A stretch of 64,000 nt of DNA. It comes from Carallia brachiata. Lineage: Eukaryota; Streptophyta; Magnoliopsida; Malpighiales; Rhizophoraceae. The DNA lies in NCBI GenBank assembly GCA_021464245.1, contig JADCRB010000016.1, positions 15,160,526 through 15,224,525 of the forward strand, read 5' to 3'. A model generated the notes under the pieces. It was given only the letters and a program-made list of their open reading frames with translations. It was not told the DNA's origin and did not search any database. Made by a program: the position numbers and the translations under genes. How positions within the stretch are numbered: the first letter of the stretch is position 1; every line of letters begins with the position of its first letter. Shown here piece after piece: positions 1 to 64,000 of this stretch.

Positions 1-3000
1 GTAGTAGATTACAGAATATGTCCAGCTCTTTCTTCTTCACAAATCTTTGTAGTCCAAAATTGCACAAGATTTAAATTCTGATCTTTGAAAGTAACACCCA
101 CTAGAAAAAAGTTTAGCTGATGCTCGTACAAGTAAAAGTCAGCTAATTGTAATAACCGAAGAGTCCAAAAATTGTCTCTCCCACCTTATGTAATAGAGCT
201 GGACCAAAACAAATAGGCTCTTTTTTTTTTTTTTTTGGTCAAAACAAATAGGCTCATTAATGAAGCACGGAATGAGTAAAAGCACAGTGGGCCTAGTTTA
301 TGTAGCCCATGATGCTATAGGAAGTACGCTGGGATGAAAACAATTTGGATCGAGTAATTAAGTTGGCCTCCATCGGCCCACTCCAACAAGCTGAAGGCAA
401 CAATTCTTCTTTTGGAATGAACATGATTTTGCTTATTTTAGAGTAATAAATGATTTGACCCAAAAAAAAAAAAAGAGTAATAAATGATAGGCTAATATTT
501 TTACTGCAGATAAAAAAAATAAAAAATGAACGTGACTTTATTCTTTTTTGGTTATAAAAAATGAGAAAGTTGGTTAGCATTTTGCAGATCCACTAGAATA
601 AATTGTGTTGTTGGCACTGTAAGACTCACCAGGACATCTACATTAAACAGTTGAGGGGACAAACTTCAGTTGTCTAACCAACGTCTTTGGACTGTTACAG
701 ACACCGAAACAAACTAACGCAGAAAAAAAAAATTAGAGAACAAAGGGAAGAACAAAAATAGTTAAAGTGAGAGGACGTTTTTCTTTTTAAGATTAAAAAA
801 AAAAAGGTTTGTTTCTTTTATAGTAGCTTGCGTGGTTGCATTCTTCAAGAAGGACCCAGAATTTTTATCTTCGACTTATTGATGTGAAAGGTCAAAATTA
901 TCCTTCTTTGCTCTCAGTAGGCTCCAGCAAGTATGGAGGTTGTTATGGACATTTTAATTGATTATCAGCTTTCCTTGTTCTTTATGCATACGAAACTACC
1001 GGGATCGAATTTACATGCCAAACCCTTTATTTTTGCACGAGTTGGCGGAGTTAAGGGCTCGTGTCTGTTAGCGAAGAGGCCGTTATTTGAACTTTGAATT
1101 ACATTTAACGGTCCGTTTATTTATTGAAGAAAATAAAATTTTATAATATTATTTGTTGAGAAAAATGAAATTATAAAATTTCATTTTCTGCTATGATGTT
1201 TAGTTATAGTATTAAAAATATCATTATGTATTTTGTGAAATTCTGTAAAATAAAATATTAAAAATATTATTTTGTGTTTAGTAAAACTTTATAAATTGAA
1301 ATATTAAAAATTTGATTTTTGATAAATTTTTCTTTTCCTCTTTTTTTCTTCCCCTATCATTGTTAGTCTCTCTCTCTCTCAGAACTCCCTTTCTCCCTCT
1401 TTCTCTCTCCCATAATGCTCTCTCCCTTTCTCTCTCATAAGTCCCCTCAATCTCTTTATTATTTTATTTTGACAATCTCTCTCATACATGCTTATAAAAC
1501 TAGTACATACAATCAAGCTAATGCAAAATTATACTCCTATAATAGTGCTCTATTTTTCCTTGTAGACAATAATTAGGCTTTAATTGATTATCAATAATTT
1601 AATATTTGTACATATGCCTCAAGTTGTCCAATTCATAAATTGGTCGTCTCTTAAAACTAATACAAATAATGGTTAATGATAAAAATTCATACAAATACAA
1701 AAAGGTCATAAGTTCACTATCTCTTAAATGTTCACTATGTAATTCTATTACATTAATACATCCAATCTAGCATTCATTATCTAGTCATCAAACAAATTGT
1801 CTGGCCATCACTGCATCCATGCTTGGTTGCTAGCAAACATGAAATCGTTAGCTGATTTCAAAGGCGAAACTATTGAACTCTCAAAAAAAAAAAAAGTTGA
1901 AATGAACCTATGAAATTGAATTGGACAAAACGAAACAACAAAAGTGTCACAACAACAGCATGAAAAAGGCAGAAACAATGCTACAAGATTTACATCACTG
2001 AGAATTACTTTTTGGGGGAGATTTCTCTACAAAACTCTTACATACCTCTTTCCCAACAACCTTTAACTCAACAAATACCAACTGCTTCTCTCACTAAAAA
2101 GCTAGTGACTATGACTAAGAAACAAAAACAAAAAAGTGATAACTAGTGAATAGAAAGCTTTGAATATACATGTGTTTAATTTTATTTTCTCCATTCAAAT
2201 GTCTAATAGAGCTTCAAATTTGGCATGCTTTGGAGAAAAATTTTGACAAACTTTTCTCTTTTTGATCGGTTCAAATTAAGGTTTAACATTGTTGAAGGAA
2301 CCAAAGGCAAAAGAGAAAAAAACAAGTAATCATAGACTTTATTCTTTGTTATTGGGTACTTTTTGTTTGAACACATATCAAATCGTAGTCTGCTACTGCA
2401 ATTGCTACGACGGTAGCCGTGGCAAATTCTCATTAGCTAAAACTGTAGTTGACGTGGTCACAAATGTGTCCACATTAACTTAAAATGTTCTCAATTGAGG
2501 CAAAAGTAGTATGGCCAATTTAAAACCTTGATCTAACATTTTTCTCAAAAGCTTTTATATCTCATTCTTGCTTTTTTTTTTTTTTTTTTAAACTAATGTA
2601 GTCTTCTGCTGAATTGAGAAAGGAGATTGCCATGGTTGAGGCTAAAATATTACAGTTGGAGCATCATTTATTCAAACTTTTTTTAAAAAAAAAAAAAAAA
2701 ACTTGGCTAAAAGCTGTATTGAAGAAGATTGAAGAATTTTTTTTTATATAAAAAATAAAGGGCAAGAAAGAAAAATGAATATTATTCAGTCAAATCTTAG
2801 CAATTTGTCCCTTTCCATAGAAGCCCAGTTTTTGGTGAAACGAGAAAGAAAAGATGAAGCCTCACAAGATCTAAAGATGAGAAGGAGAAGATGAAGACCC
2901 ACAAGATTAAAAAGACCCACTATCTGACTTGCAGAAATTAGTTCAAAAATGGAAAAAGAAACCACAAATCTAAACAATAGACAATGGAAGACACCAATTT

Positions 3001-3360
3001 CTACAAGAAATCAAGGAGTTTTGAGTCACATCTTTGTCCCCTTTGGTCGCTCTTCTTCTCCTTGTTTTGGTTGGTTTTTGCTCTTTTTGTTCTTCTTCCT
3101 GAGCAGCGCTCTCTTTTTGCGTCAATTCTTTTTTTTTTATTATTATTATATCGTTGTGTTTTGGGAAAATGTCGTTTGCTCATTTTGAGCGAACAACATT
3201 TTCCCTAAAATAACTGTGCCTTTCCCCATTAATTAGGTAGAGGTTTTCTTTGACCATTAATTTTTTGGCCCCAAACATCGTAAAATAACGCAACTGCTTT
3301 CTTAAATGTCCTTTTCAGCTCTAATAAGCGCACCCTAAATATTAATCAAAATTTCCTTTT
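1..3360. other. gene-free AT-rich intergenic DNA
   Basis: No open frame here resembles a known protein, and no exon pattern with convincing splice sites was found. The stretch holds A/T runs, a CT-rich tract near 1366-1440, and an AT-rich block at about 1100-1330 in which a phrase containing ATTAAAAATAT recurs, which could be a decayed MITE. The short frames around 2950-3200 are low-complexity Phe/Leu-rich translations of T-rich DNA. Confidence 0.6.
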
Positions 3361-3369
3361 TTGAGCGAG

Positions 3370-4600
3370 ATCATGTAGACCTATCTAAACTTAGTCCGAG
3401 TAGAGTAATTATTAATTCTTTAAGAGTAAAAGGAGCTGGGACTACAAAAATACATTCAAAAATGAGATTTACGGAACTAAATTCTTCCATTATTTTTTGT
3501 TTAACAGTAACAAAAGAAATGTTCATTAGATAAGACAATATATACAAAGAGGGGATGCCCAACCCATAAAGTCTATCATATCAAGGCAGTAAAGAACAAA
3601 AGAAGCCACCGAAACAAATAAGCCTAGGCCACAACCCACTAAAACCTTGGACCCGCAGCAAAACCAACAGCCTAAACTAGAGATCAGACCCGGGCCTAAA
3701 GCCCAAGGAAAAGAGAAGCCTGTATGAGCCACAAACAGAGGTCGAATGTCCAACAAATCCACAACCACAAACAGATAACACTCCAGTAACGCTTTATAGG
3801 ATTGCTTATAAACTTAAAAAAAAATTAGTAGGCGCTATCTCAGATAATTAAAATTTGAATTCGTTTAATTAGAGATCTCGATTTTGAGTCTTGAGATTGC
3901 AGCAGCGTTAAATACTTATCGTGAGACTTTTGCCGCCTTCGAGGTGCCTACTCAAGTCGATCCAGATTAATCAGCCCAATAGGCTGGTTAGTAGGCGGTT
4001 TTTTTTTTAAAAAAAGAAAACCTAAAAAAAAAACAACAAATAACAAATTTCTCGTCGTACACAAGCCAGCACTACTGGTGATTGGGAACAAAGGGAGGCA
4101 GAGGAGCACGCGGTGACCAGAACCCAGTGCAAAGCTGGAAACATGCCAAGGGTAGCTAACTCGGCACAAAGGGGAGTTAAAAAGCCCGAGCTATAGGGAG
4201 CCAAAGACAAAATATCAAAGAAGGCCAAAGATTGGTGACCATGGCCGGAGGGCGAAATAGGAGCTGGGACCATTGTACAGGGCCACCCTTATCCCAATAA
4301 TGTCCGCCTTCTCCACCCCTACCCCTCGAAGCAAAGGGGGAGGTAGGGAAGCCCACCAGACTTGGAAACAATACCGAAGCAACAGACCAACAAAAACAAG
4401 GCATCACTTAGGAGTAGAGCCACACCAAACGAGTGCAAAAACAATACTACACCGACACCAGAAACTACCACAAGGACCAAGTTCCATCGAGGAAGCAGTC
4501 ACTACCAACACCGACGTCGAAGAGGGGAGTACACAGATGAAAAATGCAACCTACACACGATAGACGCAACGCGGCGCGTGTTAGCTGCCGTAGAAAAAAT
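3370..4600 (-). repeat. decayed repeat block, possibly the 3' end of a LINE
   Basis: This block is clearly richer in G and C than its flanks but has no long open frame. Read on the minus strand, about 3770 to 3480 looks like the tail of a plant L1-type LINE: a T-rich stretch with TTTGTATATATTG followed by a TCTAATGAA-type end. The remainder (3780-4600) has no recognisable domain. The LINE reading rests on recalled sequence style only. An old DNA transposon is the alternative. Confidence 0.3.
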
Positions 4601-4617
4601 TGATAAAAACGGGTGTT

Positions 4618-4776
4618 ATTAATTTTATTTTTTTAATAAATAAATATAATTTATATTATAATATTATTTAAATATTATTTTTAATTTTTTATTTAAATGA
4701 ATCTCATTTATTGTATAGTGTAAAATTACGAATAAATTAAATTTATTTAAAAAAAATAAAAATAAAAATTCCTAAC
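4618..4776 (+). repeat. dispersed AT-rich repeat, copy 1
   Basis: About 150 bp that recurs in the same orientation at 61669-61828. Shared landmarks are a TTTATTTAAAT box, a TTATTGTATA box and GAATAAATTA, ending in an A-rich stretch and ATTCCT. The similarity extends beyond simple A/T richness because the landmarks keep their order and spacing. No terminal inverted repeats were found, so the class is unknown. Confidence 0.45.
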
Positions 4777-5117
4777 AGAACGAACTAAGACGGTACTTTT
4801 GAAGTGCTTTTGAATCCGCAATTTTCTTTGCTACTTTATTAATAAACTACCTACTAGCTTTTTTTAAAAACTAAAAAAAAAAAGAAGGCAAAATGGTGAA
4901 GGGTATATCAGTCAATTAAGGAAACAAGACGTGGCCGCAAGAGATTTCTGACCGAACCATGAGAGCATCGCAATATCGTATCGTTGTCGGAGATTTCAAA
5001 AAGCCAAAAAAAAAAAAAAAAGGCAAAGAAATTTTGAAAACCCTAACGTTGGAATTGGCGACTGTATTTGAGGAAACAATTATAGAGGAAGAGAGAGAGA
5101 GAGAGAGAGATAAGAAG

Positions 5118-5686
5118 ATGGGTTCGGAAAAAAACGACGGCACGAGCGTTCCACCGACGGAGACAAAGCTTTGCGCAAATGGGTGTGGATTTTTCGGCAC
5201 GGCGGCGAACATGAATCTCTGTTCCAAGTGCTACCGTGACCTGCGGGTCAAAGAAGAGCAGGCCGCCTCGGCCAAAGCTGCCATGGAGAAGACCCTTAGC
5301 TTGAATTCCAATCAGCAGCAGGACGGGATAAATTCCGATCTCCTCCTCCTCCGTACCCATTTCGGCCAATCGGTGGCGGCTGCGGCTGTTTCTTCTGATT
5401 CGTCCTTATCATCGTCATCATCGGCAACAGCAGCCGCAGAAGTAGTCTCAGCAGCAGCGTCGTCGGAGCCCGTGACGGCGGCGGTCCGGAAGGTGGCTAA
5501 TAGGTGCTTTACCTGCAACAAGAAGGTTGGCCTGACGGGTTTAATTGCAAGTGCGGGAGCACATTCTGTGGGAGCCATAGGTACCCGGAAGACCATAGCT
5601 GCACGTTTGATTTTAAGGAGGCTGGCAGGAGCGCCATTTCGAAGGCTAATCCTGTGGTGAAGGCTGATAAAATGGACAGGATCTGA
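5118..5686 (+). CDS. SAP5-like: A20/AN1 stress-associated zinc-finger protein (SAP5-like), frameshifted in AN1
   Basis: Plant SAP proteins carry an N-terminal A20 and a C-terminal AN1 zinc finger, act in stress responses and are linked to ubiquitin binding or ligation. The start at 5118 gives MGSEKNDG, typical of the SAP5 group; the open frame upstream of it is leader (GA repeat at 5088-5110). A20 cysteines are at residues 19, 23, 35 and 38 (C-x3-C-x11-C-x2-C). A Ser/Ala-rich linker follows, then AN1 begins with CFTCNKKVGLTG. At 5534-5543 one base is missing: the +0 frame runs into unrelated residues to a stop near 5660, while the +2 frame supplies the rest of AN1 (C-x1-C-x4-C-x2-H-x5-H-x-C) and the usual family end VKADKMDRI, stopping at 5684-5686. 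The gene is intronless, as is usual for the family. It is either a recent pseudogene or carries a sequencing or assembly indel; the otherwise clean frame favours a recent or artefactual change. Confidence 0.88.
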
Positions 5687-7510
5687 TCCTTTCCCTGGTT
5701 TGGGTAAATTTATAATTCTCCATTCGGGTCTCTTCCTGTTTTTGTGTTGCTTTTCTTGTTAAGGGTTTTAGAGTAGCGAGTCGAAATGGTCGGTTTTTAT
5801 GCTGTGGGTTTGATTGGTGTTGTTTCGGTTCAGAATGGGATGGTAGGGGATATTTGAAGGAGAGGACACAGCTGGATGAATTTGGAGTTGTGGAAGGTCA
5901 ATTCCCTAATAAAGTAGATGATCAATTGTTTGTTGCAGTGTGCTCTAAACGCTTTTTAACTTCAAGTCTTATGACACTGATAAGAGTCTTTATCTGCTTT
6001 GTTTGTCTATTTATGTGCTCTTTATTATAATGTATTTGCAACTGAATTGTCACTATGCCTTTATTTTCAAATGTTCTTAGATATGTTACTTGGTCATTCT
6101 TCCTCTTATATTTGTGAAGTTGTAGCTTTTACTATTGAAGTTCTCCCTGGCATTTTTCTGGTATGTTGCTCGTTAAATTATGGTTCAACCTGGAGCAAGA
6201 TTGGCTGTAAGTTGTTATGTAACAATTCCACTTGGAAAAACATTGGCTGCAGTTATCTCTTCCTTGTTGGTGCTTGCATTTTCTTTGAAATTCCATTCAC
6301 TATCCTTTTTTTGGTCTCTGGTTCTAGCATGTTTTACTGCTTATCTTAGTGAACTTGCGGAGCTTCTTGTTGGACATGATCATTTATATTTAGACTTAAG
6401 TTGTGTATTCTGCTTTTAGACATAGCGCATATCAGAGATCTTTGTGTTCATTTAAAGTTTGTCGTCATATCTTGTTGTCTTTCTGCATGCCGAGGTTGTC
6501 TACGTTGAGTGCTGGTTCAGTTCCTGCTCGAAGCCGTTGTTTCATTTAGTGATTTAATGGTGGATGTGTCTATTAACATTAGAGCCTTAAGACCACCTCT
6601 TTTACCATGTCGTAGTTTTGACTGGTGATAATGCTTGATTGAGTCACTTTGGTTGGATTAATTTCTGCACGTGTTAGATTCTGCACTGATTAATATGATA
6701 AGCAGACAATTTGATGTTGTGGAGGATACACATATCTTTGGTTTGATTCTTATGCAAACTCCAGGTCATATGTAGCTTGCTGATTTCCTGAGTTTATTTT
6801 GTGGTCTCTTATTCAACCATGAGTTGGCTCTCAACCAAAGGCACTTTGGTTGAGGCCAGGGGGTTTAAGATTTTGGGTCTTGCGTAAAGCAAATTGGCAA
6901 ACCTGGAGTATCTCGACATCCAAGTTTTGCCCATTTTGTTCCATCTCCTTCGTGTTGTCCACGTTCTGTGTTATCTGTCCAAGTTCCCGGCAAGAACCGG
7001 CAATCCTAAGGGACTGTAACTAGTTTCTTCTGTATGATTGGTTGTCTTGCCATGTAGTTCTCATTGTTATGTTCTTCGTTCTCCTTTTCGATTCTAGGAA
7101 ATTATCCAACCTCTCGGATTGAGATGAACCAATTTTCAATCGGTTTTAACAGCTCTAATTGGCATCGGCGTGATCAAAGTAGGAAGCTGAATACGAGCAC
7201 TAAAGTAACACATAGACGCATGCACGGGGGTGGGTGGGTGTTGGTGTATTAGTCTTTGCTGTTTTTCCTTGAGAACTCAGTTGGGACTGGTGTGGAAAAA
7301 CTCCCATGATATGCCGTAAATGGGTATAATTGTTCACTTGGGCTTGTTTTCATGGGTGACCGAAAGATAGTTTGTAGGGAATGTTTGTATGCTTGTACGA
7401 CTTCCTGCGACGGCTTCACTTTGATGTCATAATAAAAGGGTGTTGCATGTGCGTCAAGGTCTCAACTTTACCAGAGGTCTTCTGTTAAAAAAAAAAAAAA
7501 AAAAAAAGAA
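5687..7510 (+). other. region downstream of the SAP gene, possible 3' UTR, ending in an A21 tract
   Basis: These 1.8 kb are less AT-rich than the far flanks but contain no credible reading frame. A polyadenylation-type AATAAA occurs at about 5909, which would give a normal-length 3' UTR. Another AATAAA lies at 7431-7436 and is followed after about 50 bases by an uninterrupted run of 21 A (7487-7507). The run could be simple-sequence DNA or the tail of an inserted cDNA. No convincing target-site duplication was found around the locus. Confidence 0.35.
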
Positions 7511-8730
7511 CTAAAATGGGGGACCAAGTAGCTCCTTTGCACCGTTGCTGCGAGAGAAGATTCTTGCAGTCCAATTGAATTTAATATTGATTTAGATTGT
7601 TGTTGTTATTGTAATGTTTATGTAAGTAACCAATAATTTTATAATAACATTTATGTAGCAATAAAGTAATAAAAATAATTATAATTAAAAAAATAAATTA
7701 TTAGATGAATTATGTGATTATTTTGTTATTATTTAAATTTATGTTGTATAGAAACTCTAGAAATAAATGTGTGTAAAATTGTCATCAATAGCACCAATCA
7801 AATGCAGCTAGGGTTAAAAAAGATTTGCAGGAAGTAAAAACATCACAAAACAACTTCAACCAAAAAAAAAAAAGGTTGTGAATTCAGCATCCAATTTCGA
7901 GCTCAAACCTGGGGAGATCGTTGGTTGGTGCAGCACTGTTTGACGAGTTCAACACGAAGCAGCTCTCGATATTATAATATTATTAATCAATCAAAAGTTC
8001 ACAGTTTCAGATAACATTGAACATCACAACATTTACTTCCACAGGGGTGTTAGAGCAGCGGATGGGAAATTTATGATAAAGAAGAGGGTTCTTAATAAAA
8101 AAATGATTAATTGAGACCTTCATAATCTTATTATATACTACACCAGAGGGTGTGAGGGTGGGAAGGGCTACTAAAAAAAATTTAGTTTTAATTGATAATT
8201 TGTTAAATCAGAGTTAACTAACTAATTTCTACTGGTTTAGTGATTTCTATTTCATACTAATCAAGGCATTTGAAATAACTCATAATTGACAGAATTAGAG
8301 AGCAGCGTAAGAAGGGTAGCAGTCGGTTACGGTTGTGTAACCCTCCTTAAATATGGAAAGTAATTAAATGATATAAAGGACAAAATTATCTTTTAATCTT
8401 CCGGATGGGTTCTGACAAAAACGACGGCGCACTGCACGGTTAACAAAACAATAAAATCAAAATCTTAAATTTATACTTAACATTTAACTTAACGTCTAAT
8501 TATAAATATAATATTTTTTTTACAGAATTAATTTTAATATTTTTATTAAAAAATAACGAAGTATCATTTTATTTGTTATCTTTTTAATTTGTAAAAAATT
8601 ATATTATTTATTAAATCATCTTCAATTATATAACCACAAAATATATATTTAAAAAAAAAAAAACTGGCACCGAGTGAGTGGGCAGAGCTATTCTGGGTTT
8701 GGTGGCTGACGGCCGCCGACTGACTGGCCC
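7511..8730. other. intergenic DNA with an AT-rich dispersed repeat (about 7640-7760)
   Basis: No gene is visible. The part around 7640-7760 resembles 31240-31405, sharing TTTAWGTAGCAATA, an A-rich centre, a TTAGATGA box and a TTGTATAG-like right part. The central portion also resembles 25290-25400. This looks like an old MITE family, but no termini or target duplications could be defined. Confidence 0.35.
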
Positions 8731-8733
8731 ATC

Positions 8734-8745
8734 ACTATATAAAAA
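8734..8745 (+). promoter_or_regulatory. TATA box of the 8838 gene
   Basis: The sequence CTATATAAAAA lies about 95 bases upstream of an ATG at 8838 in otherwise GC-richer DNA. This is a normal plant arrangement, with transcription starting about 30 bases downstream and leaving a leader of 60-70 nt. It is the main reason for treating the following open frame as a gene start. Confidence 0.5.
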
Positions 8746-8837
8746 ATAACAGGACGCCAGTTCACATGGGTGTTTCACCATAGAAGCATAGGCAGAGAGG
8801 CAAAACGAGGGCAAAAATATATATTAACAGCAGCCAG

Positions 8838-11478
8838 ATGACGACTTCAATGGCCATTCCTGAGATGTGGATGGAAATGAAGTTACGTCGTCCCAGAGAC
8901 GCAACTCACGATGTTACATCATCAGATCAGTGGTTTATCAGTATACATCTATCTCTTTGCTTTGTTTTTTTTTTTTTTTTTCTAATGTCTTCTTTGGTTT
9001 CTTCATTGAGCAGATCTGTTTTATTTGAGTTTGTGTTAAAGTTCATGTCTTTTCAACTCCCAAATTCCAAAGACCCCATCTTTTTTGCGTGTTCAGTTGA
9101 CTAGTTTTGTTAATTGGTTACTCCAGACCTTCAGTTCTGGAGACGATTATTTTGTTAGTGAGATAACCATTTTTCTGGGATGTTTGAGGCAGGTTGTTTG
9201 TTTGCAGCTTGTCATAACTGGGAAAACAGCCCTGATAGTTGTTGTCTGTTGTTCAAGAAATTATGCCTGGTTGTTATGCACATAATTTGATGGTTATTTA
9301 GCTCTTATTGCCCGCAGTAATAAGTTAATTTGCCTGATCTGGATAAACCCTTGTTGTTGATTGTATCTGCCTAAATCTAAATCTGGATTTCAATTGATAA
9401 AGTTGCGAGAAAAATGCATGGCCATCAATGGAAGCATTAGGATGTTAGTTTTTCACGTGGAAATACCGTGTTTGTTAGCTTTTTATGGCTGTCAAATTAA
9501 TACTACGGCTTATAATTTTATATGTTGGTCATCTTGCAGTTGTTAATTTATTAGCTAACCAAAAGAGAATGGTCTTAATCATTTGATGCCAATGTTTTCC
9601 ATTAATGCTGTTCAGTGGATAACATAAATTGTTCCTAATTGGGATTCCTGATCTGCAAAACATGTTGCCTTGTATTCCCTATCCCGAAAGATGGGGGATC
9701 CACTTTCTAAATACGAATGGTAGACTATTTTGTTCTCTTGTCATGATACACGTGTGATTTCATATACGTATTCTTATGCATGTCTATGTATGCGTATAGT
9801 TAGTGGTCACACTTAATTTAACTTTGATGAGGTTGCTTCTTGCTACTGCAGAATTTGTGGAACAGATATTGGAGTTGTCGGTCATTGATACGTAAGTGGT
9901 GTTTTCAACAACTATGGCTAATTGCATGTGTGATAAATTTTGATGCAAGATGGTCTTTGCTCTTTATTAACTCAACTGTGTGTTCATGTTGACAGCATTT
10001 TTATCATACTAAATATTGTTTTTAGCATAATTGTAAAGCTGGTTGCTTGAGTTTTTTCCGTCTTTGTTATGCTTCGCCCATGTTGAAAGTCAAGTTCTGG
10101 ACGTATTAATGATTTATATTCGTCATCGATGGGATCTAGTTTATGTTGCTTATTATAGCACATAATTTCCTTACGTGTTTAGGCTTCCTAGAACTTAAGA
10201 GTCTGGGTGGTTTGCTAGGCTGGCTCTGATGAGTCTGGGAGTTTAGTTGCTTATTTGCTGAATAAGGGACAGGTATAGGTTTTTTTTTCCTTCTTTCATA
10301 CGCCTGAACGATGTCTTTGTCACACTTATGTCTTTATTTAAGAATAAACAAATGTATCATGAATAGTGATTGCACTAAAAGCAGGCATTCTTGAGTCCCA
10401 TTATTGGCTTCTTTTTCTTTAGACTATACTGTTTAATAATTAATCATCTTCTATGTCATTACTGGTTTTAAATCTAGATGCAGTGCTTGTGGATTTCTCC
10501 TTTTTTAATTGGTGTGAGTTCTGTTTTGACATTTTGTGAAATGCTTCCAGTTAGAACTAGACATTTGTTGGTGGTGTGGTTCATCTTATTGGCCATGTAG
10601 TGGACAAGGGTTTAATAAAACTTTCTTTTTGGATTTCAAAGTCAATTTAGTTTGAGGCATTATTTGTTTGCTTAGGGAAGACATGCGGATAAGTTATTGA
10701 CCTTCATAGGAAGTTCTTCAATGGTTTTTTCCATGGCTGGTTATCATTAAAACTTCACGGAAACAGCTTATTCCAATATCATAAATTCTAGTACTAATGC
10801 TGGCTCGATTGGGGGATAATATTAAATAAAATGAATCCTATTAAATCTAAGCTTTAGACAGAGTTGGGTCCCTTAACTTGACTAAATAGAGGAAGGGCTT
10901 TTTGAGTTGATTCTGTGTTTTGATTCATATGAATTGAGCAGTTATTTCTTTTTGCAGAAAGCAATGATACGGCAGCAGTCATCATGGCAAAATAATGTCA
11001 AGATGAGTACTCTGGTCGAGCAGATGAAAGACAGGAATGCATTTGAGAAAAATTTTGTTAAACTGGATCGACCTCCAGAAATGTCGGTGACAATGAATTC
11101 TCGTGTTTCAACACCCAAGGCTGATAAGAAACTCACACCTCGTGGTGAAAATAGTATGGTAGTGTGGGCTAGCAACAACAAAGAGAGTTCAATTACGATG
11201 AATTCTGGTGTTTCAACACCACAAGCTGATCAGAAACTCACACTCGTGGTGAAAATAGTATGGTAGTGTCTGCCAGCAACAACAGAGAGTTTAATGACTT
11301 TTATTCAATCGTGTTCTTCAGTAGCAGTTTTGGCGAAGAGCTTAATGTTTTTGGTGGTGGAAATAGTACGCCAAATATTCAAGAAGGGACATATTCAACA
11401 TACCTGATGACCAGGGCATCAAATGACTGGGGTCACTACGTCATGGATGAGCTTTGTACCATATCTGATCGGAGGTGA
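8838..11478 (+). CDS. unknown protein, probable multi-exon gene with a disrupted last exon
   Basis: I do not recognise the family. A possible exon chain is 8838-8940 (start MTTSMAIPEMW, donor GTATAC), 9852-9891 (acceptor CTGCAG, donor GTAAGT; reads FVEQILELSVID) and 10942-11266. These lengths sum to 468 nt, a 155-residue frame ending at the TAG 11264-11266. The more canonical acceptor at 10957 (pyrimidine-rich, ends GCAG) would put exon 3 out of phase and hit a stop, so either the weaker acceptor is used or an exon is missing from this model. Exon 3 encodes a hydrophilic segment (KAMIRQQSSWQNNVKMS onward). It contains a 105-bp tandem duplication, the second copy of which has lost bases, moving the downstream frame (to 11478) out of register. 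The gene may be a pseudogene or have an altered C-terminus. Confidence 0.35.
11084..11290 (+). repeat. tandem duplication inside the last exon
   Basis: Copy 1 (11084-11188, 105 bp) and copy 2 (11189-11290, 102 bp) lie head to tail and are near-identical. Copy 1 encodes VTMNSRVSTPKADKKLTP then RGENSMVV; copy 2 encodes ITMNSGVSTPQADQKLTL. Copy 2 lacks one C in CACACCTCG (reads CACACTCG) and two A in the AACAACAAAGAG stretch. The first loss brings in a TAG at 11264, and the original register returns only after the second loss. Confidence 0.85.
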
Positions 11479-11499
11479 AAGAGCTAGCAAACTTAAGGC

Positions 11500-12290
11500 C
11501 TGCAAACTCTGTCAAGACCCAGAAATTTTTTGAATACCATATTTCAAACAAGCCTTACATTGTAATCAGATCAGTTATTTACCATATCTGTCAAGCATCA
11601 CTTGTTGGATCAGCTATTTACCATATTTCGTATGAATACTTTGTCTTTGATAATGACAATACATGACAAGCATCACATCGTAATCAGATCAGTTATTTAT
11701 CGTAAGGTGGTTTGTCGCTGCCTTGAAAAAGTGCGGTAGCAGAAATGTGTAGAAGAGTATTGCATTTTGAATGTAAAGATGTTATTTTTGTTCACTCTAT
11801 AGAACGTTTTTTATTTTCAATTCCATAAGTCTTCACATTCGAGCTAAATTTATTTGGTACTTGCTATATTTTTTTTTTTAACGAGTAAAATTTATTCATG
11901 ATTTTGTATTATAAAATTTAATTTTTATTTTTTTATGTCATGTAAACTCAAAATGTGAGTCAAATTAGAACTTCTCATTTATTGTTCCAAAAATTTTCAC
12001 CTTAACCATTCTTTCACAATTGCCCGCAGGTTTTGAGGGTCGGAGCGAAAAGAAATGGTAGTTAAGTTAGTTTTAGTGTGATTGTGTGCTTGTGAAGGGG
12101 GAAACAGAATGGACGTGAGACAGAGAGAGGACAGTGCTTCTTCAAAAAATTCCAAAACATGCATGAGCCAGTAAACGAAATTACAAGAAATTTGCTTTAA
12201 TTCCTGCGATATTTTAAAGCGAATCTTTTGATTGATGGGTTTGTAATCATTTTCAATTTACTTCAAATGGTTCTAGTTACTGTTCTGAAC
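11500..12290. other. intergenic DNA, no gene seen
   Basis: This contains the probable 3' UTR of the unknown gene to about 11800, where a short sequence (GTAATCAGATCAGTTATTTA) occurs twice near 11562 and 11679. AT-rich DNA follows. No frame, RNA gene or transposon terminus was recognised. Confidence 0.45.
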
Positions 12291-12299
12291 TTGAAATTA

Positions 12300-12770
12300 T
12301 CTCAGTCTCTGCATCGCAGGGTCAAAACACTGAAAACATCTGCTTCAACCTCAAGAAGAACAATCATCGGAAAGCAAATATCATTTATTCCTTGTACATA
12401 ACCAATGTGGCTGTTCATGCATGCATAAACCACAAGAAAACCCCAAAGTTTCACCTGATCAGTTCGCTTTGAAAAAAGACTCTGCTTCATCCAAACCAAT
12501 TCGATGCAAGTTAAGCATCCACTGAATCACTTTCTTATCTCCAGTGCGCATTGAGGAACCAATTATTGGTTGCCTATCATCACTGATGATAGCTGCTGTG
12601 ATAAGCTTTCTGCTACCAACAATTGAAACCATGTTCTGGCATTCGGCTGTCCATTTGCCATATTGCTCCCTCTTCTGTTGCCTGAGCTGATTCCGTTCTT
12701 CAAATGTGCTCTTTGTATTGTAACCTCCTAGCAAGAGTTCCCAGACAAACGCTTCGATTACGGAATGAAC
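12300..12770 (-). pseudogene. fragment of a TBC-domain Rab GTPase-activating protein gene
   Basis: TBC proteins stimulate GTP hydrolysis by Rab GTPases in membrane traffic. Minus-strand translation from about 12770 gives VWELLLGGYNTKSTFEERNQ, an ITAAIISDDRQPI segment and DKKVIQWMLNLHRIGLDE, all typical of the front of plant Gyp1-type TBC domains. After a frame change near 12480 it continues TDQVKLWGFLVVYACMN, then IGYVQGINDICFPMIVLLE, the strongly conserved TBC core block with the YVQG motif. A second one-base shift after ADVF (near 12340) is needed to read QCFDPAMQRL, followed by a stop. Only about 150 residues' worth of a much longer protein is present, the part expected between GLD and TDQ is shortened, and no intron is visible. 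A dead fragment is the best reading. Confidence 0.75.
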
Positions 12771-12915
12771 ATCCCCTCGTTGAAACTTCCCAACAACATC
12801 CCCTCATTGAAATCTTCTACAAACTTTTGCAATATCCAATTGGCCATATTCAGAGAATACTGCCTGCCAGTTTCCTGGGGTAAGAGTTTTACCAATCCTG
12901 AGTTGGAAGGGGGGC

Positions 12916-13130
12916 TTAGGATGGTAGGTTTGAAGGTCCCCAGGCTACAACCACACTAAAATCACTTCTGATATACCTTGGAACATGCCAATATGCACCA
13001 CAAATTGCTCCATCACATTCCAAGCTGTGTTGTGGTTCATTGCTATTGGTTCTAAAATGCATCATTCCTCCACAGGCATGACATATTAAACATTGGGCAA
13101 CAATGATGACAATCACGCCATGCGCTCAAG
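12916..13130 (-). pseudogene. Cys-rich zinc-binding remnant, possibly CHFR-like E3 ligase fragment
   Basis: The minus-strand frame reads CLICHACGGMMHFRTN, then PQHSLECDGAICGAYWHVPR. Spaced Cys/His pairs and the CGAYWH block recall the C-terminal Cys-rich part of plant CHFR-type RING/FHA ubiquitin ligases; this match is from memory. Some expected cysteines appear changed (HSLECD where a Cys would be usual). No RING, FHA or flanking exons are recognisable. It lies directly upstream, in the transcription sense, of the TBC fragment and on the same strand, so the two may have been moved together. Confidence 0.4.
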
Positions 13131-13968
13131 CAAATGCTATATTTAGCAGGCTCACCATCTATAAAAGCCTTTAGTTGCTGCTCGCAATATTGGAAAAACT
13201 TCAGACATCTGAACTGCGCCTTTCAAATACCCAACAAGAAAACCAGCGTCCTCTTCACGCAAACGACAGATACTTAACTTACAACAATCAATTAGGCAAT
13301 GACAAAAGCGGAACAGAGTCCAGAGAATCAGAATGTTTGCTAGAGTAACAAAGATAATCAAAGAAAAAAAAAGGGAAAAAAATGACAAGAACACAGCAAG
13401 AAAAAAAGCTACCAAAAATTTATGGGGTTACCGTCTCTCGCTGAAAGCTAACGTTTTTTTTTATTCTTTTTCTTTTTCCTCTTAAAAAGGAATCAAATAA
13501 TTATTTTTGGCTTAATTTATTTTTTCATTGACTAATTCTATTTAAAGTAACACTGTATAATTTTAAATATGTAATAATAAATGGTTAATTATATAATTTT
13601 ATTTAACAATATTTAATAGTTTCTCTTTTTTTTTTTTATGAATTCAATACATATCATTTTATTGTTACCATAAAAAATTTTAATTGTGTTGTCAAAATTT
13701 TTTCTTTTTCTTTTTGTTGTTCCCAATACCAACGATGAAAAAATATTTTCCAGAATTATGTTTTCTAAGAAACAAAGAATCCTAATATAATCTATCAATG
13801 GATGAAAGCAAGGCAAGGTAAATAAATTAATTAAAATCTAGTTCGTAATTTATATATTCTTATTTTACAGTAATTCGTTTATTTTATTTTATTTAAAATA
13901 TTTTATTAAAATAAAAAATATATATAGGGCAAGATTTGATTTTTTTTTTTTTAATTTTTATGGACAAC
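13131..13968. other. intergenic AT-rich DNA
   Basis: No gene is visible. Hydrophobic minus-strand frames at 13152-13415 and 13613-13816 have no recognisable motif and sit in T/A-biased DNA. The stretch ends at the solo LTR. Confidence 0.45.
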
Positions 13969-16090
13969 CTTTGTGTTGAGATCCTAAGGTTTCATTATTC
14001 GGTTTTGATGATTACAAAACATTGAGAATTACTAATATGTTTATTTAAGCGTGCAGTTAAAGGTTTTTAATCAAACATACATAAATTGGAATGGAAGAAA
14101 TGCAAGCACAAGATAACTACTGATATTAGTTCTATTCAGTTCAAGTATCATCCTATACAGTCAAATTTCAAAGGCTCGTTTGTTAATATAGAGATGAATT
14201 AGATGACAAGCCATACATGGTTGGAAAGCTAGAGGAGTCTAGTTTCCAACGCCACTATAATCGTGACATTGGAGTTCTGTATAGCAAGTTGTGACTAAAA
14301 GAGTAATGAGGACTCAAGCTGTGATAACACAACGCATGGGTACATTTTCAAAGAATGTTGCGGATTGCTTAGGACAAATTACATGCCAAGCTATATGTCA
14401 TTGGAAAGCATATTGAGTCTACTTTCAAATGGAATAATTTTCACATTGATTGGAGTGTGTGGAAGAAGTTATGGGCAATAAGGTGGAACATGTACAAGCT
14501 GTCAAGACATTCTATATAAGTCAACTTCTAGAAGCTATAATGATCGGATGGAGCACAATTTTGTGGCAAGCTATATATGGATAGAAAGCTGATTGAGTCT
14601 AGGTTTCAAATAATGTAGAATCGCATTAATTGGATATTCCTATAGAATGTTATCAGGCAAAAATGGAAGCTTGGGCAAGCTGTCAAGATACATTGGTTTA
14701 GTCTACTTTGAGAGATCACTATGGACAGCTGGAGAAGAATCATGTGATTAATCTTATATGTATGGAAAGATAATTCTGTCTACTTTCCAAATTCTCAAGA
14801 ATCATCTCAATTGGACATTTGTGGAGGAAGTTATGGTATATGAACTGAAAGGTGCTCAATCTGTCAAGGCTAACAGGATCAGTCTACTTTAAGAGTTTAT
14901 TACTACCAAATGGGAAAGAATTAGCTGTTGAACCTTATATGCATACAAAGATAATTCTGTCTAGTTTCTAAATTGACCAGAATCGCACAAATTGGATTTC
15001 TTTAGAAGGAGATATTGCCAAAATACTGAAGGGTGTACAGCCTGTCCCGTCCAGCGGGATCAGTCAACTTCCAGAAAGCACCACGGCTAGCTGGAGTGGA
15101 ATCAGGCCATGATATTTATATGGATGGAAAGCTCTGGATGTCTACTTTCAAATGCATGAATTGGGACGCAATTTGGAGCTATATACAGAGATATATGAAT
15201 GATTTTCTAAAGAGCTGTCAAATCTGTCAAGGTATAATCATCTTTAAATACCACGATTTTTGGGGATCCATTGGCTGTAAAATCAGCCCTCATTAATGTC
15301 TTGCAGCAGCCCCTACACCCTCCTTCACCTATAAATAGGTGTCTCCACCAAGACTCCATTTATCTCTCTCCATTCCTCTCATTCTCTCTTAATCTCTCTT
15401 AAGTGTTCTTTGCATATGTGCTGTGAGCTTTATTGTGTAAGTATTGAATCCTAGAAAAAGAAAGAGAGGAGAGCAAGTTTTTTTGTAATCTTTGTAAGAG
15501 AGAGTGAAGCCATAAGTGAAGAGAGAAAGGGAGAAAGTGAGCTTTAGTGAGAAATCTGTTCTTTTTGTATGAAAGCTTTGTGAATCTTTATAAGGTCGTG
15601 GACCTTCGTGTGACTGTGGTCAAGTGACCATCAAGTGATTGTGAGAAAGGTTAGGTGACCTTTGTGTGATTGAGAAAAAGAGCTTGTGTGCTCTTGGTCA
15701 GGTGACCAAAGTGTTGTAAGGGTTTAATCTTCACCCGCGAAGAAGATTGATACTGGATTGTGAAATTCCCAAGGGTGATCTTGGGGAGTGGATGTAGGCT
15801 TGGGATAAGCCGAACCACTATAAATCTCTTGTGTTGATCTCTCTATCCCTTTAACTCATTCATTATCATTGCTCATTAACACACACGTGGCACATATTGT
15901 TTATCTCGATTTCTTTCACAAACACACACGATTAAAATTAGTTATTCTTTTGTGTTTATTTTTATCACTTGCACACGATTCACTTATCTTTCATATAATA
16001 TTTTTATTTATTCAAGTTTATTTATTTTGCTATAAGTTTTTAAATTACCCAATTCACCCCCCTCTTGGTAATTTCGGGACCAACACTTTG
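13969..16090 (+). mobile_element. solo LTR of a SIRE/Maximus-like Copia retrotransposon with CTTTG target duplication
   Basis: The LTR runs 13974-16085 (2112 bp). It begins TGTTGAGATCC and ends GGGACCAACA, so its ends are TGTTG...CAACA, and it is bracketed by the perfect 5-bp duplication CTTTG at 13969-13973 and 16086-16090. The opening phrase (TTCGGTTTTGATGATTACAA) and the end phrase with AATTCACCCCCCTCTTGG are, from memory, characteristic of long LTRs of the SIRE/Maximus Copia lineage. A TATA box (TATAAATAG, 15330-15338) with an AG-rich leader downstream marks the LTR promoter. No internal region or second LTR is present, so the element was lost by recombination between LTRs. Confidence 0.9.
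14120..15240 (+). repeat. six-unit ~180-bp tandem array inside the solo LTR
   Basis: A landmark (GGAAAGcT ... GTCTACTTTC-like) recurs at 14223, 14403, 14583, 14764, 14945 and 15126, giving spacings of 180, 180, 181, 181 and 181 bp. Each unit also contains an AAGCTGTCAAG-like phrase at the same offset (changed in some units). Units are diverged from each other, so the array is old, but its spacing is almost unchanged. Confidence 0.85.
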
Positions 16091-16196
16091 TTCGTTGTTG
16101 TTTCTAGATGTTGTGGATTGGTGAAGAAAGAACTTATAGTTACATGTAACAAGGGCGAATACCTCACTTTTACCTTAAATCCTCATTGACGATAAA

Positions 16197-16300
16197 ATGG
16201 GATGGGTAATCTAACTGGTAAAACATGTAGCAAAGGCAAAAATACTTCCGTCTCATAGGAAAGAGACGACAGGTTGAATTTTCCAGAGAATTAATAAAAC
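16197..16300 (+). repeat. tRNA-derived SINE-like remnant
   Basis: Directly after the solo LTR, GGGTAATCTAACTGGTAAAA resembles a Pol III A box / D arm, and about 45 bases on GACAGGTTGAATTTTCC resembles a B box / T arm. The piece does not fold into a proper tRNA: there is no acceptor pairing and the B box lacks the invariant CGA. It is best seen as a decayed SINE head. Confidence 0.35.
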
Positions 16301-16402
16301 GCATTCGTTAAAGGGGTTCCTAAGAAATGGACAATGCCAACCACTAGAATGGATTTTTTTTTTTTTTTGTCTTAGTTAAGATGGTCTTTGAGGAGCTTAA
16401 TT

Positions 16403-16850
16403 AAGATGATGAAAGTTGTCAGAACCGAACCGATCATCGAATTGAAAATATTAGTAGGTCAAAATTCAATCAGTTGAACCGGTCGAACTAGTATTTGAAT
16501 CGGTATTTAATAATATATATATGTATAAAATTAATTTAAAAAATAATACTTATATAGTGATTAAATATTAATTTTTTTAGTTTTAAGGATTAAACTGAAA
16601 ATTTTGATTAAATTTAGGACTAAATTAAAAATTTTAATTAAATTTAGAGTTTAAATTATAATTTAAATAAAATTTGTGATTAAATTATAATTTATCAATT
16701 TTTTATTTAATTTAGACCGGTTGAACCAGTCCGATTTTTTACCGGTTTTGACCGGTTCTTAATCGGTTTTGACTTTGTGCAAATTTTTTTCTTAAATCGA
16801 ACCAGACTCCCAGTCGGTCTGCCCCAGTTTTTTACTACCATGAAGATGAT
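16403..16850 (-). mobile_element. AACCGG-rich MITE, copy 1, Mutator-like
   Basis: The element occupies 16411-16842. It starts GAAAGTTGTCAGAACC and ends TTTTTTACTACCATG, and is flanked by AAGATGAT at 16403-16410 and 16843-16850 (the next base agrees less well). Its ends match those of the 22352 copy in reverse orientation, and both have CCGGTT-rich arms around an AT-rich centre. It has no coding capacity. Target duplications of 8-9 bp and imperfect inverted ends point to a Mutator-like MITE. Confidence 0.7.
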
Positions 16851-18655
16851 CTACAATTATGAGAAAGAAAGTTGGTAAGGAGAAGAATTGATGACCAAAC
16901 TTCATGTCTTTCAATTGTAAGTCTCAACTATCAATCATCTCACTTAAAACGGGTCGTCACTGAAATGGTTTGGTTTAAAATAAAAAATCAGTTCACGTGT
17001 TAAATCATTATTGAGCAATTTTGAGCAAGCAGTTTTATCGGAACATCATTTTTTCATTTGTATGCTGAATAAATAGAGCACTAACATTCGACCATTGCCT
17101 CTAAAAGCAGAGACACTAATTATATGCATTGACATTTAGTGATGCATTACCTCCCATCATATTCTATTGAAAGATTGACGATATTTAGGTATGCAATAGG
17201 CTTACTGTATTGTGATCACGATCATTTACTGTCTTCATATATCTATATACTAATAGTGTAAAACTCTAACTTTCTCTATAATTCACTTTTACGCATTATT
17301 ATTTAAATAGAGTTTCTCTATAATTCACTTTTACGCATTATTATTTAAATATTATTCTCTACAAGGAATTATGCCACAATAATGTTGACATTCTTTAATG
17401 GAGAACAGCATAATTGAGTTCATAACTTAGAATCTTTAGAAAGATAGTGCATAACTTAGAATCTATCTCATATTATCTTTAATGACTTCATGTTAATGTT
17501 TTTTAACAAATATTTGGGGTATAGGTGCTTGCTACCTTAGGCATATTGAATGCTATGAAAATCATATAGCCCAGGTTCAAAGAGCAATCTCGGGGCATTA
17601 AAAAAAAAAGAATAATGATATATATTATAAAAATTGTGTTATAAAATATATCGAAATTTATAATTATAGAAGAATTATCAACTTTTTTCTATGGTTTAAC
17701 GGTATTTAAAAAGTTGATAATTTTTTTTCATAATTATAAATTTTAAAATATTTAATAGCACAATTTTCGTAATATATATTATTATTAAAAATATAAAGGG
17801 TATAATTTTAAGGTACGTGTAAGAATTGAAAACGAAATAAAAAATTATCATATTTACAATAAAATAAGATTAATAATTTTTTTGTGTCGATTTTTAGTGC
17901 ACTAAATAAAATAAAGTCAATAATTTTTGTAATAAGATTAATAATATTTAAAAAAATAAAATTTTTAATTTTTATTATAAAAATTATAAATTTTATTATA
18001 AATATTATTATTCTTATCACTATTCAAAATATCAATCAAGATAAAAAAAAAATGGAGACATTTATTGATACTTTCGTATAGGGAGAGGCTCCTACCTAAT
18101 GAAGAGACACCACTTACATCTCAAAAAGACCTTCTTGCTTGTAGGGTTTAAGAGTTCAAGTCTAAACCTGAAACTCTAATGCACGACAAGGAAGAAGAAG
18201 AAGTAGAAGAATGCTCCTTTTGCCAACTACTTTTACATTATCATCCATAAAATATCGTTGTTCAAGCTACACTCTTATATAGTAGTGGGTATATAAACCT
18301 ACCAAGATAATCTAACTCCATTAATGAACATCAAGAAAACACTTGGGGTTCAGTCTGTCAGTTATAAGAAGCCAAGCTCAGTTGTAAAACAACTTAGCCA
18401 ACGAAAGTGAAGATACAGGTTAAGGTATGAGTATATATATATAGATATATATATATAAATAGCAGATGGTTCAAGGCCAACTGGCAAAACAAAGGTATGT
18501 ATAGGAGGAGTGCCCTCCAAAGATGAATGGACTGATGAGACTTCAGAATACATCAAAGTAAGACAACAAACACAAAATTGGGCAGTTTCAGTGCAGAGAA
18601 TCCAAGCATGTTTTTACTTCATCTCAGCTGACCAATCACCTAATCTCTTTGAATT

Positions 18656-18691
<36 letters not shown>

Positions 18692-19500
18692 ATGTAAAGG
18701 CTTTGTATGGAAAGAAAGCGTTATGGTTTGCCTCGAAAAGGAGCTACTTCAGACCAGTGCACGTGTAAACCAGTACCCAACATATCAATATAAATCTGAG
18801 GAAAAAAAACTTTTGGCTTCATAACCAAAAACTTAAGGAAAAAAATTTTTACTTCACAATAACAGTTTTAAAAATAAGAATAAAATGATATCTATTATTA
18901 AATAGTTGAATTCATAAAAATAAAAAATAAAATAAACTGAAAATATAAATAAATTTAAAGATGATATTGCCATCAAACTAGTTAAATGTATATATTCTTA
19001 CTCTAAATCTAAAACCCTTTAAAAAGAAAGACATTTAGAGGAAGACATAGAAGCTGTTAAGCCCACACCTCTTTGCTCCTTCAAAGTAGTTTTAACGCCT
19101 TTTTTGTCTCCCCTTTGAAACCGTAACTTAGCTACCTTCTTAGCCAGCTTTTCTATTTTGAACTTTGTTTGACCTCATCAGTTTCTCAGATCTGAACATA
19201 ACATATAACACTCAATTTCGTCCCTTTTGCTGGCTGGGATTCACATTTCACATGTATCAACGGCGGGCAAAGGAGAAGTAAAAATGGGTATCATGGAAAC
19301 AGACAAATATAGGAACTATGCTTTTCAGAAAGATGGCCGTGAGCTCACAGCAGTGACGATGTACCAGCAAAAGAGAAGTCAAGAATTTGAACTTTTGACC
19401 TGTTGTTTCATTTCAGATTAGTTGATTTAGGTCTAAAATGTCTATAAAAAAAAATTCAGAAAGGTGATTTAATTGTGGGGGAAGGATGCACATTGTCACA
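16851..19500. other. intergenic DNA, no gene seen
   Basis: AT-rich DNA with a 42-bp-period tandem duplication (17271-17350), several A/T-only stretches (17600-18050), an AT dinucleotide run at 18430-18460 and a GA run at 18659-18690. Phrases such as GAGTTCAAGTCTAAACC near 18150 look like decayed SINE B boxes. No convincing protein frame was found. Confidence 0.5.
17271..17350 (+). repeat. 42-bp-period tandem duplication
   Basis: TTTCTCTATAATTCACTTTT followed by ACGCATTATTATTTAAAT occurs at 17271 and again at 17313 with no mismatch in the repeated core. The identity suggests a recent local duplication. Confidence 0.85.
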
Positions 19501-19778
19501 TGAAATCAAACTCACCAGGATTATCGACCCCATAAATTTACAGCAACTTTGAATCAACAATCAGTTTGTATTAAACTAACCATCAAATGCAAAACAATAA
19601 CGCCAAAAAAGGAAAAGAGAAGAAATTAAGAAACAAAAGGCTGAAAATGATCAACAAAGCCCCAAATTATCCAAGCTACAAAGTCTGGGATCACACCTCT
19701 TGCTTACAGGCTGAAGGTGATGGGAAACTGAAGTAAAATTTGACATGAACTTGCTTCGAACCAAACCTTTGATTTATG

Positions 19779-19893
19779 TTAGTAGGGAGGGCGGCCGGAA
19801 GCCCAATAAGCGTCAGTTGGTAACTGAATGGAATTCAGTAGATTAGGAGGCAATCCATGGAACAGCTGCGCGTTAGGCTCTGTCAACACTTGC

Positions 19894-19935
<42 letters not shown>

Positions 19936-20720
19936 GGCTGCTGCTGCCCCACTGCTCCCGGTGATCCGATTGCACCGCCTTGCATAGCTAGCTGTTGATC
20001 GTCCTCTTCCAAAGGGAGCCTTTCATAAGCAGCATTACTGAACGAAGCTGCCATAATCACCACCGGACCGGAGGCAGTAAGTGTTCCAACAACACTTCCA
20101 CCCACCACTTGGCCTTGTCCGCCAGCCAAGTATATAGTCAATCCGGTGGCTGCCGGCGGCGCTGGTGGTGGTAGAAAGGAGCCAGCTAGTGACAATATCT
20201 CAAATCGACCATGTAAAGTCACGATTGCACCTGGCGAGGCTGGTTGCCTGAGAGTCACGTTTGTTACAGTTCCATTTCCAGTCATAATGGAAACCCCTCT
20301 TTGTCTCCTCCTTGCAAATGTTGCAACACTCTCCACAATATCACATCCATCGGCAACCTCCATCAAGTGGGTGCGCAGCGCATTGGCGCTATCGCGGGTG
20401 ATGATGATTGGTGGCTTAGGCTTGTTCTTCGATCCGGCCGGCCTGCCTCGGGCCCTTCTCGTGAGCTCTCCACCTCCTGAGCCCGGAGAAACCAGCTCTT
20501 TCCCTTCAATATTGCTGCTGCTGCCGATGTTGTTGTTGTTAATCTCCTCGCGCTCTCGTTTCGGGGCCTTGTTTAGGCCACTGCTGCTGCCACTTTGCTC
20601 ATCTTCTGAGTTTTGCTGTTGTTGCTGGTGGTGAAATTGATGCTGCTGGTGATGTAGCTGGAAATCTCTGGTATGGAAAGGAGGTGGCAAGGAATGCCCA
20701 TGAGCCGTTACTGGATCCAT
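19779..20720 (-). CDS. AHL: AT-hook motif nuclear-localized (AHL) DNA-binding protein, clade A
   Basis: A 313-residue intronless frame. AHL proteins bind AT-rich DNA in the nucleus and modulate growth, flowering and hypocotyl elongation in complexes with other AHLs. The N-terminus ([20 protein letters not shown]) is His/Gln-rich, an acidic/Ser patch and basic KAPKRERE follow, and a type-I AT-hook lies at about 91-104 (core RGRP, then [10 protein letters not shown]). The PPC/DUF296 domain is at about 117-238 and includes the GRFEIL core at 171-176 and the GGQGQVVGG stretch. The C-terminal tail has a polyglutamine run at about 259-277 interrupted by one Pro, then a [13 protein letters not shown] phrase and YWASGRPPY. 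Single exon, one AT-hook and these end motifs place it near the Arabidopsis AHL22/AHL24 group (from memory). The ATG at 20718-20720 matches the family start. Nothing is truncated. Confidence 0.96.
19870..19980 (-). repeat. glutamine-codon microsatellite in the AHL gene
   Basis: The plus strand shows alternating TGCTGT/TGCTGC triplets that read on the coding strand as mixed CAA/CAG codons, giving 15 consecutive Gln after a QQQP start. Mixed codons slow replication slippage, but the length is still likely to vary between alleles. Confidence 0.8.
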
Positions 20721-21480
20721 ATGCTTTTAATTTCTTCTCTCTCTCTCTGTCTCTCTTTTTTTCCTCTTTTTTTTTTTAAGTATTTCCTTGCTTTTATTAC
20801 AACCTAAAATTCACTCTGAACATAAACATAGAAAAAGGACAAAGAGACACAAAGACATGGAAGCTTGGAAGGTAAAAGGAGTAGTAATTATTAAGGTTTG
20901 CAGTGATTCAAAAAAAAGAAAGTAGTGGGAGCAGAAAGGAAAAAAAAAAACGAATACAAGAAGAAGAAGAAGAGACTTATAAGGGTTTACTTTTTTTTTT
21001 TTCCTTTCTTACTTTTCTTGCTTCTTTTCCCAGCGGGTTGAAGAAACAAAGAAGGATAATTTTGGTGTCAACCCACCAAATTATCAGCTGAATTCACCAT
21101 TTTTTTCTTCTTATTCTTTCAGCAAACCCTGCAAGTGTAGACCGTAAGATGGGTATTATAGCTTTTCTCTCTCTTTGCTTTTGTTGGTGAGAGTTTGGGA
21201 GAGAAAGAGATGATGATGAGAGGAGGGGATATGGGTTTGGAGTGGTTTTTCACTTAAATTTCTTTAGCTTTTTGATGTGGATTAGGGTTAGATTTCACTA
21301 TTTCAGACAAAAAAAAAAAAGAAAAAAAAATAATTAGATCGTAGATGGGTTTGGTTTTAGTCAGACTCCGTGGTTTTGGGCGGTGGATGGGTCCCAACCT
21401 TTTTCTCTCTTCCTCCCCTGTCACCCTCCAGCATTCCACGTTCTCTCTCTCTCTCTCTCTCTCTCAGTTAAAATGATCAA
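20721..21480 (-). promoter_or_regulatory. leader and upstream region of the AHL gene
   Basis: In the mRNA sense the bases just before the ATG are a GA repeat, GAGAGAGAGAGAAGAAATT then AAAAGC, a common plant leader. Further upstream are pyrimidine- and purine-rich tracts, ending in a CT run at 21441-21466 (plus strand). I could not place a TATA box or a 5'-UTR intron with confidence. Confidence 0.4.
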
Positions 21481-21978
21481 CACCTAGACAGGTTTATATT
21501 ATTATAGTAATAATAAGGTTTTCTAACTGCATCTACTGTTTAAAAATAAATAAATAAATAAATAACTCCATCTAAGCCAGTGGTCCTTCCTTATCTCCAA
21601 AGTTCATCCTCTTCTTAGCTCATCTACCTTTCCTCTTCATGGTTATTGAATTTCAGATTTTAAGGATGCTATCAATCAATTTCACCGGAAATTGATACCC
21701 TTTTGAAACACCCACAAGTGTTTGTTGTTAATTCAGGCGCTTTCAAGTGATTTTTTTGCCCTCTTGGATACCCATTAAACACGGTGCATACCATAGATAA
21801 AAAAAAAAAAACATTTAGTAGTCTCACCTCTATAATTTTAAATTAATTATAAAATAACATAACTCGTTGATTGATTAAATTTATTAAAAAAATAAAAACA
21901 GATACACTATATCGTTGGATGAAAGCGTAGCTACTTATTACTCATATAAAAATTACTTGTTGCTATCTAGTGTTACTC

Positions 21979-22010
<32 letters not shown>

Positions 22011-22342
22011 CATAATAAAACCAAGCTTTGTTGTTCCAGATATTCCAATTTAAACTTAGTTTGATTTGGACTTCGAAGTTTAATCTTTAATATTAAAATC
22101 TTAATTTTGAGAATCAATATGCATACCTTCGTCGTATTTTCTCTCGGATTCCATGTACATAGACTTAGTTGAAATCTCACTTTTCACTATTACGGTGTCT
22201 ACTTGCATTATTCGAAATAGTTTGAGAGTTGTCCAATGTGTTTGTGCTATTGTCAGTCCATTGCAGGATTGAGCTTTAAGCTAATGACGAAAATTTAAAA
22301 AATGTGATTGAAAATTTGTTCCGAAAAGAAGATAAACTAGCG
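21481..22342. other. intergenic DNA with microsatellites
   Basis: Holds an AAAT run near 21545-21566 and an AT run merging into AC at about 21978-22010. No gene is visible. The end of this stretch (22290-22351) together with the DNA at 22853-22900 resembles a SINE (B-box-like CAAGGTTCAAATT plus an A tail) split by the MITE at 22352. Confidence 0.45.
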
Positions 22343-22852
22343 ACTAAGAAGCAATGTTGTTAAAATCGGCTCGGACCGGCCGATCCGACCGGTTCAACCG
22401 GTAACCGGCCAAAAGTCCGGACTGGTTTATGGCTATAGTTACCTCTTAACTAGGACCGGTCAAAACTGGTTTGAACCGGTCAAAAACCGGTCAAAACCGG
22501 TGAAAATCAGTCAAAAATCGAACTCGGTTCAACCGGTTCAAACCGGTATAAAATTTTATAAATTATAATTTGATCACAATATTCATTTAAATTATAATTT
22601 GAATTTTAAATTTAATTAAAATTTTAAATTTAGTCCTAAATTTATCAAAATTTTTAATTTAATCCTTAAAAATTAAAAAAATAATATTTAATAATCATGT
22701 ATAAGTATTATTTTTTTAAATTATTTTTATAAATATATATACTAATAAATACCGGTTCAAATACCGGTTCGACCGGTTGAATCGGTTGAATCTTGACTCA
22801 CTAATGTTTTCGGTTCGATGACCGGTCTGGTTCTGACAACCTTACTAAGAAG
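22343..22852 (+). mobile_element. AACCGG-rich MITE, copy 2, Mutator-like, with 9-bp target duplication
   Basis: The element is 22352-22843 (492 bp), flanked by the perfect 9-bp duplication ACTAAGAAG at 22343-22351 and 22844-22852. Left end CAATGTTGTTAAAATCGG and reverse-complemented right end AAGGTTGTCAGAACCAGACC form imperfect inverted repeats. Inside are many CCGGTT/AACCGG units around an A/T-rich core that contains no frame. A 9-bp duplication is typical of Mutator-superfamily insertion. Confidence 0.8.
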
Positions 22853-23317
22853 TCCAAGGTTCAAATTGGACTGGATAACAAAAAAAAAAAAAAAAAGAGT
22901 GACCAATCTACTTCTAAAACTCGTCCAACGGGGTCATCAAGTATTCATATTTCCTTTTCTTTTAAATCCCTGGCTAAAAAGTTTAAAATGAAATCAATTG
23001 GGTAAATTTTCTTAATATTCTAGGGAATCATGACGGAAAGTTAGGTAAATCATAAGTGACAGGAAGTACAAACTGAGTACTACTTGAACTCAAAAGGTCA
23101 ACACAATCTGCAGCTACTCGATTCACAAAAGAATTGGTCGAGGAACGACAGCCGGCGCATTTAAATTGGGCAACAGAAAACAAGAGGCAAAGAGGTTGCT
23201 TCAATTTTCCATGACCCACCACCATGCACAACTGGCTTCAGAAAAATCCCATACGATTTTCCCCAGAGTTAACGTTATTCACGAGGAAAATGATAAAGCG
23301 TGACTTCATTCTTGCCA

Positions 23318-23775
23318 GAGGATAACGTGTCTTTAAAATTGAACTGGTCATTTAATTAAAAAATTAATAATTTAAAATTTTATTATTTTAATTAGTTGAA
23401 TATATTTTTAAATTGATATTAAATAATAAATATATATTTATAAAATTAAATAAATAATTAAAAAATAATCTTTATAAATAGTGATTGAATATTAATTTTT
23501 TAATTTTAAAAATTAAATTGAAAGTTTTAATAAATTTAGAACTAAAATTAAAATTTTAATTAAATTTAGAATTTAAATTATAATTTGAATAAAATTTAAA
23601 ATTAAATTATAATTGTTAATATTTATTCGATCAGTTTGATTGATCTGGTTTTTATTAATTTTTGACCAATTTTGATCTATCCGAAAATTTACTATAACTT
23701 TGCTATGAATCAAACCGAAAATCTAACCAGTAACTGGTTAGTGGTTAAACTCGACTGATCTTGATTCAACAACCA
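23318..23775 (+). mobile_element. AACCGG-rich MITE, copy 3, decayed
   Basis: This has the same layout as the copies at 16411 and 22352. Its right end (reverse complement CCATGGTTGTTGAATCAAG) matches the family terminus, and the centre shares TTTAGAATTTAAATTATAAT-type sequence. Many CCGG steps have become CTGG, CCAG or TTGG, consistent with CpG decay. No target duplication survives. Confidence 0.55.
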
Positions 23776-25430
23776 TGGACTACATTATTTTGGAGCTCCT
23801 CTAAATGAAGGGGCCGGCCCTCCTCAAAAATAAGGAGCCGTGGTGCCGCTCCGACGAGAAAGGCGTGGCTGAGCCCTATACATGATGGTCCATGCTTTGC
23901 AATCGGAACACGTGTCAATTCCCCCGCTACTCCTGGGTCTGTTTTGTAGATCTTGACCCCTAGAGTTGTGACTTGTGAGCGGATACTTAAAGATGTTTGA
24001 AGATTTTTTGTGTCACTTGTCATATTAACATCCATTTATAAGAAAATATGTACATATTTTTTTTACTTTGTGATTGAAGACAAGTCACTCCGGAGGACAA
24101 TATAATCAGAGAATTGGAACATATGCAAAATCGATGCTTGGGCAACACATGCACTCGTTCGCAAGGAGGAAGGAACCACTCAACCTAATTGGAAAGTTTA
24201 TGCATGACGATCGGTCCTTAATGGTTAGTGCCAAGTGTAAACAAAGAGACAAACAGACATCACAACAAATACAAAAATATTATAAATACGAAAAAGTTGC
24301 ATGGTCATACAATTCGGTGGCCAGATATTGTCCAAATTCACATTTTATGTAACAAGCAGCATATTTTATGTAAAGATACTAATAAAGGTAATTTAAAAAA
24401 AATATTTTTTTTATTTTATTTTTTTAACTACAATTATACAAAATATGTATCTTACTGTACAAGCTGAATGTCCTCTACATACATTTGGCTATCAATGTGT
24501 AATCGTGTAATGTTTCCTAACAAATATTATGATAAATTCATAAATGCTGCAAATATAGGTCTATAAATATACAATTATAACTATTAATTATAGTTTTTAT
24601 GCCTTTTTATACATATAATCAAATTATAAATAAATAAAGGGAACCCACTTTTAAATCATATCAATTTTTCATGTTTCCGTAAGGAGATTGAAAGAAAGGA
24701 AAAAAGTTAATGGCTGAAAGAAAAGTTACCAAGAATTTTCGAAACTGAATAAGATAAAAATTATTTGTAATTATATAAATTTGTTGTATAACGAATAAAT
24801 AATTATTATTTTGTTTTAATTGCACTCATAATAATTACAGCTATACAATAAATTAAATAAATTATATTATAAAAAAAATTTTGATAGTTTTTTTTTTTTT
24901 TTTTTTTGCCTACGCAATGCAACCTTTGAAAGAAATAAATGATTTTAAGTGGGGAAAGAACAAAGAGTACAGGCTGGAAGTACGTGGTGGGTGGAGGTGG
25001 TGAGGGCCCGAGGGGAATGCATGGTTTGGCCTTGACCATTTAATGTGGAGTGGGTAGGATCACAAGTACTTAAAAAGACTTGGAGTTAGGAAGGGGATTT
25101 CCTTCGTACGTATAGGGGAATGGGAGAAAGAGAAAAAGAAAAGGACGCGTGGTTGCCGCTGTCACCTTCCTCAATGCACGAGCGCCCCAGAACTCGCTTG
25201 GCCACCATCCACTGTAACTTTGAATATGATGTGTATATATATACATAAACATATACAAAAATATTAACTAATAATATTTAGTCAATAATAAATAACATTA
25301 AATAATAATATTATTAAATAATTAAAATTTTAAAAAAATAAGATGTTAGATATTATTTAATAAATTATATAATTATTTTATTATTACATAAAAATAAATT
25401 ACTGATCTGTCTCTCGCATTCTACGCAAAC
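23776..25430. other. intergenic DNA, no gene seen
   Basis: Contains a short GC-rich patch (23790-23960) without a recognisable protein, then AT-rich DNA. The part at 25290-25400 belongs to the AT-rich dispersed family also seen at 7640 and 31240. The GC-rich block at 24960-25220 has no frame I can assign. Confidence 0.4.
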
Positions 25431-28350
25431 CCATATGGGGCATATGGCATATATATGTATGTTAATGTATCAAAAGATGCTCTTTGTCGGCTTCCCTCTC
25501 CTCCCAAAGTCTTTAACTCACGGTTGTGCTTGTTGTGGCCCCGTGGCCCGCTGTTTTGTTTTTGCCTCTAGCTCCTCGTTGACTATCTGCTTTTTTTTTG
25601 ACTTCCTCTTTCTCTCCTCTCGTTTCATAAACACAATGCTAATAGATTTTTTTAAAACATTAAAATAATTAATAATTAATCCGTTGGTGGAAATGAGAAT
25701 TGAAAGTTTATAAACAACATAAATAGATCCAAAAATACTTAATGCAGGTATATCAAGAAAGTAAGAGTTTAAACGTCCAACCTTTTTTAGAAACTGTAGA
25801 CTTTGTAGCAATTGAGCTAACTCAGCTCGGTATAATGCCAATGGTTTGATGCATGTAGTTTGTCCATTATATATAATAGACATTTATAATAATGCATTTT
25901 CGTTTGTAGCAACCAGAATTTGAAATATTAAATCTAAAATTAAGAATTTAGTCAACTCTGTTATTTGATTATTAATGGCGTAGTTTTCTTTGTCTAGCTT
26001 GGAAATTAGAATACGAATTATAAAACCGTGGGCATTTGATTATATAATTATGGAGAAGCACCATGAAACTTTGGTAACTAAATGGGTTGCCACCAATGCT
26101 CATCATTGTTTTATGGTACTAATCTTTTGGAAAGTTTTGTACGATTTGCATGCTTCATTGTTACATCAAACACCTTAGTCAACAAACATTTCGAGGACAG
26201 CTTTTGATGACTTCTAATAGAAATCGACCAACATACCCCATTTGGTTATATTAATGACAGCGACTTATGGCCGTTAGTTTTAAGGGAATTTAGTTTAGCT
26301 TCTGAGGAAACACTGTTGTTGTAAACCATCCTATTAATGAAATCTAATCTATTATAAAAGTAAGGTCAAAGCATCAAGCATTTTACCTTTTAAGGTTGCT
26401 CTTACAAGTTTACCTGTTTTTTTCATATAGGAAGTGAAAAGAGTCAAAGGACGTTTCAACCGTTTACTATGTTGGCTGTCCATTAAAAGTACTCCATTCC
26501 AACGAGCTTCATGTAACGTTGTCAACTTAATGAATTACAGCATCGATCCACATTGTTAAATTAATGACTATTAGATGCACATTTTCCGATCCTTATTATT
26601 AAGTGTAATTATGCAACGAATGATCAACAATGTGTAAATAATAGTCATCATGTTGCAAAGTTTAGATAAACATACATCTAATACATGTCAAATTGATCAC
26701 CTCCACGTAACTTTATTTTTATTGAATTCCAATATATTTTATCAAACTAATCAATCTATCTTATTGAACAAAGTTTGGTTTTTAATGTTAGATATAATTA
26801 AGTAAATAATTTCTTGGGATCGTTCTAGTTATAAAATAACTTGTATGTTATACGAAAAAAAAATATAATAACTTCGTACGTATGTCTCTCATGTAATGTT
26901 AAAAAAATAAATTATCTTTCTTTTTTATAAATTGGAAAAAGGGAACAAATCATAACAAAGTTTGATTTGCAACTCTAGCTCGAAGACATAGACTATATAG
27001 TTGTCTGATTGCAAGGTAGGATTTGGATGCAATGCCGAAATTAAGGAAAATGGGCCAAAAATCGAATGGATAATAACGACGATTCCAAAACTTTCTGCCA
27101 TATAACCCCTAACATGTAAAAATTTAATGATGGGAAATGTAACTTGACGATAATTAATCACCTAAAGTATTAGTTTGGTTAGCAATTTAGTAGTATTCCT
27201 TCCTCCTTGGTACGAGTTCTAGTTCCCGTACCACTACTTTCACTTCCAATGGGAGGGTTTCTTTGAGGCCCTATCAGATACTCTATGTAAATATTATAAG
27301 TTTAAAACTCGTTAACACGGTAATTGGGTATAGGAGAAGCCCAATTAATGCTAACAATGCTCAGATGATGAGTCAACCCTAGAAAGGTAGTTAACTAATG
27401 ATGTTAACTGATCGAAACTCAGCATAATCTCATAGGTGCAATAAACGACATACTCCCGGTACATCTTTCTATTTTCGATCCAAAGAAGAAATTGACGATA
27501 GATATTTATCATAAAAAACCGTTCACAAGTGATACAAAGCTTTCCCTATCATAATTTTTATTTTCTTCAGGATTTATAGATTTGCTTACTAAGTTGACTT
27601 CCTCATACTCATGTGATGATAAAGAATATCCTTGATACAAAAGAGCTTGAACTATACAAGTAAGGCAGGGCTAGGAATTAAAGGATAATAATCATGGGAT
27701 TTGATTTTCTTTCCAAGTGGATGGCGAGAAGAAAAGAAGACGACGACGACTTCAATGTTTTTGGAGATCTGTAGTTAGGAAGAATCTAGAATAATTAGAC
27801 ATCAAACTTAATTCATGGTATAAGAGACTGACAAGAAAAGATTTTCGTAAAACCCCTGATTAAATTTGGGATAATGGTTTTATTGTTGTTTTGCCTTTTA
27901 TGTTGTAATTTATTTTACAAATAGGGTCCTTTGGGGAGTCACTTAAATGTTGATTACAGGGAGAATTAGGACTATATCCATTCATATCCGAACCTTAACT
28001 TTAGCTATCAAGCTGATGTTATCTTTCCAACTGTTTCCACGAATCAATCTCGCATTAATCCAATGGAAAAAAAACCCATTTTTTTGCTTACATACGTGAT
28101 TACGTATGTGGAAATTAAGATGCATTGGAAGGCACATATGAGAGTAATATCCCCAAATTAATTGTGCACGATGTTATTGCTGCTGTCCTTTTCCGGCTGG
28201 TCCGGCCATTCTTTCTTGGAAACAAACAAACTCATAGCAAACTGTAATCGAATGGACCTACAATATTGGACAACAAACAAGTTCTTCGATAATGATAAAA
28301 TTTTGAACGCATCTAAACTCTTATGTCATTAATTACTCAAGCTAGCTCTG
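25431..28350. other. intergenic DNA, no gene seen
   Basis: No frame, splice pattern, RNA gene or terminal repeat was recognised. All open frames are short and have composition-driven residues. Confidence 0.45.
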
Positions 28351-28360
28351 TGACCATCAC

Positions 28361-28440
28361 TAGGAAGATAAAAGTCTCTCGTGGTGTAGAGGTTATGGAT
28401 TCAAATTTTGCTTTTATCAGAAAATTCTATATAAAAAATA
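28361..28440 (+). repeat. SINE-like remnant
   Basis: TCTCGTGGTGTAGAGGTTAT followed by GGATTCAAATTTTGC resembles a tRNA-derived head with a B-box-like phrase, then A/T-rich sequence. It is too short and changed to be a tRNA gene. Confidence 0.25.
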
Positions 28441-31400
28441 TGGAAATATAAAAATTACGTAACATACATAAAAATACTCATAAAGTTGATATACAAGATT
28501 TGAACTATTAAATCGAAAAAATATATATTGAATTTTTAAAAAAAAAAAGATAAATTATTTGATTAACTGCAAAACTTTTATGTGCCACAAAATGTGTGGC
28601 TACATTGTCTTTCCAAAAAAAAATATAAGGTGGATTCAGCCATTCGGGTGGATATATAGCTCTTGAGGTCATGGGGCTTGCTCCCGAATTGACTTTATAT
28701 TTGTGGGCTAAATTTAGTGAATTGATTCCTCTATAATTCCTTAATCCCAGCATAAATGGCTCGCATTCAATCAAGCCAAGAGGTAAATTAGTTGAAATAT
28801 GCGTAAACAAGCCCGAACACCACAGGCAGTGAAATCAAAAAATAATTATAATTATAATTATTTCTTATGCCACTAAGTACATTTGTGCTTGAAATCTTCA
28901 AAGACTAGCGAATGAAAAAAAATGAGCGAACAATATTCCAATATCAAAGGCTCAGACATATTTTCAAGATATTTTTTCAAGTATACTCGAAGTCAGACAA
29001 AAAAATATTTTTTTGTGTGTAACTATATGGGTAAATCATATAAATATATTTGATGTCCAACAAGTTATGTCATATAAAAGTTATGTGCCTGAGACCTTCA
29101 ACCCTGGAGACGACTTCTGCACTAATTAAATTCTTTATATTTTTAACAAGAATTAAGAAATGAGAATGGTGGAGTTATAAGCAATCAGATCGATGAAGAA
29201 CGTGTTAATTATGCGAAGCAATATTTGCCTGGTCTTTATGGACAAGATGTACAAATGCTACAAAGGGAATCAGCGGGTATAGTATAGTAGTCAAAAATTT
29301 TAAAACTTGAGATAAAATCTAAATCCAAACTCTAAACTTTATTAATAATTAAATCTTCCTTTCCGACTCCTAGGCACCGGAAAGATGAAAAGAAATGGCC
29401 ACAGGGCTTTGTGGTGTAAATTTACTCTTTCAATATTGAATTAATTCCAGATTTATCAAAATAATATGTTTACAAGTTTACATCAAGGAGCTAATAACGG
29501 TGACAATTTTTATATACAACACAATTTGTTTGTTATGCATACCGATCGCACTGACCTTTACAGTAGAAGACAAGAATTGTGTTCGGAATGTAAATCCTCA
29601 AGGTCCGAAATAATAACATCGATCAAATATTTTGAACCATTTTTTGGAGTTAATTAGTGACTAATTGAAAATTCTTTCTTAGAACAAACCGTTAAACAAT
29701 TGATTGAATTCCAAGACCACGACCTTTTGAAGGTCCCAAGCAACGTAGTCTCGCCACCCTTGAACGCGACCACATGTAGGCTTATCAAAGTTAAACAACA
29801 TATTGAGTTCACGGGCTGTTAGAATAACATGGTTTGAAATTCCAGCCTAGGCAGTATGTCTTAACTACATAAATAAAGATTCAATCTCTCATTCATATTC
29901 TTATTTTTATTATTAATTGTTAGACTACCAACTCTAAAGGACAAAAAAGAAAAAGAAAAAGAAAAATATGCTTTCATGTCATTAATTGATTAGGGAGACC
30001 AATTAATTAAAAGAATTGATTCTGTTTAAAAGAGCTTAATATAAGTCTGCTGGGGGTTGGGGGGGTGTTTGGCCATGAGTTTAATAGTCAACTTTGGTTT
30101 TTGCCAGACGACAACTAACAGAAACTTGTCATCTATAGAAAATGTCAAATAAAAAAAAACTTAATTTTGTGGGTTTCATTGACACGGTTTAGTTGGGATT
30201 TTCCCAAATGCAGATTCTTTAGAGAAAAAAAAAAAAGTGTTCTTATAATTTGGGTTGGATTATATAACATCTGATGAATGGAGCTACACCTTAAAGATTG
30301 AATTTTAGTGAAATTGGTTTTGTTATACTTTCTTTCTCAACTTATTGTTCATAATTATGTTTTAATGTGACTTTTTCATGAACTATTGCATATCCAATTC
30401 TTCTAAGAACTCTTGTAACCCAATTTTTCTTTAAAAAAATATATTTTCCTTGTAATAATATATATTTGTCTTATTGAATCTAGGGAATAATTTTTTTTTA
30501 TAAGTAAGATCTAAGATTCGAATTTTTAATCAACTCTAAACTTCAAGTTTGGTGGCCACTATGCATACTTCCACATTTAATGACTTTGAGAAAGCAGGTT
30601 CGTGGAACATTGATGGTGGGAGAGATTAAAGTCTAGAGGCCATGACAGCTTTAACAATGGTGACCAAATCATTTTTTAAGGGCTTAAGCCATATATTAAT
30701 TAATCGAAGTCTACTCCTTTAATTAAACAAATGAAACCCATCAACATCTACACTCATATAAAAACATATCTTAACCCACCAAATTCAACCCCCCTTCCCC
30801 CCCATGTGACAGGCACACATTGCCTCGAATCTAATTTTGGTCAGCACGTTTCTGCTTTTCCCCATGTCCCTTTCTTCCAAGTTCTTGTTTCCCCTCGTCT
30901 CCGCTAATTACCCTCCAGGGAGGACCATAATTGGCCAGCTAATAATCAATTATTAGGTCTGTAGACTGCAAATTGATAATTAATTATTAGTTAATTAGGA
31001 TTCATATTATATTATGGGCTTAAGCAAATGACAAAAGCCAGGCGTCCACTTCTTCAATGGGTATCATTTATCAATGTGGAATCTTATTTGTTTTATATAC
31101 CTTCACTTGCTCGATCCAATGTTATAACTTGGCTATTTGGCAGCATTTAGTACTCATTTTCCTTATAAAGCAAGACTTAACAACCCTTAGAGGAACTTAC
31201 ATGTAGTACAAAACCATAAAAGATGTTTTGGGAAGGAAGATATTAAGTAGTAATATTTAAGTAGCAATATAGTAGAAACAAAGTAATATAAATAATTTGA
31301 TGATTAAAAATTTTTAAAAAAAAAATAAATAAACTGTTAGATGACATTGAATGAATTTACTAATTTGTTGTAATATAAAGTTAAGCTGTATAGTGAAGTT

Positions 31401-34400
31401 CTTTTAAAAATAGTTTTCATGAGACATTTAATTGGAGGGATTATTTTGTGTCTCTCTTATAAAAGTGTCTCTCCTATGAAAATGTGTATTAACACATCTT
31501 ATAGAAATAAATTGGACGGGAGTCACTGTTTTTATGTGTTATTTTTTCTAGCAGTTTAATGACTTCCATTTGTTTTGTATTCCAAGTACCATTGAAATAT
31601 TATCACCTAATTCAAACATCTCCCAAAAAAATAAAAATAATAAAATAATAAACAAAATGGGCTATAAAGAGGTTTTTTTTTTTTTTTTTCTCAATGAGAG
31701 GTGCAATAATGAAGTTGATTTGCATGCATCCCAACAAGTGTATTGCTTAGCAAGCTTGTTGCCCAAAAGTGAAACTGCCTAAGTTGTATTGTCTACATAA
31801 ACTGCTTTGTTAAAGCAACAGTCTCATGTAGACAACATTACATTATTTTCACTCAAGCGAGTTGGAAATTGAGCTTGTTAATTTATAAGACAAGAAGTTA
31901 AACCACGACACCAAAAAGATGATACAATTAAATTATGGCACTTACGACTGTGATTGCACAGCAAACAACATCTTATTGAGACATTAACCGATGACTTTGA
32001 GATAAAGCATTGCTTTTGTTTATTTTCTTAAATTTGTTACAGCTATTTATATTCCTTGTCACATCCTAAAGCACTTGCGTCTTAATTTTGTTATTTATCC
32101 TGTGGACAAGCCTAAAAGATCATGATGCTAAACGTCATAATTTATAATGGGGTACAATCAACAGGAAAAACAACGATTAACGAAAGATTGATATCAAATG
32201 GTGGAATATGGGACATAGCTATATTTCTTTTTTTTTTTTTTTGTGCTTGAAGCAAGATTTATTTTTGTTAGTGTCACGAATGCTGGACTATTTATGTTAA
32301 TTATTAGTTAGAAAATAATCTCCCTCCAATCTTTTTGGAGTAGAGGATGAATAAAGTAACAAACACCCATATTCTATTATCTACTAAATACCTCTTTTTG
32401 CGAATGATTAGCATATGGTAGCTTAATTAATGGCCCAAGTTTAGTCAGCGAAATAAAGAATGTTTCTTCTGGCAACCATTATCTAAAAATTAATTCCTTT
32501 CAGATGAAATATATTTTGTTGAGTATGGACGTCATATCTAGCAGTTACTGAGTTACCGATATGCTAATCAAAAAAATCACTCACAAGATCCAATTTTGTC
32601 AAGGGCCAAAGACACAGGAGCGTAAGTCCACGAAAGAAAGATTGAAAGGCGAGAAGATAACTGATTTTCTTTTTTCTTTTGTTTTTTTTCCGTTACAAAG
32701 AAGGTCAAAAGCTTATGCAGGGAGAATATAATCATAAACACTCGAATACAAAGAATAAAAAATTTCAATAGAGTGTCTTAACTAATCTAATCGTACTATA
32801 AACATGAGACATAATTGAAATGTTATTGAACAATATATAAATTTCTGAAAGTGTTGATATCATGGGCTAGTGGGTGAGGCCCGGTGTCAATAATGTGAAC
32901 CCAACAAAATTGCCCCAGGCCGCCTAGAGTTAGGCACAGACATGGCACCAAACTGTACATATGGGCCTGGCCTAGAAAACACTTGGGCTGTTAATACACA
33001 AATGGAAAAATAGACTTTGGGCAAGTAATCAGACAAAACAGTAACAACGGACCCAAACAATTTGTGGGCTTAGTATATTTGGACAAGAATCATAAGATAC
33101 AGATGAATGTAGATAAATATGAAAAAACCCTACTCTCTGGCAGGCACTTGAATTTGTTATAGCTTGCAGCTTGGTTGTATAATTAGCGTTTTAGACAGAT
33201 TGGGCTTTGTAAAAAGGGTAAAAGGAAAAAGACAGATTGGGCTTTTGATTGAGTGGCATATAGGCTGTGGAAGCATAGGGAAAGCATTAGAGCCCAGCAA
33301 AGTCCAATTCAGGCCATTCAACCTTAAACCTAACATCAAAAAAAACTAACGACATCAAAAACAAAAAAAATAACGACATCAAAGGCCTATCATGGACCTG
33401 GCATGAGCTCATTCTTATCTAGGATATCAATAATAGTACTTTCTTTTCTTCCCTTTACAAGCTTTCCAGTTATTTGCCCAAGAATTATGTTTTTTTTTTC
33501 TCTTTTTTTTTAAGAAAGGCAGCAATAATTGACATAATTAGAAGCAGTGATTTTCAATTAAAAGATCTAAACTTCGAACCTTGAATTCTTCTGTTATCAT
33601 TTCCTATTCTCAATTGTTGAGCTATCAACTCCAGAGAAAAAAAAAATCATGTTTTTTTCCCTCTTCAAGTAAGATGGTGTTGCACAGTAAAAATATCACT
33701 CTATTTTTTAATAAATTAAACAATCCTCTTCCAGTGAGTTAAATCCAAAACTTCTAAGATCGTTTTTACACCAAAAATATCAAGCAATCAAGAGCACGAT
33801 CTTCAGAAACTTATTACACTAGGCTCTAGGCTTGTTTTCTGATGAATACAAGGCTAAAAAACCAATTAAAAAAAAAAAAAAAGGAGGAAAGACGAAATAA
33901 CCAAATTCAATTTTCTTTTCTTGTCTTTACAGTTTGATATTGTCTTCCCTCTTTCCATGCATTTAAAGCTTAAACTGAAATCTGAACCTTGAAACCTCTT
34001 CACCGCCACAACCTTGAAACCTCTTGACAGCCACAGGGTGGAATTTGAACGAGCAAAGCAAAGGTATTGAGGCATTAGGTAGATAGTCACTATCTACACT
34101 TAAAATGTTGTTGCTCAAAAATTCAAATTGTGGCCTTTTGTGGCCATACTAGGTAGGCTCATCAATTGCGTCACGCCAAACGTCATTTCTTTCATTGGTT
34201 TGTCACTGTTTTTTTTTTTTTTTTAATTTCTTTCCTCCTCCGGCAAGGCAAGCTTTGACCCAGTTGTCCCCTTCGCTCATTTATACTCTTTATAGGCAGG
34301 CAAAGCATGAGTGTGCAATGCTACAAAGACCGGAAAGCGTTTTCCCCACGCTAGTGGCTTGATAATGCCACTCCTAAAATGATATTATATATATATAAAA

Positions 34401-34990
34401 ATTATCATACAGCTGCATAGCTGCATAATTTATGATAGGTGTAATACATACAGTTAATTTAATAATTTATTTATTTATTTTTTTAATTTAATATATTTTT
34501 TATAATTTAATGATTCAAATCTTTATATACCAACTTTATACTTACAAGTTACATGACTACTTAGTTTATATATATCACATCTTTGGACCATTTTGGCAGG
34601 CTTCAAAAAAGATTGGTCGGGTACTTAAGTATAGTGTTCCAGACTTTTTAATTTTTGTGTATTCTTTTTTTAATAAAAATTAGGATTTAAATTTTAAACT
34701 TAAAGAAATAAAACCTCTATGAATTATTGTACACATATCTATACCTACCAATACCATTCTCACAGAAAAATCAGCAAGAGCATGCAAAGGATTGCACAAT
34801 TCTATAACCAACTCCAATAAGCGAATAGCTGGTGAACACATACTTCAGTTGATCAAACCGCGTAATTGATGGAGTAATGATCTATGTATGTTTTTTGTTC
34901 AACTATTGAACCACTATTTCTATTTCTTGCATAATGATTCTGATGCTTGGTTTTCTTTCTTTTTAGTCAATTACCCAAGTTTGATTACTA
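28441..34990. other. intergenic DNA, no gene seen
   Basis: AT-rich throughout. 31240-31405 is a member of the AT-rich dispersed family. 32860-33310 is rich in GGGCC/GGGCT words. Frames at 28508-28810 and 33866-34090 (minus) show no domain. Confidence 0.45.
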
Positions 34991-34999
34991 GTAGAATTA

Positions 35000-35190
35000 G
35001 TGGTATGATTATTAATAAGTTGTAACTCAATTAATACTGTAATTATCTTTAAATATGAAAGTCTAAGTTCGAGTTCTAATCAAAACTAATAAACTAACTA
35101 AAAAATTAATACTGTAATTATCTTTAAATATGAAAGTCTAAGTTCGAGTCCTAATTAAAACTAATAAACTAACTAAAAAAAAAATCGACG
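35000..35190 (+). repeat. SINE-like element with a 75-bp tandem duplication
   Basis: An A-box-like GTTGTAACTCAATTAAT is followed by a B-box-like AAGTTCGAGTTCTAAT and an A-rich tail. A 75-bp unit holding the B box is repeated directly (35030-35104 and 35105-35179) with only a few differences, for example GTTCTAATC in one copy and GTCCTAATT in the other. A tRNA-derived SINE that suffered a local duplication is the simplest reading. Confidence 0.5.
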
Positions 35191-38100
35191 GCATGGTTTT
35201 AGCCAATTCATGAAAGCATTATCATAGTGGATCACAATCACATATTCAAAATAAGTTGTCACATCATTTCTAATTTTCTCATGTTGAATTCTCAAAAGAA
35301 TCATTAGTAATTAATAATTTGGTCATTAATTAGGACCAAGCATCATCACTACTTTGCAGTAACATTGTAATTAAACACTTTGATAGGTTATTCGAGGTCA
35401 AATTGAGTAAGAAAAAAAAAGACTACTTTCAAATTTGTGCATTGAATTCCAAGTGCATAAAATTATTAACAAAAAGGAAAGTCCGCATTTTTCTTCCTTT
35501 CTAATTGTTTGACCCAACAATGTTTAGCTAGCTAGCAATAAAAGGAACGGGCTTGTCAATTCCCGACAATAATATAGGAATAAATTTGTGAGGTTATAGG
35601 TTTAGGGGCGCCCCTTGTTAACAAAAATTAAGGTCAAAACTCGAGCAAAATTTTGTTGAACGATTGACAAATTCTTGCAAAACTTGGATAGAGATCGACG
35701 AACAACTTTGGTGTGTCGTTTTCGTGCTAGACATATAAGATAGGAAATTTCCCCCTTTCTGATTACTGACGTAGGAAGCTACCAATTTTGTCAATGAAAT
35801 TGGTGGCATCTAGGGAAATAACGATAGGGAAATTAATGGGAACTTGAGTGAAATAAGAGCCAGGCCAAGGAATTAACTCTTTTGGATGAACCTGTTCTTG
35901 CAAAGTCTTCAAAAAATATTCATCTTTTGTCAATAGCATTAAGCTAGGGGTGGGGATCTATAGAACATATGGAATTTAAAGTCTCAGAAGAGTAGGAAGA
36001 GGTGTATGCCTTTTATTAAGAAGACTAGATTTAAATCTCAGTTCCTTCTTTTACTATCCTCCTACTTAATGATGTGTTATTATCTCTACAATAGACTAAA
36101 AAGAAAAAATTAAAATTCGATGGCCAATTCAAATTATAGGGACAAATTGTCTAAAAGAAATTTCCTTTTTCGTCTATAGTACATATAGCCAGTAAGTAAA
36201 GTTGCACCTGCTCACTATGCAAAATTGGCCCTTGTTGATTCAGTGTTGGTAGGCCTCTTTAGATGTTCTTTTTCTTTTTCCTTCTTTTTGGTTCATTAGT
36301 AATATACATTTTTTTTTTTTTGGGATATAAACTTAATCACTGACACTAAGAAATTTGTAACTCTACTACCAGACCACCGTGGCTCTCTTGGCATTCTTTG
36401 AAGTCATTGTCGTGTGTTTTTGTACCTTTCAGCAGCAATTTTCCTCCTGTTACTGACTAATGTGCTAATTAATTAACTGATAATAACCATCCATTGAAAC
36501 CCCTCTGTCTATTTAATTAAAGTATATTCATATGGCAGCCACTTTTTTTCTTTTTTGTTTAATCATTAAGAGATATATTGAACTATAAGTTACACAATAA
36601 AAATATCTTTCTCTTTCTATAAGTCCAATGTCCTCCATTCTCAAGATTAGAACTAAAGATCTACCGTGAGGGACATGGTAGCCACTATTCTACTTAAGGA
36701 TGTCGTAAACATCAAACTGATGGATGCCGCATTGATTATTATAAACAAAATGGCATACTCAAAAGGGCTACCGAGGTAGTTATGACTTGATGTTTGCTTA
36801 ATCTATAATCAAAACGTAAGATAATTTCATTGGCGGGAAGTGAGCAAATTTTAAAAGGCAAATGTTCATGACTTCTGCAAGTTCAAGAAATACTAATTGC
36901 AAATGCAAATGCTTTTCAAATTTGATTAAGTTTGAGAAACAATTGTCACCATCTTGTGGACTTCTTTACAAACTTCAAATTAAAGGAAACACGAACTATA
37001 AGGTTAGGTTTGGTGCATGTTTAAATTTGGAAGTCTTTAGATTAAATTTTTAAGATATTAAGAGGGGCAAACTTAAATCGGATGTATAAACCGAAAGGGA
37101 GCTAAAAGGGCCTACAATGTCCACACTCTTCCACTATCACTAAAATAGTTGAAACCACTAACATTGTAGTCTAATGATAACGAGGGTTCGTTTGTTTCGT
37201 ACAATGTTATGAATTTAACTCCTCTTTATGGCTTTTAGTAGAGATAACTGTATTTGTTAGGTATACTACAGTTATGACAGTAGTTAGATTCTCTTATTAG
37301 ATCTGTATAGTTTGTTCTTATAGTAATTTAGTTTATGTTTTAGTTTTAATCTATTATGTGGTGTAAAGGCAAAATTCTTCCCCTTGGACTTTGGGGTATT
37401 ATCTTTGTTTATTCATTTTTTAGTACCAAAAAAAAAATTTTGGAGCCGACAGCTCATTCTCTGGATTTCACTTCACACTGCAACATTTCCTCGTGGTTTT
37501 TAGTTTTGTGCCACAACGTTTTCCTACCCTTCGACAACCCTTTTCCCCAGCTGGCTGCTTGAAATATCGCAACTGCCGAATCGCCAATGTCCTCTAATTG
37601 TACATTTTAATGTTTAAAGCACGAGAGGCCAATGCATATTCTTGATGTAGCTGGTCATCTACACTGATTACGACGTTCGAGTTCACATTAATCGACTCCT
37701 TCTGTTTTTGATATTTAAGGTTAGAGAATATTCCACGTCGAGTCGGATATTAATTAAATTTACTTTCTTAATCTAGTGACAACGTATTGTCCTTCAACCT
37801 TATTCTTACAAAAACTTTTTAAAAAGAAAAGAATATTAGAATGACTAATCAAAACATGATTCTCTCTCTTTTTCCCTTGTTTTGGTACATTAATAAATAT
37901 GTTGGGCCGTTAACTACAGATGATAATTACTCTCTATATTGCCATAAATACTCTATCATTTTAGAATTACAATCCAAAATCTTTAAAACGAAAGTTTTAA
38001 GTTTTAATTTTTTTTTCTTGCTTTTGCCTAAAGGAAAGGAGATAGAAGTGAATATAAAATCTAACTGTCCATATTATATATTATGGCTGGGTTTAAGCCA

Positions 38101-38723
38101 TTGTATTATGATTTATCAACAAAACAGCAATAGCACCGCAAGAAGTAACTATTATTTCCTCTAATTTCAATGTGTGTCAATGTCATTTCGGTTGAAAGTC
38201 ACATAATATGTTAGAGCATGCCTTGTCCATCTATTCAAAAGAAAAGCCAGGAGAACCATGTATAAAACATTGTGCACAAACATCACCATCTCTACAGAGT
38301 GTGAATGGCCGCATGTGCAACTGTTGTAAGTTGTAAACAGTCTACTCCATCACCTACAATCTTAGTCAATTAGGCACACTAATTTAATGGCTTCATCACA
38401 TAGACATTAGTTTTTCTTATTACGATCAGATGCGAGTGAAATAAATCATGATTATTGATTGAACATTTATTTCTTGAATGATTATAAATATAAATCAATT
38501 ATCATATTAATATAATGTAATACTTTTTGTGAATCTAAGTCCATTCCGCGTTACCTCTAGATGTAACATTTCTTTTGATTTAAATTGTTAGTGACAGTTA
38601 TCTTAAGAATACTTGAGTCCATGAATACTGTCAAAAAAAATACTTGAGTCCATGAAATTTTTTGATTTCTAGCACCGCCATATCAACTAAAGTGATCATA
38701 ACAATTACAATAATGATTGCCAT
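35191..38723. other. intergenic DNA, no gene seen
   Basis: No gene recognised. 36565-36700 resembles parts of 56000-56110 and 61570-61690 (GAACTATAAGTTACA-type phrase followed by AATAAAAATA), so it is probably another old short interspersed repeat. Confidence 0.4.
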
Positions 38724-38823
38724 TAAACATATCAAATATGGCACGGCATAATTTTTTTTTAAACTCACTTATTTTATATTGTATCTTAACATGGTCTATT
38801 TATCTTTCATACCGTGTCGTGTT

Positions 38824-39618
38824 TGTAATGGGTAAATTTCGAGTTTAAAACAATTAAACTCGAAAATACAAAAATAAATTACAAATAAAAATTTAAAACT
38901 AAAAGAAAAATTTACGTGGGGTCGATTTCCGTAGATCCTCCGATTAGTGTTCCTTTCTTGACTCCGTCAAGGGCTGCACGAGCTTGATCTTGACAGAAAT
39001 AATTTCCACAGCTTTATCTTCAATTGGGTAGAATGAAACTGTATCTGATTTGAACGTTTTGACTATGGTTAAGAGCCGCAGAGACCTGATCTGAACCGAT
39101 CTGGATTAATTTCACCGAGAGTCGAAGGGACTTTTTCTCGGATGAGCTGCCTGGATTTTGCTGAGGGCCGTATGAGGTTTAATTCCAGCCGGATTTGTAG
39201 TAATTTGATATTTTTAGATCCATATTCTCATAAATTCAAATCTAGAGCGATCCGAGAATATAAACCTAAAAATAATTTTAGAAATGGAAACAGCAAATTT
39301 TTTGGGGGCTTACCCCTGAAATATGTCTCAAAAAGGAGTTAGGAGAGTATACTGCAGAGTAAAAGCATGTAGGAAAAGGAGAAATTTTTTTGAGAGATTT
39401 TTAAAATTTTCTTTTTCTCTCAAATTCTCTGAATTTTTTTATTTACAAATTTGCTAAATATATTTTGAACTGAAGGGCAAGGGCCTATTTATAGGACTCC
39501 TTTCCCATATGAACATCATATGGGAAAGGAATCTTTTTATAATTTTTTTTTTCTTTGGTCGGCGTTGCCGACTTTGAAATCGGCAACACCGACTTTGACC
39601 TTTTTTTTTTCATTTACA
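38824..39618 (-). repeat. 3' LTR of the Gypsy element
   Basis: 795 bp, from TGTAATGGGTAAATT to CATTTACA in plus-strand reading, matching 46811-47608 along its length. Reading into the element it adjoins the polypurine tract. Confidence 0.93.
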
Positions 39619-39635
39619 AATGCCCCCACTTCAAG
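39619..39635 (-). other. polypurine tract
   Basis: The minus strand reads CTTGAAGTGGGGGCATT immediately before the 3' LTR, a standard plus-strand primer sequence for an LTR retrotransposon. Confidence 0.75.
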
Positions 39636-40782
39636 GGTCGGTAAGGAAGAACTTTACAGACGTGATCCGCACCGAGTCTTGAAGTCCAGTTTGAAACTTG
39701 AGATGTTCTGATGAACATTGAACGTTGAAGTCTTCTAACTCTGACTATGTCTGCTGTTGTTGGATCGCAATAGGAACCCGATACGATCTTGAGAAAGTTA
39801 GCAATCCAGCCAATATAAAAATTGACTATCTGGCTCCAAGTGCGTTCGACCTTCCATAGCTCGCAAAGGCTGGCAAAGGTTCTTTGAAGTTCCAAAACTC
39901 TGGTGAGGATGATCCGGTAGGCAAAGAACTTGAACCTCCCCAAAAGGAAGGCCCAGCACTTTGGAACTTCAAAACCGGCACACACAGAGACTAATTGTAG
40001 TGATGATTCCAACTCTGCTTCGACGTAAGGAGAGTAGTTGGAACTTTCCTGTACATTGCCGCATCCAAAGGAAGATTAGGATGATTGTAGCGTCTCATCC
40101 CTCTGTGGTAGATGTGAACTAAGGAGAGTAGTTGGAACTCCATGACACCGATGACGTTGGAGACTGAGTTTCGAGGACTTTTAGGGATCTCTCGAGGAAT
40201 ACTACTCCTTCTTTTCTTAGCTCATGTGCCTCCAACTTCTTGATCAAAGAACTTCCTGGGACAAGTGCAGAGACTAGTCATTTTCTTTTGAGAAGAAGAA
40301 GAACTGAGGGGTGAGTATTATGACTCGGACATGCAGGATATATATATACATAACATAAAGAGATTTTTTTTTTTTGAAAAGTCAAAAAAAAGGTACGCAG
40401 AATTGAGTAGGGTCCTCCACGTCCCTTTCCCCATAAGAGACAAAAGAGGCAGCGGCTGATGCGGGTTACGAAAGTCGTTACCGTATGCCGCAGAAGTCGT
40501 TGTCGTGTGCTACAGAAGTCATTGCACCTTATCTTGTCAGCAGTCCTGGCGGGGCCCAAGGCGCAGCTCTAAGTCAAGCTCGGCCTCGTTTGGTGGGCCG
40601 ATGATGTGGATGTTGCTGGAGCCTCCCGGCTAGTTGATGCTGTAGGAATATTCTGAGAAGAGAGGCAAGGTTTCGCCGGAATGACTTCATTCTGCTAGAA
40701 AAGTTCCTCCTGAACTTAAGTACTTAGGAGGAATGAAACCTTGACTAATTCCGTAAGACCACCAGGACCAGTACGCATGCTC
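39636..40782 (-). other. element 3' region between the homeodomain frame and the 3' LTR
   Basis: Open frames exist on the minus strand (39614-40012, which runs into the LTR, and 40278-40559), but neither shows a domain. The phrase AAGGAGAGTAGTTGGAACT occurs twice (about 40026 and 40119). This is probably untranslated element sequence or decayed downstream parts of the captured gene. Confidence 0.35.
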
Positions 40783-41163
40783 CTATAAGTTACGGCTTTG
40801 ATCGTTATAGCCTGAAGAGACCATTTCCGTAGTAGAACTCGGACCTGCTTTATTTGAGGGCGAAACTGTACCGGTGGGATCTACTATCGGAACGGCAGAT
40901 TGTTCTTTAAAAAAAGCAGCTCTCAGTGTTGGTTTCTTCCTGCTTCTCCGATTCTGGAACCAATAAAACACATTTTTTCTTTTGATTGCCCCGAGCGGGC
41001 GCAATCGTGAGACAAGTTGATAAATCTGAGATGCATTAGGCATAATACCTCCATTGTTGTGGAAGACTTCCTCCAAAATTTGCAGTTGTACCATGGTTGG
41101 TTGCCATCTTGTGCCAGGTGACCTTTCTTCTCCCTTATCTTGAGGTTCTGCAACTGGTTCCAT
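40783..41163 (-). CDS. WUSCHEL-related (WOX-like) homeodomain protein carried in the retrotransposon
   Basis: An intact 126-residue frame (MEPVAEPQDKGEERSPGTRW onward). WOX proteins are plant transcription factors that control stem-cell niches and organ founding. Residues about 18-77 form a homeodomain: TRWQPTMVQLQILEEVF is helix 1, ASQIYQLVSRLRPLGAI helix 2 plus the loop, and KRKNVFYWFQNRRSRKK the recognition helix with the invariant W-F-x-N-R. The NVFYWFQN run and the long loop before helix 2 are WOX features. QLQILE recalls the WOX13 clade and FQNRRSR the WOX9/11 type, so the clade is unclear. No WUS box (TLxLFP) is seen in the 49-residue Ser/Pro-rich tail. The frame has no stop although neighbouring pol has several, which hints at later capture or selection. 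It lies between integrase and the 3' LTR in the same orientation. Expression is not shown. Confidence 0.82.
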   Translation of the reverse strand: MEPVAEPQDKGEERSPGTRWQPTMVQLQILEEVFHNNGGIMPNASQIYQLVSRLRPLGAIKRKNVFYWFQNRRSRKKPTLRAAFFKEQSAVPIVDPTGTVSPSNKAGPSSTTEMVSSGYNDQSRNL

Positions 41164-41250
41164 CTTTCTTGTGGCAGAGGAACAAAGGTCTGGTTTGTGC
41201 TGAAGATCGGTTGAGACTGATGCTAGGTTTCAAACTCAAACCCTTCGTTG

Positions 41251-41260
41251 CTTTTATATT
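41251..41260 (-). promoter_or_regulatory. TATA-like box upstream of the homeodomain frame
   Basis: The minus strand reads AATATAAAAG about 90 bases upstream of the ATG at 41163, a normal plant core-promoter distance. A second weaker one (GAGTATAAACTG) lies just upstream near 41280 in sequence resembling the repeat unit at 44957-45245. Confidence 0.4.
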
Positions 41261-41299
41261 TTTGGGCCGTTCACAGTTTATACTCATGCGGGCTAAGAG

Positions 41300-41670
41300 T
41301 TGGATTGGATTCTGAACTTGGGTTCTGGACTGTATCTGAAACTTGGAATTTTTGGGTTTTGGGCTTTGGATTGGATTTGGGTCGAGTGTTTGGGCTTTTT
41401 AGACTTGGATTTTTGGATTTGGGTCAAGTGTTTGGGTTTTGGATTTAGATTTTTGGATTTGGGTTGAGTGTTTGGGTTTTGATTCTGGACTTAGTTTTCA
41501 GGCTTTTGAGTTGGGCTTTGAGTTTTCTGAATTGGATTCAAGTGTTTGGGCTTGGATTTTCGGGTTTGGATTTTCGCTTGGACTTTCAGATCGGGACTTC
41601 CGAATTCTTTTTTTTTTTATTTTTTTTCTTATTTTTTATTGATTTTTTTTCTTTTTTTTATTTTTTTTAA
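41300..41670 (-). repeat. low-complexity spacer after integrase
   Basis: Plus strand consists of repeated TTTGGATTTGGGT-type words and a T-rich tract. The open frames it gives (Phe/Leu/Gly-rich, plus strand) are by-products of composition. The same type of sequence occurs at 45370-45700. Confidence 0.75.
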
Positions 41671-41688
41671 AAACATATTTACACATAA

Positions 41689-42600
41689 TACTGTTTCAAA
41701 AATTTACCATTGATCGGGCCGATTCGGACGCCTTCTTGATCTGACAACATGTAAGCGTTGTGAGTGTAGGCCTCCTACACTAAGTATGGCCTGTCCCATT
41801 TGGAAGTAAGCTTGTCACCACGTCGATACTTCATGTTGATGGGCCGTTGCACTGTAAGAACAAGATTTCCAACTTGAAAAGATCGAGGGCGGACCCTGCA
41901 GTTGAACGTGTTGGTGAGCCGGGCTTGGTAGCACTCAAGTTGCTGTTGTGCTTCGAGCCTCCTTTCATCGAGGGCTTCTAACTCATCCAGACGTAGGCGA
42001 GCATTTTCCTCTTCTGTGAGTCGTTCCAGAACAGCCATGCGCAGAGATGGAATCTGTGTTTCCAACGGCAGTATTGCTTCGACACCGTAGACAAGTGAGT
42101 ATGGCGTCGCCTGTGTTGGAGTACGGTAAGTTGTACGATACTCCCATAATACCTCCGAAATTCTGTCATGCCAATCTCTTTTGGATTTAGAGACTACCTT
42201 CTACAATAGATTGCATAAGGTCTTGTTGAATGCTTCGACCAAGCCATTTGCTGGGGCATTGTACATGGATGACTTATACGGCTTGAACTTGAATTTCTCG
42301 CAAAGTTTGTCGATCAAACTATTGTAAAACTACTTACCATTATCAATGATGATGAATCGAGGGACTCCGTAGCGATAGATCAGCTGAGTCCGGATGAAAT
42401 TAGCAACATGCTCCTTCTTTACCTCTCTAAGTGGAATAGCTTCAGTCCATTTTGAGAAGTAATCTGTTGCTGCGAGGATGTACAGGTGACTCAGGGATGA
42501 CTTTGGCAATGGTCTCACTAAGTGAGAGCCTGTTTTGCCTCTTCATTGCCTAGGCAGCGAAGTAAAACTCCATCAAAAGATTTTCGATACAGAGCATCCT
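41689..42600 (-). pseudogene. integrase part of pol, with nonsense changes
   Basis: Integrase inserts the cDNA into the host genome. The minus strand shows the catalytic core with HLYILAATDYFSKWTEAIPL (first Asp), a YGVPRFIIIDNGK block (second Asp) and ANGLVEAFNK (the Glu). The C-terminal part has DWHDRISE, RVRPRSFQVGNLVL and KLTSKWDRPYLV, ending near 41689. In-frame stops follow DNGK, NLL and PYLV. The N-terminal HHCC zinc finger was not clearly seen. Confidence 0.85.
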
Positions 42601-42871
42601 TGAGATATATGAAGCAGAGAGCTTGTCATTGAATTTCTGTCTTATGCCAACAATCTTCGGGCAGCTTTTCGTGCTGTAGATAGTCAATGATTGGTTGGCG
42701 TCAATCCTCATCCTCTGCGAGACGTACAGATACAGCGTTTGCTACTATAGTTTCTTCATCATTCTTCTGTGGCACCATCCATTTCTGGCATACGGCAACA
42801 ACTGTAGCCTGGATTTCTGACTTTGTAAGAGAAGTGGTCAAGTTAGCCAACGCGTATGCCTGAGTGTTTTC

Positions 42872-44308
42872 TCATCGAAGCACATACTCCAAAGTGATGC
42901 TTTCAAATTCATCCATTAGCTGTCGAGCACGTTGATGGTAAGGTGCAAGGTCCTCTTTCTTCACGTCATACAACCCTGTAAATTGGTTGATGACGAGTTG
43001 GTAATCTCCATGGACTTCTACAGTTGGAATCTTCATATCGACAGCCATTTGAAAACCAATGATCAAAGCCTGGTATTCAGCAATACTATTTGAACATAAC
43101 TCACAGAGAATGATAGCATATGGTAGTATTTGTCGTTGAGGAGTGACAAACACTATGCCGGCACCGGCACCATCACGCATTACTGCACCATCAAAGAACA
43201 TTATCCATAGTGGCAGTGTCTCAATGTAAAAGACCTCTTCATCTGGAAGATCATCTGCAAGGAAGTCTGCTAGAACTTGTCCTTTGACTGCTTTTTGAGG
43301 CACGTAGACAATGTCGTAGCTTTGTAGGATTACTGCCCACTTGGCAAGTCGTCCTGACAAGATTGGTCTAGATAAGATATATTTGACAGGATCAGCTCTG
43401 GCAATGAGACGTACCGTGTGAGCTTGCATGTAGTGCCTCAGCTTGTCAATGGCAAAGAACAGTGCTAGACATGTCTTTTCAATGGGCGAATAACTCAGCT
43501 CCGGACCGTTTAGTGTTCTGCTCAAGTAGTACAGAGCAACCTCCTTTCCCTGCTCGTTTTCCTGTGCAAGCAGGGCTCCCAAAGATCTTTCCTGCGCTGC
43601 AATGTAGAGAATCAACGACTTTCCTTGAATTGGAGCTCCCAGGACTGGTGGATTGGAAAGATACTTCTTTATGCTCTCAAAGGCTTTGCTGCAAGCTTCG
43701 TCCCACTCGAAGTTGACATCCTTCTTCATCAACCGATGGAAAGGTTGACATCTCCCAGCTAAGTTGGAAATAAAACGGCGAATGTAGGCCAGCTTTCCTT
43801 GTAGACTTCGCAGCTCGTGCAGGTTTTTAGGTTCAGGCATCTTTTGAATTGCCTCAACCTTTGACTGATCAACTTCGATTCCACGATGGCGCACCACGAA
43901 CCCAGAAACTTTCCTGATGTGACACCGAATGCACTTGAGAGGGTTCATTTTAAGCTGATGCCTGCGAAGTCTTTCGAACACCGTCTTGAGATCCTCGAGG
44001 TGGTCTTTGCGCTTCTTAGTCTTTACAACTAAGTCATCAACATAACATTCTACAATCTTGTGCAGCATGTCATCAAAAATTTTTTGCATAGCACGTTGAT
44101 AAGTAGCGCCATCATTTTTTAATCCAAACGGCATAACTTTGTAGCAGTATATACCTTTTGGGATGCGGAATGCTGTCAACTCCTCGTCTTCTGGTGCCAT
44201 TCTGATTTGGTTATAGTCTGAAGAACCATCCATGAAAGACAATGCTTCGTGACCCGTTGTTGCATCGACTATGATCTCCGTTATGGGCAATGGAAAGTCA
44301 TCTTTCAA
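42872..44308 (-). pseudogene. pol: reverse transcriptase, RNase H and second (archaeal-type) RNase H
   Basis: A 478-residue open part of pol. RT shows LSFMDGSSDYNQIRM with the first catalytic Asp (27) and ECYVDDLVV with the YVDD box (89-92). The first RNase H (about 232-350) looks catalytically weak: LILYIAAQERSLG lacks the usual Asp. The second RNase H (about 368-478) has WIMFFDGAV (D373), IAEYQAL (E411) and VHGDYQLVI (D435), the pattern of the additional RNase H of Tat elements. The frame ends at a TGA; past it, the usual NADALA block reads TQAYALA, so the fourth acidic residue is Tyr. The upstream stop at about 44320 is a CGA-to-TGA type change in the conserved VDFRDLN motif, so RT continues into 44327-44590 and further to about 44740. 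Confidence 0.93.
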
Positions 44309-44326
44309 ACAGGCCCTGTTAAGATC

Positions 44327-44745
44327 TCAAAAATCAACACATACCCTCAACTGTCCATTCTTCTTTCTTACCGGGACTATGTTGGCAATCCACGTTGGGT
44401 AGGTGACCTCTCGGACGAAGTCAGCATTGATCAGCTTGTTAACCTCCTCCTCGATCTGTAGAATGAGTTCAGAGCGAAACCGTCGTTGTGGTTGGTTGAC
44501 AGAACGAACACCTTTCTTTACTACTAGATGATGCACCGCAATTTTTGGGTCAAGTCCAGGCATTTCTTTGTAACTCCATGTGAACACGTCCCTGTATTAA
44601 CTTAATACCTGAACATATTTTTGTTCTTCTTCTACAGTAAGTAAAGCACTTACAAATGTGGGTTCGGGATCTTCTGGAAAGTCAAGATTGACCTCCTTGA
44701 GTGACATGTAATGCAGACATCCTGACTTCATCTTTTCTGTTTGAT
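44327..44745 (-). pseudogene. N-terminal part of reverse transcriptase
   Basis: Minus-strand translation gives the pre-RT segment (DFPEDPEPTFVSALLTVEEE, a stop, then YRDVFTWSYKEMPGLDP) and the RT palm/finger start with FVREVTYPTWIANIVPVRKK and QLRVCVDF. It is separated from the rest of RT only by the TGA near 44320. No protease or nucleocapsid zinc knuckle was found upstream, where repeats begin. Confidence 0.85.
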
Positions 44746-44956
44746 TGGACGAGCCTATCTTTGAAGCACTTCTGACTTAGGTTGGGTGTGTCCTTCCTCC
44801 TATTTAGGATTAATAAAAAAAAAAAAAAAAAAAGGGCTATCCTTCTGAACACATAGCGTAGGACTGGGATGGTGCTTGCAGATGGAGCCTCCTACAAGTG
44901 AAGTTCAGCTGGCTGTGGCTGCTTCTCACCTGTTAGGGTATGCATTGTTGTATTGT

Positions 44957-45245
44957 CGCCTTTTATACTCGTGCGGGGCAGGAGTGTTGAATTGTGGTGT
45001 TGCCTTTTATACTCGTGCGAGGCAAGAGTGCTGAACTGTGATTGATTGATTATCGCCTTTTATACTCGTGCGAGGCAGGGGTGTTGAACTGTGGAGCTGT
45101 TCGCCTTTTATACTCGTGTGAGACAGGAGTATTGAACTGTGGAGCTGTTCGCCTTTTATACTCGTGCGAGACAGGAGTATTGAACTGTGGAGCTGTTCGC
45201 CTTTTATACTCGTGCGAGACAGAAGTATTTTGTTGAACTGGTGAG
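44957..45245 (-). repeat. six tandem units, each with a TATAAAAGG box in the element's sense
   Basis: Units start at 44957, 45001, 45054, 45102, 45150 and 45198; the last four have an exact 48-bp period. On the minus strand each unit reads CTCGCACGAGTATAAAAGGC (with small changes), so a canonical TATA box follows an imperfect CTCG-CA-CGAG palindrome. The array lies between ORF1 and pol. Confidence 0.85.
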
Positions 45246-45700
45246 CTGTGGAGCCGGAGAGTTGGTGAGCTGCTGAGCTGTTGAGCTGCTGAGTTGTTGA
45301 GCTGCTGAGCTGTTTGGTGAGCTGTTGAGCTACTGAACTGTTTGGTGAGCTATTGAGCTGCTGAGCTGGACTTTGATTCAGGTTTTAAATTTTACCCTCG
45401 AATCTGGATTTGGATTTGGAATTTAGATTTGGACTTTGAGCCCGAATTTAGTCGAGTTTATGTTTGGCTTTGAATTTGAGTCGAGATTTGAGATTTGCCC
45501 CCGAATCTAAATTTGAATTTTGATGAAGGGTTCTGACAATGCACAAGAGCTTCAGACGTCTTTTTTTTTTTGCTTTTTTTTTGCACTTCTTTTTTTTTAA
45601 TCTTTTTCTTTTTTTTTTGAATTTTTTTTGGCTTTTTCCTTTTTTGTGCTTCTTTTTTTTTTTTTGCTTTTTTTAGCACTTTTTTTTAATATTTTTTTTA
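45241..45700 (-). repeat. short-word repeats and T-rich spacer
   Basis: 45241-45370 is built from GAGCTGCTGAGCTGTT-type words, 45380-45520 from GGATTTGGAATTT-type words, and 45560-45700 is a T-rich tract. The Lys-rich minus-strand frames here are translations of that tract and are not credible proteins. Confidence 0.75.
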
Positions 45701-45930
45701 ACATAACAGTAGTTTCGAAATTTACCTGCTTTATTGGGTCAGGTCGAAATACATTTCTGACCTGAAAATATGGCAGCATTTTTTTCGAACTAGATATGAC
45801 CCATTCCACTTGGAAATGAGCTTATGGCTGAGTCGGTACTCTCATCCTTCTGTTGGTCTGATTAGCTAAAAACTGTGCCCTCAAATCGAGATGATTGAGG
45901 GCGATCTTCGCGGTTGACTGCATCAGCGGG
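45700..45930 (-). repeat. diverged second copy of the integrase C-terminal end
   Basis: This segment aligns by eye with 41700-41930 in the same orientation: ATGACCCATTCCACTTGGAA matches ATGGCCTGTCCCATTTGGAA, and GATTGAGGGCGATCTTCGCG matches GATCGAGGGCGGACCCTGCA. Translation gives HKLISKWNGSYLV against DKLTSKWDRPYLV. Thus an integrase tail sits upstream of pol as well as at its end. Confidence 0.6.
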
Positions 45931-46537
45931 TTGGGCTTGGTGAAACCCTTTGTTGACGTCATCTATTTGCTGCCTTAATTCCTTCATATTTTCAATCAAC
46001 TGTGCATATCCGCTAATCAGCTGTGAATATCTGCGGTTTAAATCTGCAAACATTTTTTCTATTCTGGTGGTGTTGGTCAGCCTGACGTCGGCATTGGTAA
46101 ATGGTTCTCTGCGAAAGACTGTTGTAGAGGGCCCGTTTGATCTGTTGTTGAGCAAAATTTGATATTCTATAAAAGACTGGAGTAGAGGGATCTTCTTCTT
46201 CTGTGTTCGTTTGTTCAGAATAGGTCGGATTCTGCTGTTGGGCAAAATTTGATGCTCTACCCCTAACTTCGGTAGGGGTAGGTGATCGCCTCCTCTGTTT
46301 AGTGACAGAGTCACGTGAGAAATCTAACTGCTGTGTAAGCTGCAAGTCCTCAATTTTAACTTTGTTGGTGGCGAGGAACTTTGTTCTTGCGCGAGTCTGT
46401 GGACTCATTTGAGTAGCAAGAAACTGTGTCCGTCCGCGGGTTTGTGGTCTTGCGTACCCAATTAGGGTAGTTGATATAGGTAGTGGAGCAGTTGCCTTCT
46501 TTTTTGTAGCAGTGGTTGTACTTCTTTTTTGTGTCAT
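45862..46537 (-). pseudogene. ORF1 / gag-position frame, frameshifted
   Basis: The first coding segment after the 5' LTR. The start MTQKRSTTTATKKKATAPLP is basic; a repeated RPQTRGRTQFLAT / SPQTRARTKFLAT phrase follows, then a shift near 46150 into a frame with a helical, coiled-coil-like stretch (MFADLNRRYSQLISGYAQLI) and a tail that resembles the integrase end. No capsid or zinc-knuckle motif is recognised. Position suggests gag remains, but the identity is not proved by sequence. Confidence 0.45.
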
Positions 46538-46559
46538 TTGATATGCTGAACACCTGTTA

Positions 46560-46760
46560 AAAAAAAATTTTTTTCTACTTTTTTTTTACTTTTTTACCTT
46601 TTTCGTTTTTTTCCCTATTTTGTCTTTTTCTCTTTTTCTTTTTCTTTTTTCCTTTTTTTTCCTTTTCTTCTTTTCTCGGCTCTTTTCTTTTTTCCTTTTT
46701 TCCTTTTTTTTTTTCTTTTTCCTTTTTCCTACTGCTACTTTTTGTTTTTTTTTTTTCTTA
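46560..46760 (-). repeat. T-rich low-complexity tract in the element leader
   Basis: An almost pure T/C tract on the plus strand between the PBS and ORF1. It yields meaningless Lys/Glu-rich (minus) and Phe-rich (plus) frames. Confidence 0.8.
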
Positions 46761-46785
46761 AGGAACAAGAGATGGGAGGTGAAGA

Positions 46786-46804
46786 GGTCCCACCGAGCGT
46801 GCCA
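46786..46804 (-). other. primer-binding-site-like sequence
   Basis: The minus strand reads TGGCACGCTCGGTGGGACC six bases after the 5' LTR. Starting with TGG, it is placed as a tRNA 3'-end complement should be. I could not assign the tRNA species from memory. Confidence 0.55.
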
Positions 46805-46810
46805 AAAATT

Positions 46811-47608
46811 TGTGACGGGTAAATTTCGAGTCTAAAACAATTAAACTCAAAAATACAAAAATAAATTACAAATAAAAATTTAAAAATAAAAGAAAAATTT
46901 ACGTGGGGTCGATCTCCGTAAATTCTCCGATTAGTGTTCCTTTTTTGACTCCGTCAAGGGCTGCACGAGCTTAATCTTGACAGAAATAATTTTCACAGAT
47001 TTATCTTGAATTTGGTAGAATGAAACTGTATCTGAATTGGACGTTTTGACTACGGTTAAGAACCGCAGAGACCTGATCTGAGCCAATCTGGCTTAATTTC
47101 ACCGATGGTCGAAGGGACTTATTCTCAGATGAGCTGCCTGAATTTTGCTGAGGGCCGTATGAAGTTTAATCTCAGCCGGATTTGTAGTAATTTGATATTT
47201 TTAGATCTATATTCTCATAAATTCAGATCTAGAGCGATCCGAAAATATAAACCTAAAAATAATTTTAGAAATGGAAACAGCAAATTTTTTGGGGTTTATC
47301 CCTAAAATCTCTCTCAAAAAGGAGTTAGGAGAGTATACTGCAAAGTAAAAGCACGTAGGAAAAGGAGAAATTTTCTTGAGAGATTTTTAAAATTTTCTTT
47401 TTCTCTCAAATTCTCTAAATTTTTCAGTTTATAGATATTTGCTAAATATGTTTTGAACTGAAGGGCAGGGGCCTATTTATAGGGTTCCTTTCCCATGTGA
47501 ACATTATATGAGAAAGTAATCTTTTTATAATTTTTTTTTCTTTGGTCGGCGTTGCCGACTTTGAAATCGGCAACGCCAACTTTGACCTTTTTTTTTTTTT
47601 CATTTACA
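46811..47608 (-). repeat. 5' LTR of the Gypsy element
   Basis: 798 bp from TGTGACGGGTAAATT to CATTTACA (plus-strand reading), matching 38824-39618 with scattered, mostly transition, differences and small length changes in T runs. Confidence 0.93.
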
Positions 47609-48611
47609 GTGTTGTATTTAAAAATTTAAATAATGAGTTCAGCACAGCTCATAAGTTTAAGTACTATGGGCTATGAGCTCGTATCGTGTCATGCTTAAGT
47701 CGCTCACCGTACTATTCTTGGACTACTCACCGTGTCGTAGTTGGTCCACTCACTTTATCGTGTGTAAGCCATTGATCATGTCTAAACTGTAATATGCCTA
47801 AATAATTGATTATATTTAAATTAAATTGCGCTTATATCATTCATCGTGCTTAAATAGTATCATGCATTTTTATAAATAAATAAATATAAAATTTAAGTGA
47901 AAAATAAAAAATATTACTTTTTTATTATTAAATATTTAAAATTAAGATTTAAAATAACCAACTATAAAAGTGAAATATTAAATTTTATCCAAAAAAATAC
48001 AAACAAAATATTATATCACATATAATTTTTTGTTGAAATTTAAACAAATATATCATATAAATATTATTTATAACTTTTGTAATTTATGATTTAAGAAAAA
48101 AATAAATAAATAAACCCTTATAAAATGGTGATGTATTATATTCTATTAAATAAAAATTAAAAATAAAGAAAATATATAAATCATTGTAGTTAACTTGGTG
48201 AAAAAGTTGGTACTTTCATTCTCTTGAATTATAATTCAATGCTTGTTACTTACCCTTTTCATTTTAATTTTAAATAAAGTTAGTTTTAAAAGCGCTTGCT
48301 TGTTGCTTACTCTTCTTATTTTGATTTTAAACTTATTTTTTAAAAGGACTTGCTCTGGCCCGTTTATGGGTCGTATTTGGTCCGTGCCTGCATTCAGACC
48401 CTACCTAAACTCGGGTCTTGCCTGAACCCGATCTCATCATAGTCGTGTCTAGCCTGACCCAGGGGCTAAAAATATAAACTCAACTCAAGTCCTAACATTA
48501 GCTGTGTCCAACCAGAACTTTATACCATACAATGCGAGTCGTGCTTGACACAACCTATGCCAGGCTGGGTCAGGCCGACCCACGAGCCGTCCAACTCAAC
48601 TGACATGTCTA

Positions 48612-51350
48612 CTTATTATTATATAAGAATAAGAATCAATTGAATGCATTCTCTTATCGTGGAACTAAACTTTCATCTAAAAAAGATGTCGTCAAGTGAA
48701 TTAACCATGATTAACTGCGTCATAAGATCGAACTTAAGAACTTTAAGACAAACACATCCTTAAGATTCATCCTCGAACGCATTTCATTAAGTAAGACAGA
48801 ATTACCATAATTAAGATCATACTCGCAACTTGGGTTTGTCCCAAAAAAAAAAAATTTATTCGTCATCCAAGAAAAATAAAACCGTCAAACGAAATACTCT
48901 GCAACTCACGTAATATCATTTCTTTCATTAGCAGGTCTATATAATAAAATTTCGTGGGGGCAGTGGGTCAGCAAGTCATCGAGTCAATTATATTTTAAGA
49001 TTGCTTATTCAACGGACATAACAGAGCAGGTTGTGCCCAAGCTTGCAAGGCAAGCCATGTCCAGAGCCGAAGGCCGGAAAAAACATGTTGCTTTCTACTT
49101 ACGTTTTCTGCGTATTAACGCTAGATCTATTCAAGTTACAAATGACGTCTAAAAACTATTTTTTAAAAACAAATAATTTAAGTTTCTCATCGTAAAAGGT
49201 TGGATGTGCAATAACATCGATTGAATGTAAATAAACTGTCAAAATTTTTAATAACATCTTGTTATATATTTTATCAATTTTATCACACAACTAATTAATT
49301 TTGTTGTACGACCAATACCTTTTACTAAAAATATGAATTTTCAAAAATGAAAAAGAGTCCAGATGATGACTTGACTGCACATAAAATCTCCATCCATGTA
49401 CCCGAACCTCGTGGGAAATGGTTGCTCTTTCAGGTTGTTTTCAAAGCCATTTGATTGCAATGTCGCGTCACAATCTGATTGAATTAATTTGATGCAAAAT
49501 TGCAAAGCCTTTAGATTTTATTAAGCTTTCAAGTCCCGAGAGGACGAATCAAGTGGGAATATACTAGATAGCATCGGTATATACCTCACATTTTAGGAAA
49601 AATTGCAAAAACATTTTGCAAATCTTGCCAGATTTTGATCCATTTCACTACTGACTACAGCTACTTGGTTCCTTTGCGGACAACCCAAAGACACAAAGGT
49701 GTCAACTTTTGTCAAGCTAGGAGTGGAGCAAGAAATACGGACGCGTTTGAAGTGCATGCATTGTGTTGATGATAAAACTACGGCTGTAATTTCTTGATGT
49801 TGCTTGAGAAGTTTGAATCAAAAAATGGAGTTTTGGACCCAATTCGTAGATTTTGTCAAATCCAAACTATACCCTCTTGTTTGAATGTAAATTATACTTT
49901 TAAATTAATGTTTGAATATTTGTGGAGCCTGTGTCGCCTTTTCTTTTCGATTCATTTAGGTAATACAATTTTGTTATTTATTAGAGCCTTAAATGTAAGA
50001 AATTGAAAATAATCTCAGTAATATAAATCTCCATCCAAAATGAAGAGAAGAATTCTTGTGGTTTTGTGAGTTAGTATATATGATTGTTGCTCTTTGAATT
50101 GTATTTGTCGTGATGTGGTACTACGTATATGTCCATCTACTATTAAAAGAAATTTCTACTAATGAGTTTCAACTCACTAATATTAGAGTCGTTTCTAGTA
50201 TTTTGAATTTGAATTACAGTCAGAATTAATTAATAAAAAGAAAAGTAATTTTTGACTCATCCGAAAAAAGAATAAATTTTTAAAGGCACTCTATAGTCTT
50301 TCTGTTTCGAGGTAAACTTGAATTCTTTTTGTTGAAATTAATTCAGATTCATTATAAATTAGAATTTAGAGTTTTAGTAGAATTGAATTAATTTGTCATG
50401 TTTTCATTGTTAGAGTCGGAATATAAATTATTAATCTAATATATAAGGAATTGAGAGTCACATATTATTATATCGCTGGTGAGCATATTAGTTGAAAAGT
50501 TATAATTAGTGTGTACTTCTTATTATTAGTGTGTGACATTATTCAATATAATAAAGTTGTAGTGTTAAGTTAATTAAATCTAACACTTTTGATATTAATT
50601 TCATCTAAATAACTAGCTACAGGCATGTTTTGAGATAAGATTTTTTTTTTTTTTTTTTTTTTTTTGGTGATCTGAAGATAAGAATTTTCAAAGAAAACCA
50701 AGCGAGCACGATGAATAACAAAAGAAGGAATGGGATCCTAAAATGGGCAACGGACTAATTCTGTTAGCAGCAGGCCCCAGCCATGTGGGTTGAGTCTTGC
50801 ATTCACATTCATCTACTTTGACCAACTTGAGTGGTAGTTCTTACACTTCTGTAACCTAATTTGACGGCCAAGATCTTCTGACCGAGTAAAATCCGGATCC
50901 CAAATCTTTCTCCGGGGAACCCATGAACAACGTTGAGCGGAATGCGTAATTTACAATTGAGTTTTGTTACATTAACCAAAAAGATAATTTGACACTTGTT
51001 AATGCAAGTGAGTTACTAAATTTATAATTTAAAGTAAAATATAAAATTTGAAAGACGCTAAAAAAAAAACAAAAGCATGGAATAATGCTTCTCTTTACAA
51101 TATTTTTTGAAAACAAAAAACCCAGAAAAAAGTACAAATTAAAAAAAAAAACCAGTTTATGTTCAAAAAAGAGAAATTTAATTGAATTAAGTTCTTCCAC
51201 ATGATTAAAGTGAATATGCAATTATCGATATACAATAACTTATATCTTTTTTAATTAATTATTCAAAAAATTATATTATTTTAAAACTATTTAAAGAATT
51301 CAACAAATTTTCTTATGAATTAATTAAGTAATCGTGTTGGTCACTTTCAA
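48612..51350. other. intergenic DNA, no gene seen
   Basis: AT-rich. An oligo-T run lies near 50641-50665. No frame or splice pattern could be assigned. Confidence 0.45.
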
Positions 51351-54288
51351 GCATGCTTGATCACGTTTGATGAAAACATGCCTGGAGTGTCTCACGGAGA
51401 GATCTGCGGCGCCGCTGTATAGAATCCCCACCTCTCTTCCCCCCACCACGTAACGGAGCGGATACCGATTTTCGAATTTGGCGCCAGAAAGTCTTTAAAC
51501 GGTCAAAAAGAAAACACGTGGCGGGATTTCCAACAAAAAAATTGTACCGAAAAACAAAAAAACAAGAAAAGGAATTTCTGACAAGTGACAACTGTGCTGA
51601 CAACTAGCAATTCATGTACCTCGTTAACCGGTGAATCGATGCATTACTCCCTAACTACTACCTGTTTTGGGTTGTCCATCCCTCTCAGCGATTATGATTT
51701 TATTATTATTTTTTTAAAATCATTGTCATAAATGCAAATAAATACAAGAAATTTTTTTACTATATACAAAATATTTAGTACTTATATAAATAATATTTTA
51801 TATAATATGTAAAGTGTTTTTTTATGAAATCCTTAAGTATTTAAAAATTATATTAAATTTTAATTAATTTAGAGTCTTGTCGAGTCGAGAAAGACTTATA
51901 AAAAAAAAAATTTCTCTTAACGTCTATTTTTTTCATATATAATATTTGAATTCAAATTTTTACTTAAGGAGCATCGAGTTTTATATTACTCTGGCCAATA
52001 GATATTGGTATACAACACATAAGTGATGTGGTATACAACACATAAGTGATGTGCATTAAAATATTATAAAATCAAGAAAAATTTCTTATATGTTACATAA
52101 AAAGTTTTCAAGTGTAGTATAACATACTTATCTATGGTATAAAATTATTTTATGTCTATTTGCATACATGAAATCTCATATTCACGGAATAGCACTCTAT
52201 TTTTTGTAAACGTATTTGAGATGATGTTTATAGAAAAATAGAAAAAAAAAGTGTTATAAATACAATGAAATATTTTTTTTTTTTATTGGGAGATTTGATG
52301 GGTTATGAGTTATGCAGTGATAGTAATTATTTTTATTATTATAAATTTTATATTTTTTTCTTAAAATTAAATTATAAAAGCTTAAAGATAAAGTTTTAAA
52401 TTCTTAACTACTAAAATATCTTTTTAGTGAAAAAACGATACAATGTTAATCATTTATGATTAGTTTAATAATATAATATATTTAAAATTGTGTGAACGTT
52501 CTTATATCATAAGTTTAGAATATTTCTAAGAACATTCTATATTTTAAGTGAAAAATTGTCGCTGTGAAGTGTTCTAGAGGCTTTTTGAATTTGTTTAAAA
52601 CAGATTTTTCTTTAATAAAATATTAAAATATGAAATTTTCTATTTTTAGAATTTCATATATAATTGAAAGCCAATTGTTGGGTTGGCCCCGCTGGAGATT
52701 TCAAATCTATTTATACTTGGTTTTAGCTGGAGCTAAAAAGGGACCCACCGACCAAACGATGGAGCTGTAATCCAACGTGTCATCAACTCACCATTCCTTA
52801 CCGCCTCGCGCATTAACCCTTCGACAGTGCCAAAAGCCACGGAACTGTACTGTTTCCTTTATTGGAAAAACCTTCTTTATTAAAGGAAAAAAAACTTTAA
52901 TAAGAGCTTTACATTAAAAATTTTTTAAAAAATTCAAAATAAAATCATGTGTTAATGCTCATTTTTTATAATTTTATCATGTAATTATATTTTAATTAAT
53001 ATTAAAATAATTACATAATTTATTTAAAATATCTAAAAATTTATTTAATTTTTTAAAATTTAATTAGCTAACGCTATATATTTATTTTATTTTTTTTTAT
53101 CGAAGAATCTTACCAAAACTCTTTGTTTTTTTTTAATTACGGAAACCAGCCTTGAATCGCTCGCCCAGCTTTCCCACACCAACAACAGAAGGCACAACAA
53201 CGACGTCGTCTCCACGTCGAAAATTAGCCTGCTCTCTGAAAAAGAACACGGCGTGGGGCCCAACCTTGCTTTTATCAATGTGGATTTTTCCCCGTGACGA
53301 CTTTGGCCCATGCCGCCCCCCACGATCACGCCCCCAACTGCCTACGGCACCGCCGTCCCCTTTTTGGCGGGTACACCACCATCTTCCCGCCCACATTATT
53401 CGAACAAAGATCTTTACTTGGAAACTCTCTCATTCTTTTAACATAATTAATATAGATATTTTGTAAAAAATAAAAAATATATATAGATATTTTGTTCAAA
53501 TATCTTAATTTTATGTTTGAATTTTGTTAATTTTGTTCTGAATCTTTAACGTCATCTCCTTTATAAAAAAGAAAGGTTTATTATGTTTCATGAATTTATT
53601 GAAAATTTAAAAAATAAGTGTATACTGTAGGATAAAGACTCACTTGAATTTTTAACTCAATCTTATTTAAAATTATAAATATATAAAACAAAAAAGGTAA
53701 GTAAATTGTGGAATTAATAAGAAGCAACGATCCCGTGAGATGTAATAATAACGGAGAGTATGGGGAGCTTTATTTATTGTTATTTGGTCGTTATTGTTTT
53801 TATTTAATGCAGTGGGGACCTGGGAAAGTGCCACGTAGTAAGGGGGGGCCAATCGTGACCGGAGACAACGGACCAACCGGAGAACGTGTTTTCTGACAGG
53901 CCTGCACGTGATCGTCAGACCGCGGCGGGCAAAGTGGGGCCCAAAGCTGTTGACATTGTTAGATGTCCGAAAGGGTGGCTTCCACGTCTACGCTCCATAT
54001 CTTTCTCTGACCAATTGAATGCAAGCACGTGACATGCAGAACACGTCATGTATGAAATTACCAATTTGTCCTCCCACGCCCGGTTGTGGCCGCTCCGTGC
54101 CGTTTGAACCTTTTTCGATTTTTTTGCCCGCGAAGAACAGAATGCAAACGGGAAAAAAAAAATAATGAAAAATGGAGATTATCTAGCGGAAGATGGGACC
54201 GACTCCTAATATCACGAAACATTTTTCTCCAAAGTCCAAACCAAAAGGAACAAAAAAAAAATTTAAGGGAAGCTTTAATAATTAAGAT
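51351..54288. other. intergenic DNA with GC-richer, ACGT-core-containing patches
   Basis: Patches at 51390-51530, 53150-53400 and 53800-54080 are GC-rich and hold CACGTG/CACGT words (for example AACACGTGGCGGG near 51513 and AGCACGTGACATG near 54025), but no gene could be tied to them. A 23-bp exact tandem duplication lies at 52007-52052. 52280-52440 looks like the short interspersed family at 56000-56110. Confidence 0.4.
52007..52052 (+). repeat. 23-bp exact tandem duplication
   Basis: GGTATACAACACATAAGTGA followed by TGT occurs twice head to tail with no change. Confidence 0.9.
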
Positions 54289-54774
54289 TTACATTGTGTT
54301 TGGGAGAGAGAAAGGAGAGGAGGGAGAGAAAAATAAGATAATTAAGGTAAATTATTATATTTAGTAAATATTTGAAAAGTGAAGAAGAATAAAATTTTTA
54401 ATTCTGTTAATTCTCTCTACCTCATAAAAATCAATCCTCTTAAAAATGAAAAAAATTATTAATTCTCCTACTAAATTTATTAAATGACTTAATTATCTCT
54501 CACATAATTTCAAAATTATAATTTTACCTAAAAAAATATTAAAATATAATTTATTATAAAAGATAAAATTATTATTCCAATACATTTTATTTTCCTCTCT
54601 CTTATTTTCCACATTTTTTCAAATAAAAGAATTTATAATTTTTCTTCCTCTCATCACTTCTTTCCAAACACAAAAGAAAATAAAAAAATATTACTCTATT
54701 CTAATAATCATTTCTTTTATTTTCCTTTCTGTTACTTTCCTTTCTCTTAAAAATTTTATCCAAATACAATTTTA
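54289..54774 (+). mobile_element. Tourist-like (PIF/Harbinger) MITE, copy A
   Basis: The element is 54292-54771 (480 bp), with target duplication TTA at 54289-54291 and 54772-54774. Left end CATTGTGTTTGG and reverse-complemented right end AATTGTATTTGG agree at 10 of 12 positions. The inside is purine-rich on the left and pyrimidine-rich on the right, as expected for a long hairpin-forming MITE; there is no frame. Confidence 0.75.
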
Positions 54775-56132
54775 AAGTTTTCATTTTAAAGGCCTTAGAC
54801 TTTTTAATCTTATGAGAGAGTATGTGAGTTTATCAAAATGAGATTTCTCTATTATCTAATTTGCAGTAGAAAGAAATTTCTAATGTGAAAAATAAAAGAG
54901 AATAATAAATAATTCGGCGTAGTAATTTTGATTATCATGCCTCTAAATGCATTCATTTAATTGGTTTACTTTAAACTTATAGTACGGCGACTAAGTTTGC
55001 ATTACACCACTTGAGTTAAGAAACAAAAATGAGTTAACCATACGTCAAGAAACTATTTAATCTGAAAAATTAAATTGTTGGTTTGGTTATAAGAATTAAT
55101 CACATATTAAATTCTAACTCTATCTCACGTGTAAGGCTATTGAGCTCTGCATCTTTTTGAATTCAAAAATTTTCAATTATAGATTAGTAAGTACTATGTT
55201 AAGAAGTTATTTAATTTAAAAGTTCGAGTTGTTAGGTAAGTGTCAAAAATGAATTGCATATAAACTTTTATTAATACAATGCTTTAACTTAATGGTTAGA
55301 ATTAAGATTGTGGACTCTTTTTTTTTGGACAAAGATTGTGAACTTAGAGCTTAGAAGACTTCCAAGCTCAAATTTCATATTTATGTACATCATAACATCA
55401 ATTTGCAATGCCTTAATTATTTTTCTTTCTTCAAAGGTCATATGCCAATATTGGACAAGATTTGTTTACTAAAAGATGATGATAATTAAAGGTACTAAAA
55501 CATATTTTATGATTGAAAACAAAAGAAGTACCCAATTATCAATGAACTTCGTTCTACAAATTTCTTTAGTCTTTACTCTTGTTACTAACTAGACCAATCA
55601 ACTTGGTTAGGCTAAAAAATGAACGATGAGCTAGAAGTTTACAAATAATGCTTAAATTAAAGAATTTGAATGCCTTTGCCACTTCCAAGGCTTTCACACG
55701 GTATTTAACAAAAATCTATGGACTGGAAACATCAAACATACCTTCAACAGTTAAAACCATATTCTTGCCTCTGTCTTCAAGCCGCCAGTTTTGTTTTTTT
55801 CTTTAATTTGTGCCGAAACAATCTCACACAGGTCTCTAGGCGTAGGGAATATACAGAGATGTATGTTCGATTTTTTTTTTAATCATCAGGAATTATTGCT
55901 AGATTAACATTTAATAATAATTGAACTGTACCTAATCTCTCTTGAAGAAGAAGTACGATTTTTTGTTGTTTTTGAAATTTAGTTTTTTTTTTTTTGTTGA
56001 GAGGATGATTCAACTATAAATTATATAATAAAAATAATTTTTTTATCGTTCATAAATCTCGTAATTTTTTCATAAAATCAGAACTTAAGGATAAAAATTT
56101 AAATATTAACTACTCAAGTATTACTTGAATAC
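54775..56132. other. intergenic DNA between the two Tourist-like MITEs
   Basis: AT-rich DNA without a gene. 55995-56115 resembles the short interspersed repeat at 36565 and 61570 (CAACTATAAATTATATAATA-type phrase). Confidence 0.4.
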
Positions 56133-56584
56133 TAACACTATATTTGGACAAAATTCTCAAGAGAGAGAACATAAAGAGGGAGAAAAGTGAAGGAGAGAAT
56201 CATTGAATTAAATTAATATTTTTTATCCTCTCTCGTGTGTTTGGAAAGAAGTGATGAGAGGAAAAAAAATTTAAATTCTTTTATTTAGGAAAAGGTAAAA
56301 GGTGATGAGAAGAAAATAAAATATATTAAAAAAATAATTTTACTTTTTATAATAAATTATATTTAAATATTTTATTTAAGTAAAATTATAATTTTTAAAT
56401 TATGCCAGAGATAATTGATTAGTCAAACAACTTTTTTTTAATTTTTGGGAGAAGTAGTCTTGATGTGTCAAAGATGATTAATGAAATTAAAAATTTTCTT
56501 CTCTTATACTTTTCAAATATTATTTTAATACAATAATTTATTATAATTCTCTTATTTTTTTTTCTTTTTCCAAACATAATGTAA
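56133..56584 (-). mobile_element. Tourist-like (PIF/Harbinger) MITE, copy B
   Basis: The element is 56136-56581 (446 bp), with target duplication TAA at 56133-56135 and 56582-56584. Ends CACTATATTTGG and (reverse-complemented) CATTATGTTTGG match the copy A termini. A TTTTTATAATAAATTATATT-type phrase in its centre has a counterpart in copy A in the other orientation. Confidence 0.75.
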
Positions 56585-56979
56585 AACTTTGGTTAATGGT
56601 TATTTAGCTGGAGGATGCGCTGACAATGTATCTTGGAGGGGAGCGGTGGGAGCCGCATTGAATTTTAACAAAAACGATAAGGGTAAAAGTGGGACAAAAT
56701 TTCAGTTACGAGCTTTGAGTGTAAAAAGCAAAAAAGATCCGGCTTGCGAGAATTACAAAGGAACCCATAAAAGAAAAGAAAAAACAAAACAAAACAAAAC
56801 ACCGGCGAAAAAGTGACGGAGAAAAAGCCGATTAAGGGGGTGGGAGCGGTGGCGTTAGTGCAGACGTCATGACTCCCAGACGGCAAATCTCAAAACTTAA
56901 TAACCAAGCCATCTAAAAAAATAAATAAATAAATAAATAAACCTTTATTACAAAAGATAAATTAAAAAAGTGCGGGTCC

Positions 56980-57346
56980 CAGAAATGTCCACGTGGACGG
57001 CCCCCATTAATTAGGCATCAATCAACTGTCCACCAATCACCATTGAGTCGAAAGCAAGCAAAGGACACTACGTCTACTGACGTGGCGTCCGAGCTGGACT
57101 TCTGAGCGACCAAGATTGGATGAAGCGACACGTGGAATCAGCTTTGCCTGGGCAGCATCTCGGTCAGGCGGGCTGGTCTTTTTACGGGCAGGCATCACAC
57201 ACGCCATGTGCCCCGCCTTTGCTTATAGGCGTGGCTGGCTTCGCCATGACTTAATAATAAATAAATTAATTAATTAAAAATAAAAAAAATCAACTTAAAA
57301 AGGGAAATAAAATAATGGGATATAAATTAAAAGGGAAATATATATA
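56980..57346 (+). promoter_or_regulatory. promoter of the ACR8-like gene: ACGT-core elements and TATA box
   Basis: A 12-bp perfect palindrome GTCCACGTGGAC lies at 56987-56998 (G-box core CCACGTGG). TGACGTGGC is at 57078-57086 and ACACGTGG at 57128-57135. A TATATATA box is at 57339-57346 with a GA-rich leader following. G-box/ABRE sites are bound by bZIP (ABF/AREB) and bHLH factors, and clustered ABREs usually mean abscisic acid response. The Arabidopsis ACR8 transcript is reported, from memory, to respond to abscisic acid. Confidence 0.55.
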
Positions 57347-57395
57347 CCCCACAAGACGTGGAGGAAAGGCAGAGACAGAGAGTTAAGAACAGAGC

Positions 57396-57494
57396 ATGCT
57401 TTGCGCTTGGCTTGCAAAAGTTATCAAAATTCTAGAGAGAGAAACGGTAAGAAATAGAGAGAGAGAGAGAGAGAGAGAGAGGTTGGTGGCTTGA
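57396..57494 (+). other. upstream open reading frame in the ACR8-like leader
   Basis: If transcription starts about 30 bases after the TATA box, the first ATG in the leader is 57396. It opens a 32-codon frame (MLCAWLAKVIKILERETV, then Arg/Glu from the GA repeat) ending at TGA 57492-57494, about 210 bases before the main start. It could lower translation. A leader intron cannot be excluded. Confidence 0.35.
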
Positions 57495-57703
57495 GGTGTT
57501 AATGGAGATTTAGGCCAAGAAAAGAGATATTTTTTTTGCTGATTTTTGAGGGCTTGTTTATATGGCATTGATTTTCGTTCTGGATCTTTGAATTCATCGT
57601 TGCCAGGGTGGGTTTTCTGTTTCAAGTAGTTGTTTCCTTTTGTTGTTTCGCTTTTCGGGGGGGTTTATAAAAACCAGAAGACAAGCAAAAAGGAAGAGCA
57701 ACA

Positions 57704-60239
57704 ATGGAGTGGAGTGCTTGCATGGAATATGAGAAGCTCGTGATCAGGATGACCACTCCCAGGTTGGTTGATTGATTGAATTTCTCTTTTTTGATCCTTT
57801 CGTTGACAACGATTCTTGAAAACTCCATCTGGGGTTTCTTGTTTTCTCGGTTGTTTTTTTTTTTTTTTTTTTTTTACAATTTTGGTTTTTAGTTTACCTC
57901 AAAGTTTTGAACTGCCCGTGTCTGATCTTGGTTTTTGTCTTCCCGTTGGTTTTGGAGACTCATACTGTAATAACGATTTTTTTTTTTTTTTAAAATTTAT
58001 GTCCCGAAATCTTTACTTCCTATTTATCTGAAATTAAGATCTCGATATTTAATAATCTTCCATTTTCTTGCTCTTTTTCTAGAAAATTTGTCCGAAATTA
58101 GTGCGGATTTCCGTATTATTTTCGTCTAATTATTCTGATAATTATTTTGTTGACTTTTTCTTCTGATTTTTACCCACTCTTACCGGAAGCTTACAAAGTA
58201 TTAATTAATGCTTAATAAGACCTTTTCAAAGGTTGTTTTCATACTTAGGATTTTCCCTTTTTTCCTTTTCTTTTTTTTTCTTGCTTGAATTTAAAGTTCA
58301 AAGTTTGGAAATTTGAAGAAAATAATTTCCACTGACTTGACCTTGTTCTCTGTGTTTCCAGAGTGGTCATCGACAATGCGGCCTGCCCCACTGCGACCGT
58401 CGTCAAGGTAAGCCTTCCACGAAGCACACTTCAGGGAAACACTAATCAAAGAAAAACCCACAAAATTTTTCTGCAAAAAAATGGCTTGGTTATTTGACTA
58501 ATTTTCCTTTCATTATTTTCCGGGTTTTTTTTTTTTTTTCAGGTTGATAGCGCCAGAAGGCATGGGATCTTGCTGGAGGCTGTTCAGGTCCTTACAGACC
58601 TCAACCTCTCCATTAAAAAGGCTTACATTTCCTCTGATGGGCGTTGGTTTATGGATGGTATTAATTTTGGTTTTTTTTCCCCTTTTGTAAAGTATTTTTT
58701 AGGTTTTTTTTTTTTTTTTTTTTTAATTCCATTCATCAGATCAGTTTGGTCTTGTTTTGGAAGTTGTCTTGACGGGTTGTCTAATAATTTAATTTCGGAT
58801 CTGCAGTTTTTTATGTGACCGATTTGAATGGAAATAAATTGACTGATGGAAGCGTTATTAATTACATGGAGCAGGTAAATTGTTATGCTTAAAGCACGTT
58901 TCTTGTGTTTACCTCTATTTGATTGGATACAATAATTCCTTTTCTCTTCAGAAACTGAAATATCGTTTTTTTTTTGTCCCCCTTGTTTTGGACGTTATTT
59001 GCAGTCACTTGGGACCATTCACAATCGTAGAACCAACAGTTATGATGGTTTAACTGCTTTAGAACTCACTGGCACTGACCGGGTTGGCCTTCTTTCTGAG
59101 GTGTTTGCTGTACTAGCCGATCTGCAATGCAATGTGGTGGAGGCTAAGGTTTGGACTCATAATGGCCGGATTGCTTCTTTAATCTATGTTAAGGACTGTG
59201 ATCTGGGTACCCCGATTGAGGACTCGCAAAAGATCGATAGGATTGAGGCACGTTTGAGGAATGTTTTAAAGGGGGATAATGATATTAGAAGTGCGAAAAC
59301 TTTGGTTTCAATGGCAGTTACCCATACAGAAAGGAGATTGCATCAGATGATGTTTGCTGATAGGGACTATGAGAGGGAGCCTATTTTGCAGCATAATACA
59401 GATTCTCCAGTAGTGACCGTGCAGAATTGGGTGGAGAGAGGTTATTCGGTTGTGAATGTTCAGTGCAAGGATCGGACGAAGCTTTTGTTTGATGTTGTAT
59501 GCACGTTGACAGACATGGAATATGTTGTATTTCATGCTACAATCAAGACGGCAGGAGACAGGGCATCTTTGGTATGTATCCGGTACTTGTATCATTTTAA
59601 ATTTTCTATTGACAGCAGTTGTAAACCAGATTATTGACATTCTGTTTCATTTCCATCGTTTTAGGAATTTTATATAAGGCACACAGATGGAACCCCAATC
59701 AGTTCAGAGCCTGAGAGGCAACGTGTGATCCAATGCCTACAAGCTGCTGTCAAGAGAAGAGCATCTGAGGTAATTGTTATATTCTGATTCTTAATTCTCC
59801 ATTGAATTTTGATTGATTATACCTGTCAGGTTTATTTTGTGAAATGTTAAACTGAACCATTTGTGATCAACAGGGTGTGAGGCTAGAATTGTGCATGCCA
59901 GATAGGCAGGGGCTTTTAGCAGATGTGACGAGAACATTTCGCGAAAATGGTCTCAATGTGACGAGGGCCGAGGTGTCCACCACGAGCGACATGGCTCTAA
60001 ATGTATTCTACGTAACTGATGCAAGTGGCAACCCTGCAGATCCTATGATAATCGAATCTGTTCGACAAAAGATCGGGTTGAGTAGTTTGAAAGTGAAGGA
60101 ATTGCCACCATTGGTGTACCATCAAGAAGCGAAAAGGGAAGAGCAAGATGGAGGGGTTGCTGGGGCCGTGTTGCTATCTCTTGGGAGTATAGTGAGGAGG
60201 AATCTATACAATTTGGGATTAATCAGATCATATTCTTAA
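57704..60239 (+). CDS. ACR8: ACT-domain repeat protein, ACR8-like, seven exons
   Basis: ACR proteins have four ACT domains and are thought to sense small ligands such as amino acids. Exons: 57704-57762, 58362-58407, 58543-58657, 58807-58874, 59005-59571, 59665-59769 and 59874-60239. Every intron is GT-AG and the phases agree, giving 441 residues, the normal ACR4/ACR8 length. The start [20 protein letters not shown] is family-typical. ACT1 is at about 37-115 ([20 protein letters not shown]), ACT2 about 114-190 ([19 protein letters not shown]), ACT3 about 250-315 ([20 protein letters not shown]) and ACT4 about 321-395 ([20 protein letters not shown]). Each shows the ligand-site pattern D-R-x-G/K-L-L in its first loop-helix. 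The C-terminal [20 protein letters not shown] with SYS matches ACR8-type tails. No disruption was seen, so this is a functional-looking gene. Confidence 0.95.
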
Positions 60240-60840
60240 AGTGCAACTTTAGAAAAAAAAAAAAAAAGGGGGACATATCTGGGGTTAGGCAACAGAGATT
60301 TCATTCATCGTTCTTTTGGTGGCATATTCTTTGCTTCAGGCTTGGGCTTGTGTTCTGTACATAAAGGTGGAATTTGGTGATAGTAGTAGTTATATAGTTG
60401 GGGTTGGTTGGTTGAATTGATAGAGACACACAGTAGGGCACCTCCACAATATTTTGCTTTTAAAATTACTTTGTTTGAAGGGAAGATTTGAACTAGGAGA
60501 AGAGAGATAGATGGAACATTGTAGAAGTGCTGGTGGAAGCTTGTGATTAATATAAGTTTGTTGCTGGCTGGCAGATAAAGAAGTAAAATTAAGTAGATGG
60601 GAAAATCAATAGCTTCTCATACAGCACACCTTTTGTACATAACGAACATTTTAATATTATATAGAGTTTTAATGGTTGACTTGAGTATTCTTTTACATTA
60701 TTCTTGCACAATCTCTCCCTCTCTCTCTCATAAACGAAGTGGCCCTACGTTAGTGGAATGTAAGAATCTATTGCAAACATATGGTCTTGTTAAGTTGAAT
60801 GTGAGATAATAAATGAGAGATACTATTAGGTGCAAGTTGG
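60240..60840 (+). other. 3' UTR region of the ACR8-like gene
   Basis: Begins with a short A run (60252-60267) after the stop. A polyadenylation-type AATAAATG lies at about 60809. Other weaker signals occur near 60550, so the exact end is not fixed by sequence. Confidence 0.4.
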
Positions 60841-63800
60841 CGACCAAACTTTCAAATCAATCGCCAGTTTACTACTTTACTTAATGCATTGTAGAATAAT
60901 TTTGAATAAATTCATTACTTTTTGGGTCTATAATTCCAAATAAAACGTAACAATCCCTTAAGGTGTTATCAAAGGAAATAGAGGAGACTTTACCTTGCCT
61001 ATTATATTTTAGTGGTTGAAATTTAAATTTTTATTTTAAAAACTTTAATTTTAGAGTGATGTGTAAAATTTATGATAAATAAAAAACATGAGATTTATCT
61101 CTGAAAAAAAATGTAGGTGTCTACCATGATCTTTTATTGTGAAAAATTTTTATGAATCTTGTAAAAGTGGTTACAAATATCTTTATTGAATTAATAAATA
61201 ATTGCAAATAGGTGAATATTTCAGTGTCTATGCCGGATTTTGAGAGAGTACAGCCGAGTTCTTCGGGGGAATCTCATTTAAATGTAAGGTATGGTTTTAG
61301 ATGGCAAAACATTGAATGTAAGATCATAAAGCAGAGAGAATTTTGCTTTTTCTAATAAATAAAAAAACAGACTGTTTTATGCAAAAACTTTAAAAGTCAT
61401 ACCGAAAGAAAGCCCAAAGCTACTACTCGTAGAAGTCTCCTTTAATACTTTTCCATTCAAAGGTGCCGTTTTCCTTGACAAATGAGTAGGGATTTTAAAC
61501 GAGGATTCCATAAAGTGAATATTTTCTTCCCGATTTCAAATCGAAGAATTAGAAAGTCAGTCCCAAAATTATTTTTTTTATCATTAAAAAGTATATTAAA
61601 CTATAAATTATAAAACATAAATAATTCTCTTTTTTACATAAATTTTATATTTTATTTAAGGTATTTATTAATTTTACTCTTTTTTTTATGAAAAAAATTA
61701 ACTCATAATCTAATATTATATAAATATTATTTTAAATTTTTTTATTTAAATAAATCCTACTTATTGTATAATATAAGATCATGAATAAATTACACCTATT
61801 TAAAAAAAAATTAAAACAGAAATTCCTTTTATTTTGAACTTAAAAACTCTAAGATAAAATTTAACTTTTAACTTGTTGCTGCCTAAGGACTTAAAATTGT
61901 GGTTATGAGTTCAAACTAATTTAAAAACTCTTCTTTTTTCCCCTGTTTGGACGGATCAATGGGACAATAGCTAATTACTTAAAATCATCATTTTGGCACC
62001 AATGGTAACTACAACAAACTGCAAGTGGATAACTTGAGTCGCCATTCTCGGTATTTATTTATTATTAATATAATCATACAAATGGATTATGTGATTTTAT
62101 GTCATTAATACATTAGTAGCGAGGTTGGCGTTATCCAACTAACCACGCGACGTGGAAATTTGACAGTAAATCTATATATAATTAAACTTTTAATTAGAAT
62201 TTGAATTTCTTTGTAATACCAGTGCTTGTATCTTATCGGAAAAGATATTTTGAAAATTATTAGTATTCAGACAGTGAATTCTTACAGGAAAAGATTAAAC
62301 TAGAACATCAATGGTAATTCTCAGCATGGATTCAAGGGAGCCGTGGCGACCATTCCACCCTTTTCATGTCTTTTTTTGTTGTTTAAAAAAAAAGGCGTCA
62401 TAAAACTAAGAAAGATAAGTAACAAGTCTTTGGGTATCGACGCCAGCTGTCCCCGACGGTCATGACAAGGCGACGGTGTCGACCGACCAAAGAACCGGTA
62501 AAAGTGCCGTAAAAGTCGGGCATTTGTATTCTGAGCTGGCAATTGTGGAGAGCCAGAAAAAGCACAGCTGTTGAAGAGTGAGTGAAGTCGAACGAGACTA
62601 TACAGATATAATTAAAAAAATATATAAAAAATACATAATAAATTTAATAATATTTAATAATTTATTTTTAATTAATTATATTTTTTATAATTAAATAATC
62701 TATATCACCACATATTTACTACACTTATATAATTGCGATACTGAAAATTTTTTCAATATTCCCAAATTCTCTGTCGTAAATTGGTGGGAAAGAAGTTAGT
62801 CACACTCACAAACTCTTGTTCACAATTTTCATCCTAATTTTTTTTTTCTTTTCCATTTTTAAGTAACAATTGACATCCTAAGTTACTTTTACCGAGTACT
62901 GCTAATTCCACTAGCTATTAGAATTATAGATTTTATCAATAATAGGTTATTAATGATTTCAATCAAATTTAAGATTGAAATTTGGTTGTTAATTGAATTA
63001 TAGAAATTTTTAGTTTTAGCAGAAAATTTTCTGACAAGTGGGCTTTTGATTTTTTTTAAGTGCCTCCAAAAAAATTTGTGTATAAAAGGATATATTATCT
63101 CTCAGAAGATATTCAATAATTAAAAACTTAAACTTCTATTTTTTAAATTTTAGATTTTAATTCTAGAAATTGAGATAAAATGTATAAAAATTGAGAGTTT
63201 TAGTCTTTTTGTGTAACTTACAACTCAATTGAGTATGTTAATTAAAAAAAGAAATATTTTAGAAAGTAATATAGACCTCATTTTCTAGTAGTCCTTTAAT
63301 AGATATTGTATATAAAATCATTATGAACAGAATCAGGAGATGGGTTGTTGTTATATCCTCTATATATGAACTTGAAATTAACAAAAAAAAATATATGAAC
63401 TTGAAAATGCCTCTCAAGGTATCAATCTGTGATTCCTAAAAGATCACGTGCATTATTATCCTAGAAAATGCTTCCACATGTAAGATTCGAGTTGCAAGTT
63501 CACATTGGATGAGTGCCGATCGGTATAATGACCAAACACTTTATGCCAAAGGTAGAGGCATATTTGAAGTTGTAAGCCATCTCTGATTCTTATGTTTTGC
63601 AGCCCATTTGCTGAAAAGAAGAGTTTACAAGTCAATTCTGTTATTAGGAATATACAATTTTTTTAAGCCAAAAGCAAGATAGAGGAAGTCTAGAAGTTTA
63701 AAGTTAAAACCAACAAGATCAAGCTCTGTAAAGCACTCTTGCCATGGCTTTATATTGTGATTAGTGGAAGAACTGAATATATACTTCGCATATCTTCACT

Positions 63801-64000
63801 GTGTTTAGTCAGTGATTCTACTATGCATAGGCTAGTTGCGGCCAAGTATAAAAATTTGAGGCGAGATACAAAATTCGAACCTCAAACCTCATTGATACTA
63901 AAATTTTTATCTCCTATGCATTTAAGCTTAAATGAAAAATGAATTTAGTAAGTGATTCCAGCTTAATATTCAACTTCAAGATATATACTGTAGAAGGGAG
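60841..64000. other. intergenic DNA, no gene seen
   Basis: AT-rich, holding the second copy of the 4618 repeat (61669-61828). A GC-rich patch at 62330-62560 gives no recognisable protein. A SINE-like B box (minus strand GAGGTTCGAATTTTG) occurs near 63870. Confidence 0.45.
61669..61828 (+). repeat. dispersed AT-rich repeat, copy 2
   Basis: Matches 4618-4776 in order of landmarks (TTTATTTAAAT, TTATTGTATA, GAATAAATTA, A run, ATTCCT). It is preceded by sequence of the short interspersed family seen at 36565 and 56000. Confidence 0.45.

What the first reader, a model, noticed from the sequence alone, without database searches (positions are those of the whole stretch)
40783..41163. A WOX-like homeodomain frame carried inside a Tat-lineage Gypsy retrotransposon
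Seen: an unbroken 126-codon frame with a full homeodomain (RWQPT...QLQILE at helix 1, NVFYWFQNRRSRKK at helix 3) between integrase and the 3' LTR, in the element's sense, inside LTRs with matching GTGTT target duplications. Known: the NVFYWFQN run is a WUSCHEL-family hallmark; Tat elements often carry extra sequence after integrase, but I do not recall one with a WOX homeodomain. Inferred: the element captured a host WOX cDNA or gene, or its ancestors carry a homeodomain as a standard ORF. The open state beside a mutated pol suggests recent capture or constraint. A mobile regulator of stem-cell genes would be new biology.
Basis: partly seen in the sequence, partly recalled or inferred. Interest (0 to 1): 0.85.

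Follow-up and report, generated by a model that had tools for sequence, protein, structure and literature searches.

The report
WUSCHEL-type gene carried by plant retrotransposons
A plant jumping element present in hundreds of copies carries its own version of WUSCHEL, a regulator gene of plant stem cells; the copy in this window is a decayed one, but the gene looks like an old part of the element that selection has kept.

Summary
Confirmed, and larger than reported. The 126-codon frame (minus strand) holds a significant homeodomain, nearest to WUSCHEL among solved structures, between integrase and 3' LTR of a Tat-type Gypsy element with 5-bp target duplications. It is half a gene: intact relatives encode 203-208 residues with homeodomain, WUS-box-like (mostly ETLPLFP) and EAR-like ends. 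The window copy has three in-frame stops; its element has no recognisable gag or protease.

The genome has 582 exact NVFYWFQN-coding sites, 12 of them in host WOX genes found here, plus 168 for a second helix, NVYFWFQN. Eight of eight integrase sites chosen for lacking the first motif nearby still carried the gene or part of it. An old relict shows codon-position constraint on the homeodomain. So: old capture, probably kept by selection, not recent; one of the selection tests was not significant.

Not wholly new: a 2023 meeting report notes LTR-flanked WOX amplification in two Vigna species. No close leghemoglobin was found in this host, so it is probably not a legume. What the protein does is untested; LTRs show no excess of WUS motifs.

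The parts
47609..47613 (+). target-site duplication GTGTT, 5' side of the element
46811..47608 (-). 5' LTR (TG...CA)
   Evidence: K2P 0.073 to the 3' LTR
46787..46810 (-). presumed primer binding site, next to the 5' LTR; the tRNA was not identified
   Evidence: sequence only
45862..46537 (-). overlapping 5' reading frames (150 and 174 aa); no gag or protease domain, unlike the longer form of the element
44956..45229 (-). tandem repeats, spacing mostly 48 bp, with GAGTATAAAAGG (six occurrences)
42872..44308 (-). reverse transcriptase, RNase H and second (aRH-type, RVT_3) RNase H in one 478-aa frame
41700..42700 (-). integrase remnants (approximate limits); 64% of the integrase query covered, stops inside
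41252..41258 (-). TATAAAA about 95 nt before the ATG, a possible promoter of its own; intact in 39 of 40 copies that cover it, but the whole stretch is well conserved
40783..41163 (-). open frame of 126 aa = N-terminal part of the WUSCHEL-type gene
40921..41112 (-). homeodomain, residues 18-81
40537..40782 (-). decayed C-terminal part of the same gene, same frame, interrupted by stops
40645..40677 (-). remnant of the WUS-box-like motif (GETLPLFSEYS here; GETLPLFPEYS in many relatives)
40558..40578 (-). EAR-like LDLELRL near the C-terminal end
38824..39618 (-). 3' LTR
38819..38823 (+). target-site duplication GTGTT, 3' side

Best explanation
The frame is the broken first part of an accessory gene that is a standing component of a high-copy Tat-type (aRH between RNase H and integrase) Gypsy family in a eudicot genome. 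Shown: intact copies encode a continuous frame of 203-208 residues with the layout of the modern WUS clade (homeodomain, then a WUS-box-like motif, mostly ETLPLFP, then an EAR-like end), between integrase and the 3' LTR in element sense, in gag-bearing and gag-less copies alike. Shown by sequence comparison, less firmly: the homeodomain keeps WUS's base-reading residues and has been held by purifying selection in the replicating lineages, while copies decay after insertion. Inferred: an ancestor took up a spliced WUS-clade transcript long ago. Inferred and not tested: the protein is made (possibly from its own TATA promoter), enters the nucleus, binds WUS-type sites and recruits co-repressors (EAR motifs bind TOPLESS, recalled), acting in trans on host genes in meristem or stem cells, through which heritable insertions must pass.
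For: Domain and nearest structures; AlphaFold model confident over about residues 21-70, its 11 Foldseek hits at E up to 0.001 being all WUS or STENOFOLIA chains. Ungapped match to WUS, sharing its extra residue at position 54 (H in variant I, Y in variant II), which Sloan 2020 calls unique to WUS; the 12 other host WOX homeodomains aligned with gaps and lower scores. R38, W39, K82, N83, Y86, Q89, N90, R94, I66 and F85 of that paper are kept in variant I, by my alignment. ETLPLFP is shared with both host WUS genes. Family-wide. Present in both element forms. Continuous, where host WUS has stop-bearing DNA between homeodomain and WUS-box. Constraint: relict L112 against L013, homeodomain codon positions 1/2/3 differ by 0.23/0.17/0.42, flanks 0.29-0.32 and 0.14 in the last 214 bases, NG86 omega 0.12, p=5e-10; variant II against L013 omega 0.27, p=6e-4; 27 copies, homeodomain 0.27 against 0.48 for residues 83-160.
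Against: No expression, binding or phenotype data. Four LTRs, a pol piece and a 3' piece show no excess of TGAATGAA, G-box or TTAATGG. F101 is not conserved; in variant II residues 85 and 86 are Y and F. Raw identity to host WUS is low (33/67) and a WOX3-like host gene has more identical residues (35, with gaps, lower score); the element is a long branch with unresolved neighbours, and the tree tool warns that long branches meet. Changes seen once against shared ones: significant with protein-score-chosen copies included (83 copies, p=0.03; not at the cut-off of 4, p=0.25), absent in the 48 less biased copies (p=0.83 and 0.30). Variant II against L064: omega 0.54, p=0.12. Residues 82-160 show little codon periodicity. 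9 of 40 pattern-drawn copies keep NVFYWFQN and both C-terminal motifs in one open frame, 5 of them from an ATG. Introns of host WUS are inferred from frames, not from transcripts.
Confidence: 0.6

Rival explanations
1. Passenger cargo: the element once captured a WUS transcript and spread it by hitch-hiking; the gene does nothing for the element.
For: Most drawn copies are broken (31 of 40 lack NVFYWFQN plus both C-terminal motifs in one frame); residues 82-160 are near neutral; the less biased selection test is not significant; gene capture by plant retroelements is known; no motif excess.
Against: Third-position excess in the homeodomain between L112 and L013 and between the helix variants; 8 of 8 integrase sites picked for lacking the motif still carry the gene or part of it; two helix variants in many copies.
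Confidence: 0.2
2. Self-regulator: the protein binds the element's own LTR or 3' region and controls its transcription, as proposed for TRP28 proteins of Retand elements.
For: Same region as accessory ORFs of Tat elements; DNA-binding accessory proteins proposed there. The element's own binding sequence may differ from that of Arabidopsis WUS.
Against: No excess of three WUS motifs in four LTRs, a pol piece or the stretch after the gene, against 60 shuffles each.
Confidence: 0.2
3. Recent capture or a local insertion peculiar to this copy.
Against: 150 scored relatives, 582 + 168 motif sites, old relicts, low identity to each of the 14 host WOX homeodomains found.
Confidence: 0.02
4. The homeodomain patch is repeatedly exchanged between element lineages by template switching, so its divergence pattern reflects shuffling and not selection alone. 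This can be true together with the best explanation.
For: Variant II (L102) against L013: homeodomain 0.17 and residues 82-160 0.13 different, other parts 0.00-0.04; L022 against L013: 0.09 in residues 82-160, 0.00-0.02 elsewhere. pol is about 99% alike in most long copies that differ in 5' half and 3' region; L021 and the window are less alike.
Against: Shuffling alone does not lower position 2 below the flanks (0.17 against 0.29-0.32 in most of the flanks of L112).
Confidence: 0.5

Closest known systems
WUSCHEL and the modern WUS clade of WOX proteins
   Same: Homeodomain with WUS's extra residue at position 54, base-reading residues R38, N90, R94, ETLPLFP-type WUS-box, EAR-like C-terminus
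   Different: Shorter N-terminal region, one continuous frame, NRRSR or NRRHR instead of NHKAR in helix 3, WUS-box followed by EY instead of IH in most recent copies (PIH in the relict L112), carried in hundreds of mobile elements
WOX copies flanked by LTRs in Vigna marina and V. riukiuensis (meeting report PMC10714607, section 7 read)
   Same: WOX-family genes amplified with LTRs at both ends and target duplications; more than 1000 copies in V. riukiuensis
   Different: That section names no element lineage, domain layout or selection; host here probably not a legume. The preprint it cites (10.1101/2022.03.28.486085) is not held, so I cannot say whether it is the same element family.
Retand elements with antisense TRP28 ORFs (PMC11963269, abstract and passages seen)
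   Same: Tat elements, accessory ORF between pol and 3' LTR, proposed DNA binding, tandem repeats
   Different: Here the gene is in sense and is a homeodomain; no TRP28 among 7 antisense and 2 sense frames of one copy scanned
AlkB/2-ODD ORF in Phalaenopsis Gypsy elements and other extra domains in 121 genomes (PMC9289625, section 12 read, passages otherwise)
   Same: Host-type gene taken up and kept by a dual-RNase-H Gypsy lineage; B3, PMD, G-patch, YgdH (LONELY GUY) listed
   Different: No homeodomain named in that section, and 'homeo' does not occur in the main text; its full chart (supplementary figure) was not seen

Membership tests
LTR retrotransposon | paired LTRs with TG..CA ends and target-site duplication | tested here: met
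   window: GTGTT on both sides; L009: TGTAC on both sides; other copies not checked for duplications
Ty3/Gypsy, Tat clade | second RNase H (aRH) in the polyprotein; between RH and INT in Ogre and Retand (Neumann 2019, passages) | tested here: met
   RVT_3 after RT_RNaseH in one frame, integrase after it
Retand or Ogre subclade | RT/RH/INT phylogeny; TRP28 ORF common in Retand, plant mobile domain common in Ogre | tested here: inconclusive
   no RT reference set to hand; no TRP28 in nine frames of L013; plant mobile domain not specifically sought
WOX, modern WUS clade | WOX homeodomain | tested here: met
WOX, modern WUS clade | WUS-box (T-L-x-L-F-P) | tested here: met
   of 15 full-length relatives in the alignment 10 read ETLPLFP, 2 ETLSLFP, 2 EILPLFP, 1 EPLPLFP; in the window only a remnant behind stops
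WOX, modern WUS clade | EAR-type C-terminal repression motif, as in WUS | tested here: met
   LDLELxL in 14 of 15 full-length relatives, FNLELRL in L023; repression itself not testable
WOX, modern WUS clade | groups with WUS-clade genes in a tree | tested here: inconclusive
   on the WUS-clade side of an 89/89 branch but as a long branch, order inside open, long-branch warning
Functional WUS-type regulator | binds DNA, acts in stem cells | not testable with these tools
   residues conserved only

The most novel reading that the evidence does not exclude
A selfish element has carried, for many element generations, a WUSCHEL mimic with which it acts on the shoot stem cells of its host, the bottleneck for heritable insertions, and whose DNA-recognition helix has split into at least two variants that both spread to many copies: a stem-cell transcription factor evolving as a transposon tool.
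Probability: 0.25. Interest if true: 0.92.

Novelty: new variant of a known kind. Interest (0 to 1): 0.72.

Why it matters
Whether shoot stem cells are a bottleneck for transposon spread is stated as an open question (Gutzat 2020, PMC7560203, passages seen). An element that keeps a WUS-type protein gives a direct way to test it. It also warns annotators: WOX gene counts in such genomes can be inflated by hundreds of element copies, and the Vigna paragraph suggests that the case is not unique to this plant.

Tried and rejected
Recent or single-copy capture: rejected. Intermediate (WOX8/9/11) or ancient (WOX13) origin, suggested by NRRSR and by QLQILE: alignment scores, the ungapped match and the C-terminal motifs favour the WUS clade. 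Self-binding of the LTR: no motif excess. TRP28 in the 3' region: none in the nine frames scanned; one match below the family's cut-off (TM231) in a low-complexity frame. Protein database of public genomes: no hit. IMG/VR viral contigs: 6 pattern stretches, none a relative. NCBIfam: none. Rfam over the window: none. Host species: not identified; a recalled leghemoglobin query gave 3 weak matches of 40 residues at 58%. Ages use a recalled rate of 1.3e-8 per site and year. NG86 dS for L112 (1.4-2.2) is near saturation and should not be read as age: third-position difference is 0.42 and flanks differ by about 0.3. Papers: eight searches on accessory ORFs, WOX or WUS and retrotransposons gave, in listings and in the papers I opened, no description of a homeodomain ORF in a Tat element; the nearest is the Vigna paragraph. 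Most listed papers were not opened.

Full report
What is in the window. The frame 40783-41163 is on the minus strand, 126 codons from ATG to stop. It matches Pfam Homeodomain (E=6.6e-12); among solved structures the best are WUSCHEL (7e-17) and STENOFOLIA (2e-14), the former without a gap. It lies in an element bounded by LTRs 46811-47608 and 38824-39618 that end in TG..CA, with GTGTT on both sides. A 478-aa frame upstream in element sense holds RT, RNase H and a second RNase H; integrase remnants follow, then the homeodomain frame, then the 3' LTR. Gaps aside the two LTRs differ at 55 of 795 sites, about 2.8 My at a recalled rate of 1.3e-8.

The frame is part of a gene. In other copies the frame goes on for about 80 more residues. 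Eleven of 20 long copies, chosen from the best protein matches, have an open frame of 203-208 aa from ATG with an L[PS]LFP motif and an LELxLG end; L027 is also open for 208 aa but reads LPLLS and LKLRLG. Many copies have ETLPLFP, as both host WUS genes do (10 of the 15 full-length rows), and end in LDLELHLGPR or the like. In the window the same frame continues to about 40537 through three internal stops and still shows both motifs as remnants. So the window copy is a truncated relic. In 40 copies drawn by position from the motif list, and so not by protein score, 9 keep NVFYWFQN, an LxLFP motif and an EAR-like end in one open frame, 5 of them from an ATG.

Family-wide component. A degenerate 24-mer for NVFYWFQN has 582 exact sites in the 337.5-Mb genome and none for the reversed control; 12 of the host WOX genes found here carry that motif. 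27-mers with up to 3 mismatches count 791 (integrase), 671 (homeodomain) and 963 (3' of the gene). Eight integrase sites from the listed part (more qualified) were picked because no listed motif site lay nearby; all 8 carried the gene or part of it (L100 and L101 only part). Six of them (L098, L101-L105) have a second helix type; four read NVYFWFQNRRHRET, in L098 and L104 the frame is disturbed there. Exact NVYFWFQN sites number 168, some of them in older relicts. In one search, 150 of 1670 candidates scored, most rows are of this second type or the first, with open frames. Of 20 long copies 19 have the 3' LTR downstream (L018 does not).

Two element forms. Gag and protease are recognisable in 12 of 21 long copies; 8 of 21, the window among them, have neither; L026 has protease only. 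All 21 were found through the gene, so this shows its presence in both forms, not its frequency. Pfam supports gag and, below the cut-off, protease in L022; a protease-bearing frame of L027 had no match. pol is about 99% alike across most of these copies (less in L021 and the window) while the 5' half and the 3' region differ, a mosaic.

Relation to WOX genes. At least fourteen host WOX homeodomains were found: nine WUS-clade, three intermediate, two ancient (two of the queries were recalled sequences; naming within clades is mine). The element homeodomain scores best with the two host WUS genes (33 and 32 of 67 identical) and aligns to them without a gap; the other 12 align with gaps and lower scores, although a WOX3-like one has 35 identical residues. 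In Sloan 2020 (PMC7203112, passages) the insertion at position 54 is said to be unique to WUS; the element has it, as H in variant I and Y in variant II. R38, N90 and R94 read bases there; these, and W39, K82, N83, Y86, Q89, I66 and F85, are kept in variant I, F101 is not; variant II has Y and F at 85 and 86. A tree of 21 homeodomains places the element on the WUS-clade side of an 89/89 branch, as a long branch with unresolved neighbours and a long-branch warning. In host WUS the homeodomain and the WUS-box lie in separate frames with stops between, introns by inference; the element gene is continuous, as expected of a capture from spliced RNA. AlphaFold is confident only over the homeodomain, and Foldseek finds WUS chains first.

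Selection. Among 27 non-redundant copies dN/dS is 0.27 in the homeodomain, 0.48 in residues 83-160, and 0.05-0.30 in pol pieces of 21 copies; these copies, the window aside, were chosen by protein score. With 75 copies, changes seen in one copy have N:S 37:13 and shared ones 25:24 in the homeodomain without the motif, against a neutral 2.55 estimated from noncoding singletons; in the 40 pattern-drawn copies alone both classes are below it (22:16, p=0.05, and 20:17, p=0.02). With 83 copies the contrast of the two classes is 35:11 against 41:32, p=0.03; in the 48 less biased copies 20:13 against 37:27, p=0.83; with a cut-off of 4 copies p is 0.25 and 0.30. So that test is not decisive. Deeper comparisons are clearer. 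Helix variant II (L102) and L013 differ at 16.5 of 46.7 synonymous and 18.5 of 154.3 nonsynonymous sites (omega 0.27, p=6e-4), though L102 against L064 gives 0.54, p=0.12. The old relict L112 differs from L013 in the homeodomain by 0.23, 0.17 and 0.42 at codon positions 1, 2 and 3, with 0.29-0.32 in most flanks and 0.14 in the last 214 aligned bases; residues 82-160 show 0.27, 0.32, 0.34. The homeodomain has thus been constrained and the middle part hardly. Omega by NG86 is 0.12 with p=5e-10, but dS there is near saturation. The noncoding DNA after the gene in L112 is itself repeated (39 other scored matches at 73-82%, capped). I could not fetch the DNA upstream of L112, so that it lies in an element rests on 1.3 kb of alignment that includes noncoding flanks. 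The other six old loci (L106-L111) are broken and were only read and aligned.

How it may work. Known for WUS: cooperative binding as dimers on TGAA repeats. The conserved residues make DNA binding likely; the EAR-like end makes co-repressor binding plausible (recalled). TATAAAA about 95 nt before the ATG is intact in 39 of 40 copies, but its surroundings are nearly as conserved (0.99 against 0.94). Four LTRs, a pol piece and a 3' piece show no excess of WUS motifs, so action in trans on host genes seems somewhat likelier than self-regulation. That new insertions must pass through shoot stem cells, and whether this is a bottleneck, is put as an open question by Gutzat 2020. None of the functional steps is shown here.

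What is known. Accessory ORFs after pol are common in Tat elements (PMC6317226 passages; PMC7264820, part 1 of 3 read); Retand ones are mostly antisense with TRP28 (PMC11963269 passages). A screen of 121 angiosperms names 15 extra domains, a homeodomain not among those described in the section read. The 2023 meeting report describes WOX genes with LTRs and target duplications in two Vigna species, over 1000 copies in one. The present host seems not to be a legume (with a recalled query). I therefore file it as a new variant of a known kind: a captured host gene kept as a Tat accessory ORF, here a complete WUS-layout regulator with signs of selection.

Noticed in passing
L009-L028, pol stretch: Copies about 99% alike to L015 show several small gaps each (for example 2 gap events with 418 of 420 integrase bases covered); real decay or long-read assembly error. 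'Mutated pol' in such copies should be read with care.
   Followed up: no
gene inside L013, L022, L102: A patch inside the WUSCHEL-type gene is more diverged between copies than its flanks (0.13-0.17 against 0.00-0.04 for L102, 0.09 against 0.00-0.02 for L022), as if cassettes were exchanged between lineages.
   Followed up: partly
window 44956-45229 and about 41277-41295: The tandem repeats of the gag-less form contain C[AG]CACGAGTATAAAAGG, similar to CGCATGAGTATAAA just upstream of the gene; perhaps duplicated promoter units.
   Followed up: no
G000 contigs C65 and C90: Each holds one WUS and one WOX13 homolog, which looks like a duplicated block of the host genome.
   Followed up: no
L026: A copy with protease but without recognisable gag: an intermediate or recombinant between the two element forms.
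   Followed up: no
window 4959-5660, 19779-20720, 58999-60239: Host frames that look like an A20-type zinc finger protein, an AT-hook (AHL) protein and an ACT-domain protein, by eye, no search made.
   Followed up: no
3' of the gene: Of the three 27-mers counted, the one in the noncoding stretch after the gene is the most widespread (963 sites, against 791 and 671).
   Followed up: no
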